Shown: one piece after another, positions 1 to 43,964 of the stretch
Layout: the number at the start of each line of letters is the position of its first letter
Numbering within the stretch: position 1 is the stretch's first letter
Assembly (NCBI GenBank): GCA_009840225.1
Contig: VXOE01000254.1
Span: 1 to 43,964, forward strand
Direction of reading: 5' to 3'
Length of the DNA: 43,964 nt
Origin: Caldilineaceae bacterium SB0662_bin_25
Lineage (GTDB): Bacteria; Chloroflexota; Anaerolineae; Caldilineales; Caldilineaceae
Position numbers and translations under genes: made by a program
The notes under the pieces: model-generated
Databases searched by the model: none
Seen by the model: the letters and a program-made list of their open reading frames with translations, nothing else
What the model was told of the DNA's origin: nothing

Positions 1-9
1 CTCCCTTGT

Positions 10-28
10 GCGGGGGCTCCGCCCCCGC
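10..28. repeat. GC-rich perfect hairpin
   Basis: Perfect 8-bp inverted repeat GCGGGGGC/GCCCCCGC with a TCC loop. It lies at the very left edge beside other dispersed repeats and is not followed by a T-run, so I read it as part of a repetitive intergenic element rather than a terminator. Confidence 0.6.
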
Positions 29-47
29 AACGCCCCCGGCCAACAAC

Positions 48-130
48 ATGCCTCGCCGACCTGGTGTCGATATTCGTAACAGGTCCCCAATCGAAGGGGT
101 TCCGCCAGACCACGTCCCGCCAGTCCCACC
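48..130 (+). repeat. Left copy of an ~83-bp repeat, inverted relative to the right end
   Basis: The reverse complement of this stretch matches 43869-43952. Two blocks are identical: 63-84 with 43915-43936 (22 bp) and 108-128 with 43871-43891 (21 bp). The 23 bp between the blocks have the same length in both copies and match at about two thirds of positions. This is a dispersed or terminal repeat; the two copies face each other across the whole window. No open reading frame is associated with it. Confidence 0.85.
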
Positions 131-134
131 AAAT

Positions 135-250
135 ACCCGTAGGGCCACCCCTTGTGCGTGCCCAGCCCCGCGTCGCCCTCATATGCGCCAACCAGCCATA
201 CCCCCGGTAGGGGCACCCCTTGTGGGTGCCCAGGCCTGCCCGTCGCCCTC
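135..250 (+). repeat. Two direct copies of a REP-like hairpin repeat
   Basis: Copies at about 135-180 and 204-250 share the pattern GTAGGG(G)CACCCCTTGTG followed by GTGCCCAG and end in CGTCGCCCTC. In the second copy GGGCACCC (211-218) and GGGTGCCC (224-231) form a perfect 8-bp stem with a CTTGT loop; the first copy is more degenerate. Short GC-rich hairpins of this kind are dispersed in many Chloroflexota genomes (general knowledge; not searched here). Confidence 0.7.
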
Positions 251-420
251 TTCAAAGCCCGAAAACCTTCTCGGTCGCCGTTGCCATGAATTCCACCTGC
301 TATACTGTTTTCATCCCCAATGTGGACCGAACTCCGAAATTCCAGCGCAAATGCACCAATATCAGTGATATAATAGCCTTGTACGCGCGCCGTCTAACGG
401 CACAGCATCTTGCTCACAAA

Positions 421-790
421 GTGGGCACGTGAAGCGGGATATCACGTCAGTCAGCTTCAGTGGCTTTGCACAAAAGGAAAGGTCATAAAGCAGCGAAGTA
501 AAGCGGGAGGGTGAATGAACTACACTGAAACCGCTCCCGCGAGACCTGCTACCTGAGACTAAAGCTATACTGCTTGCATCCTGGTCTCCATCGGGCATAA
601 GCTATGACCATCGGGAAAGGTAGTCGATTCTCAAAGCCATAGGTGATAGGTCAGAGTGGGAACCTACCAAGACGAAATGGAAAGCCGTGTGCGGTGAAAG
701 CCGCACGCACGGTTCGCGGGCAGGCAGGAGGAAAAGTGCATATCCAAACAACTCACTTCCTGCCGAACCTACTATTATGCAATAGGCATA
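421..790 (+). mobile_element. Group II intron remnant (RNA domains, no reverse transcriptase)
   Basis: Positions 682-715 match the 34-nt group II intron domain V: lower stem AAGCCGT/ACGGTTC containing the AGC triad, an upper stem GTGCGG/CCGCAC-type helix and a GAAA-type loop. Immediately 3', GGCAGG...CCTGCC (about 723-764) can form a domain VI-like hairpin. About 300 nt upstream is structured, non-coding and plausibly carries parts of domains I-III. No reverse transcriptase/maturase frame exists on either strand. The 5' end is uncertain; a GTGGG at 421 is one possibility. It could be an ORF-less intron or a truncated fragment. Domain V is well supported, the outer boundaries are not. Confidence 0.7.
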
Positions 791-1736
791 ACTGAGAGCG
801 TACTAACATCAAGCCACGACTCTCGCTGGCAGGGAATCTGAAAGCGAGGAGGGACCCCTCCCAAGACTGGTAACTGCCCTTTATCAATCTGCCCATAACC
901 TAACGAAGACAGCGAGGAACTGTGCTCGAAGTCGAGCGCAAAAGTCCAAAACATGGATAACTGCCCGGTCTGACCCGACTCAACCCAACCCTAAAGGTCC
1001 AGACACGACACCATGCCCTCCCACCGCCGGCTGTCCGGCATGAGTCTGTCGTCAGCTGGAGTAGTGGATGAGCATCGTAGGGATCTTGCCGGCATCAGGA
1101 ACTGACGGCAGAAACGGAAAAACTAATGCAAAAGCATAACGACAACAAGAACCACATAGAAATCCGCCCGCTTTTGCCCGTCTTTTCCGCTATTTCCGCC
1201 ATTTCCGCCATATTTCCGCCATTTTCCCGCCAATACACGTCGCGCCATTTCAGAACTCGTACAACTCTAGTACAACGTACATTGACACTTGTTCGGACCC
1301 ACCACGCCGGCGAGGCCCTTATCGCAGCCCACCACATAGACTGCATTAGTTGCAGGTCACTCAACAAGTAAACGCTCATAAACTCTCGCCCAACACACAG
1401 ACGAGGAAGCCAGTGACCCACCTTGAAGACTGACAGTCCACGTTGAAAGCAAGGTTCGCATCGGCCCCCAAGGCATATGCATCTCATCTGAGTTTCGTCT
1501 TTTCATCCCAGGCTGATATGCTCCTGACTTCCACCTTCAGACACTTGCGCAAACGGACATGCCCCCTAACCGGCATTCCTGCCAAACGTTACCAAGCCGC
1601 TTGGAAGACTGCCTATCTCCGGAGAGTTCTACCCCATTGAGGTGCAATTGCCCTGGGCAAGCGGTGCCGAAATTGACCCTCTTCTGACCAGAATTAGGCC
1701 AACTTTCCTGGCCTTGACTACGCGAATCTGGGCTCC
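791..1736. other. Non-coding stretch upstream of the first ABC operon
   Basis: About 950 bp without a convincing gene. The short frames here lack ribosome binding sites and protein-like composition. The stretch contains a 9-bp tandem repeat near 1182-1231 and otherwise nothing I can name. It may be decayed mobile-element DNA adjoining the intron remnant. Confidence 0.5.
1182..1231. repeat. Tandem 9-bp repeat, ATTTCCGCC
   Basis: Exact ATTTCCGCC copies lie at 1192-1200, 1201-1209 and 1212-1220. They are flanked by degenerate copies at about 1182-1190 and 1221-1231. It is too short and irregular for CRISPR and lies in non-coding DNA. Confidence 0.75.
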
Positions 1737-1778
1737 GTGGCGTTTGCTTCCTTAACTGATCACACAAAGCAGAAAAAT

Positions 1779-1806
1779 TTGACTGGCGTGCCTTTCATGC
1801 TATACT
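1779..1806 (+). promoter_or_regulatory. Candidate sigma-70 promoter of the Dpp-type ABC operon
   Basis: TTGACT (1779-1784), a 16-bp spacer and TATACT (1801-1806). Transcription would begin near 1813. That is downstream of the most upstream in-frame start of the first permease (1737), which supports a later translation start. Confidence 0.5.
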
Positions 1807-1946
1807 CACGCCGGTTACGCCCCGCCGCCCCTTCGCCCCCGAAGACCGGTAAAGCTGCCGCTAGAGTGGTACTCATGGCGATTTGCTCTTTCCTGGGCGG
1901 GTGCATTCCCAACGACTGTCAAATCTTACGACTGAGATTAGATCCT

Positions 1947-3029
1947 ATGGCGACAGCGGCTGACGTATCCAACGTCAGTACCGGGCGCATCACCAGCCCG
2001 CTTTCCATCCTCGGCGCGATTTGGGGATCCTACTTCTTCCGCAAGTTTCTGCGCGCGCTGGCCACCATCTTCATCGTTACCACCATAATCTTCTTTTTGG
2101 TGCGCCTTCTGCCCGGCAACCCCATTGAAATCTATGTCAACCAGTTAATTGTCACTTACGGCATGCCCGTCCACGAGGCCAAGGACCAGGCCGCCGCTCT
2201 GTTCGCCATCGACCTGGAACAGCCGGTAATTCTCCAATATTTCTCCTACCTGCAAAATCTGGCCAGGGGAAACTTCGGTCAGTCAGTCCTGTCGCCGGGA
2301 ACGACCGTTACCGAGGTGATTTTGCGATTCCTCCCGTGGACACTTTTTAGCGTTGGCCTTGGTCTCCTGATCAGTTTCACAATCGGCGTTCTGTTCGGTG
2401 TCATCATGGCCTACCGCCGCGACAGCTATCTTGATCACGGCCTCACTGTCATTAGTTCTGTGATCAGCTCCGTCCCAGACTTTCTTATCGGCCTTCTCAT
2501 CGTTGTGTGGTTGGGAGTCCAGTGGAAGATCCTGCCGATCGCGGCCATGCGAGGCGCGTACTCATCCGGCATGGTGCCTGGTCTGAATCTGGAATTCTTA
2601 CTCGATGCGTTCTTCCACGGAGCTTTGCCAATCTCTACCTATGTGCTCACCAGCGTCGGCTTTTGGATGCTGAGCATGAAGAGCAACACGATCAGCACTC
2701 TTGGTGAGGACTACGTTACGATTGCCAAAGCGCGCGGCCTGAAGGAGTGGCGCATTACCACCGCCTACGTGGGTCGCAATGCCATCCTGCCCCTTTTCAC
2801 GATCCTTACAATTCGCATCGGCTTTGTCGTCGGAGGTTCATTGTTGGTGGAGCAGATCTTTGAATATGGCGGTATCGGGCGCATGCTCGGCCAGGCCATC
2901 AACCAGCGCGACTATACTTTGATGCAGGGTATCTTCCTCATCATTACTTTCTCAGTGATCTTCGCCAACTTCTTCGCCGACGTCCTGTACGGCTGGCTCG
3001 ACCCCCGTATAAAGCTGCAGGACAATTGA
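1947..3029 (+). CDS. ABC transporter permease, DppB/OppB family
   Basis: This is one of two membrane subunits of a peptide/opine/nickel-type importer. The 360-aa protein has a first membrane segment at about residues 33-52, followed by the family hallmark LVRLLPGNP (PGNP in place of PGDP). A large external loop and five further membrane segments follow. The EAA-like cytoplasmic loop EDYVTIAKARGLKEWR, near residues 250-270, contacts the ATPases. I chose ATG 1947 because the frame upstream of it is not protein-like, a promoter lies inside that extension, and 360 aa is closer to the usual family length (about 310-340). ATG 1875 is an alternative. It heads an operon with a second permease 46 bp downstream, two ATPases and a binding lipoprotein. 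Confidence 0.93.
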   Translation: MATAADVSNVSTGRITSPLSILGAIWGSYFFRKFLRALATIFIVTTIIFFLVRLLPGNPIEIYVNQLIVTYGMPVHEAKDQAAALFAIDLEQPVILQYFSYLQNLARGNFGQSVLSPGTTVTEVILRFLPWTLFSVGLGLLISFTIGVLFGVIMAYRRDSYLDHGLTVISSVISSVPDFLIGLLIVVWLGVQWKILPIAAMRGAYSSGMVPGLNLEFLLDAFFHGALPISTYVLTSVGFWMLSMKSNTISTLGEDYVTIAKARGLKEWRITTAYVGRNAILPLFTILTIRIGFVVGGSLLVEQIFEYGGIGRMLGQAINQRDYTLMQGIFLIITFSVIFANFFADVLYGWLDPRIKLQDN

Positions 3030-3075
3030 GCCTGACCAAAGTGCCAGAATACACACGAAGCGCAGGAGCTGATAG

Positions 3076-3984
3076 ATGACGGCCCAAGTGGCGGATGGCC
3101 AGCAAACCGATAGCATCTTGGTCAGCGCATGGAAAGGATTCCGAACTGGGGTACGCCTCCTTGCCTACAATCGGGTTGGTTTTATCGGTTTCCTCGTCGT
3201 GGTCTTCATGGTCCTCCTCTCCTACGCGGGCCCATTAATCATCGAACTGGATACCAAGACCAAGATCGACAGGATCTATATAACGCCGACACTTGAACAT
3301 CCTTTGGGTACCGATCATCAGGGCCGCGACATCTGGTCCCAGATCGTCAACGGCGGCAAAGACGTGATCTACGTTGCCTTTCTGGCTGCCCTTATTTCAA
3401 CCGTAATCGCGGTCGTTTTTGGCACGCTTAGCGGTTTCATAGGCGGTTGGCTGGACAGCGCCATCATGTCTGTCACCGATATAATACTTACGATCCCTCA
3501 GTTCCCACTCTTGGCGGTCCTGGCGGCCTTTATCTCTCTGAACAGCTTGACCTTGCTGGGGGTCTTGATGGGTCTGCTGAACTGGCCGACGCTCTTGCGC
3601 GCGTTGCGGGCCCAGGCACTCTCCCTCAAACAGCGAGATTTCATTGAGGCGGCCAGGGCGCTGGATCTGGGCGTTATGCATATCGTCCTGCGCGAAATGG
3701 TCCCCAACATGATGCCCTACATTGTAGTCAGCTTCGCCTTGGGCATGACCTTTGCCGTCTATCAGCAGGCGGGACTCGTCTTCCTCGGCCTCGTGCCGAT
3801 AAGCGCTGGCAACTGGAGCGTGATGATTCAACTGGCGTGGGTACGAGGAGCGATCTTCTACAAGGACAGTGTCTGGTACATTATGGCGCCGATCGTCGCC
3901 ATCGCCATTCTTCAGCTGGCAATCATTTCCATGACCCGCTCGCTTGAGCTTGTATTCAATCCTCGACTGCGGGCCAGTGAATAG
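3076..3984 (+). CDS. ABC transporter permease, DppC/OppC family
   Basis: Second membrane subunit of the Dpp/Opp-type importer, 302 aa. A short cytoplasmic N-terminus leads to a membrane segment at about residues 30-55. The family's post-TM1 signature follows (HPLGTDHQGRDIWSQIV), then five more membrane segments. The EAA loop RDFIEAARALDLGVMHIVLR is clear. A good Shine-Dalgarno AGGAG (3064-3068) sits 7 nt before the ATG. The gene follows the DppB-type permease and precedes the ATPase by 21 bp, as in canonical dpp operons. Length and motifs are normal for the family. Confidence 0.95.
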   Translation: MTAQVADGQQTDSILVSAWKGFRTGVRLLAYNRVGFIGFLVVVFMVLLSYAGPLIIELDTKTKIDRIYITPTLEHPLGTDHQGRDIWSQIVNGGKDVIYVAFLAALISTVIAVVFGTLSGFIGGWLDSAIMSVTDIILTIPQFPLLAVLAAFISLNSLTLLGVLMGLLNWPTLLRALRAQALSLKQRDFIEAARALDLGVMHIVLREMVPNMMPYIVVSFALGMTFAVYQQAGLVFLGLVPISAGNWSVMIQLAWVRGAIFYKDSVWYIMAPIVAIAILQLAIISMTRSLELVFNPRLRASE

Positions 3985-4005
3985 GAATCCGTTCCCTGGA
4001 TACAT

Positions 4006-5103
4006 ATGAGTCAGATCACTGATCTTTCCTGGCATCAGGAAATTGAAGAAAACGACAGCCTGCCCCCGCTGAGCCTGCAGAACGTTCATGTCAACTATCG
4101 TACGCGCAAGGGCAGCGTCCAGGCGGTCAGAGGTGTCACGCTCGACTTGCAGGCAGGTGAAAGCCTGGCCCTGATCGGAGAGAGCGGCTCCGGCAAAACG
4201 ACGTTGGGACTGGGAATCGTACGTCTCTTGGTCGAAACCGCGGAAGTCAGCCCAGGGGAAATTATCTATCGCCGCGATGGCCGTGAGTTGGATGTGCTTT
4301 CCCTTGCCGAAGGTCCCCTTCGCGAGTTCCGCTGGCGCGACTGCGCTATGGTATTCCAGTCGGCCCTCAACGCGTTCAATCCCGTGCTGAAGGTTTGGGA
4401 CCAGGTTTGGGATACGGCGAAAGCCCACAGGTGGAACAATCGCGAGGAGGTCCGCGAGCGGTTTCTCGATCTGCTTCGCTTTGTGCAGTTGGATCCTGAC
4501 CGTGTTATCAACGCCTACGCCCATGAGTTGAGTGGGGGCATGCGCCAGCGAACGCTTCTGGCCATAGCACTTCTGTTGGACCCCCAGATTCTGATTCTGG
4601 ACGAGCCGACAACTGCGTTGGACATCCTCACGCAGAGGACGATCATCGATCTGTTGCGCCGGCTGAAGGAAGACCTGCACTTCACAATGCTCTTCATCTC
4701 GCACGACCTTGCCATCGCCGCTGAGCTGGCAGACAGAGTAGCCACGATGTACGCCGGGCAGGTCGTCGAGCTGGGGCCGGTCGAGGACATCTTCTATCGC
4801 CCGCGTCATCCCTATTCCCTGGGTCTGATCCGGGCCGTGCCGACCGTAACTGGTGGTTTTGAGGAACTCTCCTCGATACCCGGTTCTCCTCCCGACCTGA
4901 TCAATTTGCCGACTGGATGCAAATTCCATCCGCGCTGCCCCTTTGCCAGCGAGCGCTGCAGTAGCGAGGAACCGGGGTTGGAGCGGGTCGGCGACAATCA
5001 CTACGCGGCCTGCTGGCACACCGATGCAGTGCAGGAGGACATCGAGCGCAGCGGGCTGAGAGGCAAGAGGAGTACGCAAAGGGAACGTGCTACCGGCCTG
5101 TAA
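4006..5103 (+). CDS. ABC transporter ATP-binding protein, DppD/OppD family
   Basis: First of two cytoplasmic ATPases energising the importer, 365 aa. It has Walker A GESGSGKTT near residue 64, signature LSGGMRQR, Walker B ILDEPTTALD and the switch histidine in LFISHDLAI. The C-terminal oligopeptide/dipeptide transporter extension carries GCKFHPRCPFASERC; in this subfamily the cysteines of this region can coordinate an iron-sulfur cluster (family knowledge). The ribosome binding site is weak, with no strong purine run in the 21-bp gap, so translation may be coupled to the upstream permease. The product should pair with the second ATPase encoded 43 bp downstream. Confidence 0.95.
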   Translation: MSQITDLSWHQEIEENDSLPPLSLQNVHVNYRTRKGSVQAVRGVTLDLQAGESLALIGESGSGKTTLGLGIVRLLVETAEVSPGEIIYRRDGRELDVLSLAEGPLREFRWRDCAMVFQSALNAFNPVLKVWDQVWDTAKAHRWNNREEVRERFLDLLRFVQLDPDRVINAYAHELSGGMRQRTLLAIALLLDPQILILDEPTTALDILTQRTIIDLLRRLKEDLHFTMLFISHDLAIAAELADRVATMYAGQVVELGPVEDIFYRPRHPYSLGLIRAVPTVTGGFEELSSIPGSPPDLINLPTGCKFHPRCPFASERCSSEEPGLERVGDNHYAACWHTDAVQEDIERSGLRGKRSTQRERATGL

Positions 5104-5146
5104 TCCCGTGAGGAAACAGGGGCGCGGCCAGTGGAGGCCGCATTAG

Positions 5147-6175
5147 ATGACGCCGATTCTCGAACTTCGGAACGTAACGAAATATTTTGGCAGCGGCCGC
5201 GAGCGCGTGACGGCCGTTGACTCGATCTCCCTCGACATTGAACCTGGCGAAATCGTTTGCCTCGTCGGTGAAAGCGGTTGCGGCAAGAGCACCACCGGCC
5301 GCATGGTCGTCGGCCTGCTGCCACCGTCCGAAGGACAGATTCTCTACCAGGGACAGGATATCGCGTCAATGGAAAAGGCCGACTATCAGCAGTACCGGCG
5401 CGCGGTCCAGATCATCCATCAGGATCCCTACGCCTCTCTCAATCCAACCCAGACAGTGCGCCAGATGATCACGACGCCACTCTTGCGCCATCAAACACAG
5501 GGAACGGGTCAGAATGGAGCGAGCGCTGGCCGGAGGGGTCGCCGCCGCGACGCAGGGCGGCGGGCTGCCGAACTGTTGGAAATCGTCGATCTGACGCCGG
5601 TTTCGGACTTTCTCGACAAGTATCCTCACCAGCTGAGCGGTGGTCAGCGCCAGCGCGTTTCGGTAGCCAGGGCTTTGACCGTGGAGCCTAAGTTCATCGT
5701 CGCCGACGAAGCCGTCTCAATGGTGGATGTGTCAATTCGAGTGAGCCTGCTCAACATGCTCTACCGGCTGAAAGACGAGTTTGACGTAACCTTCCTCTTC
5801 ATCACACACGACCTGGCGCTGGCGAAATACTTTGCCTGGGAAGGGCGAATCACTGTCATGTACCTGGGGCGCATTGTGGAAGAAGGGCCTACGCCCCGTC
5901 TCATCACCGATTCGCGCCACCCTTATACGCAGGCGCTTCTGGGAGCTGTTCCCGAAGCCGATCCGGAGTTGGCAAAGAAGAAAGTCCATATTGAACTGCG
6001 CAGCGCCGAAATTCCCAGCCTTTTGAATCTGCCTACAGGGTGTACTTTTCACCCGCGTTGTCCTTACTTTGTGCCGGGGGAATGCGACTTAGCCGTCCCT
6101 GGGTTGGAACAGATCTCAGATGGGGGCAGTGTAGCCTGCCCCGTTCGCATGGCGGAGCCGAGCCAGATTGTTTGA
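5147..6175 (+). CDS. ABC transporter ATP-binding protein, DppF/OppF family
   Basis: Second ATPase of the Dpp-type importer, 342 aa. Walker A is GESGCGKST, the signature LSGGQRQR, and the switch histidine lies in LFITHDLAL. The C-terminal GCTFHPRCPY extension is typical of the family. Walker B reads VADEAVSMVDVSIR: the Asp-Glu pair is intact but the usual proline after it is alanine and the D-loop is VSMVD rather than TSALD. Between Q-loop and signature there is a basic, low-complexity insertion of about 20 residues (Gly/Arg/Ala-rich, near residues 120-142), probably a surface loop. GGAGG about 10 nt upstream supports the ATG. Confidence 0.94.
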   Translation: MTPILELRNVTKYFGSGRERVTAVDSISLDIEPGEIVCLVGESGCGKSTTGRMVVGLLPPSEGQILYQGQDIASMEKADYQQYRRAVQIIHQDPYASLNPTQTVRQMITTPLLRHQTQGTGQNGASAGRRGRRRDAGRRAAELLEIVDLTPVSDFLDKYPHQLSGGQRQRVSVARALTVEPKFIVADEAVSMVDVSIRVSLLNMLYRLKDEFDVTFLFITHDLALAKYFAWEGRITVMYLGRIVEEGPTPRLITDSRHPYTQALLGAVPEADPELAKKKVHIELRSAEIPSLLNLPTGCTFHPRCPYFVPGECDLAVPGLEQISDGGSVACPVRMAEPSQIV

Positions 6176-6234
6176 AGGGAAGGATCGCCGCCGACCCGCT
6201 CCGCTTTGGTGGTTAAAGGCACAGCAGGAACGAC

Positions 6235-6426
6235 ATGGATCCCTTCCTTGGTAGGGCGGCATTTCACATCGGGTTCTACATAGCCTTCGTTGCCGGCGCG
6301 CTACTGATCTTCTTGGAGAAAGGAACCGCCGAATACGTCATCACTCAGTTTACACTGGGGATTGGGCTTGTATATCTACTGTTGGTTGTAATTCTTGTGC
6401 AATGGGGGAAGAAAAGAGAGAGGTAA
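6235..6426 (+). CDS. Small two-TM membrane protein in the ABC operon
   Basis: A 63-aa protein with two hydrophobic segments, at about residues 12-28 and 36-56, and a basic C-terminus (GKKRER). Both ends would therefore be on the cytoplasmic side, or the N-terminus outside if the first segment is only partial. It lies 59 bp after the second ATPase and 97 bp before the binding-protein gene, with CAGGA about 7 nt before the ATG, so it belongs to the transporter transcript. I do not recognise a family. It may be an accessory subunit or a stabiliser of the permease pair; this is inference from position only. Confidence 0.7.
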   Translation: MDPFLGRAAFHIGFYIAFVAGALLIFLEKGTAEYVITQFTLGIGLVYLLLVVILVQWGKKRER

Positions 6427-6523
6427 GCAATAGAGGCAAGCGTATTTGATGCGCCCCTGCGCGTGGCTCACTCTTCATCTCCCTGCTATCTCACATTCTC
6501 AATTGTCCTAAGGAGGATAAAGA

Positions 6524-8347
6524 ATGAACCGAAGATTTTGGCTTGTAATTGCTCTGATTGCGGCCTTGGCCATCAGCGCGTGCGGCGCGCCGGCGGCCGA
6601 TATGGGCGGCGGCGAGGCCGCTCCGGCCGCTGCGGAGGAAGAGGCAGCTCCGGCAGGAACCGGCGTAGCTGAGTTCCATCCGGCCTGGCCCTACGCGCCA
6701 CCCCCCACGGGCCACTTCAACACCTGGGTTACGAACGGCATGACCCTTGGCATCTACCGCGCCCTGATGGAACCGCCCTTGTTCATGTTCCTGTGGGCCG
6801 ATGGCAGCTGGATGCCGGTAGCCGGGGAGTCCTGGGAATGGGTCGACGACGTCACCTTGCGCGTCAACCTGATCCAGGAGGCCCAGTGGAGTGACGGCAG
6901 CGCCTTCACTTCACAGGACGTTGTCGACACCTTCTCGATCTCCCGCCTGCTCAGCCAGACGGTCTGGCGCTTCCTCGACGACGTGCAGGCCGTGGATGAT
7001 CACACCGTCGACTTCCTTCTCAGCGGTCCTTCCACGACCGTTCCCCGACGTGTACTGCGCGAGGTACATATCACGGCCTCCTCGGTCTATGGCGACTTTG
7101 CCCAGCGCACTCGCGATCTGGTCGAGGCCGGCATGACCAATGAAGACGACGAATGGAAGCAGTTGCTGCAGGAGTTCAACGAGCTGCGCCCGGACGAAAT
7201 GGTCGTTCTGGGGCCTTATGCGATCGACCCTGCCAGCATCACCGAGTCCCAGATGATTCTCAACAAGGTCGAGACTTCCTACTGGGCTGATACTGTGCGC
7301 TTCGAACGCATGGTCAACTACAACGGTGAAACGCCGGTGGTTACGCCGCTCGTCCTCTCCGGCGACGTCGACTACGCTACGCACGGCTTCCCGCCCGCTA
7401 CCGAGCGCGAGTTCATGTCTCTGGGCTACCGCATCATCCGCGCCCCCATCTACAGCGGCCCGGCACTCTATTTCAACCACACCATCTATCCCTTCAACGT
7501 AAGAGAAGTGCGTCAGGCCTTGGCCTACGCCATCAACTTTGAAGAGAACGCCTATATCTCGCTGGCCGAATCGGGCGTGGCCCAAGAGTGCATGTGCGGT
7601 TTCTCAGACAACATTACGCCCCTGTGGCTCAGTGACGATGCGCGCGCCAGCTTGGATCCCTACACCCAAGATCTGGAAAAGGCGGAGCAGATGTTGCTCG
7701 ACATCGGTTTCACTCGCGCCGACGACGGTGTCTGGGTTGACGACACCGGCGCCCGCATGGAGTGGGAACTGACCGCGCCGGCCGAGTACGCCGACTGGTC
7801 GGCCGCTGCTGAGAACGTGGCCGAGCAGTTGACTGCTTTCGGATTCCAGACCAGTTTCCGCGGCGTGAACTTCCAGCAACATCCGATCGATGTGAATGAA
7901 GGCAAGTTCCAGCTCGCAATTCGCGGTTGGGGCGCGGGCAATCCGCACCCGTCCTTCTCCTATGAGAATGACTTCAGCACACACAACGCCGCCGCCACGG
8001 GCGTGGGCGCATCGGGCGCTGGCAGCATCGAACTGCCCGGCATGTCCTTCGACCTGAACGTCAGCACCAGCAGCGTTGGCGACGTCGACCTGTGGGCGCT
8101 GACCAAGGAGGCCGGCTCCGGCGGTGACGCCGCCATGCAGATCGCGGCGCTCGACAAGATCGCCATGGCCTACAACGAGCTGCTGCCGCAGATTCCCCTT
8201 TGGGAACGCTACGGCAATAACCCGGTCCCCAGTCGCTTTGCCAGTGGTTGGCTGCCCGAAGGCGACCCGATCTACGTCAACAGCCCCTACGCCGACTCCT
8301 TCGTCGTCATCCAGATTCTGACCGGACAGCTTGGCCCGGCGGAATAG
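6524..8347 (+). CDS. Extracellular solute-binding lipoprotein, family 5 (SBP_bac_5)
   Basis: Substrate-capturing component of the Dpp/Opp-type importer, 607 aa. The signal peptide ends in lipobox ISAC, giving a lipid-anchored Cys at residue 20, followed by an Ala/Glu-rich flexible linker to about residue 45. The body shows family 5 features: W...PP.T.H.NTW, an RVNLIQEAQWSDGSAFTSQD stretch like the conserved 'kWsDG.p.ta.D' region, and the helix VREVRQALAYAINFE. AAGGAGG lies about 7 nt before the ATG. Being last in the transporter operon is compatible with extra expression from its own transcript. The ligand (peptide, oligosaccharide or other) cannot be read from sequence. Confidence 0.95.
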   Translation: MNRRFWLVIALIAALAISACGAPAADMGGGEAAPAAAEEEAAPAGTGVAEFHPAWPYAPPPTGHFNTWVTNGMTLGIYRALMEPPLFMFLWADGSWMPVAGESWEWVDDVTLRVNLIQEAQWSDGSAFTSQDVVDTFSISRLLSQTVWRFLDDVQAVDDHTVDFLLSGPSTTVPRRVLREVHITASSVYGDFAQRTRDLVEAGMTNEDDEWKQLLQEFNELRPDEMVVLGPYAIDPASITESQMILNKVETSYWADTVRFERMVNYNGETPVVTPLVLSGDVDYATHGFPPATEREFMSLGYRIIRAPIYSGPALYFNHTIYPFNVREVRQALAYAINFEENAYISLAESGVAQECMCGFSDNITPLWLSDDARASLDPYTQDLEKAEQMLLDIGFTRADDGVWVDDTGARMEWELTAPAEYADWSAAAENVAEQLTAFGFQTSFRGVNFQQHPIDVNEGKFQLAIRGWGAGNPHPSFSYENDFSTHNAAATGVGASGAGSIELPGMSFDLNVSTSSVGDVDLWALTKEAGSGGDAAMQIAALDKIAMAYNELLPQIPLWERYGNNPVPSRFASGWLPEGDPIYVNSPYADSFVVIQILTGQLGPAE

Positions 8348-8389
8348 GCGATACGGCAGGGTGAGTTTTGTGGTAGAATAAGTGTAGTT

Positions 8390-8415
8390 AGGGCCGGCAC
8401 CCCTGTGTCGGCCTT
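8390..8415 (+). terminator. Terminator-like hairpin after the first ABC operon
   Basis: AGGGCCGGCAC and GTGTCGGCCTT form an 11-bp stem (two G-T wobbles in DNA terms) with a CCCT loop, about 45 bp after the binding-protein stop codon. It is followed by ACTCTTTC, a weak T-run, so it may be a partial terminator or attenuator that lowers expression of the downstream dioxygenase. Confidence 0.5.
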
Positions 8416-8494
8416 ACTCTTTCAACCCCGGCGGACAGTCTGGCCCGCCGATCAATCAAACAGGTTCGAGGCCTGCGCCGCGAAAGAGAGCAGT

Positions 8495-9334
8495 ATGAAC
8501 ACAGACTTGACCCAGGACCAGATTGATTCATATCAGCAAAACGGGTTCGTAGTCCTGCACGACTTCCTCACCCCGGACGAATTGGAGACTTGGCGGCAGG
8601 CGGTTGATGGAGCCGTGCGCCGGCGTGGAAAGCAAAGGATGTTCAACCAGGAAGTGGACGAAGACCGTGAAGAATCCTACTACGACTATGTCTTCGTCCA
8701 GCGTGTTAACCTGTGGCAGGACAGTCAGGACGTGCGGAGGCTGATTCTGGATCCTCGTCTTGGCAAAATGGCCTCAGACCTGGCCGGGGTCGAAGGCGTT
8801 CGCATCTGGCACGACCAGGCATTGATCAAGCAACCGTGGGCCAACCCCACCGGCTGGCATCTCGACAATCCATACTGGTCCTACTCGTCCCGCGAGACGC
8901 TCAGTCTCTGGGTCGCGCTCGACGACGCCACGTTGCAGAACGGCTGCCTCTACTTCCTGCCCGGCAGCCACAAGACAGCCACTTACGACAACGCCAGCAT
9001 CGGCGAAAACATCGGCGACATCTTTCGCGTCTACCCGCAGTGGAAAGACATCATGGCGGCCCCCGCCGAAATGAAGGCCGGTTCCGCCTCCTTTCACAAC
9101 GGACTCATCGCCCACGGCGCCGGTGCCAACATGACCCCGGGCTGGCGGCGAGCCATGACCTGTGGCTTCATGCCAGACGGCTGCACCTTCAACGGCATAC
9201 AGAACATCCTCAATGATGAACAGTTCGCCAGCTATGAGATTGGCGACCTGCTCGACGACGACCGGCAGAACCCCCTAATCTTCCACCGCTCCAAACCCTA
9301 TGAGGAGAAACTAGCCGAACGATTCGCTCAATAG
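8495..9334 (+). CDS. Phytanoyl-CoA dioxygenase (PhyH) family protein
   Basis: Predicted Fe(II)/2-oxoglutarate-dependent oxygenase of 279 aa, acting in the cytoplasm on an unknown substrate. The double-stranded beta-helix metal site is visible: His and Asp in WHLDNPYW and the distal His in LIAHGAGANM. The Arg of WRRAM probably binds 2-oxoglutarate. The jelly-roll strand LSLWVALDDATLQNGCLYFLPGSH is typical of the family. I took ATG 8495 because GAAAGAGAG precedes it and the family usually starts with 'l...qi..y...Gfvvl'; the longer frame runs through a terminator-like hairpin. It follows the Dpp-type importer, so it may hydroxylate an imported compound (inference). Confidence 0.92.
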   Translation: MNTDLTQDQIDSYQQNGFVVLHDFLTPDELETWRQAVDGAVRRRGKQRMFNQEVDEDREESYYDYVFVQRVNLWQDSQDVRRLILDPRLGKMASDLAGVEGVRIWHDQALIKQPWANPTGWHLDNPYWSYSSRETLSLWVALDDATLQNGCLYFLPGSHKTATYDNASIGENIGDIFRVYPQWKDIMAAPAEMKAGSASFHNGLIAHGAGANMTPGWRRAMTCGFMPDGCTFNGIQNILNDEQFASYEIGDLLDDDRQNPLIFHRSKPYEEKLAERFAQ

Positions 9335-9643
9335 TAGCAGACGCATAACTTCTGGTCGTGACCTCGGCCCAGCGCTGATCATCCAGATTACCGCTCAGTA
9401 CTCACTTGCTAACTTGGTTGAACTGAATAGTATGGGACTGATAGTGTCGGAAATCGTGGAAGCATTGATTTAAGAGCATCATAGTGAAAAAGACGTCTTT
9501 CTCGCCAATTGAAATCTGAAGGCATAGGAGTACCGTTGAAAGTCTGCGATTTGCAAGTATTGCATTTGCCCGTACTCCGGAAGTGTCACTGAGTTAAGGT
9601 TTGCAAATCTGATACGGAAGTCGCGTCACAAAAAAGCCGGTTT

Positions 9644-9692
9644 TGGCGCGACTTCTGTAGACTTTGTGCGACATTTATAGACTTGGCGCGAC
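9644..9692. repeat. Imperfect ~20-bp tandem repeat with GCGAC core
   Basis: Unit 1 (9644-9664) and unit 2 (9665-9684) share the pattern TGnGCGACnTnTnTAGACTT; a third partial unit (GGCGCGACAT) starts at 9685 and another GCGAC occurs at about 9698. An inverted GTCGCG occurs at 9620. No CRISPR-like spacers. Confidence 0.6.
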
Positions 9693-9836
9693 ATAACGCG
9701 ACCTGCACACGGACACAAGCATCGGTTTTGTACAAGACTGCGAAGTGCTGCCTGAGTCCGAGAAGTCTGCCTCTTGTGGGTCCTTTGAGCCCCCGCGCCT
9801 TGAGTACGATTACACTGGAGGCCAGCCCGGTGTCGA

Positions 9837-9865
9837 TTGACAGTTTTTTCCTGCTATGCTAGCAT
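9837..9865 (+). promoter_or_regulatory. Candidate promoter of the sugar operon with overlapping palindrome
   Basis: A perfect TTGACA (9837-9842), a 17-bp spacer and TAGCAT (9860-9865). The -10 box overlaps the perfect 10-bp palindrome ATGCTAGCAT (9856-9865), a plausible repressor operator. It lies about 70 bp upstream of the GTG start of the Gfo/Idh oxidoreductase. Confidence 0.5.
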
Positions 9866-9937
9866 GCCCGTCATTCTTGTTTCCCACCCGTTGTCCGTAG
9901 ACTATACGAATATACTCCACTCTGAGGAGGAGGCTCC

Positions 9938-10936
9938 GTGCTGAACGTAGCAATTATTGGAATGGGGAACATCGGCCGCACGCATGCCGGTGTCTACCAG
10001 GCCAGCGAACGCGCGCAGCTTGTTGCAGTCTGTGATATGGACACAAGCATTGCGGACGCAGCCGCCGAGCGCTTTGGCGTACCAGCCTATTACAGCGTCA
10101 CGGAACTGCTTGACACAGTCGAGTTGGAAGCCGTAAGTGTCGCCACCGCCGGGCCGGAAAATGGCGGTCATCACTACGAGCCGGTTATGCAGTGCTTCGA
10201 TGCAGGGCTGCACGTATTATGCGAAAAACCGATCTCAAACAACATAGAGCATGCCCGCGAAATGGCTGCCAAGGCCGATGAGACCGGCCTTTACTTCGGC
10301 ATCAACCTAAACCATCGTTTCGTGCCGCCGGCGGCCAAGGCCAAACAGTGGGTCGAGGAAGGCAGGTTGGGCGATCTGCTGCTGATGAACATGACGATGT
10401 GGATCGGCAATCCAAATGACACCTCGCCCTGGTTTCACATTCGTGCACTGCACCCCCACAGCCTCGACATCATGCGCTACTTCTGTGGTGACGTGAAGCG
10501 AGTCCACGCCTTCTTCAACCAGGCCCCCGGACGCGTCTGCTACTCGAATGCCCAGGTAAACCTGGAATTCGCGAACGGAGTCGTTGGACACTTGACAGGC
10601 AGTTACGACACCAACCCGCGGCACAATCTGGAACGGTGCGAGGTAATGGGCACCGCCGGCCGATTTGTTCTCGACAATCTCTACCAGGAGTTGACCCTCT
10701 ACCCCCGCCAGAGCGAAGAACTGACCGTCGTCCGCAACAGCATCATGGGCGGCCTCAGCGGATTCGACGCTACATTCACCAACCGCATCAATCGCTGGAT
10801 CGAGCAGGTGGACGACGGCGTACCGAGGGAGGAAATTGAGGCTTCAGGCCGCGAGGGGCTGGCCGTACAGGAAATCATTGAAGCGGCAATCCGTTCTCAC
10901 CATAGTGGAAAAACGGAGGAAGTCCCGGCCGTATGA
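9938..10936 (+). CDS. Gfo/Idh/MocA family oxidoreductase
   Basis: NAD(P)-dependent sugar, inositol or sugar-acid dehydrogenase-like enzyme, 332 aa. The N-terminal Rossmann fold begins NVAIIGMGNIGRTHA (dinucleotide-binding GxGxxG), and the family motif CEKPISNN carries the conserved EKP lysine. The C-terminal alpha/beta domain includes HIRALHPHSLDIMRY, which supplies the catalytic His/Asp-type residues. The start is GTG with a strong GAGGAGGAGG Shine-Dalgarno. It opens an operon with a dioxygenase, a family 1 binding protein and two permeases, and a second Gfo/Idh enzyme closes it. Together they suggest oxidation of an imported polyol or sugar derivative; the exact substrate is unknown. Confidence 0.94.
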   Translation: MLNVAIIGMGNIGRTHAGVYQASERAQLVAVCDMDTSIADAAAERFGVPAYYSVTELLDTVELEAVSVATAGPENGGHHYEPVMQCFDAGLHVLCEKPISNNIEHAREMAAKADETGLYFGINLNHRFVPPAAKAKQWVEEGRLGDLLLMNMTMWIGNPNDTSPWFHIRALHPHSLDIMRYFCGDVKRVHAFFNQAPGRVCYSNAQVNLEFANGVVGHLTGSYDTNPRHNLERCEVMGTAGRFVLDNLYQELTLYPRQSEELTVVRNSIMGGLSGFDATFTNRINRWIEQVDDGVPREEIEASGREGLAVQEIIEAAIRSHHSGKTEEVPAV

Positions 10937-11044
10937 GGACTCTGTGAATTGTTGCAGGTGCGATGAGCCTGAGTGCCTTGTCCTGAAATGCCGCCGGGAT
11001 CAAACTGGCGCCTAAGTAAAACTGGAAGGCGAGCAAGGACTGTA

Positions 11045-11830
11045 GTGAAGAATTCCTCAGATACTCAGGAGTTGCTTGAGCGGCTCAATCGTGATGGCTA
11101 CATTCTCATTCCCAGTGCACTGTCTGCGGAACGAGTAGAACAGTGGAAGACGGTCCTGTACGCACTCTACGACCGCGGCGCCTACGAGATAAGTAACGGC
11201 GTGGGCAACGTTGCCTTCGAGAAGTTGCTTGCCTTGGAGCCGGAATTGGCGGGCGAGCTCGTGGGGCACGAAAGCGTTGCCCCATTCCTGCATGCCGTCA
11301 TGGGTAAGCAATGCCAGTTGCGCAGCCTGCGCGCCCACGTCAACCCTGCCGCCTATTTGCAGGAGTGGCACATGGACTTCTACGACTTCTACTATCAGGA
11401 AGAGAAAGCGGAGGCACAGAATCCCACGCGCGGCCTTTGCGTCAATTCGACCTTCTATCTGACCGACAACACGCCTGAGCGTGCCCGTCTTACTTTCGTC
11501 AAGAACTATCTGGATCGCCCGGTACCGGAAGAGTTGATTCCTTTCCTGCGCTACACAGAAGATCGGAGCGACCCGTTCCAGCGCTGGTGCGACGAGCAGG
11601 AGTTGGAGCATCTGCACCCGATGGCCGGCGATGCAGTCGTCTTCTACAGCCACATCCCCCACCAGGGGGCCAAGATAGGACCGGATCCGGAAGGCGAGAT
11701 CCGCGCCAATATCGTGCTCCACTACCAGCAGAATCCCATGTTCCCCGGCATCAAGTTCGTCAGCAATCCCCAGTTCACTCTTGAAACTCTGGGTTATGCA
11801 GGCACTTTCCCATTTGCCGATCAAGAATGA
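11045..11830 (+). CDS. Phytanoyl-CoA dioxygenase (PhyH) family protein
   Basis: Second predicted Fe(II)/2-oxoglutarate oxygenase, 261 aa. The N-terminal region reads LLERLNRDGYILIPSALSAERVEQW, as in the family. The metal motif is His-x-Asp in EWHMDFYDF, the distal His lies in HIPHQGAK, and the 2-oxoglutarate Arg is probably in EIRANIVLHY. I prefer the GTG at 11045 because GCAAGGA lies about 7 nt before it and the upstream extension of 24 residues is basic and unlike the family. It lies between the oxidoreductase and the binding protein of the sugar importer; its stop is 44 bp before the next start. It probably hydroxylates or oxidatively cleaves the imported compound (inference). Confidence 0.9.
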   Translation: MKNSSDTQELLERLNRDGYILIPSALSAERVEQWKTVLYALYDRGAYEISNGVGNVAFEKLLALEPELAGELVGHESVAPFLHAVMGKQCQLRSLRAHVNPAAYLQEWHMDFYDFYYQEEKAEAQNPTRGLCVNSTFYLTDNTPERARLTFVKNYLDRPVPEELIPFLRYTEDRSDPFQRWCDEQELEHLHPMAGDAVVFYSHIPHQGAKIGPDPEGEIRANIVLHYQQNPMFPGIKFVSNPQFTLETLGYAGTFPFADQE

Positions 11831-11874
11831 CGGCATTAACGACACAGTTCAGTCAGAACGAAAGGAAGGAACTG

Positions 11875-13605
11875 ATGAAACCTTACCGAACTATCCTCGG
11901 CCTGGTTCTTCTGATTTCACTTGTCCTCCTGGCGGCTTGCGGCGCCCCCGCAGAAGGCGGGATGGCGGCTGAAGAAGCTCCAGCGCCCGAAGAGGCCGCG
12001 GCCGACGACGAAGTGGTCGAAATCGAGGAAACCGAGGAAGAGGCGATGGAGATGAGCGGCGAAATTGTCGTTAGCATCGCCTCTAACGACGTCCAGACCT
12101 ATCAGGCGATTGCTGACGCCTACATGGAGTTGCACCCGGACGTGAGCGTCCTGGTTGAGCTCAAGGCGCCCGGCGTCGATGCTTATCTGCAGTGGATTCG
12201 CACGCAGTTCACCTCTGAAGTGCCGCGCGTGTCCATCATCGAGTCGCCCCATCTGCGCGAATTTGCCCAGGAAGGACGGCTGGTAGACTGGGGCCCCTAC
12301 CTCAACAAGGTGAATCCCTACACGGGCGAAAAATGGGAGAACAGCTTTGAAACGTGGGGCCTGAATCTGGTGCGCGACCCCAATACGGGCCAGATGTTCA
12401 CGATGCCTTACATGTCCGTCCAGACTTTCTGGCTCTACAACAAGGCTCTCTTCGAACAGGCCGGGATCACTGATGTACCACCGCAGCCGACTTGGGATCA
12501 GTTTGTCGAGTGGAACGAAAAGCTGCGAGACTCGGGCGTCATTCCGATTGCAATGGAAGGCACCACCGAGCAGATCTGGGGCGGCGGTCGCATGCCTTGG
12601 CTGATGCGTTCAGCGATGGACCAGTACCATCGTGATGAACTGCAGATCATACAATGCCAGGAAGGAGACTGGTGCTTCCGCGAAGGCATTGATGACACAT
12701 GGTCATACGATCCCACCGACGTGCGCAATGACGATCCCGACCGCGTCTCCGTCAATATTGCTCGCCATCTGGCCGCCTTGCGCGACGGCGAAATCAATTT
12801 CAATAACGATTGTACCGTTGAAATGATGACCAACATCGGACGCGTCTTCCAGACGGCAAACGGATTCGTACCCGAAGGTTGGACGGGCATGACCGACGCA
12901 TATCCTCTCTTCCTGACGCAGAAGGCGGCAATGCGTATGGTTCACGGCGGCATCTACACCAGCCTGCCCAAGGACATTCGTGCACTTGCCCAAGGTGAGT
13001 ATGGCGGTCAGGCCGAAGTTACAGAAGAGGACTCAGCCGCTGCAGTCGAGTTTGAGTACGGTCGCTTCGCATTTCCCAACATCGAGGGCCCCTGTGTTCA
13101 GGGAACCGCACGTGCCAACGAATTGACTCAGGGCTACCTGGCTCTGCCCCTGAAGGACCGAGCCCAGAACGACTTGGAAGTTGACTTTGTAATGTTCTGG
13201 ACCAGCCCCCAGGGTATGCAGATCTTCCTGGAAAACAAGCTTGATCCCGAAAACCTGCAGGGTGGTATCGCCGGTCCGCCGTTGATCAGGAACGTGACGC
13301 TTCCCGGCGAATGGGAAGAAGTATTCGCCCAGAGCGTTTTCGTCGGCAACTATGAAAAGCCAGGCGCGCCCGGAGACGCCGTCGCACGCGGCTTCTTCAA
13401 GTACGAAGAGACCAAACGAGAATGGTCGATCATGGTTCAGGAGTTCTTCGAAGGCAAGATTACTGCCGAACAATTCGCGGAAAGCTACCAGGCCCTTCTC
13501 GAAGACAACTTTGACGGCCTGTTGGAGTATCTCAACCTGACACACGAAGACCTCGACAGTCCCGAGAAACGACCCCCCGGTTGGGTCGCGGCCGGACCGT
13601 ACTAA
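11875..13605 (+). CDS. Extracellular solute-binding lipoprotein, family 1 (SBP_bac_1)
   Basis: Sugar-type binding protein of 576 aa. The signal peptide ends in lipobox LLAAC, followed by a long acidic linker (Glu/Ala-rich to about residue 60). The mature fold begins GEIVVSIASNDVQTYQAIADAY, with family 1 elements such as the hinge region MFTMPYMSVQTFWLYNKALFEQAGI and PTWDQFVEWNEKLRDSG. ATG 11875 was chosen over the longer frame because AAGGAAGGAACTG lies immediately upstream and the signal peptide starts there. It is longer than typical maltose-type binding proteins (about 400-450 aa) because of the linker and internal insertions. It pairs with the two downstream permeases; no ATPase is encoded nearby, so a shared MsmX-like ATPase elsewhere is likely. 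Confidence 0.94.
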   Translation: MKPYRTILGLVLLISLVLLAACGAPAEGGMAAEEAPAPEEAAADDEVVEIEETEEEAMEMSGEIVVSIASNDVQTYQAIADAYMELHPDVSVLVELKAPGVDAYLQWIRTQFTSEVPRVSIIESPHLREFAQEGRLVDWGPYLNKVNPYTGEKWENSFETWGLNLVRDPNTGQMFTMPYMSVQTFWLYNKALFEQAGITDVPPQPTWDQFVEWNEKLRDSGVIPIAMEGTTEQIWGGGRMPWLMRSAMDQYHRDELQIIQCQEGDWCFREGIDDTWSYDPTDVRNDDPDRVSVNIARHLAALRDGEINFNNDCTVEMMTNIGRVFQTANGFVPEGWTGMTDAYPLFLTQKAAMRMVHGGIYTSLPKDIRALAQGEYGGQAEVTEEDSAAAVEFEYGRFAFPNIEGPCVQGTARANELTQGYLALPLKDRAQNDLEVDFVMFWTSPQGMQIFLENKLDPENLQGGIAGPPLIRNVTLPGEWEEVFAQSVFVGNYEKPGAPGDAVARGFFKYEETKREWSIMVQEFFEGKITAEQFAESYQALLEDNFDGLLEYLNLTHEDLDSPEKRPPGWVAAGPY

Positions 13606-13761
13606 ATTTGAAGTGTTGGACTGGGTCTCCGCCCAGTGAGACGGAGGCGATGTACAAGCCTTCAAGTACCAACGTATATGGGTTTGTCAAGACACCGGAC
13701 GTCCAGAAAGAGACGAACATTTCATACTAGATCAGGCACGCCGCTCTCGAAAGGGAGCGGC
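13606..13761 (+). promoter_or_regulatory. Structured leader between binding-protein and permease genes
   Basis: The gap holds two hairpins: ACTGGG/CCCAGT (about 13619-13636, 6-nt loop) and a strong 9-bp stem GCCGCTCTC/GGGAGCGGC (13740-13761) with a GAAA tetraloop of the GNRA type. The second lies directly before the likely start of the permease and could contain its ribosome binding site (GGGAG). Such structures commonly let a binding protein be made in excess over its permeases; here that is inference. Confidence 0.5.
13650..13730 (+). CDS. Possible 26-aa leader peptide
   Basis: ATG 13650 is preceded by ACGGAGG at good spacing (the SD is better than any for the larger overlapping frame) and runs 26 codons to TAG 13728-13730. 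It begins MYKPSSTNVYGF. It ends ten bases before the GNRA hairpin at 13740. It could be a translated leader coupling or controlling the propeller-permease gene, or a chance frame. I recognise no family. Confidence 0.3.
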   Translation: MYKPSSTNVYGFVKTPDVQKETNISY

Positions 13762-15780
13762 TTGTCTGGTTTGCGGTTCAGAAGGTCCGCAGCGCCGCTG
13801 TGGCGGGCTGGCGGCGCGATCGCGATCGCCGCCGCAATTTTGCTGGCCATCACTTTGCCCCTTTCGGCACAGTCTCCTGAAGGGTTGCTGTGGGAGCATG
13901 TTGCAGACAGTCGCGTTCAGGCCGTCGCCGTTTCGGAAGACGGGTCGCTCGTTGCCGTTGGCAGCCGTGACAACTCTCTGCGACTGTTTGACGCACGCGG
14001 CCAGTTGCTCTGGTCGTTCGAGGCCGAAAACAGCATTCTCGGCTTGGACATGTCGCCGGATGGGCGGTGGATCGCGGTTGCCTCAGAAGATCGCCATATC
14101 TTTCTTCTGGACGGTGACGGCTCCGAACTGTGGAAGTTCAAAGCAGCCCGCCCAATGAACAATGCTGCAGTAGCCAGAGACGGGTCACTGGTCACAGCCA
14201 CTTCCGATGACCGGACGGTCTACGTTTTCGACAACAACGGCAACCTGCTTTGGCAGGAGGAACTAGGCATCGGAGTTCGGGCTGTCGACATCTACGGGAG
14301 CGCCGAAAAAGCCCGTCTTGTATTGGGCTCCGACGACGGGCTCATCACGATTTACAGCCGCGAAGGCAGAAACCTGCTCCAAATACGGCTTGACTACAAC
14401 GTGATTTCCGTTTCCGTGACCCCAAACGGCGCCCGCGTCTTGGCTGGCACAGGTGATGGCTCGGCCATTCTACTTAATGGAGCAAATGGAAGGGAGATTT
14501 GGCGATTCAGGGCCGAAGACTCTGTTAGCAGCGTCTCGCTGGCCGGTGACGGGTCCAGCGCCCTGATCGGCTCAGAGGACGGGAGCGCATATCTGCTGGA
14601 CGGCGACGGCAACCTGACTCACCAGTTCAGGCAAGAATCCGAGGTTCTGAGCGTTAGCTTGGCTGGCGACGGCAACAGCCTTTCCGTTGGGGCAGTCTCC
14701 GGTTCGGCGAGAGTCTACGATCGAGCCGCGGCGTTGAGTGGGGCCGCCCGTTCATCAGCCCAGCGCCAGCGAACGCTGCTGGCGGTTATCAGCGCGATCG
14801 TGTTGCTCATCCTTGCAGCGGTCTGGGCCGCTCGCAACACCGCGGCTGGGCAGCAGGCCTGGCAGCGCAGTGCAGCCGGGCCTGTCGGCGTGCTGCAGAC
14901 AATGTGGAGCGCCCGTCTCTCCTATCTGCTCATCCTGCCAACTCTGGCCCTCCTTCTTACCTTCAACTACTACCCCGCCTTCTCCGGCCTCTATCACGCC
15001 TTCACCGACTGGAGCCCAGGCGTACGCACCGAATGGGTGGGCTTGGCAAACTTCCAGTCACTGATGGATAATCGCTTCTTCCTTTCAGGCTTCCGCAATG
15101 CCGCTATCCTGGTCGTCGTATCCATTGCAAAAACGATGACCATGCCGCTTCTTGTGGCGGAATTCATCTTTAACCTGCGCAACAGATTCTCCCAGTATTG
15201 GTTTCGCACACTGTTTGTCGTGCCAATCGTGCTGCCCGCAGTAGTAGAGATCCTCGTCTGGAATAACATCTACGATCCCGCCATCGGCCTCCTTAACGAG
15301 AGCCTCAAGCTGGTGGGTCTGGAAGAGTTCACACGCGTCTGGTACGGTGACGCCAGCGTCGCCCTTGGCTCCATTATCTTTATCGGCGTGCCCTGGGTGA
15401 ACGCCTTCGCACTGCTCATCTTCTACGGCGGCCTCATCTCCATCTCCAACGAAATCATCGACGCAAGTCTCGTCGACGGGGCCAGCACATGGAGGCGCTT
15501 CTGGAGTATCGATCTGCCCCTGCTCATGGGCCAGGTCAAGCTGCTCCTCATCCTCAACTTCATCAACGCTGTCCAGACCTTTGAGCTTGTATTCCTGACG
15601 ACCGGCGGCGGTCCCGGAGCGGCCACCTACACGCCCGCTCTTGAACTCTACTACAAGGCGATGCGAATGGATCGCATGGGAATCGCATCAGCGATTGGAA
15701 TGATTCTATTTATCATAATCCTTGCAGGCACAGTGATTAATATGCGTTTTGTCAGCTCCGCGACCGAGTATGAGGCCTGA
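13762..15780 (+). CDS. Seven-bladed beta-propeller fused to MalF-type ABC sugar permease
   Basis: Two-part protein of about 672 aa. A signal sequence or anchor (residues 1-38, hydrophobic 19-34, then LPLSAQS) leads to seven tandem repeats of about 40 residues (about 41-327). Each has the pattern 'LLW.f.....v..v.vs.DG..v..GS.D....lfd..G', typical of WD40/PQQ-like propeller blades. A membrane segment follows (about 342-360, VISAIVLLILAAVWAA), then a complete six-TM permease (about 380-672) with EAA loop NEIIDASLVDGASTWRRFWSIDLPLL. Topology places the propeller outside the cell, beside the binding lipoprotein. TTG 13762 is my choice because GGGAG precedes it and residues upstream are not protein-like; GTG 13636 or ATG 13678 are possible. 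The permease part is standard; the fusion is unusual. It should pair with the MalG-type permease that starts at 15782. Confidence 0.85.
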   Translation: MSGLRFRRSAAPLWRAGGAIAIAAAILLAITLPLSAQSPEGLLWEHVADSRVQAVAVSEDGSLVAVGSRDNSLRLFDARGQLLWSFEAENSILGLDMSPDGRWIAVASEDRHIFLLDGDGSELWKFKAARPMNNAAVARDGSLVTATSDDRTVYVFDNNGNLLWQEELGIGVRAVDIYGSAEKARLVLGSDDGLITIYSREGRNLLQIRLDYNVISVSVTPNGARVLAGTGDGSAILLNGANGREIWRFRAEDSVSSVSLAGDGSSALIGSEDGSAYLLDGDGNLTHQFRQESEVLSVSLAGDGNSLSVGAVSGSARVYDRAAALSGAARSSAQRQRTLLAVISAIVLLILAAVWAARNTAAGQQAWQRSAAGPVGVLQTMWSARLSYLLILPTLALLLTFNYYPAFSGLYHAFTDWSPGVRTEWVGLANFQSLMDNRFFLSGFRNAAILVVVSIAKTMTMPLLVAEFIFNLRNRFSQYWFRTLFVVPIVLPAVVEILVWNNIYDPAIGLLNESLKLVGLEEFTRVWYGDASVALGSIIFIGVPWVNAFALLIFYGGLISISNEIIDASLVDGASTWRRFWSIDLPLLMGQVKLLLILNFINAVQTFELVFLTTGGGPGAATYTPALELYYKAMRMDRMGIASAIGMILFIIILAGTVINMRFVSSATEYEA

Positions 15781-15781
15781 C

Positions 15782-16720
15782 ATGGTGACGATGCGAGAAG
15801 GTCAGGGGACAGAGAGAAACGCGTCAGTCGCAACCCGCGCCGAAAGCGGCGAAGGGACCGGCCAGCCAATTCTCTCCTCGGGCTCTGCCTTTGCAATTCT
15901 CCGCTTGAGCGGCACCCAGTTCTTGCTCTATACCGTCTTGCTCGTTCTACTGATCGTTACCTTCATCCCTATCGTATATCTGGTGGCTCTCTCACTTAAG
16001 GACAACGGTCAGATCTACGGGCGTTTCTGGTCTATGCCCGATCCCTACCGCTGGGAAAACTTCGCGCTGGGCTCGCTGGCCATCTGGCGGGCGGTTCTGA
16101 ACTCGATTCTGACGTCCGGAAGTTCGACGGCTGCGACCGTCGTGCTCGCCAGCCTCAGCGGTTATGTTTTTGCACGGCACCGGTTTCCCGGCAAGGAGAT
16201 GATCTATACGGGAATCCTCGCCCTGCTGATGATCCCGCCGATTCTGACACTAATCCCCGCCTACGTTCTCATCCTCAATATGGGCTTGGAAAACACCTAC
16301 TGGGCGCTCATTTTGCCGTGGACATCGGGCGGCCAGGTCTTTGCACTGCTGCTATGCCGCAGCTTTTTCGCCACCTTGCCGGAGGAGTTTTTCGATGCCG
16401 CGCGCATCGACGGCGCCAGTGAGCTTCAGAGCTTCGCCAGAATCGCGGTACCGCTTTCCGCGCCGATCCTGGTGACGGTGGCAGTAGTTAGACTCGTCAC
16501 TACCTACAATCAGTTCATGTGGCCCCTGGTCGTTATCTCCAGCCCGAAACGCCAGGTCGTTGCCGTGGCCCTGACCCAGTTCACCTCCGAGATCGGCGTC
16601 ACCGATCTCGGCCCGCAGATGGCCGGTTACATCCTGGCGTCGGTTCCCCTGATCGTCCTGTTTTCCTTCGGCATGAGACACTATGTGCGGGGTCTGACCG
16701 CCGGTGGTCTGAAAGCCTAG
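15782..16720 (+). CDS. ABC sugar transporter permease, MalG family
   Basis: Second membrane subunit of the family 1 importer, 312 aa. A cytoplasmic N-terminus of about 45 residues leads to the first membrane segment (FLLYTVLLVLLIVTFIPIVYLVALSL). The typical MalG loop about the size of a small periplasmic domain and four to five further segments follow. The EAA motif is EEFFDAARIDGASELQSFARIAVPL. The ATG at 15782 begins just after the upstream stop (15778-15780), with TGAGG 6-7 nt before it, giving tight coupling to the propeller-permease gene. Together the two permeases should form the channel; the ATPase is not encoded here. Confidence 0.94.
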   Translation: MVTMREGQGTERNASVATRAESGEGTGQPILSSGSAFAILRLSGTQFLLYTVLLVLLIVTFIPIVYLVALSLKDNGQIYGRFWSMPDPYRWENFALGSLAIWRAVLNSILTSGSSTAATVVLASLSGYVFARHRFPGKEMIYTGILALLMIPPILTLIPAYVLILNMGLENTYWALILPWTSGGQVFALLLCRSFFATLPEEFFDAARIDGASELQSFARIAVPLSAPILVTVAVVRLVTTYNQFMWPLVVISSPKRQVVAVALTQFTSEIGVTDLGPQMAGYILASVPLIVLFSFGMRHYVRGLTAGGLKA

Positions 16721-16759
16721 CCCCAACAGCCTCCCGCATTCCAATCTTGAGGTCTTAGC

Positions 16760-17803
16760 ATGGATAAAGTACGAATCGGCGTCTTGAGCCACGCCCACGG
16801 ACACAGCAATGCCTACTGCCGTATGGTGCAGGACTTCGATGATGCGGAGTTGGTTGCTTGTTGGGACGATAACGAGGAACGCGGGCGCGAGGCCGCTGCC
16901 GCATACGGCATGGAATACCGCTCCAACTCCCAGGCCGTCACATCCGATCCTAACATCGACGCCGTTATCATCACTACTGAAACGAACCGCCACGCTGAGT
17001 TCGTGGAGCAGGCCGCGGAGGAAGGCAAGGCGATCCTCTGTCAGAAGCCGCTGGCGACGACGCTGGAAGACTGCGACCGCATTATCGATGTGGTTCGACG
17101 CACCGGTGTGAAATTCAGTGTCGCATTCCAGATGCGCCAAGACCCGGTCAACCGCAAGATCAAGGAGTTGGTCGACGCCAAGGCTGTCGGTGAAATCGCC
17201 GTCGTGCGCCGACGGCACTGTATTGGCGTCCTCAATAGCGAAGGTTTCTTCACCGGGCCCACCCGCTGGCACGTCGACCCCGTCGCAAACGTAGGCATGT
17301 TTTTCGATGACGCCATCCACGCCGCTGACTGGTTCTACTGGACCTTTGGACCTGCCAAGAGAGTAATGGCTGAGATCGACAATGTCGTTACGAATGTTGC
17401 GCCGGACGACAACGGTATTGCTCTTTTTCGCTTCGAAAGCGGTGCTATTGGCACTCTTTTCAACGGCTCAACAACAGTTGCAGGCGTCAATACGACAGAG
17501 ATCTACGGTGCAGAAGGGACGATCATCCAGGACTACGGGGACGGTCCGTCCACCTCCGTGCCCAGGCTGCCCGGTGCGGCCCCCTTACGAATGATTCGGC
17601 AGGGCGACGCAGACTGGCAGGAATTCCATCTGCCGATCCCGGCGAGCCAGGGGGAACGGATAGCGGCAGTGCCCCGGCCGTTTATAGACTACGTACGGGG
17701 CTTGAGCGACGAGCACGTCAGCGCCGAGGAAGGGCGCAAGTCGGTTGAAATGATTTTGGGGGCGTACCGTTCGGCGCGCGAGGGCCGACGGATCTCTCTT
17801 TAG
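16760..17803 (+). CDS. Gfo/Idh/MocA family oxidoreductase
   Basis: NAD(P)-dependent dehydrogenase-like protein, 347 aa. It starts with KVRIGVLSHAHGHSNAYCR, in which the usual GxGxxG is altered to a His-rich loop (SHAHGHS). Nucleotide binding is therefore likely but the motif is atypical. The conserved motif reads CQKPLATT (QKP instead of EKP). The substrate-domain motif is DDAIHAADWFYW. It closes the sugar operon 39 bp after the MalG-type permease. With the first Gfo/Idh enzyme of the operon it may perform sequential oxidation/reduction (for example a keto intermediate pathway), which is inference from gene context. Confidence 0.9.
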   Translation: MDKVRIGVLSHAHGHSNAYCRMVQDFDDAELVACWDDNEERGREAAAAYGMEYRSNSQAVTSDPNIDAVIITTETNRHAEFVEQAAEEGKAILCQKPLATTLEDCDRIIDVVRRTGVKFSVAFQMRQDPVNRKIKELVDAKAVGEIAVVRRRHCIGVLNSEGFFTGPTRWHVDPVANVGMFFDDAIHAADWFYWTFGPAKRVMAEIDNVVTNVAPDDNGIALFRFESGAIGTLFNGSTTVAGVNTTEIYGAEGTIIQDYGDGPSTSVPRLPGAAPLRMIRQGDADWQEFHLPIPASQGERIAAVPRPFIDYVRGLSDEHVSAEEGRKSVEMILGAYRSAREGRRISL

Positions 17804-17827
17804 AGGCTGCGTTGGATATGGACGTTT

Positions 17828-18712
17828 TCAGATCAGGGGCAGCAGTACTTTCGCCGTCTCTTCAACGAGCCAGCTGTAGAACTCTTCGGACAGAACACCG
17901 CTGCCATGGTCCTGGATGAACTGCAGCTGTTCCGCGGTCAGCTCGGCTTCGGCCGCAGCTACCGCATTCTGGTACGGGTTGGCGGGCGTTCTATCCAGCG
18001 GGGCGACAAACTCGACCGTAAGCGCGCCGTCGTAACCGATCTCCTTCAGAGTACTGACAATCTGCGGCCAGTCCAGTGCACCCATGCCGCAAGCCATGCG
18101 ATTGTTGTCGGCAACATGGAAGTCTACGAGCCGCTCCTTCGAATTCCTGATCGCCTCGAGCATATCGGCCTCTTCAATGTTCAGATGGAAGGTGTCGAGA
18201 CAGACCCCGCAGTCCGGACCGACCTCCTCGGCCAGCAACACGGCCTGGTCGGCGCGGTTGAGAAAGTTCGTCTCAAATCGGTTGAGCGGCTCCAACGCGA
18301 TGCGAATCCCTTCTTTCTGGGCGTGGTCGTAAACCTCTTTCAAACTCTCAACGGCCCAGTCCCACTCCTGCTCAGGCGTATCCATGGGCGAAACCTTACC
18401 AACTTGCGATGGCACGACTGTCATCTCGTACCCGTCCAGCTCTTTCGCCATTGTTATGCAGTCATTGAGATATCTGATGGACGTAACGCGCACTGACTCA
18501 TCAGCGTGAATCAGGTCCCGTCCCTCGAACATCAGTGAGACTGCCCCCCAGCAAGCGATTCCGTTCTCTGCCAGGAGCATTCGCAGTTCCTTTGTATCGA
18601 AGACATTCGGCTCCCCGCTGATCTCTATGCTCTTGTAGCCATAGCGGGCCAGCCGCCGAACCGTTACATCGATCGGTTCTGCGCGCATCCAATTGTGCAT
18701 CGAAAGGTGCAT
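17828..18712 (-). CDS. Sugar phosphate isomerase/epimerase family (TIM barrel, AP endonuclease 2 fold)
   Basis: 294-aa TIM-barrel enzyme resembling D-psicose/tagatose 3-epimerases, hydroxypyruvate isomerases and myo-inosose dehydratases. Likely divalent-metal ligands are Glu141 (LEPLNRFE), Asp173 and His176 (CLDTFH), His199 (VDFHVADNNR) and Glu234 (LTVEFVAP), the usual set for this fold. A good Shine-Dalgarno (GGGAGAG) lies before ATG 18712. It is convergent with the Gfo/Idh gene (24 bp apart) and probably serves the same sugar-derivative pathway: epimerases of this kind regularly act on the keto sugars made by Gfo/Idh enzymes. The exact reaction cannot be assigned. Confidence 0.9.
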   Translation of the reverse strand: MHLSMHNWMRAEPIDVTVRRLARYGYKSIEISGEPNVFDTKELRMLLAENGIACWGAVSLMFEGRDLIHADESVRVTSIRYLNDCITMAKELDGYEMTVVPSQVGKVSPMDTPEQEWDWAVESLKEVYDHAQKEGIRIALEPLNRFETNFLNRADQAVLLAEEVGPDCGVCLDTFHLNIEEADMLEAIRNSKERLVDFHVADNNRMACGMGALDWPQIVSTLKEIGYDGALTVEFVAPLDRTPANPYQNAVAAAEAELTAEQLQFIQDHGSGVLSEEFYSWLVEETAKVLLPLI

Positions 18713-18792
18713 GGATTCTCTCCCAGAATTGTGTCGAGGTGAAGGCGGCGCTCAAAAGAGAGACGGATTGAGAACTTCTCGGTCGGCCACAG

Positions 18793-19290
18793 TTACCCCA
18801 TGCCTACCCAATCGATTTCACGATTCGCCTGCGTAAGCAAGATAGTGCTCAGGTCGCCTATATGCTGCTGCAGATGGCGAATATTGTAGATCTGCAGTTC
18901 CAACTTATCGAACGGAAGCCAGTGGAATCCGGACGGTGCGCTCAGGTCGACCGTGGGTACCGTGCTGGCGACAAACGAACGCAGATGTTCAATATAGGCC
19001 AGAATCTCTTCGGGGCTGTATGGCTGATCAGCCTGTGGCTGCTCATGCGGAGGCCAAGGCGTCGGACCTAGAAATTGGTACCCGTCTCTTGCATTTTCCC
19101 ACAGTTTCATTTCGTCTTCTGAGGGTTGCATGTAGAGATCCACGTAAAAGAGCGCATGGTATGCCACACGCCAAAAGGGATTGGCCTCTCCCGGAACATT
19201 CCACAGCTCCTCGGGGCAGGCTTTAACTGTCTGCTCCATCATTGACAGGGCGGCGTTAAACTGTGAAGCGACTGTTCTTGATATATCCAT
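18793..19290 (-). CDS. DinB-like four-helix metal-binding protein
   Basis: 165-aa protein of the DinB/YfiT-like superfamily. The three histidines expected to bind a divalent metal are His45 (VAYHALFYVDLY) and His139/His143 (RHLQQHIGDL), the last pair in the family's H-x3-H arrangement. Members include bacillithiol or mycothiol transferases and many of unknown role. ATG 19290 is chosen because AAAGGAG lies 7-8 nt upstream; the longer frame adds 19 unlikely residues. It lies 80 bp upstream of the epimerase gene on the same strand, so the two may be co-transcribed. The role here is unknown. Confidence 0.85.
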   Translation of the reverse strand: MDISRTVASQFNAALSMMEQTVKACPEELWNVPGEANPFWRVAYHALFYVDLYMQPSEDEMKLWENARDGYQFLGPTPWPPHEQPQADQPYSPEEILAYIEHLRSFVASTVPTVDLSAPSGFHWLPFDKLELQIYNIRHLQQHIGDLSTILLTQANREIDWVGMG

Positions 19291-19781
19291 TGGGGAAACT
19301 CCTTTCACTCTCGGATACGAAAAGTCTCGATCCGGACTTTCTGGCAAAACCTGAACTGTAAGATTGTGCTCACAGTATAACTTGAATTGTAATGGCCTGA
19401 TACTGCACTGTCAATCGAAAAGGGGCATAGGAACGTTGGACAAGCCGGAACGGATTTGCAGCAGCACAAGGTGAAAGGTGTCTCTCACACCAGTCGAAGC
19501 GAGACACTATCGCGGCACAGATTCAATTGCACGAGGGCAACTCTGAGGGGTCAGAACAGTGTAAGGTATAGCTGGAGTTGGACCGTGGCAAACAAGCCTG
19601 GCGTCGCGAATTCTCTGACAGGCAAGTCAGTTTGGCAACCCTCTTAAGCGTCTGCCAGCATGCACTTGGACCAAGCGATTCTTACCGAAATTGCATTCCC
19701 TGAGACAGAAACCTTGCTGGCAGTTAGATTAGAGTCCAGGCTCCTCAACCTTCTCGCCAGACCGTCACGACAGATGCCCAG
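19291..19781. other. Non-coding 490-bp region
   Basis: It separates the DinB-like gene from the 3' end of the mechanosensitive-channel gene (both minus strand). I find no gene-like frame. A TATACT on the minus strand near 19372 could be the -10 box of the DinB-like gene, but no convincing -35 is present. Confidence 0.4.
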
Positions 19782-20390
19782 TTATTCGCTCGGCTTATTC
19801 TTGATCAAGATCGAGCCGACAACGGTTGAACTCGGTATCAGCACTCGCTTTTCCTCCGAGTCCAACACAATGTGCATTAGCGTGATATCGGCCACGACCC
19901 CGGTTTCTCTGCCAATGGTAACGTTTTCGCCCAGTCCTACAGGTCGGAATATCGCCAGAAATACGCCGGCCACGGTATGCCCCATGACGGTCTGGGAGGC
20001 AAAGCCGGCGACCAATCCCGCAAAACTTCCCATGGTCAGCGCTGCCACGGCGTTGTCAGTCACCACGGAAATCAGGAATGAGAAAATCAGCCCATATCCC
20101 AACAAGCGTGCTATGACCCGCAGTGTTCGAGCAACATCTTCTGATGTTCGCCTTTGGGAGATTGTGTACACCCACTTTGTACCGGACTGAACGGCGACAT
20201 GCCCCAGGAAGGCGACTATGACTACTGAGATGGCATTCTCGTACGGCACCAGAAAGCCGAACATTTCATAGTCTCCCAATCTGGAAGTGAATGAGAGTAT
20301 AGCCAGAAGGCCGACTAGAGCTAGAACTGTTGTAACCAGTGGCCCGGCCGTCGAAGAAGTGGATGTGGGCTGACCTGTACTGTCTAACAT
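19782..20390 (-). CDS. Small-conductance mechanosensitive channel (MscS family), short form
   Basis: 202-aa membrane protein. Hydrophobic segments lie at about residues 17-33, 48-67, 86-103 and the pore helix region, followed by the MscS signature region (FAGLVAGFASQTVMGHTVAG, VFLAIFRPVGLGENVTIG). The beta domain ends in VLIPSSTVVGSILIKNKPS. MscS protects cells from hypo-osmotic rupture (family knowledge). The protein stops straight after the beta domain, lacking the C-terminal alpha/beta cage of E. coli MscS (286 aa), so it is a minimal form. ATG 20390 is preceded by CAGGAGG at about 9 nt; the longer start adds 13 unlikely residues. It has its own promoter at 20574-20602. Confidence 0.9.
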   Translation of the reverse strand: MLDSTGQPTSTSSTAGPLVTTVLALVGLLAILSFTSRLGDYEMFGFLVPYENAISVVIVAFLGHVAVQSGTKWVYTISQRRTSEDVARTLRVIARLLGYGLIFSFLISVVTDNAVAALTMGSFAGLVAGFASQTVMGHTVAGVFLAIFRPVGLGENVTIGRETGVVADITLMHIVLDSEEKRVLIPSSTVVGSILIKNKPSE

Positions 20391-20945
20391 CGTGCAATTG
20401 CCTCCTGTTGGTCTCTTCTTGCTCGTCACTGAAGTCCCCGGCTCGGGACCCTGAAGCCCCTCACAAGAGCCTTACCTGCACTCGACCCGGAATGGTTGGC
20501 AGCCCGCGCCCTACTGCGTCTCCAGAGACTTGCCTCTTGGCCTGGGTTGGTTCGATTCTGGTAAGTGTCAAGGATAGTAACAACGCAGGTTTCTGTTGTC
20601 AAGGGTATGGCAGTTGCCCTGAAATCCACAAACATGCCCGTCGGGATGTCAGCGCCTTGACCGAAGCACCCATCGAGAATAGCTGGCGGATTCCTGGTTG
20701 AGGGTGCCGATCGACTACCGGAACTGTCCACACCGTCAGTCTTCCTTCAGACTGATTTAATTCGCTTGGCCGGGTCGCATTCGTGGCCTTTATGGCTCCG
20801 GCAGCAGGTCAGAGAGATTCAAGGATTCCGAACTGTTCCTGACTTTTTCAACGTGAGACGAAAGGCTGCGCATCTGGACAAGATGCGACAAGGCTGCTAG
20901 GCTACGAGGCATCGAGAGGGCAATGCCTGGCGCCAAAGGAGAGAG
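20391..20945. other. Intergenic region between divergent genes
   Basis: About 550 bp between the leftward MscS gene and the rightward 134-aa gene. Its left half holds the MscS promoter and a leader of about 180 nt. The right half has no recognisable gene; a clear plus-strand promoter was not found. Confidence 0.5.
20574..20602 (-). promoter_or_regulatory. Sigma-70-like promoter of the MscS gene
   Basis: Read on the minus strand: perfect TTGACA (20602-20597), 17-bp spacer, TACTAT (20579-20574). It points toward the MscS gene, whose start lies about 180 nt downstream. Confidence 0.6.
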
Positions 20946-21350
20946 ATGGAGGAAGCGTCTCGTAGCGGGCTGATTCAGAAGGCAATCTACCGCTTTGCGC
21001 GCACGTCCAAGATTCGCTACTTTCGGGCGGAGCGTACGCGCTCCGGAATCGAGTTTCTCTACCCAATCAGTGTCAGCGGTTCACGAATCGTTGACACCAG
21101 CAATAGCGGACGCGACTATGTTATCCTCTATCTGCTCACGAAGTGGGGCAGGTTGGCGGCCGGCGGTTACTGGCTGAATCCGAGGAAGATCTTCGAAAAG
21201 GCCTACGTTACCGACGCCACGCTCGCAGATCTCATCCTGGTGGCCGAAAGAATCGAAGACCTGCCCGACGCCCACCTTCTCTTGGATGACGTTCTCAACC
21301 GTGCTGATGTGGAGTTAGACATGGAAGTATGGGGAGGAGCACTGAAATAA
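20946..21350 (+). CDS. Hypothetical protein, 134 aa
   Basis: I do not recognise a family. The protein is soluble and mixed alpha/beta, with a basic N-terminal third (residues 8-33, many Arg/Lys). A central hydrophobic stretch follows (YVILYLLTKWGRLAAGGYW, about 58-76), probably a buried helix or strand rather than a membrane span. The C-terminal part is acidic and leucine-rich (LADLILVAERIEDLPDAHLLLDDVL). A strong AAAGGAGAGAG precedes the ATG, and codon use looks like that of neighbouring genes, so it is probably real. It lies 46 bp upstream of hisI in the same direction and may be co-transcribed with it. Confidence 0.65.
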   Translation: MEEASRSGLIQKAIYRFARTSKIRYFRAERTRSGIEFLYPISVSGSRIVDTSNSGRDYVILYLLTKWGRLAAGGYWLNPRKIFEKAYVTDATLADLILVAERIEDLPDAHLLLDDVLNRADVELDMEVWGGALK

Positions 21351-21396
21351 GCTCGAATGAAGCCGACAACTACGAGATTTCCATAAGAGAAACACG

Positions 21397-21876
21397 ATGA
21401 ACAGATCTGACAATAACGTCACCACTTCGCCCCCCGACTTGGAGGAGGGGTCCGAATTGAGGCTGGACTTCGGCAAGTTGCAGGCCATTGGCAAAGGGGA
21501 TGCTGCTGTCATCCCTGTAGCTGTACAGGATTGCGAAACAAGGGAAGTCCTGATCGTGGCTTACGTAAACCGGGAAGCACTGGCCTATACGCTCACCCAC
21601 GGCGTTGCCGCCTTTTGGAGCACTTCCCGCAACGAGCTCTGGGTGAAAGGCGCGACCTCCGGCGACATGCTGGAACTGGTTGACGCCCGCGTCAATTGCG
21701 AACAGAATTCACTGTTATTTCTTGTACGCCCTCTGGGAGCAGGCGCCTGCCACACCAGGGACGCGGAAGGCAGAGCGCGTAGTGGCTGTTACTATCGGCG
21801 CATCGAACGGAACGTTAGCAAAACTGCGGGACCAGAAGAGGGAATGCCCCACTCCTGGCAGCTTTCGTTTGTATGA
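21397..21876 (+). CDS. hisI: Phosphoribosyl-AMP cyclohydrolase (HisI), divergent
   Basis: It opens the adenine ring of phosphoribosyl-AMP in step 3 of histidine synthesis. The 159-aa protein matches HisI in AVIPVAVQDCETREVLIVAYVNREAL and FWSTSRNELWVKGATSG. The three zinc cysteines are present: Cys101, Cys118 (ACHT) and Cys131 (GCYYR). Two features differ from the common form: the magnesium motif D-C-D-x-D reads N100-C101-E102-Q103-N104, and the Cys118-Cys131 interval is 13 instead of about 7 residues. I believe a variant clade with this pattern exists in several phyla, but could not check. No HisE domain is fused. hisG follows 87 bp downstream; the other his genes are not here. Confidence 0.85.
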   Translation: MNRSDNNVTTSPPDLEEGSELRLDFGKLQAIGKGDAAVIPVAVQDCETREVLIVAYVNREALAYTLTHGVAAFWSTSRNELWVKGATSGDMLELVDARVNCEQNSLLFLVRPLGAGACHTRDAEGRARSGCYYRRIERNVSKTAGPEEGMPHSWQLSFV

Positions 21877-21963
21877 CCTAACGGCAGGCACTTTTCGCCT
21901 TCACCAGGTCTCGGCCCTGCACCGTAGCTTGAATCTGACCCCACACTTTGATTGAGGACCACA

Positions 21964-22836
21964 ATGAGTCGTTTGACACTTGGAATCCCAAAAGGCAGCC
22001 TGCAGGAATCGACAATTGCCTTGTTTGCCAAAGCCGGCTATCAGGTCTATGTACGCGGTCGCTCCTACGCTCCATACATTGACGATCCGGAAATTGGCTG
22101 CCTGATGTTCCGCGCCCAAGAAATAGCGCGCTACGTCGAAAGAGGCGTTCTCGATGTCGGTCTTACCGGCAAGGACTGGGTACAGGAGAACGAAGCTGAT
22201 GTATTGGAAGTGGAAGATCTGGTCTACAGCAAGGCGACCAATCAGGCCTACCGCTGGGTACTGGCGGTTCCGGACGATTCCGACATCCACAGTCCTCATG
22301 ATCTGAGGGGCAAGAGAATCGCAACCGAGCTTGTCCAGGTTACGCGCCGCTATCTGGAACGTCACGGGGTCGAAGCCGAAGTCGAGTACTCGTGGGGCGC
22401 GACCGAGGTCAAGGCGCCACTGCTTGTCGATGCCGTCGTGGAAGGCACAGAGACTGGCTCCTCACTACGGGCGAATCGGCTGCGCATTGTAGACACCGTC
22501 GCCGAATCCACGACGAAGCTGATCGCCAATCATGACGCTTGGGCCGATTCGTGGAAGCGTCAAAAGATCAAGAACCTGTCAATGCTTCTCAAAGGCGCGC
22601 TGCAGGCCGGCGCCAAGGTCGGTCTCAAGATGAACCTGCCCCGAACCTCCTTGGAGGCGATCACCGCTCAACTTCCGGCGCTGCACACCCCGTCGATAAC
22701 AAACCAGACCGACCCGGACTGGGTCGCATTAGAGGTGATCATCGACGAGAAAATCGTTCGCGACCTGATTCCCGATCTGAAGCAGGCAGGAGCCACAGGT
22801 ATAATCGAATATCCGCTGAATAAAGTGATCTATTGA
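21964..22836 (+). CDS. hisG: ATP phosphoribosyltransferase, long form (HisG)
   Basis: It catalyses the first, regulated step of histidine synthesis: ATP + PRPP to phosphoribosyl-ATP. The 290-aa protein opens [18 protein letters not shown] and contains DVGLTGKDW. The PRPP-binding motif [18 protein letters not shown] near residues 157-174 is typical of the long form. The last 75 residues ([37 protein letters not shown]) are the HisG C-terminal regulatory domain, which senses histidine, so no HisZ partner is needed. ATG 21964 has TTGAGGA just upstream. It lies with hisI outside any larger his operon. Confidence 0.95.
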
Positions 22837-22881
22837 TTTTCGTCCGAAAAAAGTTCGCTCCTGCAAGTGAGGAATGGTCCT

Positions 22882-23658
22882 ATGCCCATCAAACAGTCAG
22901 TCTGTATCCCGATCTTTCCCCAAGGTACCATGTCACAGGACCAACTCTTCTTGGAGATCGCCGGCATCGGCTACCCAGCGATAGAAATCTGGGGGCGAGG
23001 CGACGACTTCATTGGCTTCTGCGAGGCCGCCGCCAACCACGGTCTGCGCGTGGTCAGCTTCAGCGGGCACGACTCGCTACCGGACGGTCTCAACAACGCT
23101 GCCAACCATGACAGGATCGCGGCTGAGTTGCACGAGTCGATTGACGTAGCGGCCGCGAATGGCGTAGACGGACTGATATGTTTCAGCGGAAACCGCATAC
23201 CGGGAATGAGTGAGGAGGAGGCCATCTCCAACACAGCCGCCGGTCTACGCCGCGCTGCCCCGCATGCCGAGGCCAAAGGAGTCAATCTCAATTTGGAACT
23301 GCTGAACTCCAAGGTGAACCATGCAGGCTACCAGTGTGACCACACTGCATGGGGGCTGGCTGTTTTGCAACAGGCAGAGAGTCACAACGTCAAGCTCCTC
23401 TATGACATCTACCATATGCAAATCATGGAAGGAGACGTGATCCGCACGATGACGGAAAACCTGGACGCCATTGGCCACATCCATACCGCGGGCAATCCGG
23501 GACGCAATGAGCTGGATGACAACCAGGAACTGAACTACCGCGGCATCTGCCGGGCTCTTAGCAGCGCAGGCTACGCCGGCTACGTCGGCCACGAATTTCA
23601 CCCGCGAGGTGATGTCGTCTCTGCGCTGCGCCAAGCCTTCGAACTGTGCAACGTCTGA
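22882..23658 (+). CDS. Hydroxypyruvate isomerase-like TIM-barrel protein
   Basis: 258-aa member of the xylose-isomerase-like TIM-barrel family, closest in pattern to hydroxypyruvate isomerase (Hyi) and related 2-keto sugar isomerases. Metal and catalytic positions are visible in LNLELLNSK (Glu), LYDIYHMQIMEGD (Asp and His), GHIHTAGNPGRNE (His, with the Hyi-type 'agnPGR.E' stretch) and GHEFHPRGD (Glu). ATG 22882 is preceded by GTGAGGAAT, a fair Shine-Dalgarno; the GTG at 22867 is the alternative. It follows hisG by 45 bp and precedes a sulfatase by 84 bp. It may process hydroxypyruvate or a sugar from the dehydrogenases in this window (inference). Confidence 0.9.
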   Translation: MPIKQSVCIPIFPQGTMSQDQLFLEIAGIGYPAIEIWGRGDDFIGFCEAAANHGLRVVSFSGHDSLPDGLNNAANHDRIAAELHESIDVAAANGVDGLICFSGNRIPGMSEEEAISNTAAGLRRAAPHAEAKGVNLNLELLNSKVNHAGYQCDHTAWGLAVLQQAESHNVKLLYDIYHMQIMEGDVIRTMTENLDAIGHIHTAGNPGRNELDDNQELNYRGICRALSSAGYAGYVGHEFHPRGDVVSALRQAFELCNV

Positions 23659-23742
23659 TCGTCAGCGCGTCCCTTGTCCACGTTAGCGGACGAAAAGACT
23701 TGCACCCACATATCTTCATTTCCAGCCCAATTAGGAGCCGAA

Positions 23743-25167
23743 ATGCCTCGTCAGCCCCATGTAATCTACATACTATCCGACGAGCACTTTGGCGGCGCCA
23801 TGAGCCACATGGGCGATTCCAATGTACGCACGCCTAACATGGACCGTCTGGCTGCCGAAGGGGTGAGCTTCGACCGCGCCTACGCAAACTGCCCAATTTG
23901 CACACCTTCTCGGGGCACGATCTTTTCGGGTCGGCACGCGCATTCCGGCCCCGTGCAGTATTTCTTCGATGTGTACAAGGCGGGGGCGCCGAGCACTGCA
24001 ACGGCTCTGAGGGCAGCCGGATACCACACTGCCTACTTTGGCAAGTGGCACTGCGGTGTAGTGCAGGATCAGGAGCCGCCAGTCGTGAGGGCGGAAAGGG
24101 AGGAGTACACGCGCTGGCCTCACCGCACGCCGGAATACCACCGGGCCGGCTTCCAGGATTGGTACGGCTTCGAGATCAACAACGCCCCATTCAAGGGCTT
24201 CTATTATCACGAAGACGAGGCCAATCCGCGTAAGATGGACGGCTATCAGACGGACTTTCTCACCGATCTGGCCATCGACTATTTGGAGTCCTATGATCGT
24301 GATGAGCCGCTTTTCCTTGTTCTCAGCGTAGAACCGCCCCACTTTCCCCTCGAAGCTCCTGAGTCGTTCGAGCGATTTGACCCTGCCGCGCTGGAGACGC
24401 CGCCCAGCTTTGCCGACTCGCCGGAGATGCGGGCCCAACTCGCTACGTACTACGCCATGGTGGAAAACCTTGACTGGAATATCGGCCGCCTGAGGGAAGC
24501 GCTTGACGGCCTGCCGGAATTCAGAAGCAACCGGTTGACGGTCTACTTTTCTGATCACGGCGACTATATGGGGACGCACGGGGCCATCAACAGGAAGGAA
24601 AACCCTCACGAGAACTCCGTTCGTATTCCCGCCATATTTCACTGGCCGGAGCAGATTCCAGCCCAGGGAAGGAGGGAAGGGCTCCTCTTCAGTCTTGTCG
24701 ACCTTCTCCCGACCACTCTAGGTCTGTTGGGTCTGGAAATTCCTGTCCACTGCCAGGGGTTTGGCTTCGGCGAGGCATTGCGCGGGCAGCAGGACTTTGC
24801 CGGGCCGGACGCTGTTCTGATTGAAATGTCTGGCAACCCCCGCTGGAATCTGGACTTTCTCGATTGGCGCGGGCTTGTAACTCCGCGTTGGAAGTATGCA
24901 TTTTACGAGACGGGGCACGAGCGGCTCTACGACCTTGACAACGACCCCTTTGAAATGCACGACTTGGCTGGTACGGACACAACGACATGCGCGGAGATGC
25001 GCGAAACATTGCTGAAACTCCTGGCAGATAGCCGCGAACCGTATTTCGATGTGTTGATTGAGCACTGTGCTCCTGTTGAAGGACCGGCGCTGGACGTAGG
25101 TGAACACAATTTCAAGGGCAAGTTGGCTCCCATCTGGCCGGACCTGGTGCGACGCCACCAACCGTGA
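23743..25167 (+). CDS. Type I sulfatase (formylglycine-dependent)
   Basis: 474-aa enzyme hydrolysing sulfate (or phosphonate) esters. The N-terminus HVIYILSDEH supplies the first metal aspartate (normally DD). Cys53 in CTPSRGT is the nucleophile converted to formylglycine, with the classical C-x-P-S-R motif. FGKWHCG and FSDHGDYMGTHG provide further active-site Lys/His/Asp/His. The C-terminal part (RWKYAFYETGHERLYDLDNDPFEMHDLAG) is the usual sulfatase end. No signal peptide is visible, so it is probably cytoplasmic. ATG 23743 has AGGAG at about 6 nt; the longer frame adds 23 unlikely residues. Activation needs a formylglycine-generating enzyme encoded elsewhere. The substrate is unknown. Confidence 0.95.
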   Translation: MPRQPHVIYILSDEHFGGAMSHMGDSNVRTPNMDRLAAEGVSFDRAYANCPICTPSRGTIFSGRHAHSGPVQYFFDVYKAGAPSTATALRAAGYHTAYFGKWHCGVVQDQEPPVVRAEREEYTRWPHRTPEYHRAGFQDWYGFEINNAPFKGFYYHEDEANPRKMDGYQTDFLTDLAIDYLESYDRDEPLFLVLSVEPPHFPLEAPESFERFDPAALETPPSFADSPEMRAQLATYYAMVENLDWNIGRLREALDGLPEFRSNRLTVYFSDHGDYMGTHGAINRKENPHENSVRIPAIFHWPEQIPAQGRREGLLFSLVDLLPTTLGLLGLEIPVHCQGFGFGEALRGQQDFAGPDAVLIEMSGNPRWNLDFLDWRGLVTPRWKYAFYETGHERLYDLDNDPFEMHDLAGTDTTTCAEMRETLLKLLADSREPYFDVLIEHCAPVEGPALDVGEHNFKGKLAPIWPDLVRRHQP

Positions 25168-25180
25168 TCTGTCCCTCAAT

Positions 25181-26050
25181 ATGGACCTCCCAGCTGAACT
25201 CTCCACCTATCTTGAAGATTGGAAGACAGAACACACGGTAGCCTTCGCCCTATTGGGCAGCTACGCACGCGGTGATGCCGGGCCTCACAGCGACGTAGAT
25301 GTCGTGCGCTTCGTTGATGACGACAAGCACGAAGACGAAGCCCAAACCTTTCTGCTCGGCAGCAGAGAACGCGTAACGAGGCGGCACGAATACGTAAGCG
25401 CCATGCACAATCCCCAACGCTGGCTTGTCGTGCGCAGCACAGTCACCCCAAGCCAAGTGGAGAGCTGGTTTTCCGAGCCTGAGCAAGCTCTGAATATTAT
25501 CGCCGGTCTTCGCGACGGACGCGCTCTATGGGATCAGAATGGTCAATTTGCGGCCATTCAGTACCGTGCAAAGGAGTTCAAGTGGACGGAGGCGCTACAG
25601 AAAAAGGCTGACCGTCTGGCGGGCAAAGAACTGGTCGGCTGGATCGAAGAGGCTCACAAGGGGTTGGAAGGACTGCAACGCAATGACACCGGGCGCCTGC
25701 TGAATTCCCGCTTCGGTTTGTCCTGGGGACTGGCTTGGGTAATGCGGCTGCACAGGGGAGTGTTTTCTACCAGCGACAACACTTTCTTCAGCGACGTTAT
25801 CGGCGCAGTCGGTCCGGAAACCAGGTGGGCCAGGCTCTTGCACCAGGCCTTTGGCATAGCGACCGAGTCCGATGGTGAGCCCTATACGTTACGCAAAGAA
25901 GTGACGGCCGGCCTGTTGCTTTACTGTGAGACCTTCTCACTCTTGAAGGAATCATTGCCCTTGGACTACTTCCTTCTCATTGAAGCTACGGTTCAGCGAA
26001 TTCGAAGCGAACTGGAGTACAACGTTAGGGGCTCCGAAGGAGGGCCATGA
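25181..26050 (+). CDS. Nucleotidyltransferase domain protein
   Basis: 289-aa protein with the minimal nucleotidyltransferase signature GSYARGDAGPHSDVDVV near residues 23-39: G-S followed by the D-x-D metal pair. The rest is helical (LVGWIEEAHKGLEGLQR, LLYCETFSLLKESLP), resembling proteins annotated as aminoglycoside nucleotidyltransferase-like or as stand-alone NTase-fold proteins with a C-terminal helical domain. The start at ATG 25181 is uncertain because no strong ribosome binding site precedes it and an in-frame start at 25100 would overlap the sulfatase. It lies 13 bp after the sulfatase stop. An antibiotic-resistance role is not supported by anything visible; the physiological substrate is unknown. 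Confidence 0.8.
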   Translation: MDLPAELSTYLEDWKTEHTVAFALLGSYARGDAGPHSDVDVVRFVDDDKHEDEAQTFLLGSRERVTRRHEYVSAMHNPQRWLVVRSTVTPSQVESWFSEPEQALNIIAGLRDGRALWDQNGQFAAIQYRAKEFKWTEALQKKADRLAGKELVGWIEEAHKGLEGLQRNDTGRLLNSRFGLSWGLAWVMRLHRGVFSTSDNTFFSDVIGAVGPETRWARLLHQAFGIATESDGEPYTLRKEVTAGLLLYCETFSLLKESLPLDYFLLIEATVQRIRSELEYNVRGSEGGP

Positions 26051-26344
26051 GGTCCAACTAGCTGAGACGAAAAACTGTGATAGAGCCTGCAGTTGTGGTT
26101 GCGCTTTCCACTTTGATTTCGGTAAACTAGGCGGCAAGAAGGCGTGCTCACTCTCTTCGTCTACAAAGTTAGCGCCTTTGACTCAGGAAATTGAACTACA
26201 GATTCATTAACGTGACACGCTTGCAGCGACTTCATGGGAGTTCGAAACTTGCGACCGCACTGCAACACTTGCGGCCGCCACGTGCCATTGCCAACGATCT
26301 TGAAGAGTGTGACCTCTGTACACGCGCCCAAAGGAGATGAACCA

Positions 26345-27133
26345 ATGCTGACTCAACAACAGGTCGACTTCTATCACGAACACGGTTACCTCAGAATTCC
26401 TGAGGTGTTCACGCCAGAGGAAACACAGGAACTGTCGAAAGAGATGGATCGCCTTGTCGAAGACTGGGCGTTCACGAGCCCAGGCTGGAACGGACCATGG
26501 CGCCTGGCGTATATGGATCCAGAGACAGAAAAGAAATCCAAATTGACCGCTATGCACGATCTACACTTCTACTCTGTTGCCTGGATGCGGGCAGCTACCA
26601 ATCGCAAGCTGGCCAAAGCGCTCAGTCAACTGTTGGGCGACAACGTAGAATTGCACCACACCACCATGCACATCAAGCCCCCTCAGACGGGGCATCCTTT
26701 CCCCATGCACCAAGACAACCCGTTCTACGGCCATCAGGACGGCCGTTTCATTGACGTTCTTGTCCACCTAGATGACACCTCCCATGAGAACGGCGAGATC
26801 CGTTTTCTGGACGGTTCCCACAAAATGGGCCATCTTGATCACGTCACCGAGACAGAAGACGGACCTTGCTCGCCCCACTTACCGACTGACCAGTTCCACT
26901 TGGAGGATACGGTGGCCGTGCCAGCCAAGGCTGGCGATGTCGTTCTCTTCTGCATAGACACGGTCCACGGATCGTACATCAACCAGACCAAGAATCCCCG
27001 GCGGCTGGTGCGAATGGGCTACCGGGACCCCCAGAACCGACAAGAGTATGGTCAAAGCATGGGACGGCCAGGCGTAATGGTGAGCGGATATCGTGAGCGC
27101 AAAGAGGGAGACGAATTGCTGCCAATTGCATAG
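26345..27133 (+). CDS. Phytanoyl-CoA dioxygenase family protein, tandem copy 1
   Basis: 262-aa predicted Fe(II)/2-oxoglutarate oxygenase. The N-terminus LTQQQVDFYHEHGYLRIPEVF is typical. Metal ligands are His and Asp of MHQDNPFY and the distal His of DTVHGSYINQ; the 2-oxoglutarate Arg is probably within RRLVRMGYRDP. AAAGGAGATG with good spacing precedes ATG 26345; the longer frame (26234) lacks support. The next gene is a close paralogue (about 85% identical by eye), separated by 136 bp, so the pair arose by recent tandem duplication. Differences cluster at the C-terminus and at scattered surface positions, while all active-site segments are the same. Confidence 0.93.
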   Translation: MLTQQQVDFYHEHGYLRIPEVFTPEETQELSKEMDRLVEDWAFTSPGWNGPWRLAYMDPETEKKSKLTAMHDLHFYSVAWMRAATNRKLAKALSQLLGDNVELHHTTMHIKPPQTGHPFPMHQDNPFYGHQDGRFIDVLVHLDDTSHENGEIRFLDGSHKMGHLDHVTETEDGPCSPHLPTDQFHLEDTVAVPAKAGDVVLFCIDTVHGSYINQTKNPRRLVRMGYRDPQNRQEYGQSMGRPGVMVSGYRERKEGDELLPIA

Positions 27134-27269
27134 AACTTAGACAGACTATACCGTCCTTGATTGGGGACGTGAGCAGCGGCCTCATCCCCAGACTGGGCAT
27201 CAAGAGGAACTCGGGGCCGCATTACTGCATGGGCGCATTTTTCTCTACAAAGGCATAGGAGAGGACCCA

Positions 27270-28070
27270 ATGCTCACGCAACAACAGATCGACTTCTATC
27301 ACGAGCACGGCTTTTTGCGCATTCCGCGCGTCTTTACCCCTGAAGAAACGGCGGAGCTTTCCGACGAGTTGGACCGACTTGTCGAAGACTGGGCCTTCAC
27401 AAACCCCGGCTGGTCCGGGCCCTGGCGTCAGGCCTACATGGACCCGGAAACCGAAAGAAAGTCCAAGCTGACAGCGATGCAAGACCTGCACTACTACTCG
27501 GTCGCCTGGATGCGGGCGGCGACGAATCCCAGGCTCGCTGAGGCACTGAGCGACTTACTGGGCCCCAATGTGGAACTTCACCATACCACTCTCCACATTA
27601 AGCCTCCGCAGACTGGACATCCCTTCCCGCTACACCAGGACAACCCGTTCTATCCACATCAGGACGGCCGCTTCATCGACGTCTTGGTACACCTGGACGA
27701 CACTTGTCATGAAAACGGGGAGATCCGATTCCTGGATGGCTCGCACAAGATGGGCCACCTTGAACATATCACCGAGACCGAGGACGGCCCCTGCTCGCCT
27801 CATTTGCCCACCGACAGATTTTACCTCGAAGATACCGTGGCCGTTCCGGCAGAGGCCGGGGATGTAGTTGTTTTCTGCATCGATACGATTCACGGCTCCT
27901 ACATCAACCAGACGAGGAAGCCCCGCCGGCTCGTGCGCATGGGGTACCGTGATCCGCAGAATCGCGAGGTTGCCGGGCAGAGAGTTGAACGGGCCGGCTT
28001 GATCGTAAGCGGCTACCGCGAGCGCAAAGAGGGCGATGAATTGTGGCCGACGAAGGCTGCCAACACATAG
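27270..28070 (+). CDS. Phytanoyl-CoA dioxygenase family protein, tandem copy 2
   Basis: 266-aa paralogue of the preceding gene, sharing the metal motif (LHQDNPFY), the distal His (DTIHGSYINQ) and the RRLVRMGYRDP stretch. The longest difference is the last 25 residues and a four-residue extension at the end. AGGAGAGGA lies before the ATG. It is followed 36 bp later by a GMC oxidoreductase in the same direction, so an oxidative sequence (hydroxylation, then alcohol oxidation) is plausible. Conservation of catalytic residues in both copies suggests that neither is a pseudogene. Substrates are unknown. Confidence 0.93.
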   Translation: MLTQQQIDFYHEHGFLRIPRVFTPEETAELSDELDRLVEDWAFTNPGWSGPWRQAYMDPETERKSKLTAMQDLHYYSVAWMRAATNPRLAEALSDLLGPNVELHHTTLHIKPPQTGHPFPLHQDNPFYPHQDGRFIDVLVHLDDTCHENGEIRFLDGSHKMGHLEHITETEDGPCSPHLPTDRFYLEDTVAVPAEAGDVVVFCIDTIHGSYINQTRKPRRLVRMGYRDPQNREVAGQRVERAGLIVSGYRERKEGDELWPTKAANT

Positions 28071-28106
28071 TCCTGCGGGCCCCATACTCTAGAGAACAGT
28101 TGCCGC

Positions 28107-29636
28107 GTGATCTATGACACTCTAATCGTTGGCTCTGGGTCGGCGGGAAACATTCTTGCTTCCCGCTTGACGGAAGATTCAACCCGTCAATTGCTTCTCC
28201 TCGAGGCAGGCCCAGACTACACCTCAACTGATGCATTGCCAGCCGACATTCGACTGGGCTATGGAACGACATCGGGCATAATCGCAGAGAGCCACGACTG
28301 GGGTTATACAGGGGTGGCTTCACCGCTGCGCGACGACATGCCGGTTCCCCGGGGCAAGCTGGTGGGCGGATCAAGCGCCGTGAATGCGCAGATATTCCTG
28401 CGCGGCATACCAGAAGATTTCGCCGCTTGGACCGAAATGGGGAACGACAGGTGGAGCTTCGAACAGGTTCTACCTTACTACTGCAAACTTGAGAACGACC
28501 ACGATTTTGGTTCGGAGGCATTCCACGGCAGCGACGGGCCCATCGGTGTGCGCCGGTACCCTGAAGAGGAGTGGGGTCCGGATCAACGGGCCTGGGCCGA
28601 AGCCTGCAGGCAAGCCGGGTTCCCGGAGTGTCCCGACGCCAATCTCCCGGGTTCGACCGGCATTGGCCCCTATCCTCTCAACAACATAGCGGGTGTGCGC
28701 CAGAGTACTGCTGTGACATACCTGGCTGCCGCCCGAAACCGTCCCAATCTCCACGTCGCGGCCGACTGCACGACGCGACGGCTCCTTTTGGAGAAGGGAA
28801 GGGCCGTCGGCGTGGAGGTGGAATGCAATGGTATGGTGGACAGGTTTTACGCAGAAGAGACTGTGCTCTGCGCGGGTGCGATTGGGACACCACAGATTCT
28901 GATGCTTTCCGGTATCGGCCCGGCGCAACACATACAGGAAGTTGGAATAAATGTCATTCATCACCTTCCGGGTGTCGGAGCGAACCTACGCGACCACCCG
29001 ACTGTAAATCTGACCTGGAATCTGTTGTTCAAGCCTACGGACCTCTTTCACTGGCATCAGGCCGGCTTGCGATTCACGGCTACTGATTCGCATCTATACA
29101 ATGATATGATCGTCTATGTCGGTGCTGTGCCGGGCTATGCTGGAGGCAGCGCAGATCATCTTTTCGTGCGCCCAACCCTCAACCTCGCAGTAGGAAATGG
29201 AGAGTTGCGTTTGCGCACTGACAGCATCGGAGACCAGCCTGGGCTCAATTACCGGTATTTCGAGGAGCAGTTCGACCGCGAGCGTCAGCGGGAAGCCATC
29301 CGGCTCTGCACCGAACTGATAGAGGAGCACCCAGCATTTCGCGGCATCCGCGGAGGCGTTTTGGATGGACCGGGCGAAGCGTTGCAGGATGACCAGGCCT
29401 TGGATCGCTGGATGCTTGCCAACGCCGACACGGGTCACCACAGTTCAAGTACCTGCAGAATGGGGCAGCCATCGGACCCAATGGCTGTTGCCGATCAGAC
29501 CGGGCGGGTGTATGGAATCGATGGCCTTCGAATCGTCGACGCCTCACTGATGCCGGACAGCGTGCGCGCAAACATCAACGCAACGGTTATGATGATTGCC
29601 GAAAAGATTGCTGCGGAGATGGCCGGCAGTTACTAA
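28107..29636 (+). CDS. GMC family FAD-dependent oxidoreductase (choline dehydrogenase-like)
   Basis: 509-aa flavoprotein oxidising an alcohol to an aldehyde or ketone. The FAD-binding GSGSAGN is at residues 8-14. GMC signature 1 (VPRGKLVGGSSAVNAQIFLRG) and signature 2 (GAIGTPQILMLSGIGPA) are both present. The C-terminal catalytic pair is His in HHSSSTCRMG and Asn in RANINATVMMIAEK. Length and motif order are normal for choline dehydrogenase/glucose-methanol-choline members. The start is GTG 28107 with a weak ribosome binding site (AGAGAA), perhaps translated by coupling to the PhyH gene upstream. Its neighbourhood suggests oxidation of a hydroxylated product. The electron acceptor (oxygen or a quinone-linked carrier) cannot be read from the sequence. 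Confidence 0.95.
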   Translation: MIYDTLIVGSGSAGNILASRLTEDSTRQLLLLEAGPDYTSTDALPADIRLGYGTTSGIIAESHDWGYTGVASPLRDDMPVPRGKLVGGSSAVNAQIFLRGIPEDFAAWTEMGNDRWSFEQVLPYYCKLENDHDFGSEAFHGSDGPIGVRRYPEEEWGPDQRAWAEACRQAGFPECPDANLPGSTGIGPYPLNNIAGVRQSTAVTYLAAARNRPNLHVAADCTTRRLLLEKGRAVGVEVECNGMVDRFYAEETVLCAGAIGTPQILMLSGIGPAQHIQEVGINVIHHLPGVGANLRDHPTVNLTWNLLFKPTDLFHWHQAGLRFTATDSHLYNDMIVYVGAVPGYAGGSADHLFVRPTLNLAVGNGELRLRTDSIGDQPGLNYRYFEEQFDRERQREAIRLCTELIEEHPAFRGIRGGVLDGPGEALQDDQALDRWMLANADTGHHSSSTCRMGQPSDPMAVADQTGRVYGIDGLRIVDASLMPDSVRANINATVMMIAEKIAAEMAGSY

Positions 29637-29734
29637 GTGCAACCGAAAGATTCGACAATGCCAGGACTCGATTCCGGTTGTCTAGTCCGGGCCTAACGTA
29701 GCTATTTCGACAGGAACAGTGTGGAGTTTGAGAT

Positions 29735-30733
29735 ATGACCAGTCGCATACTAATTACCGACTATGCATGGCCGGACCTTGATATAGAAAAAGAGGTCCTG
29801 TCCGCCGTTAGGGGCGAGATTATGGTGGCCGGAGGAGGATCGCCGGATGAAATCATCGCCCTTGCCCCTCAGGCAGACGCCATCCTGACATGTTGGAAGG
29901 ATGTGCCGGCCGAGGCCCTGGATATTGCGCCAAATTGCAGGGTTGTCAGCCGGTATGGGATAGGGCTGGACAACATCCCGATTGGACGCGCCACCGAACT
30001 TGGCATGCTGGTGACCAATGTTCCCGACTTTTGTCTGGAGGAGGTGTCCGATCACGTCATGGCCCTTTTGCTGGCGACCGCACGTCAGATCTTGCCATTG
30101 GCGCGCACGCCTGAGCGAAGTGGATGGACACGAGAAACGCCCCGTCCGATTCCGCGGGTGAGCGGCCAGACGCTGGGGCTCATCGGCTTTGGAAATATCG
30201 CCCGCGCTCTTGTTCCCAAGGCCCTGGGGTTCGGTCTTCGGGTAATCGCATTTACACCGAGGCTTCAACCAGAAGACGCGCCGGACGGGGTTGAGGTGAC
30301 CAACGACCTTGGGCAGATGCTTGCTGAGGCTGACTATGTGTCAATCCATTGCCCGCTAACCGAGGAAACGGATCAACTCATTGACGATGTCGCGCTAGGC
30401 CGGATGAAACGCTCGGCCATACTGATCAACACGAGTCGGGGTGGTGTCATTGACGAGGAGGCGCTGATCCGTGCGCTGCAGGAAGGGCGCATCGCGGGGG
30501 CAGCTCTCGATGTCACCGATCCGGAACCGCCGGCAGCAGAAAACCCTCTTTTGTCTCTTGAAAATGTGATCGTGACGCCGCATGCCGCCTTCTATTCGGT
30601 AGCGGCCACGGCTGAACTGGCGCGCAAAGCGGCGGAGAACGTTGTCACCGTCCTGCGCGGGGGCGTTCCCAAGACGCTGGTGAATACAGAGGTGCTGGAC
30701 CAGGAGAACTGTCGATTGCCCAGCCAGGGTTGA
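29735..30733 (+). CDS. D-2-hydroxyacid dehydrogenase (phosphoglycerate dehydrogenase-like)
   Basis: 332-aa NAD-dependent dehydrogenase. The Rossmann motif GLIGFGNIARAL is preceded by the catalytic-domain region VVSRYGIGLDNIPIGRATELG. The catalytic triad is visible: Arg in LINTSRGGVIDEEAL, Glu in DVTDPEPP and His in VTPHAAFYS. It is shorter than full SerA proteins, lacking ACT/regulatory domains, so it acts as a stand-alone hydroxypyruvate/glyoxylate reductase-like or 2-hydroxyacid dehydrogenase. It is convergent with the activator gene of the methyl-transfer operon (19 bp apart). Together with the hydroxypyruvate-isomerase-like protein in this window, a link to hydroxypyruvate/glycerate is conceivable but is inference. 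Confidence 0.94.
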   Translation: MTSRILITDYAWPDLDIEKEVLSAVRGEIMVAGGGSPDEIIALAPQADAILTCWKDVPAEALDIAPNCRVVSRYGIGLDNIPIGRATELGMLVTNVPDFCLEEVSDHVMALLLATARQILPLARTPERSGWTRETPRPIPRVSGQTLGLIGFGNIARALVPKALGFGLRVIAFTPRLQPEDAPDGVEVTNDLGQMLAEADYVSIHCPLTEETDQLIDDVALGRMKRSAILINTSRGGVIDEEALIRALQEGRIAGAALDVTDPEPPAAENPLLSLENVIVTPHAAFYSVAATAELARKAAENVVTVLRGGVPKTLVNTEVLDQENCRLPSQG

Positions 30734-30752
30734 ATACTGTAGGGACAGTGCC

Positions 30753-32663
30753 TCATCGCATATCAGTCTCGACCATTTGCTCTATTCCAAGGTCGTCCAG
30801 TTCAGGAAACTGAAGCACGGCCAGGAACGAATCATTGAAGTCGCCCCTCCCGGAAAGTTCATGATACTCGACGATTTGTGGCAGTGATCGAGCGACCTGC
30901 CGCTCGCGGAAAGAAAGAAGCGCGATTTTGGCGCCCTCCCCGGCCGCGTTGCCGACGGCCTTGATTCTTTCAACGGGAACAGGGGGCACAAGCCCAATGA
31001 TGCGGGCGCTCTGGGGATTTATATAACTGCCAAAAGAACCGGCCAGGAATATCTCGACAAGCTCATCTGCCTCCACGCCCAACTCCTGCATCACCACGTC
31101 GATTCCTCCTGCGATCGACCCCTTAGCAAACTGTAGTTCACGTACGTCACGCTGCGTCAGGACTATCGACTTCCCACTACCAGACTCTTCAGGCCAAGCC
31201 AGGACGAAGGAGCGCCGCCCCTCCTCGTCGGTAATTATTCGGCGCGCCAGTTCTGGGGACACCAGTTCGTTCGCCTCTTCGGCCTTCACGAAACGGCCTG
31301 ACGGAAGCATCAGACTGCTCAGCCGGAGTTGAGCTACAACATCCAACAGGCCGGAACCGCAGAGCCCAATTGGAGGCACATCGCCAATCACCTGGAGCTC
31401 CAGCCCATCGGGGTTGATCGTCACGGCTTCAATTGCGCCGGTACTGGCACGCATACCGTCCTGAATCTGTGCGCCCTCAAAGGCCGGACCGGCGGGCGCG
31501 GCCGTCGCCACAGTGCGGGAGGCAGAACCCAGGATGATCTCGCCGTTCGTGCCTACGTCGACCAGCAGACGTACGCCTTCATTTTGCGCCAGGCCGGTTG
31601 CCAACAGCCCGGCAACGAGGTCTGCTCCTACGTATGCGCCGAGATAGGGTAGGCAGTGAATCTGGGCCTGGGGTAGGATTTCCAGGCCAACCTCTTGCGC
31701 CGATGCCTGAACCATATCCTCGACAGCGGGAATAAATGGTTCGAGACCAATAGGTTCCGGGTCCACGCCCAGGAACAGGTGCTGCATCGTGGCATTGCCA
31801 GCGGTCACCACTTCATATACTTCGTAGGGCGCCACTTCCCCTTCATTGAGTAGCTGTGCGATCAGGCCGTTAAGCGTGCGCAGGATGACTTGATTGAGTT
31901 CGGACAATCCGTCCTCGTGGAGCATCGTATAGCTGATTCTTGAAATTACATCGGCCCCCTGTACAGCTTGGCCGTTGAGCGCGGATCGGACTGCAACCGG
32001 GGCTCCGCTATTCAGGTCGATCAGCATGCCAACGACCGTCGTTGTCCCTATGTCGAAGGCCAAACCGAAAAGGCGGTCGGTGGTATCGCCTCCTTCGACG
32101 CTGACCAGTTCGTGGCCAACCACCACTGCGGTGACATGCCAGTCGTTGCGGCGCAGAACACCAGGCAACTGACGCAGCAGGTTCAGAGAGGCTTCCACGG
32201 CATAGCCTTCCGGCTCTAGTGCGTCGCGGATGCGGCTGAAGTCGCTGCGCTGGTCCTCAAGCGATGGCGGGGCGAGTGTCAGTGGAACCTTGTTGACGTT
32301 GGGATTCAGGATTACGTGGCGGTCAAAGCCCATCAATGCTGCTTTGGGGTTCCCCATCAGCCGAGGAACGTGGCAGACGACATCGGAGTTGGCTTCGCTG
32401 CGGCAGGAGAGCCGCCAGCCGTCTGCCAGTTCTGCGTCGGTGAAAATCCTGCGGTCGGCCGCAGTGGCCCCGTTATTGCCGTGGAGGATACGGACCTTGC
32501 ATTTGCCGCATGTCCCTTTGGCGCCGCAGGTGCTATCGATAGGCAGACCGATCCAATTGGCGGCGTTGAATATCGTCATTCCGGGTGGAACGCGGGTCAC
32601 CTTGTCGTGGGGACGGAACTCGATGGAGATCTTCGTTGTGCCTGAGGGCGCAGTGGTTGTCAT
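30753..32663 (-). CDS. Ferredoxin-ASKHA protein, reductive activator of corrinoid proteins (RACE/RamA-like)
   Basis: 636-aa protein. The N-terminal [2Fe-2S] ferredoxin domain has Cys ligands in CGAKGTCGKCKV (near residues 41-52) and a fourth Cys in LSCRSEA. A linker follows, then an actin-like ATPase (ASKHA) region: FGLAFDIGTTTVVGMLID (phosphate 1), LLVDVGTNGEIILG (phosphate 2) and the IFLAGSFGSYIN end. This is the architecture of RamA/RACE proteins, which use ATP to reduce inactive Co(II) corrinoid to Co(I) (family knowledge). It is last in the minus-strand operon, 43 bp after the methyltransferase. The Shine-Dalgarno is weak. Its presence strongly supports a corrinoid methyl-transfer function for the operon. 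Confidence 0.94.
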   Translation of the reverse strand: MTTTAPSGTTKISIEFRPHDKVTRVPPGMTIFNAANWIGLPIDSTCGAKGTCGKCKVRILHGNNGATAADRRIFTDAELADGWRLSCRSEANSDVVCHVPRLMGNPKAALMGFDRHVILNPNVNKVPLTLAPPSLEDQRSDFSRIRDALEPEGYAVEASLNLLRQLPGVLRRNDWHVTAVVVGHELVSVEGGDTTDRLFGLAFDIGTTTVVGMLIDLNSGAPVAVRSALNGQAVQGADVISRISYTMLHEDGLSELNQVILRTLNGLIAQLLNEGEVAPYEVYEVVTAGNATMQHLFLGVDPEPIGLEPFIPAVEDMVQASAQEVGLEILPQAQIHCLPYLGAYVGADLVAGLLATGLAQNEGVRLLVDVGTNGEIILGSASRTVATAAPAGPAFEGAQIQDGMRASTGAIEAVTINPDGLELQVIGDVPPIGLCGSGLLDVVAQLRLSSLMLPSGRFVKAEEANELVSPELARRIITDEEGRRSFVLAWPEESGSGKSIVLTQRDVRELQFAKGSIAGGIDVVMQELGVEADELVEIFLAGSFGSYINPQSARIIGLVPPVPVERIKAVGNAAGEGAKIALLSFRERQVARSLPQIVEYHELSGRGDFNDSFLAVLQFPELDDLGIEQMVETDMR

Positions 32664-32706
32664 GGCAGCGAACGCAAATGCGTGTGCGTTGTGAACGGAG
32701 CGAAGG

Positions 32707-33576
32707 CTATCCCAATGCTTGCTGGCGCTTTCGTTCCGTTCGAAATGCCTGAATCAGGTTGCCCGCATAGGCGTCGTGCCCCATTAGCAGGTCGGCGGCG
32801 TAGATGGTGTGGCGGATTTCGGCTTCGAGGGGATTAGTGATGGCTGAGGTCAATCCAGCCGCGATCGCCATCGAGAGAAACGCAGCATTTACGGTTGGGC
32901 GCCAGGGAAGGCCGAACGAGATGTTGCTAGCCCCACAAGTCATGTTGACGCCAAGATTCTCGCGTATCAGGCGAATCGTCTCCAGTGTGATAAGGGCGGC
33001 GTTGTCATCGGCGCTAACGGTCAGAGCAAGTGGGTCGATTACAACGTCTTCGGATGGTATGCCGTGGTCAGCGGCGCGCTCTACGATCTTTGTTGCTATA
33101 CGAAGCCGCTCCTGCGGGTCGTTGGAGATACCTGTATCGTCATTGGCGACGCCTACGACCGCCGCGCCGTATTTCTTGACCAGTGGCAGCACCGTTTCCA
33201 GCCTCTCATCCTCGTAGGTGACCGAATTGACGAGGGCCTTGCCTTCATAGACCGCGAGCCCTTCTTCCAGCGCTTCTACCACCGATGAATCAATGGAAAT
33301 CGGCACGTCTACAGTCTGTTGGACGGCCTGAATCGCCTGACGGAGGATTTCCGGTTCAACTCCGTCCACGGGTACGCCAGCGTTAACGTCGAGCACATGG
33401 GCGTGCGCCTCTACCTGCCGGCGCGCGTCGCGGCAGACCATTGTCATATCGCGTTCAATCATCTGCTTGGTCAGGATTTTGCGGCCGGTGGGGTTGATGC
33501 GTTCGCCAATGATTACAAAGGGGTGTTCGGGGCCTATGACGACAGTCTGTTTCGCGGACGAAATCACTGTATTCAT
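32707..33576 (-). CDS. Methyltetrahydrofolate:corrinoid methyltransferase (pterin-binding family)
   Basis: 289-aa TIM-barrel enzyme of the AcsE/MtgA/MtvA type. It moves a methyl group between a corrinoid protein and tetrahydrofolate. Pterin-binding features include GERINPTGRK near residues 24-33, LDVNAGVPVDG, ISIDSSVVEAL, a conserved Asn in LVNSVTYEDE and GASNISFGLPWRPTVNAAFLSMAIAAGL. The length is usual for the family and lacks additional domains. It lies 6 bp downstream of the corrinoid-protein gene in the same direction, an arrangement typical of methyltransferase II partners. In this context it would channel methyl groups into the folate pool, or the reverse. Confidence 0.94.
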   Translation of the reverse strand: MNTVISSAKQTVVIGPEHPFVIIGERINPTGRKILTKQMIERDMTMVCRDARRQVEAHAHVLDVNAGVPVDGVEPEILRQAIQAVQQTVDVPISIDSSVVEALEEGLAVYEGKALVNSVTYEDERLETVLPLVKKYGAAVVGVANDDTGISNDPQERLRIATKIVERAADHGIPSEDVVIDPLALTVSADDNAALITLETIRLIRENLGVNMTCGASNISFGLPWRPTVNAAFLSMAIAAGLTSAITNPLEAEIRHTIYAADLLMGHDAYAGNLIQAFRTERKRQQALG

Positions 33577-33582
33577 GCAGGT

Positions 33583-34341
33583 TTACTCTTCGTGCTGTCC
33601 GGACTTGACCATAAGCTCTTCGACGGCCTGGACTCCTCGTGCCAAAGCTGAAGCGCCCTCACTGTCGTCGCCTCCCATGCTGACGTCATATCCCATGTCG
33701 ACCATGAGTTGCTTCGCCAAGCGTACCGCGGCGCTGGCATCGGGAGCAAAACCGTCGGCGCCAACGCTATCGGCGTATTCCTGTGTAACGGGAGCGCCAC
33801 CGACCATGACTTTGACAGAGTCTCGCAGACCAGCATCGGCCAGCGCGGCCAGGTTGGACTTGAAAAAGGGCATTGTTGTCGTCAGGAAGGCGGAGAATCC
33901 CAGGAGTTGGGGCTGGTGTTCCTGTGTGGCGGCGACCACTTCTTCCGGCTTGACATTGACGCCCAGATCAACGATTTCGAAGCCCTCGCCCTCCAACATG
34001 ATATTACAGAGATTCTTACCGATGTCGTGCACATCGCCCTTAACAGTCAACATGACAACCTTGCCAATCGGCTCCGCGCCTTTATCGACAAGCAGGGGTC
34101 GCAGCAGGGCCATCGCCCCTTGCATCGCTCGCGCCGCGACCAGCATTTCGGGGACGAAGTATTCGCCGATTTCGAAGAGACGGCCGACTTCCTGCAAAGA
34201 AGGTATGAGTGCGCCGAAGAGGATATCGAGCGGATCCATTCCGAGTTCGATACCTTCTTGGGTCAACTCGACCACCTCAGCAGCTTCACCGACTAAGGTG
34301 TGTTCGTACAGCCCTTTTTTGATTTCTTCTTCGCGGCTCAT
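33583..34341 (-). CDS. Corrinoid (cobalamin-binding) methyl-carrier protein
   Basis: 252-aa carrier of the MtbC/MttC/MtvC kind. Residues about 1-95 form the helical cap domain (VELTQEGIELGMDPLDILFGALIPSLQEVGRLFEIGEYFVPEML). From about 100 on is the Rossmann-like B12 domain with DVHDIGKNL, where the His replaces the lower axial base of cobalamin, and the Gly-rich VMVGGAPVT region. The methyl group rides on cobalt between the substrate methyltransferase and the folate methyltransferase. The gene is between the UroD-type methyltransferase (15 bp) and the folate methyltransferase (6 bp). The C-terminus after the B12 domain has an additional 30-40 residue acidic/helical tail. Confidence 0.95.
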   Translation of the reverse strand: MSREEEIKKGLYEHTLVGEAAEVVELTQEGIELGMDPLDILFGALIPSLQEVGRLFEIGEYFVPEMLVAARAMQGAMALLRPLLVDKGAEPIGKVVMLTVKGDVHDIGKNLCNIMLEGEGFEIVDLGVNVKPEEVVAATQEHQPQLLGFSAFLTTTMPFFKSNLAALADAGLRDSVKVMVGGAPVTQEYADSVGADGFAPDASAAVRLAKQLMVDMGYDVSMGGDDSEGASALARGVQAVEELMVKSGQHEE

Positions 34342-34356
34342 GGTACAGGGCTCCTG

Positions 34357-35382
34357 TTAATGGGGATTGTCAACGCAGGTTTCCACAATTGCCCTGAGGT
34401 TGGCGACCGGCGCCTGCAATGGAACGGCGCATTCAGGGGCGATGATGTCGACGCCGGCGTCAATGGCAGCTTGCGCTTCGGCGCGTGCTTCCGCCGGTCC
34501 TCGAGCGTACAGAGTGATGGGGTTGTTGACATTGCCAGTCAACTTCATCTTACCGGCGGTCTTTTCGACCATCAGATCGGGCGCGTTGGCCGACTCGAAA
34601 TGATAGCAGGTAAAGCCGGCTTCGCTGAAGTATTCGACCCGATCAAGTGTCCTCCCGCAGCAGTGCAAAATGACAGGCGCGTCTACTTGAGGAACAAGCT
34701 CCTGGTGATGGGGAAGAAGAAAATCCCGGTACATTGTGTTACGAACGAGGTCGCCGGTGGCGTGGTCTGCCCAGACGATGGCGTCTGCGCCAGCATCCAG
34801 TTGTGCCGTGGCATAGACCAGCGGGACAGGCGCCAACGTTTCCAGCGATTTGCGAACGCGGTCCGGGTCCATAATCGTGTCGAAGAGGAACTCCTGTGTA
34901 TTGTAGCAGTGGTAGGAAAGTGTCCAGGGACCCATGACCTTGCCCAGAATCATGACCTCATCGCCAAAGTGTTCTTTGAGAAGCCGAATGGCGTCAATGG
35001 AGCACTTGACGTATTTGTCTTCCAGGAACGAGTCGGGAAAACCGTCAGGCAACTTGATCTCCACATCGCGATCGGCCCAAGGCGAATCGGTCGGGTTGGG
35101 CATCATATCGGTATCGGACCAATCGACCTGGCATCCGAGTGCCATCGCCTCCTGTGCGATGCTGAAGATAGGCATCACGCTGTCGAAACCCATCACTTCA
35201 TGGGCGCCCGCGGCCAGGGTCGCCATGGGTTCGGGCTCAACATTGGCATGGGGGAAGTGGGCGCCAGTAATGTCCATCAACTCGTAGGTGATCACGGAAA
35301 CAATGCTGGCCGCCGGCGGCCTGTCTACAGGCTCGCCGTTCAGCCCAGCCAAAAAACGCTGTTTCGAAGTCATCTTTTCCAT
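34357..35382 (-). CDS. Uroporphyrinogen decarboxylase-like corrinoid methyltransferase (MtaA/CmuA-type)
   Basis: 341-aa TIM-barrel protein of the UroD superfamily, probably not heme biosynthesis. It has the zinc-site pattern of MtaA/MtbA/CmuA: His-x-Cys in ILHCCGRTLDRV and a later Cys in APECAVPLQAPVANLRAIVE. True UroD enzymes lack this set. It probably moves a methyl group from a substrate to the corrinoid protein encoded 15 bp downstream, since no MttB-type methyltransferase is present in the operon. GGGAG lies before ATG 35382. The methyl donor (phenyl methyl ether, methylamine, methylated sulfur compound or other) cannot be decided. Confidence 0.9.
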   Translation of the reverse strand: MEKMTSKQRFLAGLNGEPVDRPPAASIVSVITYELMDITGAHFPHANVEPEPMATLAAGAHEVMGFDSVMPIFSIAQEAMALGCQVDWSDTDMMPNPTDSPWADRDVEIKLPDGFPDSFLEDKYVKCSIDAIRLLKEHFGDEVMILGKVMGPWTLSYHCYNTQEFLFDTIMDPDRVRKSLETLAPVPLVYATAQLDAGADAIVWADHATGDLVRNTMYRDFLLPHHQELVPQVDAPVILHCCGRTLDRVEYFSEAGFTCYHFESANAPDLMVEKTAGKMKLTGNVNNPITLYARGPAEARAEAQAAIDAGVDIIAPECAVPLQAPVANLRAIVETCVDNPH

Positions 35383-35455
35383 GGCTTGCTCCCTTCAGCG
35401 TTGCTTTCGGATCCGTTCGTGCACCAGAGATGCGGCTGGTGAGATAGGGCGTACT

Positions 35456-36511
35456 TTACCAGCTGTCTGGATCGAGACCCAGTATGCGTCCTTCCTGGCA
35501 GATGTTGGCCCAGGTAGTTTCATCGATTTCGATGCCTTCCTTTTCTTTGCGCTCTGCGCTACGAAACTCCGGCTCGCCCGGCGCCAGAATTTCATTGAAA
35601 CCTGGTGCGAGGCGGCTTGACTTGACGTGGCGGAGTAAACCCTCTACTTCCTCATAGTAGGTAGCGAGCTCGGTAAAGTGCTCAATGTTGTATACGGTGA
35701 AGAGAACGCCATTGCTCCTCATGGTCCGGGAGCCGTCTGCACATCCTTCACCGCTGAGCGCACCGCCAAGCAATTCTACCACAAGACCGAGAGCGAAGCC
35801 CTTGTGGGCTACAACCCCTCCCAGTGGCAGGATGGCGCCGGGCGGGTCGGCCCTGAAGTCGTTTGGTTCGGTCGTTGGATTTCCTTTGGCGTCAATCAGC
35901 CATCCTTCGGGAACCTGGCTGCCCTGATTGATTGCGACACGAACTTTGCCTTCGGCGACGACGGAGGTTGTCATGTCAACAAGGATCGGTTGTGTGTCGG
36001 GGCGAGGCGCGGAAAACGCGATGGGGTTCGTACTTAAGCGACCCTCCAGCCCGCCAAACGGGGCAATTTGGTAGCCGAGCCGCCCGGCGTTCACGAATGC
36101 CAGGGCGATCATGTTTCCCTGGCGAGCCGCCATCAGGGGGTAGGCCCCGGCGCGACCCACGTGGCTTGTGTTGCGAAGGGTAACTGTGGCCAGACCGTGC
36201 TGTCGGGCTTTCTCAATCGCCAGATTTATTGCGAAAGTGGCGCCGACCTGACCGAGAGCACCGCCAGCGTCCACAACCGCAGTACTCGGATAGTCACGCA
36301 CAATTGTAGGGGTTGCTTGCGGTTGGAAGTGTCCCTCCCGAATCGCGCGCGTGTATTCGTAGTAGCGAATTGCGCCGTGTGAGTCGTGTCCGAAGAGATT
36401 CGACTCCACAAGATGGTCTACTACGGCCCGAGCATCTTCGGCCGTGCAGCCTGACGCTTCGAACAGTTGATAGCCGATGTCTCGCAATGTGGAGGGCTGA
36501 ATATTGGGCAT
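35456..36511 (-). CDS. Ldh/malate-type dehydrogenase family protein (Ldh_2)
   Basis: 351-aa member of the NAD(P)-dependent malate/L-sulfolactate/ureidoglycolate dehydrogenase family, which has a non-Rossmann fold. The catalytic His region HDSHGAIRYYEYTRAI and the nucleotide-binding stretches (IEKARQHGLATVTLRNTSHVGRAGAYPL, LVDMTTSVVAEGKVRVA, PLGGVVAHKGFALGLVVELLGGALSGE) are intact. AGGAG lies close before ATG 36511. It is first in the minus-strand methyl-transfer operon, 73 bp ahead of the UroD-like gene. It could reduce or oxidise a 2-hydroxy acid carrying a methyl group, or act separately; linkage to demethylation is inference from operon structure. Confidence 0.92.
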   Translation of the reverse strand: MPNIQPSTLRDIGYQLFEASGCTAEDARAVVDHLVESNLFGHDSHGAIRYYEYTRAIREGHFQPQATPTIVRDYPSTAVVDAGGALGQVGATFAINLAIEKARQHGLATVTLRNTSHVGRAGAYPLMAARQGNMIALAFVNAGRLGYQIAPFGGLEGRLSTNPIAFSAPRPDTQPILVDMTTSVVAEGKVRVAINQGSQVPEGWLIDAKGNPTTEPNDFRADPPGAILPLGGVVAHKGFALGLVVELLGGALSGEGCADGSRTMRSNGVLFTVYNIEHFTELATYYEEVEGLLRHVKSSRLAPGFNEILAPGEPEFRSAERKEKEGIEIDETTWANICQEGRILGLDPDSW

Positions 36512-36612
36512 GATGCTCCTATTTTACTCTATTTTTCAACTGCTGAACGAATGCTGACATGAAGGAAACGAGTTGGCGTTTGGGTGCGGCGCCGGTAGCC
36601 GTCCGACGGCAC

Positions 36613-38052
36613 CTAGGCCGGACCCTTGTCGCGGCTGTCAGCGGCGTTTAAGCCGGAGTCGCGGGCCAGACGCGTCCCCAAGTGTGACCGCGCAGCGCCC
36701 AAATCAGCGCTCTCCAAGTAGGTTTGAACTTCACTTAGTGTATAGCTCTGAACGTCTTCGGGAATTGGAAGTGCGGGTTGCAATGGATCTGGGATGACCG
36801 GCACTATGCGCGTTGAGGCTGTTTGCCGGCTGTCGTTCTCAAGGTTGGTGCGAGACGTTAGGTGGGCAAACAGGACATGGGACAGAATCTCAGGGTGAGA
36901 GATGAAGACGGGGGAATGTGTGTTGCAGATCACTTGACGCAGAGGGGCACCCTCCTGGTCCGACGATGAGAAATCGGTGGTCAAGTCTTTCAAAATCTGC
37001 GTCAAGTCCTTTAGACGGGAGGGATGAACGCTGCTTTCCGGATTCTCAAAGCACAGGAGGCCGCGGTGCTCTGGGTCGTTCCTCAATGTAACCAGGGCAA
37101 GCGCGCGCAATGCGCCGTCGGAAAGAACTCGCGATGAGAATTTCCGACCGTCTTCCGACTTGGCCCAGATGGCAACTCGGCCAGCTTCGGGATCCACGGC
37201 TGTGTCGACCTGCATGGCGCCAGGCACATGGTTGGCCAGATCGCTGGATACTCTGGTCAGCAGTTCCGGATCGACGGCCTTCATTCGTGCCAGCACGTTT
37301 GGCAGGTTTCTGCCTCCGTAGCCTAGCTTGGCGGGCGCAGTCACCGGGCTTGGCTGACGCAGGATCTCCGGATCCAGGTGCAGGAATTGCCATGCGCGCA
37401 TTTCTTCGGCGGCGGCGAATGCATGTGGAAACTCTGTGTTTCTTGCTCCACTCAAGAGAGTCCGCTCTGCCTCCATGGCCACGATGTCTCGCCTGCCGCT
37501 ATTGCCGTCCTGGTGTAAGACCAAGATCGTTTCTTTTCGGCTCTTTTGCGAGGAGATGTAGGGCGAGGAACGTCCGCCGGTCATCACCGGAATCCAGGGG
37601 CCACCGGTCCTGAGTCTGTTGGACTTCGTCCATCGATCCCTTTGACGGGGGATGGGTGTAAGGAATTCGTGCTGAAGAATCAGCCGGTCCTGCCCTTCAG
37701 CGTCCTGACGCCGTGCAATCTCCAACTCGTATCGCATGCGGGGGAATCTGAGCTCGTGAATTGTCCCCCAATCGTCCTGTACTTTCTGATCGACAAGAAT
37801 CTCGACGGCCAACTTAATACAGTCCGCTGACCCACCACCGGCTCGGGCTGAGAAGAGTTCGCCAACGTCACCTCTCAACTCGTGAAACGTGGCCAGGATC
37901 TTTGAGTCTGCCAGGCGCCCGATCAGGTGAAGGGCATCGAAGAGATTGCTCTTACCCACTCCATTCGCGCCTACTATGACCTGCAAAGGCGACAGATCGA
38001 GTGTGAAATCCTGAAACGTTTTGAAGCCATCGAGTTCGATGCGGGTAATCAT
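36613..38052 (-). CDS. AAA family ATPase, RecF/SMC-like (AAA_21-type)
   Basis: 479-aa stand-alone ATPase of the ABC/RecF/OLD-type head fold. Walker A GANGVGKS is at residues 28-35, after the typical opening ITRIELDGFKTFQDFTLDL. The signature-like LSDGALRALALVTL is followed by Walker B LLCFENPESSVHPSRL (about 333-348), and a switch region VICNTHSPVFI closes the fold. The normal FEEPE/DEPE is FENPE here, so the catalytic Glu position is Asn. The C-terminal 90 residues are poorly conserved-looking and proline-rich. ATG 38052 has GGAAGG upstream; the longer GTG start adds four residues. No adjoining effector (nuclease, DUF4276, TOPRIM) is present. The role (repair or defence) is unknown. Confidence 0.85.
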   Translation of the reverse strand: MITRIELDGFKTFQDFTLDLSPLQVIVGANGVGKSNLFDALHLIGRLADSKILATFHELRGDVGELFSARAGGGSADCIKLAVEILVDQKVQDDWGTIHELRFPRMRYELEIARRQDAEGQDRLILQHEFLTPIPRQRDRWTKSNRLRTGGPWIPVMTGGRSSPYISSQKSRKETILVLHQDGNSGRRDIVAMEAERTLLSGARNTEFPHAFAAAEEMRAWQFLHLDPEILRQPSPVTAPAKLGYGGRNLPNVLARMKAVDPELLTRVSSDLANHVPGAMQVDTAVDPEAGRVAIWAKSEDGRKFSSRVLSDGALRALALVTLRNDPEHRGLLCFENPESSVHPSRLKDLTQILKDLTTDFSSSDQEGAPLRQVICNTHSPVFISHPEILSHVLFAHLTSRTNLENDSRQTASTRIVPVIPDPLQPALPIPEDVQSYTLSEVQTYLESADLGAARSHLGTRLARDSGLNAADSRDKGPA

Positions 38053-38471
38053 AGGACCTTCCACACCATTGGCTGGCCACTGAGGCAGGGCAGATGCGTT
38101 TCAGGCCAGCCAGGAGTCTTCCAGTCGAAGTTCAGTGAGGTTGATTTGGGCAATTATACCACAGATTTCTCGTCAAAGGTTCGAGAAAGTTTGAGGCGGG
38201 GTCTCCGTTCACAGGGCGCAAGATGAGGATGTCCAGGAGTTTTGTTGCAGCCTTGAGACATGGTCTGAAATGGAGTGGAAATCGGCGAAAAGTGTTGTCA
38301 CGCGCCCCTTTCCGGAAGCTTCTTCCAGCGAGCGAAGAAGGGAGTGACAAGAGCATGTCACTCCCTTCATTGGCTTCGAACTGCAGAATCTCGGGCTCGC
38401 TACTTTATTGCAATTGGGTTCTTACACTTGACTTCAGTCCTCAAGGATTCTGCACGTGTCGCTTGCACTTT
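38053..38471. other. Non-coding 420-bp region with terminator hairpin
   Basis: It lies between the ATPase gene and the 3' end of the LysM gene, both on the minus strand. It contains the perfect hairpin 38337-38368. The remaining bases show no gene. A promoter for the ATPase gene is expected in the right part but none was clear. Confidence 0.5.
38337..38368 (-). terminator. Perfect 13-bp hairpin downstream of the LysM gene
   Basis: GAAGGGAGTGACA (38337-38349) and TGTCACTCCCTTC (38356-38368) form a perfect stem with a 6-nt loop, about 105 bp after the stop codon of the LysM gene read on the minus strand. On the minus strand it is followed by a short pyrimidine run (TTCGCTCGCT) and not a proper U-tract, so termination efficiency is uncertain. 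Confidence 0.6.
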
Positions 38472-39632
38472 CTAACCGGTGGAAGGAATGCGGAGTTTGC
38501 GGCCGATGTAAGTGAGACCTGGGTCCTGGATATCGAAGTTGATCACTGCTTGCTGGCAACTGCCTGGATGGAAATCGTCCTGGGTGTGGACAAATGCCAT
38601 CTCTGAAATGCGATGGCCGTCACTGTTTTCTACCCAGAACCACCAGTTCCCTTCCCTGGTTCCGGAAGCTTTGAGGATGTGAGTGAAATGTCCGCCTTCG
38701 GACGAGCTCTTTCGGGCCACGACCTCTCCGTCAGGTTGCCAACTGAAAGCAACCTTGTAGCCGTTGACCGGATGGCCGTTCAGTCGGACTGTGCCGACCG
38801 CCCGAGTACTACCAGCGTTGGCGTCGCAGCGGACCAGTTCTGCGCGATTTGCAAGGTTATTGGTCGCTTTCAGTTCCTGGACTGAGGCGCCGTACGTTTC
38901 GGCGATTCTGGCGAGCGTTTCGCCGGACCGTACGATGTGGCCATAGACAACCTCGGTGCTGGGCTGTTTCAAAGGCAGTGGCTTGGCGGCAATCACAGGG
39001 AGTGATGTTGCCGGAATACGCAATCTTCGCCCAACGTAGGTGAGTTCCGGGTTCTGGATGTCGAAGTTGATCACGGCGCGCTGGCATTTGCCTTCATGGG
39101 GATATTTGTCCGTGAAGACATGGACCATTTCCGAGATGCGTGTACCGGCACCGTTCTCGATCCAGAACCACCAGTTCCCTTCGCGGGCTCCCCCTCCCAG
39201 AATGTGGCTGAACTGTCCTCCCTCCTGGCCGCCAGCGCCAGATTCCGTCCATGCTACTATCGTCTCGTCCGGGTGCCAGCTGAAAGCAACCCTAAAGCCG
39301 TTGGCCAGGTGGCCATTCAGGCGCACCGTGCCTTTCACCTGCGTGCTGTCGGCGTTGGGTGTGCAACTTATCAGACGGCCCCGGTTTGAGAGGTTATTGG
39401 AAACTCTCAGCTCCTCGACTGAAATTCCGTAGAGCGCTGCGATGGTTACGAGGGATTCGCCGGGTCTGATGACGTGGAAGTATTCCTGAAGAGAAGCTGG
39501 ACGCTCCGACGGTGCTGCGACCACGGGCTGGGGAATCATTAGAAGAGACAGCAGGAAGATGAGCAAAGTGGCTATCGAATTTCGATGGGGCCGCCAAGTC
39601 GATCTGGCAGGCGAAATATCTTCAGTGATCAT
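38472..39632 (-). CDS. Secreted LysM protein, two LysM domains each split by an inserted beta-rich domain
   Basis: 386-aa exported protein. The signal peptide is residues 1-39 (hydrophobic 20-33, cleavage after PVVA). Two homologous units follow. In unit 1 the LysM N-half (51-86, YFHVIRPGESLVTIAALYGI) is followed by about 100 residues (88-188). Only then comes the LysM C-half (189-207, FDIQNPELTYVGRRLRIP). Unit 2 repeats this (231-266, insert 268-366, C-half 367-383). Each insert starts and ends near a Cys (C90/C183, C269/C359) and carries GTVRLNGH, VAFSW and EGNWWFW, suggesting an Ig- or transthyretin-like beta domain with a disulfide. LysM binds N-acetylglucosamine polymers such as peptidoglycan; the inserts' role is unknown. 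AGGAGG precedes the ATG. Confidence 0.88.
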   Translation of the reverse strand: MITEDISPARSTWRPHRNSIATLLIFLLSLLMIPQPVVAAPSERPASLQEYFHVIRPGESLVTIAALYGISVEELRVSNNLSNRGRLISCTPNADSTQVKGTVRLNGHLANGFRVAFSWHPDETIVAWTESGAGGQEGGQFSHILGGGAREGNWWFWIENGAGTRISEMVHVFTDKYPHEGKCQRAVINFDIQNPELTYVGRRLRIPATSLPVIAAKPLPLKQPSTEVVYGHIVRSGETLARIAETYGASVQELKATNNLANRAELVRCDANAGSTRAVGTVRLNGHPVNGYKVAFSWQPDGEVVARKSSSEGGHFTHILKASGTREGNWWFWVENSDGHRISEMAFVHTQDDFHPGSCQQAVINFDIQDPGLTYIGRKLRIPSTG

Positions 39633-39753
39633 GATATTCCTCCTATGTGGTACCGTCTGGACTCCCTAGATCAGTTTCACGTTTTTCTGAGGGATGCCCC
39701 TCCTTTGTGTTCAAATCGCTGCGTTTGCCTATTCTTGGGGGTAACTCAACCGG

Positions 39754-39782
39754 GATATAAACCATTTTGCCTAAATTGTCAA
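39754..39782 (-). promoter_or_regulatory. Sigma-70-like promoter of the LysM gene
   Basis: On the minus strand: perfect TTGACA (39782-39777), 17-bp spacer, TATATC (39759-39754). The start of translation lies about 115 nt downstream at 39632. Confidence 0.7.
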
Positions 39783-40052
39783 GAATTGCATTGAATCATG
39801 TTTTGCTTCAGAGTTTACACGATTTTCAAGACGATTTGGGGATTGTACCTTCCGATTTTTGTCGATCGACATACCTAATCCGGGAGAAACAGGTAATTGC
39901 TCTGCTATGGCATTGACGGGCAGAACCTTGAGTGCCATTGTTTCTACATTGACGCCGCCTCCTTTCGGGCGATTACGGGGGGGCGATCAGCGTTTGAAGG
40001 AAGAACCGTCAGCTGCTTCAATCTCCGTCGACTCCCGCGTGCTGCGGTAGTG

Positions 40053-40079
40053 TTGTCATTGTCGAGACTGTAGTAGAAT
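40053..40079 (+). promoter_or_regulatory. Weak promoter candidate for the zinc-ribbon/SBP/VWA operon
   Basis: TTGTCA (40053-40058) and TAGAAT (40074-40079) with a 15-bp spacer, preceded by TGTAG. The spacing is short, so this is only a candidate. Confidence 0.3.
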
Positions 40080-40125
40080 CTAACGCTAAAGCGAAAGTGT
40101 GGATCTCAGCAGGAATACTGTAACT

Positions 40126-40473
40126 ATGATGACTCCCAGATTCACCGCTCCTCGCCAAGGACTGACCGGCGCGATTTTCATGATCGGGCTGGCCCTCTTG
40201 TTCGCCACAGATTGGATTTGGCCGGGAATTCTTGTTTTGGTCGGCGTAACCAGCCTGGTAGGAGCATACCTCGGGCGTTCGGAGCCGGGGCCAGATGACA
40301 TTCCTTTGCGAGTAGATCAGCCGTTGGAGGGGGAGCAGCCGGCAGCCGTGCGGTATGCAGCGCAGTGTGCGTCTTGCGGGGCCGCGACCCCGCGTGAGCT
40401 TCGCGAAGGAACGTCTGCGGAACTGAACGCGGTTTGCAGCTTCTGCGGCTCCCCGCTGGCACAGGCAGAATGA
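40126..40473 (+). CDS. Membrane protein with C-terminal zinc ribbon
   Basis: 115-aa protein. Two adjacent hydrophobic segments (about residues 13-31 and 36-52, GAIFMIGLALLFATDWIWPGILV) recall the small hairpin seen in LiaI/LiaF-like N-termini. A charged linker follows, then a zinc ribbon with CASCG and CSFCG knuckles about 25 residues apart. The start is ATG 40126 (or 40129); only a modest CAGGAA is found upstream. It is the first gene of a tight operon: its TGA overlaps the next ATG (ATGA). It may sense or scaffold at the inner face for the two binding-protein-like products that follow. I cannot name a family. Confidence 0.8.
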   Translation: MMTPRFTAPRQGLTGAIFMIGLALLFATDWIWPGILVLVGVTSLVGAYLGRSEPGPDDIPLRVDQPLEGEQPAAVRYAAQCASCGAATPRELREGTSAELNAVCSFCGSPLAQAE

Positions 40474-41726
40474 ATCGAGCACGTTTATTCGGTGCTGCCG
40501 TTCTGTCGGCGGCGGCGCTGTTCGTGGTCGGGACGCTGGTCTGGCGGACAGTAAGCGGAGACGTTGCCGGCTCGGGCTTGGCTGCCGCCCGCCCCGATGT
40601 CGTCCGGATTGGCGTGATCACGGCCCTTCCTGTGGAAAAGTGGGTGAGAAATGCGGCTGTCGAGTTCAGTGCAGCTAGCCACCGATCAGGGGGCGCGGCT
40701 GTCGATGTTGAAGTCATCCCAATGGATGGCCTGGTCGCGCTCGGTAAGTGGGAGCGTAACGAGTTCGCTGCCCTGAAGTCGGAAGAACACCTCGAAGGCC
40801 TGCCTCGTGACGGGTTGGAAACCCTCCAGGGTTTTCCAGCCGCGTGGATTGCAGATAGCCGATACCTCGTAGAATTTGCCAACGTCTCATTTCAAGATCG
40901 AATCGGTCAAGACCGGTTCTTGAGCGAGAGCGAATATGGCATGAGGCCAGTGGCAAAAACGCTTCTTGTCTGGGGACTTTTTCGAAGCAGGGGCGTACCT
41001 TTGCTTGAGAATCTCGGTCCCATTTCCTGGTCGACAATTCATAAAGCAGCCGCCGCGCCGACGGGTTGGAAGGAGTTGGGAGGCGATCCCGCCTGGGGCA
41101 ATTTCAAGCTGGCTGTCTCCGTTTCCGGCAGAAGTGCGAGCGGGCTGGCGGCCATCGTCGCGGCGGCAGGCGAGTTCCATGGCAGAACTGAGGTTTCGGT
41201 TGAGGACGTTTCGGACCCCAGGTTCGGGGCCTGGCTGGCCGAGCTGATTCTGGCGGCGACCAACTTCGGCGGTGGAGGCACGAGCAGTGCAGAAAGGGTG
41301 GCCTTGTTCGGCTACACTGCGGGTGACGGGGGGCAGTTCCTTGAGAGCGATTTGCTCCAGAGTATGGAGGGCATCGAGTCGCGCTGGCGGGAGCCGATGG
41401 CTCTTCACTATCCGAGAGCGACAACCTGGTTTGACTTTCCCTTTGCGATCTGGGCGGGTCCCGAGACTTCAGCGTTACAGAAGAATGCAGCGCTAGCATT
41501 CCAAGAGTTCCTGCTCAGCGAAGCTCAACAGCACAAAGCGCTCGAATTCGGGTTGCGTCCCATCGATCCCGGGCTGCCAATCGACGCCGCGGCGGGCAGT
41601 CTCTTTAAACGCTGGCAGAGGTTGGGCGTCCAGAAGGAGGTTCTCACCGCTGAGGAGATGAGCCCACCGCATCGGGACGTCCTGTCTGCACTCGCCCGCT
41701 GGCGGGATCTGAATGTAGGGCCATGA
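40470..41726 (+). CDS. Membrane-anchored solute-binding-protein-like protein
   Basis: 418-aa extracytoplasmic protein. The N-terminal signal anchor is about residues 8-28 (FGAAVLSAAALFVVGTLVW), with no lipobox. The remainder begins VRIGVITALPVEKWVRNAA and resembles a type 2 periplasmic-binding-protein fold, ending in a helix-rich segment (FQEFLLSEAQQHKALEFGLRPIDP). Its C-terminal region is clearly similar to the next gene (FIAFLLGEESQTAMLEAGFRPVDP), so they are paralogues; this copy lacks the VWA domain. It is joined to both neighbours by 4-bp ATGA overlaps. No permease is nearby, so it is unlikely to feed a transporter. The ligand is unknown. Confidence 0.82.
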   Translation: MNRARLFGAAVLSAAALFVVGTLVWRTVSGDVAGSGLAAARPDVVRIGVITALPVEKWVRNAAVEFSAASHRSGGAAVDVEVIPMDGLVALGKWERNEFAALKSEEHLEGLPRDGLETLQGFPAAWIADSRYLVEFANVSFQDRIGQDRFLSESEYGMRPVAKTLLVWGLFRSRGVPLLENLGPISWSTIHKAAAAPTGWKELGGDPAWGNFKLAVSVSGRSASGLAAIVAAAGEFHGRTEVSVEDVSDPRFGAWLAELILAATNFGGGGTSSAERVALFGYTAGDGGQFLESDLLQSMEGIESRWREPMALHYPRATTWFDFPFAIWAGPETSALQKNAALAFQEFLLSEAQQHKALEFGLRPIDPGLPIDAAAGSLFKRWQRLGVQKEVLTAEEMSPPHRDVLSALARWRDLNVGP

Positions 41727-43615
41727 GCGAAATTCTGGACGGGACGGAACAGGAGCTCACCGAGCCGACCATGGCTGAGCCTAAGAGAATCCTCTCCCAC
41801 GGGAATCTCTTTGCATTGGTGGCAGTGGGCTTTTTTCTGTTCTGTGCTTGCGGGTTGACGACGGTGCGAGCGGGAAACTGGGTCGCCGATACACTGGCAG
41901 GGCGTGAGTCGACAGAATCCGGAATCGGTTTTGCGTTCCCTGTAGATTGGCCGGCCACGAGTGCAGAGTTGACGATAGCCGTGTCACCGTCGATGGCTGG
42001 AGCCTTGAGGGAACGGGCCGACAGCTTTAATGGCCAGGGGTTGCGCACGCCTGACGGCGAACAGATGACGGTAGAGCTGGTAACGCGTTCCTCACGCGAG
42101 ATGGTAGGGGAATCGGTGCGCCAGCCAGCCTTTCAGGCGGTCGCGCCGGATAGTTCACTCTGGCTTGAGATGATCGATAGGCGATGGGCCCAGTTGTTTC
42201 CCGGGGAGCGCGGCAGTCTGCCTGCGAGCCGGGTGGGGAAGTCGACTCATTTTGCCGTCAGTCCCGTGGTCATAGCCGTAACTTTGGATGCGGCTCAACA
42301 GTTGGGCTGGCCACATCAGCCCATAGGATGGAAAGCAGTCCAGGACCGGGCAGCTTCACCATCGGGGGCGTTCAAATGGGGACATCCTGACCCCAATAGC
42401 ACACCCGGGATTGCGGCGACACTGTCCAAATTCTATGCCGGGGCCGGCATTACGCGCGGACTGACAGAGGAGATCGTCAGGCTGCCCGACGTCATCGCGT
42501 ATTTTCAACGAGCGGAGGGAGACGCGTACGTTTTTGGTGTCGGTGCGCGGGCTGGAGCAACTCGCCCACAGGAGGTAGGCGGGGAGAACGCAGCCGTGGG
42601 TGCAGACGAGGGACTCTTGGACGCCTTCGTAACCCAAGAACAGGCGGTCATCGCCTGGAACTCCGGTTCTGACCAGGGTCTTGCATGGCTGTCAGGCCGG
42701 GAAAGTGCCGGGCAGTTCCTGCCAACTGGGCAGTTGGCGGCCGTTTACCCTCAAGAGGGGACGCTATGGGCTGATCATCCCCTGGCTCTGCTGGAATTGG
42801 ATGGCCGGGCAGGCCCTGCCGTGACCCCGAATCAGCGAACCACGTATCGGGCGTTCATTGCGTTTCTTCTGGGTGAAGAGAGCCAGACGGCCATGCTGGA
42901 GGCCGGGTTCAGACCGGTCGACCCGGCTTTGGATCTGATGGCGGAGGGCAGCCCGTTTGAAGAGGCGTTGACAGTGAATCCCCTCCTTCCGCAGACGATA
43001 ATGCAGCTGCCACCTCAGCCGGTCCTGGAGATGGTGTTGGACGCCTGGCGCCTATCTGTGCCTCCGCTAAACATCTTGCTGGTTGTGGATACGAGCGAGT
43101 CGATGGGCGGGGGCAAGCTCGCCAGAATGAAAGCTGCGCTGCAAGGTTTCGCGGACCAGATTCAGGGCGAACACGACAGGGTGGGGCTGGTGGAGGTCGG
43201 CTCCGGCGTTAAGCGTTTCGGGAGCTTGCAGCGGTTGGATGCTGAAGGTCGTGAGCGCATGTCCCTTCTGATCGAAGGTCTGGAGGCCGGCGGCTCCACA
43301 AAGCTCCTCGACGCCGTGTGGGCGGCGCATGTTGAGCTATCGGACCAGGCCGAAACAGATGCCACTTACGCGATTGTCGTGTTGACAGACGGTCGTGATA
43401 ACGATAGCGAAAACCGGCTGCGCAGTTTGGAGCGGGCGATGGTTGGGACAGGCAATTCGGTTTCCATCCATACAGTGGCATTTGGGCGCGATGCTGACGA
43501 AGGATTGCTGGAGGAACTGGCCCGCATCGGCGGAGGACAGTTCTACCGGGCGGATGAAACGACGATTGAAGAGGTGTACCGCCAGATCGCGAGATATTCT
43601 CAGATGAGGGGTTGA
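41723..43615 (+). CDS. Solute-binding-protein-like domain fused to a VWA domain
   Basis: 630-aa membrane-anchored protein. A cytoplasmic tail of about 27 residues precedes a membrane segment (about 28-48, NLFALVAVGFFLFCACGL). An extracytoplasmic periplasmic-binding-protein-like region (about 60-440) follows and is paralogous to the preceding gene. A complete von Willebrand A domain (about 450-628) ends the protein. The metal-ion-dependent adhesion site is intact: D-T-S-E-S in LLVVDTSESMG, Thr in GGSTKL and Asp in VLTDGRDND. VWA domains bind protein partners through the metal. Proteins with this domain pair are known in Actinobacteria and Chloroflexota, but to my knowledge without an assigned function. 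The ATG overlaps the previous stop (ATGA). Confidence 0.88.
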   Translation: MSEILDGTEQELTEPTMAEPKRILSHGNLFALVAVGFFLFCACGLTTVRAGNWVADTLAGRESTESGIGFAFPVDWPATSAELTIAVSPSMAGALRERADSFNGQGLRTPDGEQMTVELVTRSSREMVGESVRQPAFQAVAPDSSLWLEMIDRRWAQLFPGERGSLPASRVGKSTHFAVSPVVIAVTLDAAQQLGWPHQPIGWKAVQDRAASPSGAFKWGHPDPNSTPGIAATLSKFYAGAGITRGLTEEIVRLPDVIAYFQRAEGDAYVFGVGARAGATRPQEVGGENAAVGADEGLLDAFVTQEQAVIAWNSGSDQGLAWLSGRESAGQFLPTGQLAAVYPQEGTLWADHPLALLELDGRAGPAVTPNQRTTYRAFIAFLLGEESQTAMLEAGFRPVDPALDLMAEGSPFEEALTVNPLLPQTIMQLPPQPVLEMVLDAWRLSVPPLNILLVVDTSESMGGGKLARMKAALQGFADQIQGEHDRVGLVEVGSGVKRFGSLQRLDAEGRERMSLLIEGLEAGGSTKLLDAVWAAHVELSDQAETDATYAIVVLTDGRDNDSENRLRSLERAMVGTGNSVSIHTVAFGRDADEGLLEELARIGGGQFYRADETTIEEVYRQIARYSQMRG

Positions 43616-43868
43616 CTGTGAGCCTAACTCACTGATAGCCGGGAGCTCCAACTTTCAAGCATCCGATTGACGACAGTTGAGGTTCATCCGTGTACATCCC
43701 AGATTTGAGGTGGGAACAGCCTGACGGGGAATCAGTGCCAGCGGTGGCTGGCGTTGTTTACCGTCTTTGGACGAGACGCAGTGCAGGCGCTGGGCCTGGC
43801 CGTACGGTGGAGTCCGTCAGTTGGGGCGGGTGCGAAGGCAGGCACATGGCCGGCACGTAAGGGGATCT
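43616..43868. other. Non-coding tail of the window
   Basis: About 250 bp after the VWA gene, before the right-hand inverted repeat. No gene and no clear terminator hairpin are seen. It may belong to the same dispersed repetitive material as the left edge. Confidence 0.4.
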
Positions 43869-43952
43869 GATGGGACTGGCGGGACGTGGTCGGGCTGGAC
43901 ACGTTCGAATAGGCACCTGTTACGAATATCGACACCCGGTCGATGAGGCATG
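43869..43952 (-). repeat. Right copy of the ~83-bp inverted repeat
   Basis: Inverted relative to 48-130, with identical blocks at 43871-43891 and 43915-43936. See the left copy for the alignment. It lies in non-coding DNA 250 bp beyond the last gene. Confidence 0.85.
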
Positions 43953-43964
43953 GCCTGGTTTAGG

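Follow-up and report, generated by a model that had tools for sequence, protein, structure and literature searches.

A single open reading frame at positions 13762..15780 (+ strand) of the window, by which we mean the whole stretch of 43,964 nucleotides analysed, encodes a 672-aa protein that is best read as a sugar ABC permease subunit of the MalF type carrying a seven-bladed propeller at its N-terminus. The fusion is conserved, and its propeller may serve as a docking platform for the solute-binding protein (SBP) encoded next door, a role to which we give about an even chance.

Architecture of the Fusion Protein

The order of signal peptide, propeller, transmembrane (TM) tether and six-TM permease is near certain. 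The initial annotation of this DNA had described a one-frame fusion of a seven-bladed propeller and a MalF-type permease, and this is borne out by profile searches and by the predicted structure; the WD40/PQQ and the BPD_transp_1 profiles both scored above cut-off on the protein. The predicted signal peptide covers residues 1-36 (13762..13869, +) with a likely SPase I site (LSA|Q). It was recognized by eye and by a simple pattern, which matched in 66 of the 75 rows with at least 25 N-terminal residues, group-B rows included. The WD40/PQQ-like propeller follows at residues 42-325 (13885..14736, +), with repeats starting at residues 42, 82, 122, 162, 204, 245, and 285, and seven four-stranded blades could be counted in its predicted structure. 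It reached 83.4 bits with the WD40 profile (cut-off 27) and 70.5 bits with PQQ_2 (cut-off 27.6). The lambda-carrageenase propeller profile PF25292 gave an unspecific match (37.1 vs. 26.8 bits), with no single stretch past the reporting limit, as the cut-offs of ANAPC4_WD40, Vps41, WDR19, and DUF5711, which are unrelated propeller families, were exceeded as well.

A helix directly after the last strand, at residues 321-359 (14722..14838, +), is predicted to form the TM tether of the propeller, and the MalF/UgpA-type permease core with its six TMs occupies residues 373-672 (14878..15777, +). The BPD_transp_1 match lies at residues 463-656 (46.0 bits vs. a cut-off of 26.4), and an EAA-type coupling motif, EIIDASLVDGASTWRRFWSIDLPLL (EIIDASLVDGA...IDLPLL), was read from the sequence at residues 564-588 (15451..15525, +) following the familiar EAA consensus. 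About 285 residues predicted to be extracytoplasmic precede the permease core. The signal peptide and the TM pattern thus predict a propeller outside the cytoplasm, in support of the earlier suggestion that it sits at the outer face. In the full-length model (pTM 0.53) the permease blocks had pLDDT values of 32-81 and the propeller was not placed on the permease, while the VIA lists are filled by the propeller, hence contain no ABC permease and are uninformative on the permease fold. A scan of 13600-15800 for tandem DNA repeats gave one trivial 15-base match, so the blades do not appear to be a fresh DNA duplication. Scanning for promoters and terminators showed no excess over shuffles.

Several residues outside the repeat pattern are conserved, namely N71, E109-D110-R111 in the b-c loop of blade 2 (14086..14094, +), S142, and Y178-G179 and R185 in the long a-b loop of blade 4 (14293..14316, +). 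Blades 2-4 vary least within the propeller, and its outer strands and d-a loops are strongly variable. Mean loop entropies were 1.30 bits for b-c, 1.36 for a-b, 1.87 for c-d, and 2.05 for d-a, and no single face stood out by entropy when the top and the bottom face were compared. The dN/dS values between the window and seven relatives were 0.09-0.15 for the propeller, 0.02-0.04 for the permease and 0.19-0.46 for the signal peptide, and four pairs formed among the relatives, leaving the window aside, gave 0.08-0.19 for the propeller and 0.01-0.03 for the permease. As dS approaches saturation in several of the pairs, all these values are rough. They support purifying selection on the propeller, which evolves faster than the permease.

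Importer Class and Partner Subunits

The best reading of the fusion is that of the MalF-type subunit of a CUT1 carbohydrate ABC importer, as suggested by the permease core, the EAA motif, the adjoining SBP and second permease, and a UgpC-type ATPase in the genome. The CUT1 systems MalFGK2, UgpAEC, and LpqY-SugABC have the permease core, the MalG-type partner, the SBP and the UgpC-type ATPase in common with the fused system. Relatives in the PDB (7cad, 2r6g, and 8ja7) matched residues ~365-657 of the fusion with their best stretches. Across the PDB matches, the best stretches of the chains span either the propeller or the permease and never both.

Directly upstream lies the gene of an SBP_bac_1 lipoprotein (11827..13605, +; 592 aa as called). 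Its LAAC lipobox at residue 35 makes the ATG at 11875 (residue 17) the likely start, and its closest solved relative is the arabino-oligosaccharide-binding protein 6rjy. A MalG/UgpE-type permease is encoded directly downstream (15749..16720, +; start codon uncertain). The UgpC-type ATPase (L121) is encoded outside the operon, passes NF008653 (467.5 bits vs. 432) and could energise the fused importer. In the window's genome, the assembly of which is ~95% complete, the query gave 90 matches at E<=1e-3, almost all of which fall in its permease region, and only two TOBE_2 ATPases were found, L121 being the one that is UgpC-type above cut-off. Given dozens of permeases and two such ATPases, a single UgpC-type ATPase is likely shared by dozens of sugar importers of this genome. 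Separately, a different sugar permease (P0190, 603 aa) was observed to have at its N-terminus ~380 other residues that match no Pfam profile, and permeases may thus have gained ectodomains more than once.

Distribution and Origin of the Fusion

Our analysis revealed the fusion without internal stops in all 17 sampled genomes of the genus and a fused copy in at least 28 of the 396 sampled genomes of the class, belonging to six families. In addition, a divergent fused branch, modelled with the same 28-strand wheel, reaches cultured Paenibacillus. The initial annotation had considered the fusion likely to be functional, and its conservation in these genomes agrees with that view. It had also named an artefactual join, or occurrence in a single genome, as the alternative; an assembly or sequencing join is ruled out, as 20 of 20 matches are free of internal stops and close relatives are fused too. 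A tblastn search of plasmids with the Paenibacillus protein returned 14 records, none of them covering at least 80% of the query, and the best places cover 36-53% of it, mostly in the permease part.

Permease trees were built from 228 domains, which filtering at 85% identity reduced to 49 rows. Both careful trees left out three long-branch unfused rows, and the second one also omitted twelve clade-A rows and included 21 additional group-B search matches. All fused proteins fell into a clade together with an unfused pair that belongs to another class (G153 and G241), with supports of 99/95 and 100/98. Constraining the fused proteins to group together cost 1.5 log units in the smaller set (AU p 0.188) and nothing in the larger (AU p 0.485), and the fused rows formed one group in 0% and 50%, respectively, of 200 bootstrap trees. 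In the smaller-set tree the unfused pair (f49) stood beside group B (98/79). A single ancient fusion is allowed by these trees, and independent repeated fusions, which are possible, are not needed by them; the unfused pair may be an outgroup or, given its position beside group B and the 0% bootstrap value, may reflect a loss of the propeller or two gains. No separate propeller gene was found among the four neighbours scanned of the unfused sister locus L057. Among the four scanned at the other unfused sister, L058, a BNR/Sortilin-type protein is encoded ~0.9 kb upstream of the SBP, and it was not accepted as a split form of the fusion.

Gene Context

The operon had been regarded as conserved-looking in the initial annotation, which is true of three genes: the order SBP, fused permease and MalG was observed in every fetched fused locus reaching far enough (L075 starts inside the fused gene, so no SBP is visible), while the rest of the operon varies by lineage. 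The 16 closest named loci (L009-L024, 75-86% identity) share both Gfo/Idh/MocA oxidoreductases and the sugar-isomerase-like TIM barrel with the window. L012 and L013 lack the second PhyH dioxygenase between Gfo1 and the SBP gene, and in L016-L018 it is only partly matched. Neighbours in other lineages include a sulfatase (L025 and L084), GH116 (L056), a GH140-like, i.e., apiosidase-like, protein (L084), a GH141-type beta-helix (L076), and GHL6 (L078). The family and this changing gene context suggest that the substrate would be a carbohydrate or polyol, and it probably differs among lineages.

Just upstream of the PhyH/Gfo operon, positions 1737-8347 of the window read as an oligopeptide-type ABC importer, with two permeases and two ATPases recognized by eye and an SBP_bac_5 protein by profile. 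Most of the related loci compared also have an SBP_bac_5 relative upstream; in L019 it is split over the overlapping frames 1725-3650 and 3268-3633, owing to a frameshift or an assembly error.

A Solute-Binding Protein Subfamily Linked to the Fusion

The SBP belongs to a subfamily of large proteins (~550-600 aa). Insertion 1, at approximately residues 268-311 (12628..12759, +), is found in this subfamily beside fused and unfused permeases alike and is shorter or absent in ordinary SBPs. Loop 2, at approximately residues 384-407 (12976..13047, +), is longer where the propeller-permease is present. It was surveyed in 114 SBP-profile matches, 76 of which had enough coverage and 45 of which were unique. 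Between fixed anchors, all 37 rows that adjoin a fused permease had a loop of 48-58 residues, compared with 36 in the unfused sister pair L057/L058 (four rows, two genes) and 30 in two ordinary SBPs (L034 and L070); these rows are not independent, as overlapping loci repeat genes and many come from one genus.

At E<=1e-60 the SBP subfamily was found in 29 of 386 genomes of the class, with three candidates scored per genome, and 28 of the 29 also have the fused permease; this co-occurrence is partly built in, because the profile used (A3) comprises 11 SBPs beside fused permeases and two others, and the samples of 396 and 386 genomes are not identical. The 29th genome (G454) has a truncated SBP (L118 5299-6435) with no permease in 8 kb, perhaps a relic of a lost system. 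In the other class, the SBP was found in 2 of 29 genomes, both of them those of the unfused pair. Judged from these searches, the SBP subfamily is a marker of the fused permease within the class. In one genome (G136) a fused permease was found once and SBPs of the subfamily three times, two of them at C4 and the third, which is more divergent, at C11. The extra SBP behind the MalG of the triad (L056 12235-13977) has a loop 2 of 55 residues and that on another contig (L120 4245-5930), with no permease within 10 kb, one of 56. A third such SBP (L119, genome G423) was just under the coverage filter and is outside the loop-2 counts.

Possible Roles of the Propeller

Docking is our best guess, given the close association with one SBP subfamily and the difference in loop 2. 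The MalF subunit would display the propeller as a docking platform for the SBP, a proposal that we consider evenly balanced between right and wrong. The propeller would be exported and anchored through blade 7, on which both ends of the domain should lie, as WD40 topology places them there and the signal peptide and the tether would attach at that point. The wheel would hang from this one blade beside the permease, at the outer face and next to the translocation path, where it would dock and orient the large SBP, partly via the longer loop 2, and so do for the fused importer what MalF-P2 does for E. coli MalF. The position of the SBP gene directly upstream and of MalG directly downstream, while other neighbours change, also argues for docking, as do the purifying selection on the propeller, the UgpC-type ATPase and the contact of MalF-P2 with MalE. 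However, SBPs of this subfamily, insertion 1 included, are also found in the unfused pair L057/L058 and thus work without a propeller, and the loop-2 contrast amounts to roughly a single evolutionary event, which counts against docking. The partly built-in co-occurrence, a conservation pattern that favours no single face and a full-length model that does not place the propeller on the permease weigh against it too. The initial annotation had listed holding the binding protein among several roles, and we infer that this one fits best; after docking we would rank substrate capture, sensing, a spacer function and enzymatic activity, in that order.

The propeller could instead be a second substrate-capturing module, which binds an oligo- or polysaccharide at the cell surface and either hands it on to the SBP or holds the cell close to its food source. 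The sulfatases and the GH116, GH140, GH141-type and GHL6 proteins adjoining fused systems would fit such a possible but doubtful role, as would the charged and polar loop residues N71 and E109-D110-R111 and, weakly, the PF25292 score. However, this match is unspecific, as unrelated propeller families pass too, the SBP already binds substrate, the outer strands and d-a loops of the propeller vary strongly, and no glycoside hydrolase was found among the window's eight scanned neighbours.

It is unlikely that the propeller is a sensor reporting the state of the substrate or the envelope to a regulator, or gating transport. A divergent histidine kinase gene lies upstream of the SBP in all three family-f3 group-B loci (L076-L078), with a response-regulator gene further upstream in L076 and a PAS kinase downstream in L078. 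Extracellular propellers pair with two-component systems elsewhere: LpqB does so with MtrAB, and the gene of a seven-bladed lipoprotein accompanies those of a two-component system (PMC13068155). Nevertheless, no kinase was found among the window's eight scanned neighbours or among four scanned genes in the vicinity of the group-B loci L072/L073, and a profile scan of the fusion protein found no signalling domain.

Chloroflexota and Paenibacillus are not known to have a classic outer membrane. The occurrence of the fusion in both could suggest a structural spacer or assembly scaffold, which raises the docking site of the SBP through a thick wall or brings transporters together but does not specifically recognize the SBP, and the faster evolution of the propeller relative to the permease would agree with this. 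We consider this role quite improbable, as the conserved non-repeat residues N71, E109-D110-R111, Y178, and R185 exceed what a spacer needs. Finally, an enzyme on the transporter, either a PQQ-dependent oxidoreductase or the lyase suggested by the initial annotation, is very improbable: the PQQ-like repeat signature and the PF25292 match, the latter unspecific and all that a lyase could draw on, are outweighed by seven blades vs. the eight of PQQ dehydrogenases and by 30.9 bits vs. a cut-off of 480 with the NCBIfam PQQ alcohol dehydrogenase profile, and a PQQ-dependent dehydrogenase was rejected.

Returning to docking, a tentative extension, which we hold to be possible though doubtful, is that of a modular ABC importer in which one permease serves as a docking hub for several SBPs and uses the ATPase shared genome-wide. 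This reading is based on the genome with one fused permease and three SBPs of the subfamily, all three measured with a long loop 2.

Relation to Known Systems and Significance

The nearest functional parallel of the propeller would be MalF-P2 (residues 91-271), which contacts the binding protein MalE (PMC3150292). Both are large extracytoplasmic domains on a MalF subunit. MalF-P2, which has a different fold, is inserted into the permease behind the first TMs; the propeller, unlike it, forms a WD40-type wheel at the N-terminus and has a signal peptide and a tether of its own. In GlnPQ and OpuA importers the SBP itself is fused to the permease subunit, and these share with our fusion the covalent joining of an extracellular domain to a permease. 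Assignment to this type was rejected, since the fused domain is a propeller and the SBP is a separate lipoprotein encoded next door. The seven-bladed WD40 fold is in common with WD40 propellers, PkwA among them, and with the structures 5yzv and 2ymu, and in sequence the propeller resembles BamB models and the membrane-kinase propeller 7eq5, which we take to be AfsK-like. Those propellers are parts of kinases or of an outer-membrane assembly factor, whereas the window's propeller is on an importer. In databases the fusion goes by names such as 'ABC-type sugar transport system permease subunit/outer membrane protein assembly factor BamB', and BamB identity was rejected, as the curated cut-offs were missed (79.8 vs. 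285.2; 30.8 vs. 423). The parts are known and their combination is already visible in databases; a published description of the propeller-permease fusion was not found in the open-licence PMC literature.

A central question in the study of ABC importers is how an SBP finds its permease and is released from it, and large permease ectodomains are a main handle on it. The propeller is a new type of ectodomain on a permease, conserved in parts of Chloroflexota, and its presence in cultured Paenibacillus makes it open to genetics. If the fused permease is a docking hub, it would help to explain how parts are shared in a genome with dozens of sugar permeases and an apparently single UgpC-type ATPase, and would provide a platform on which recruitment can be studied.
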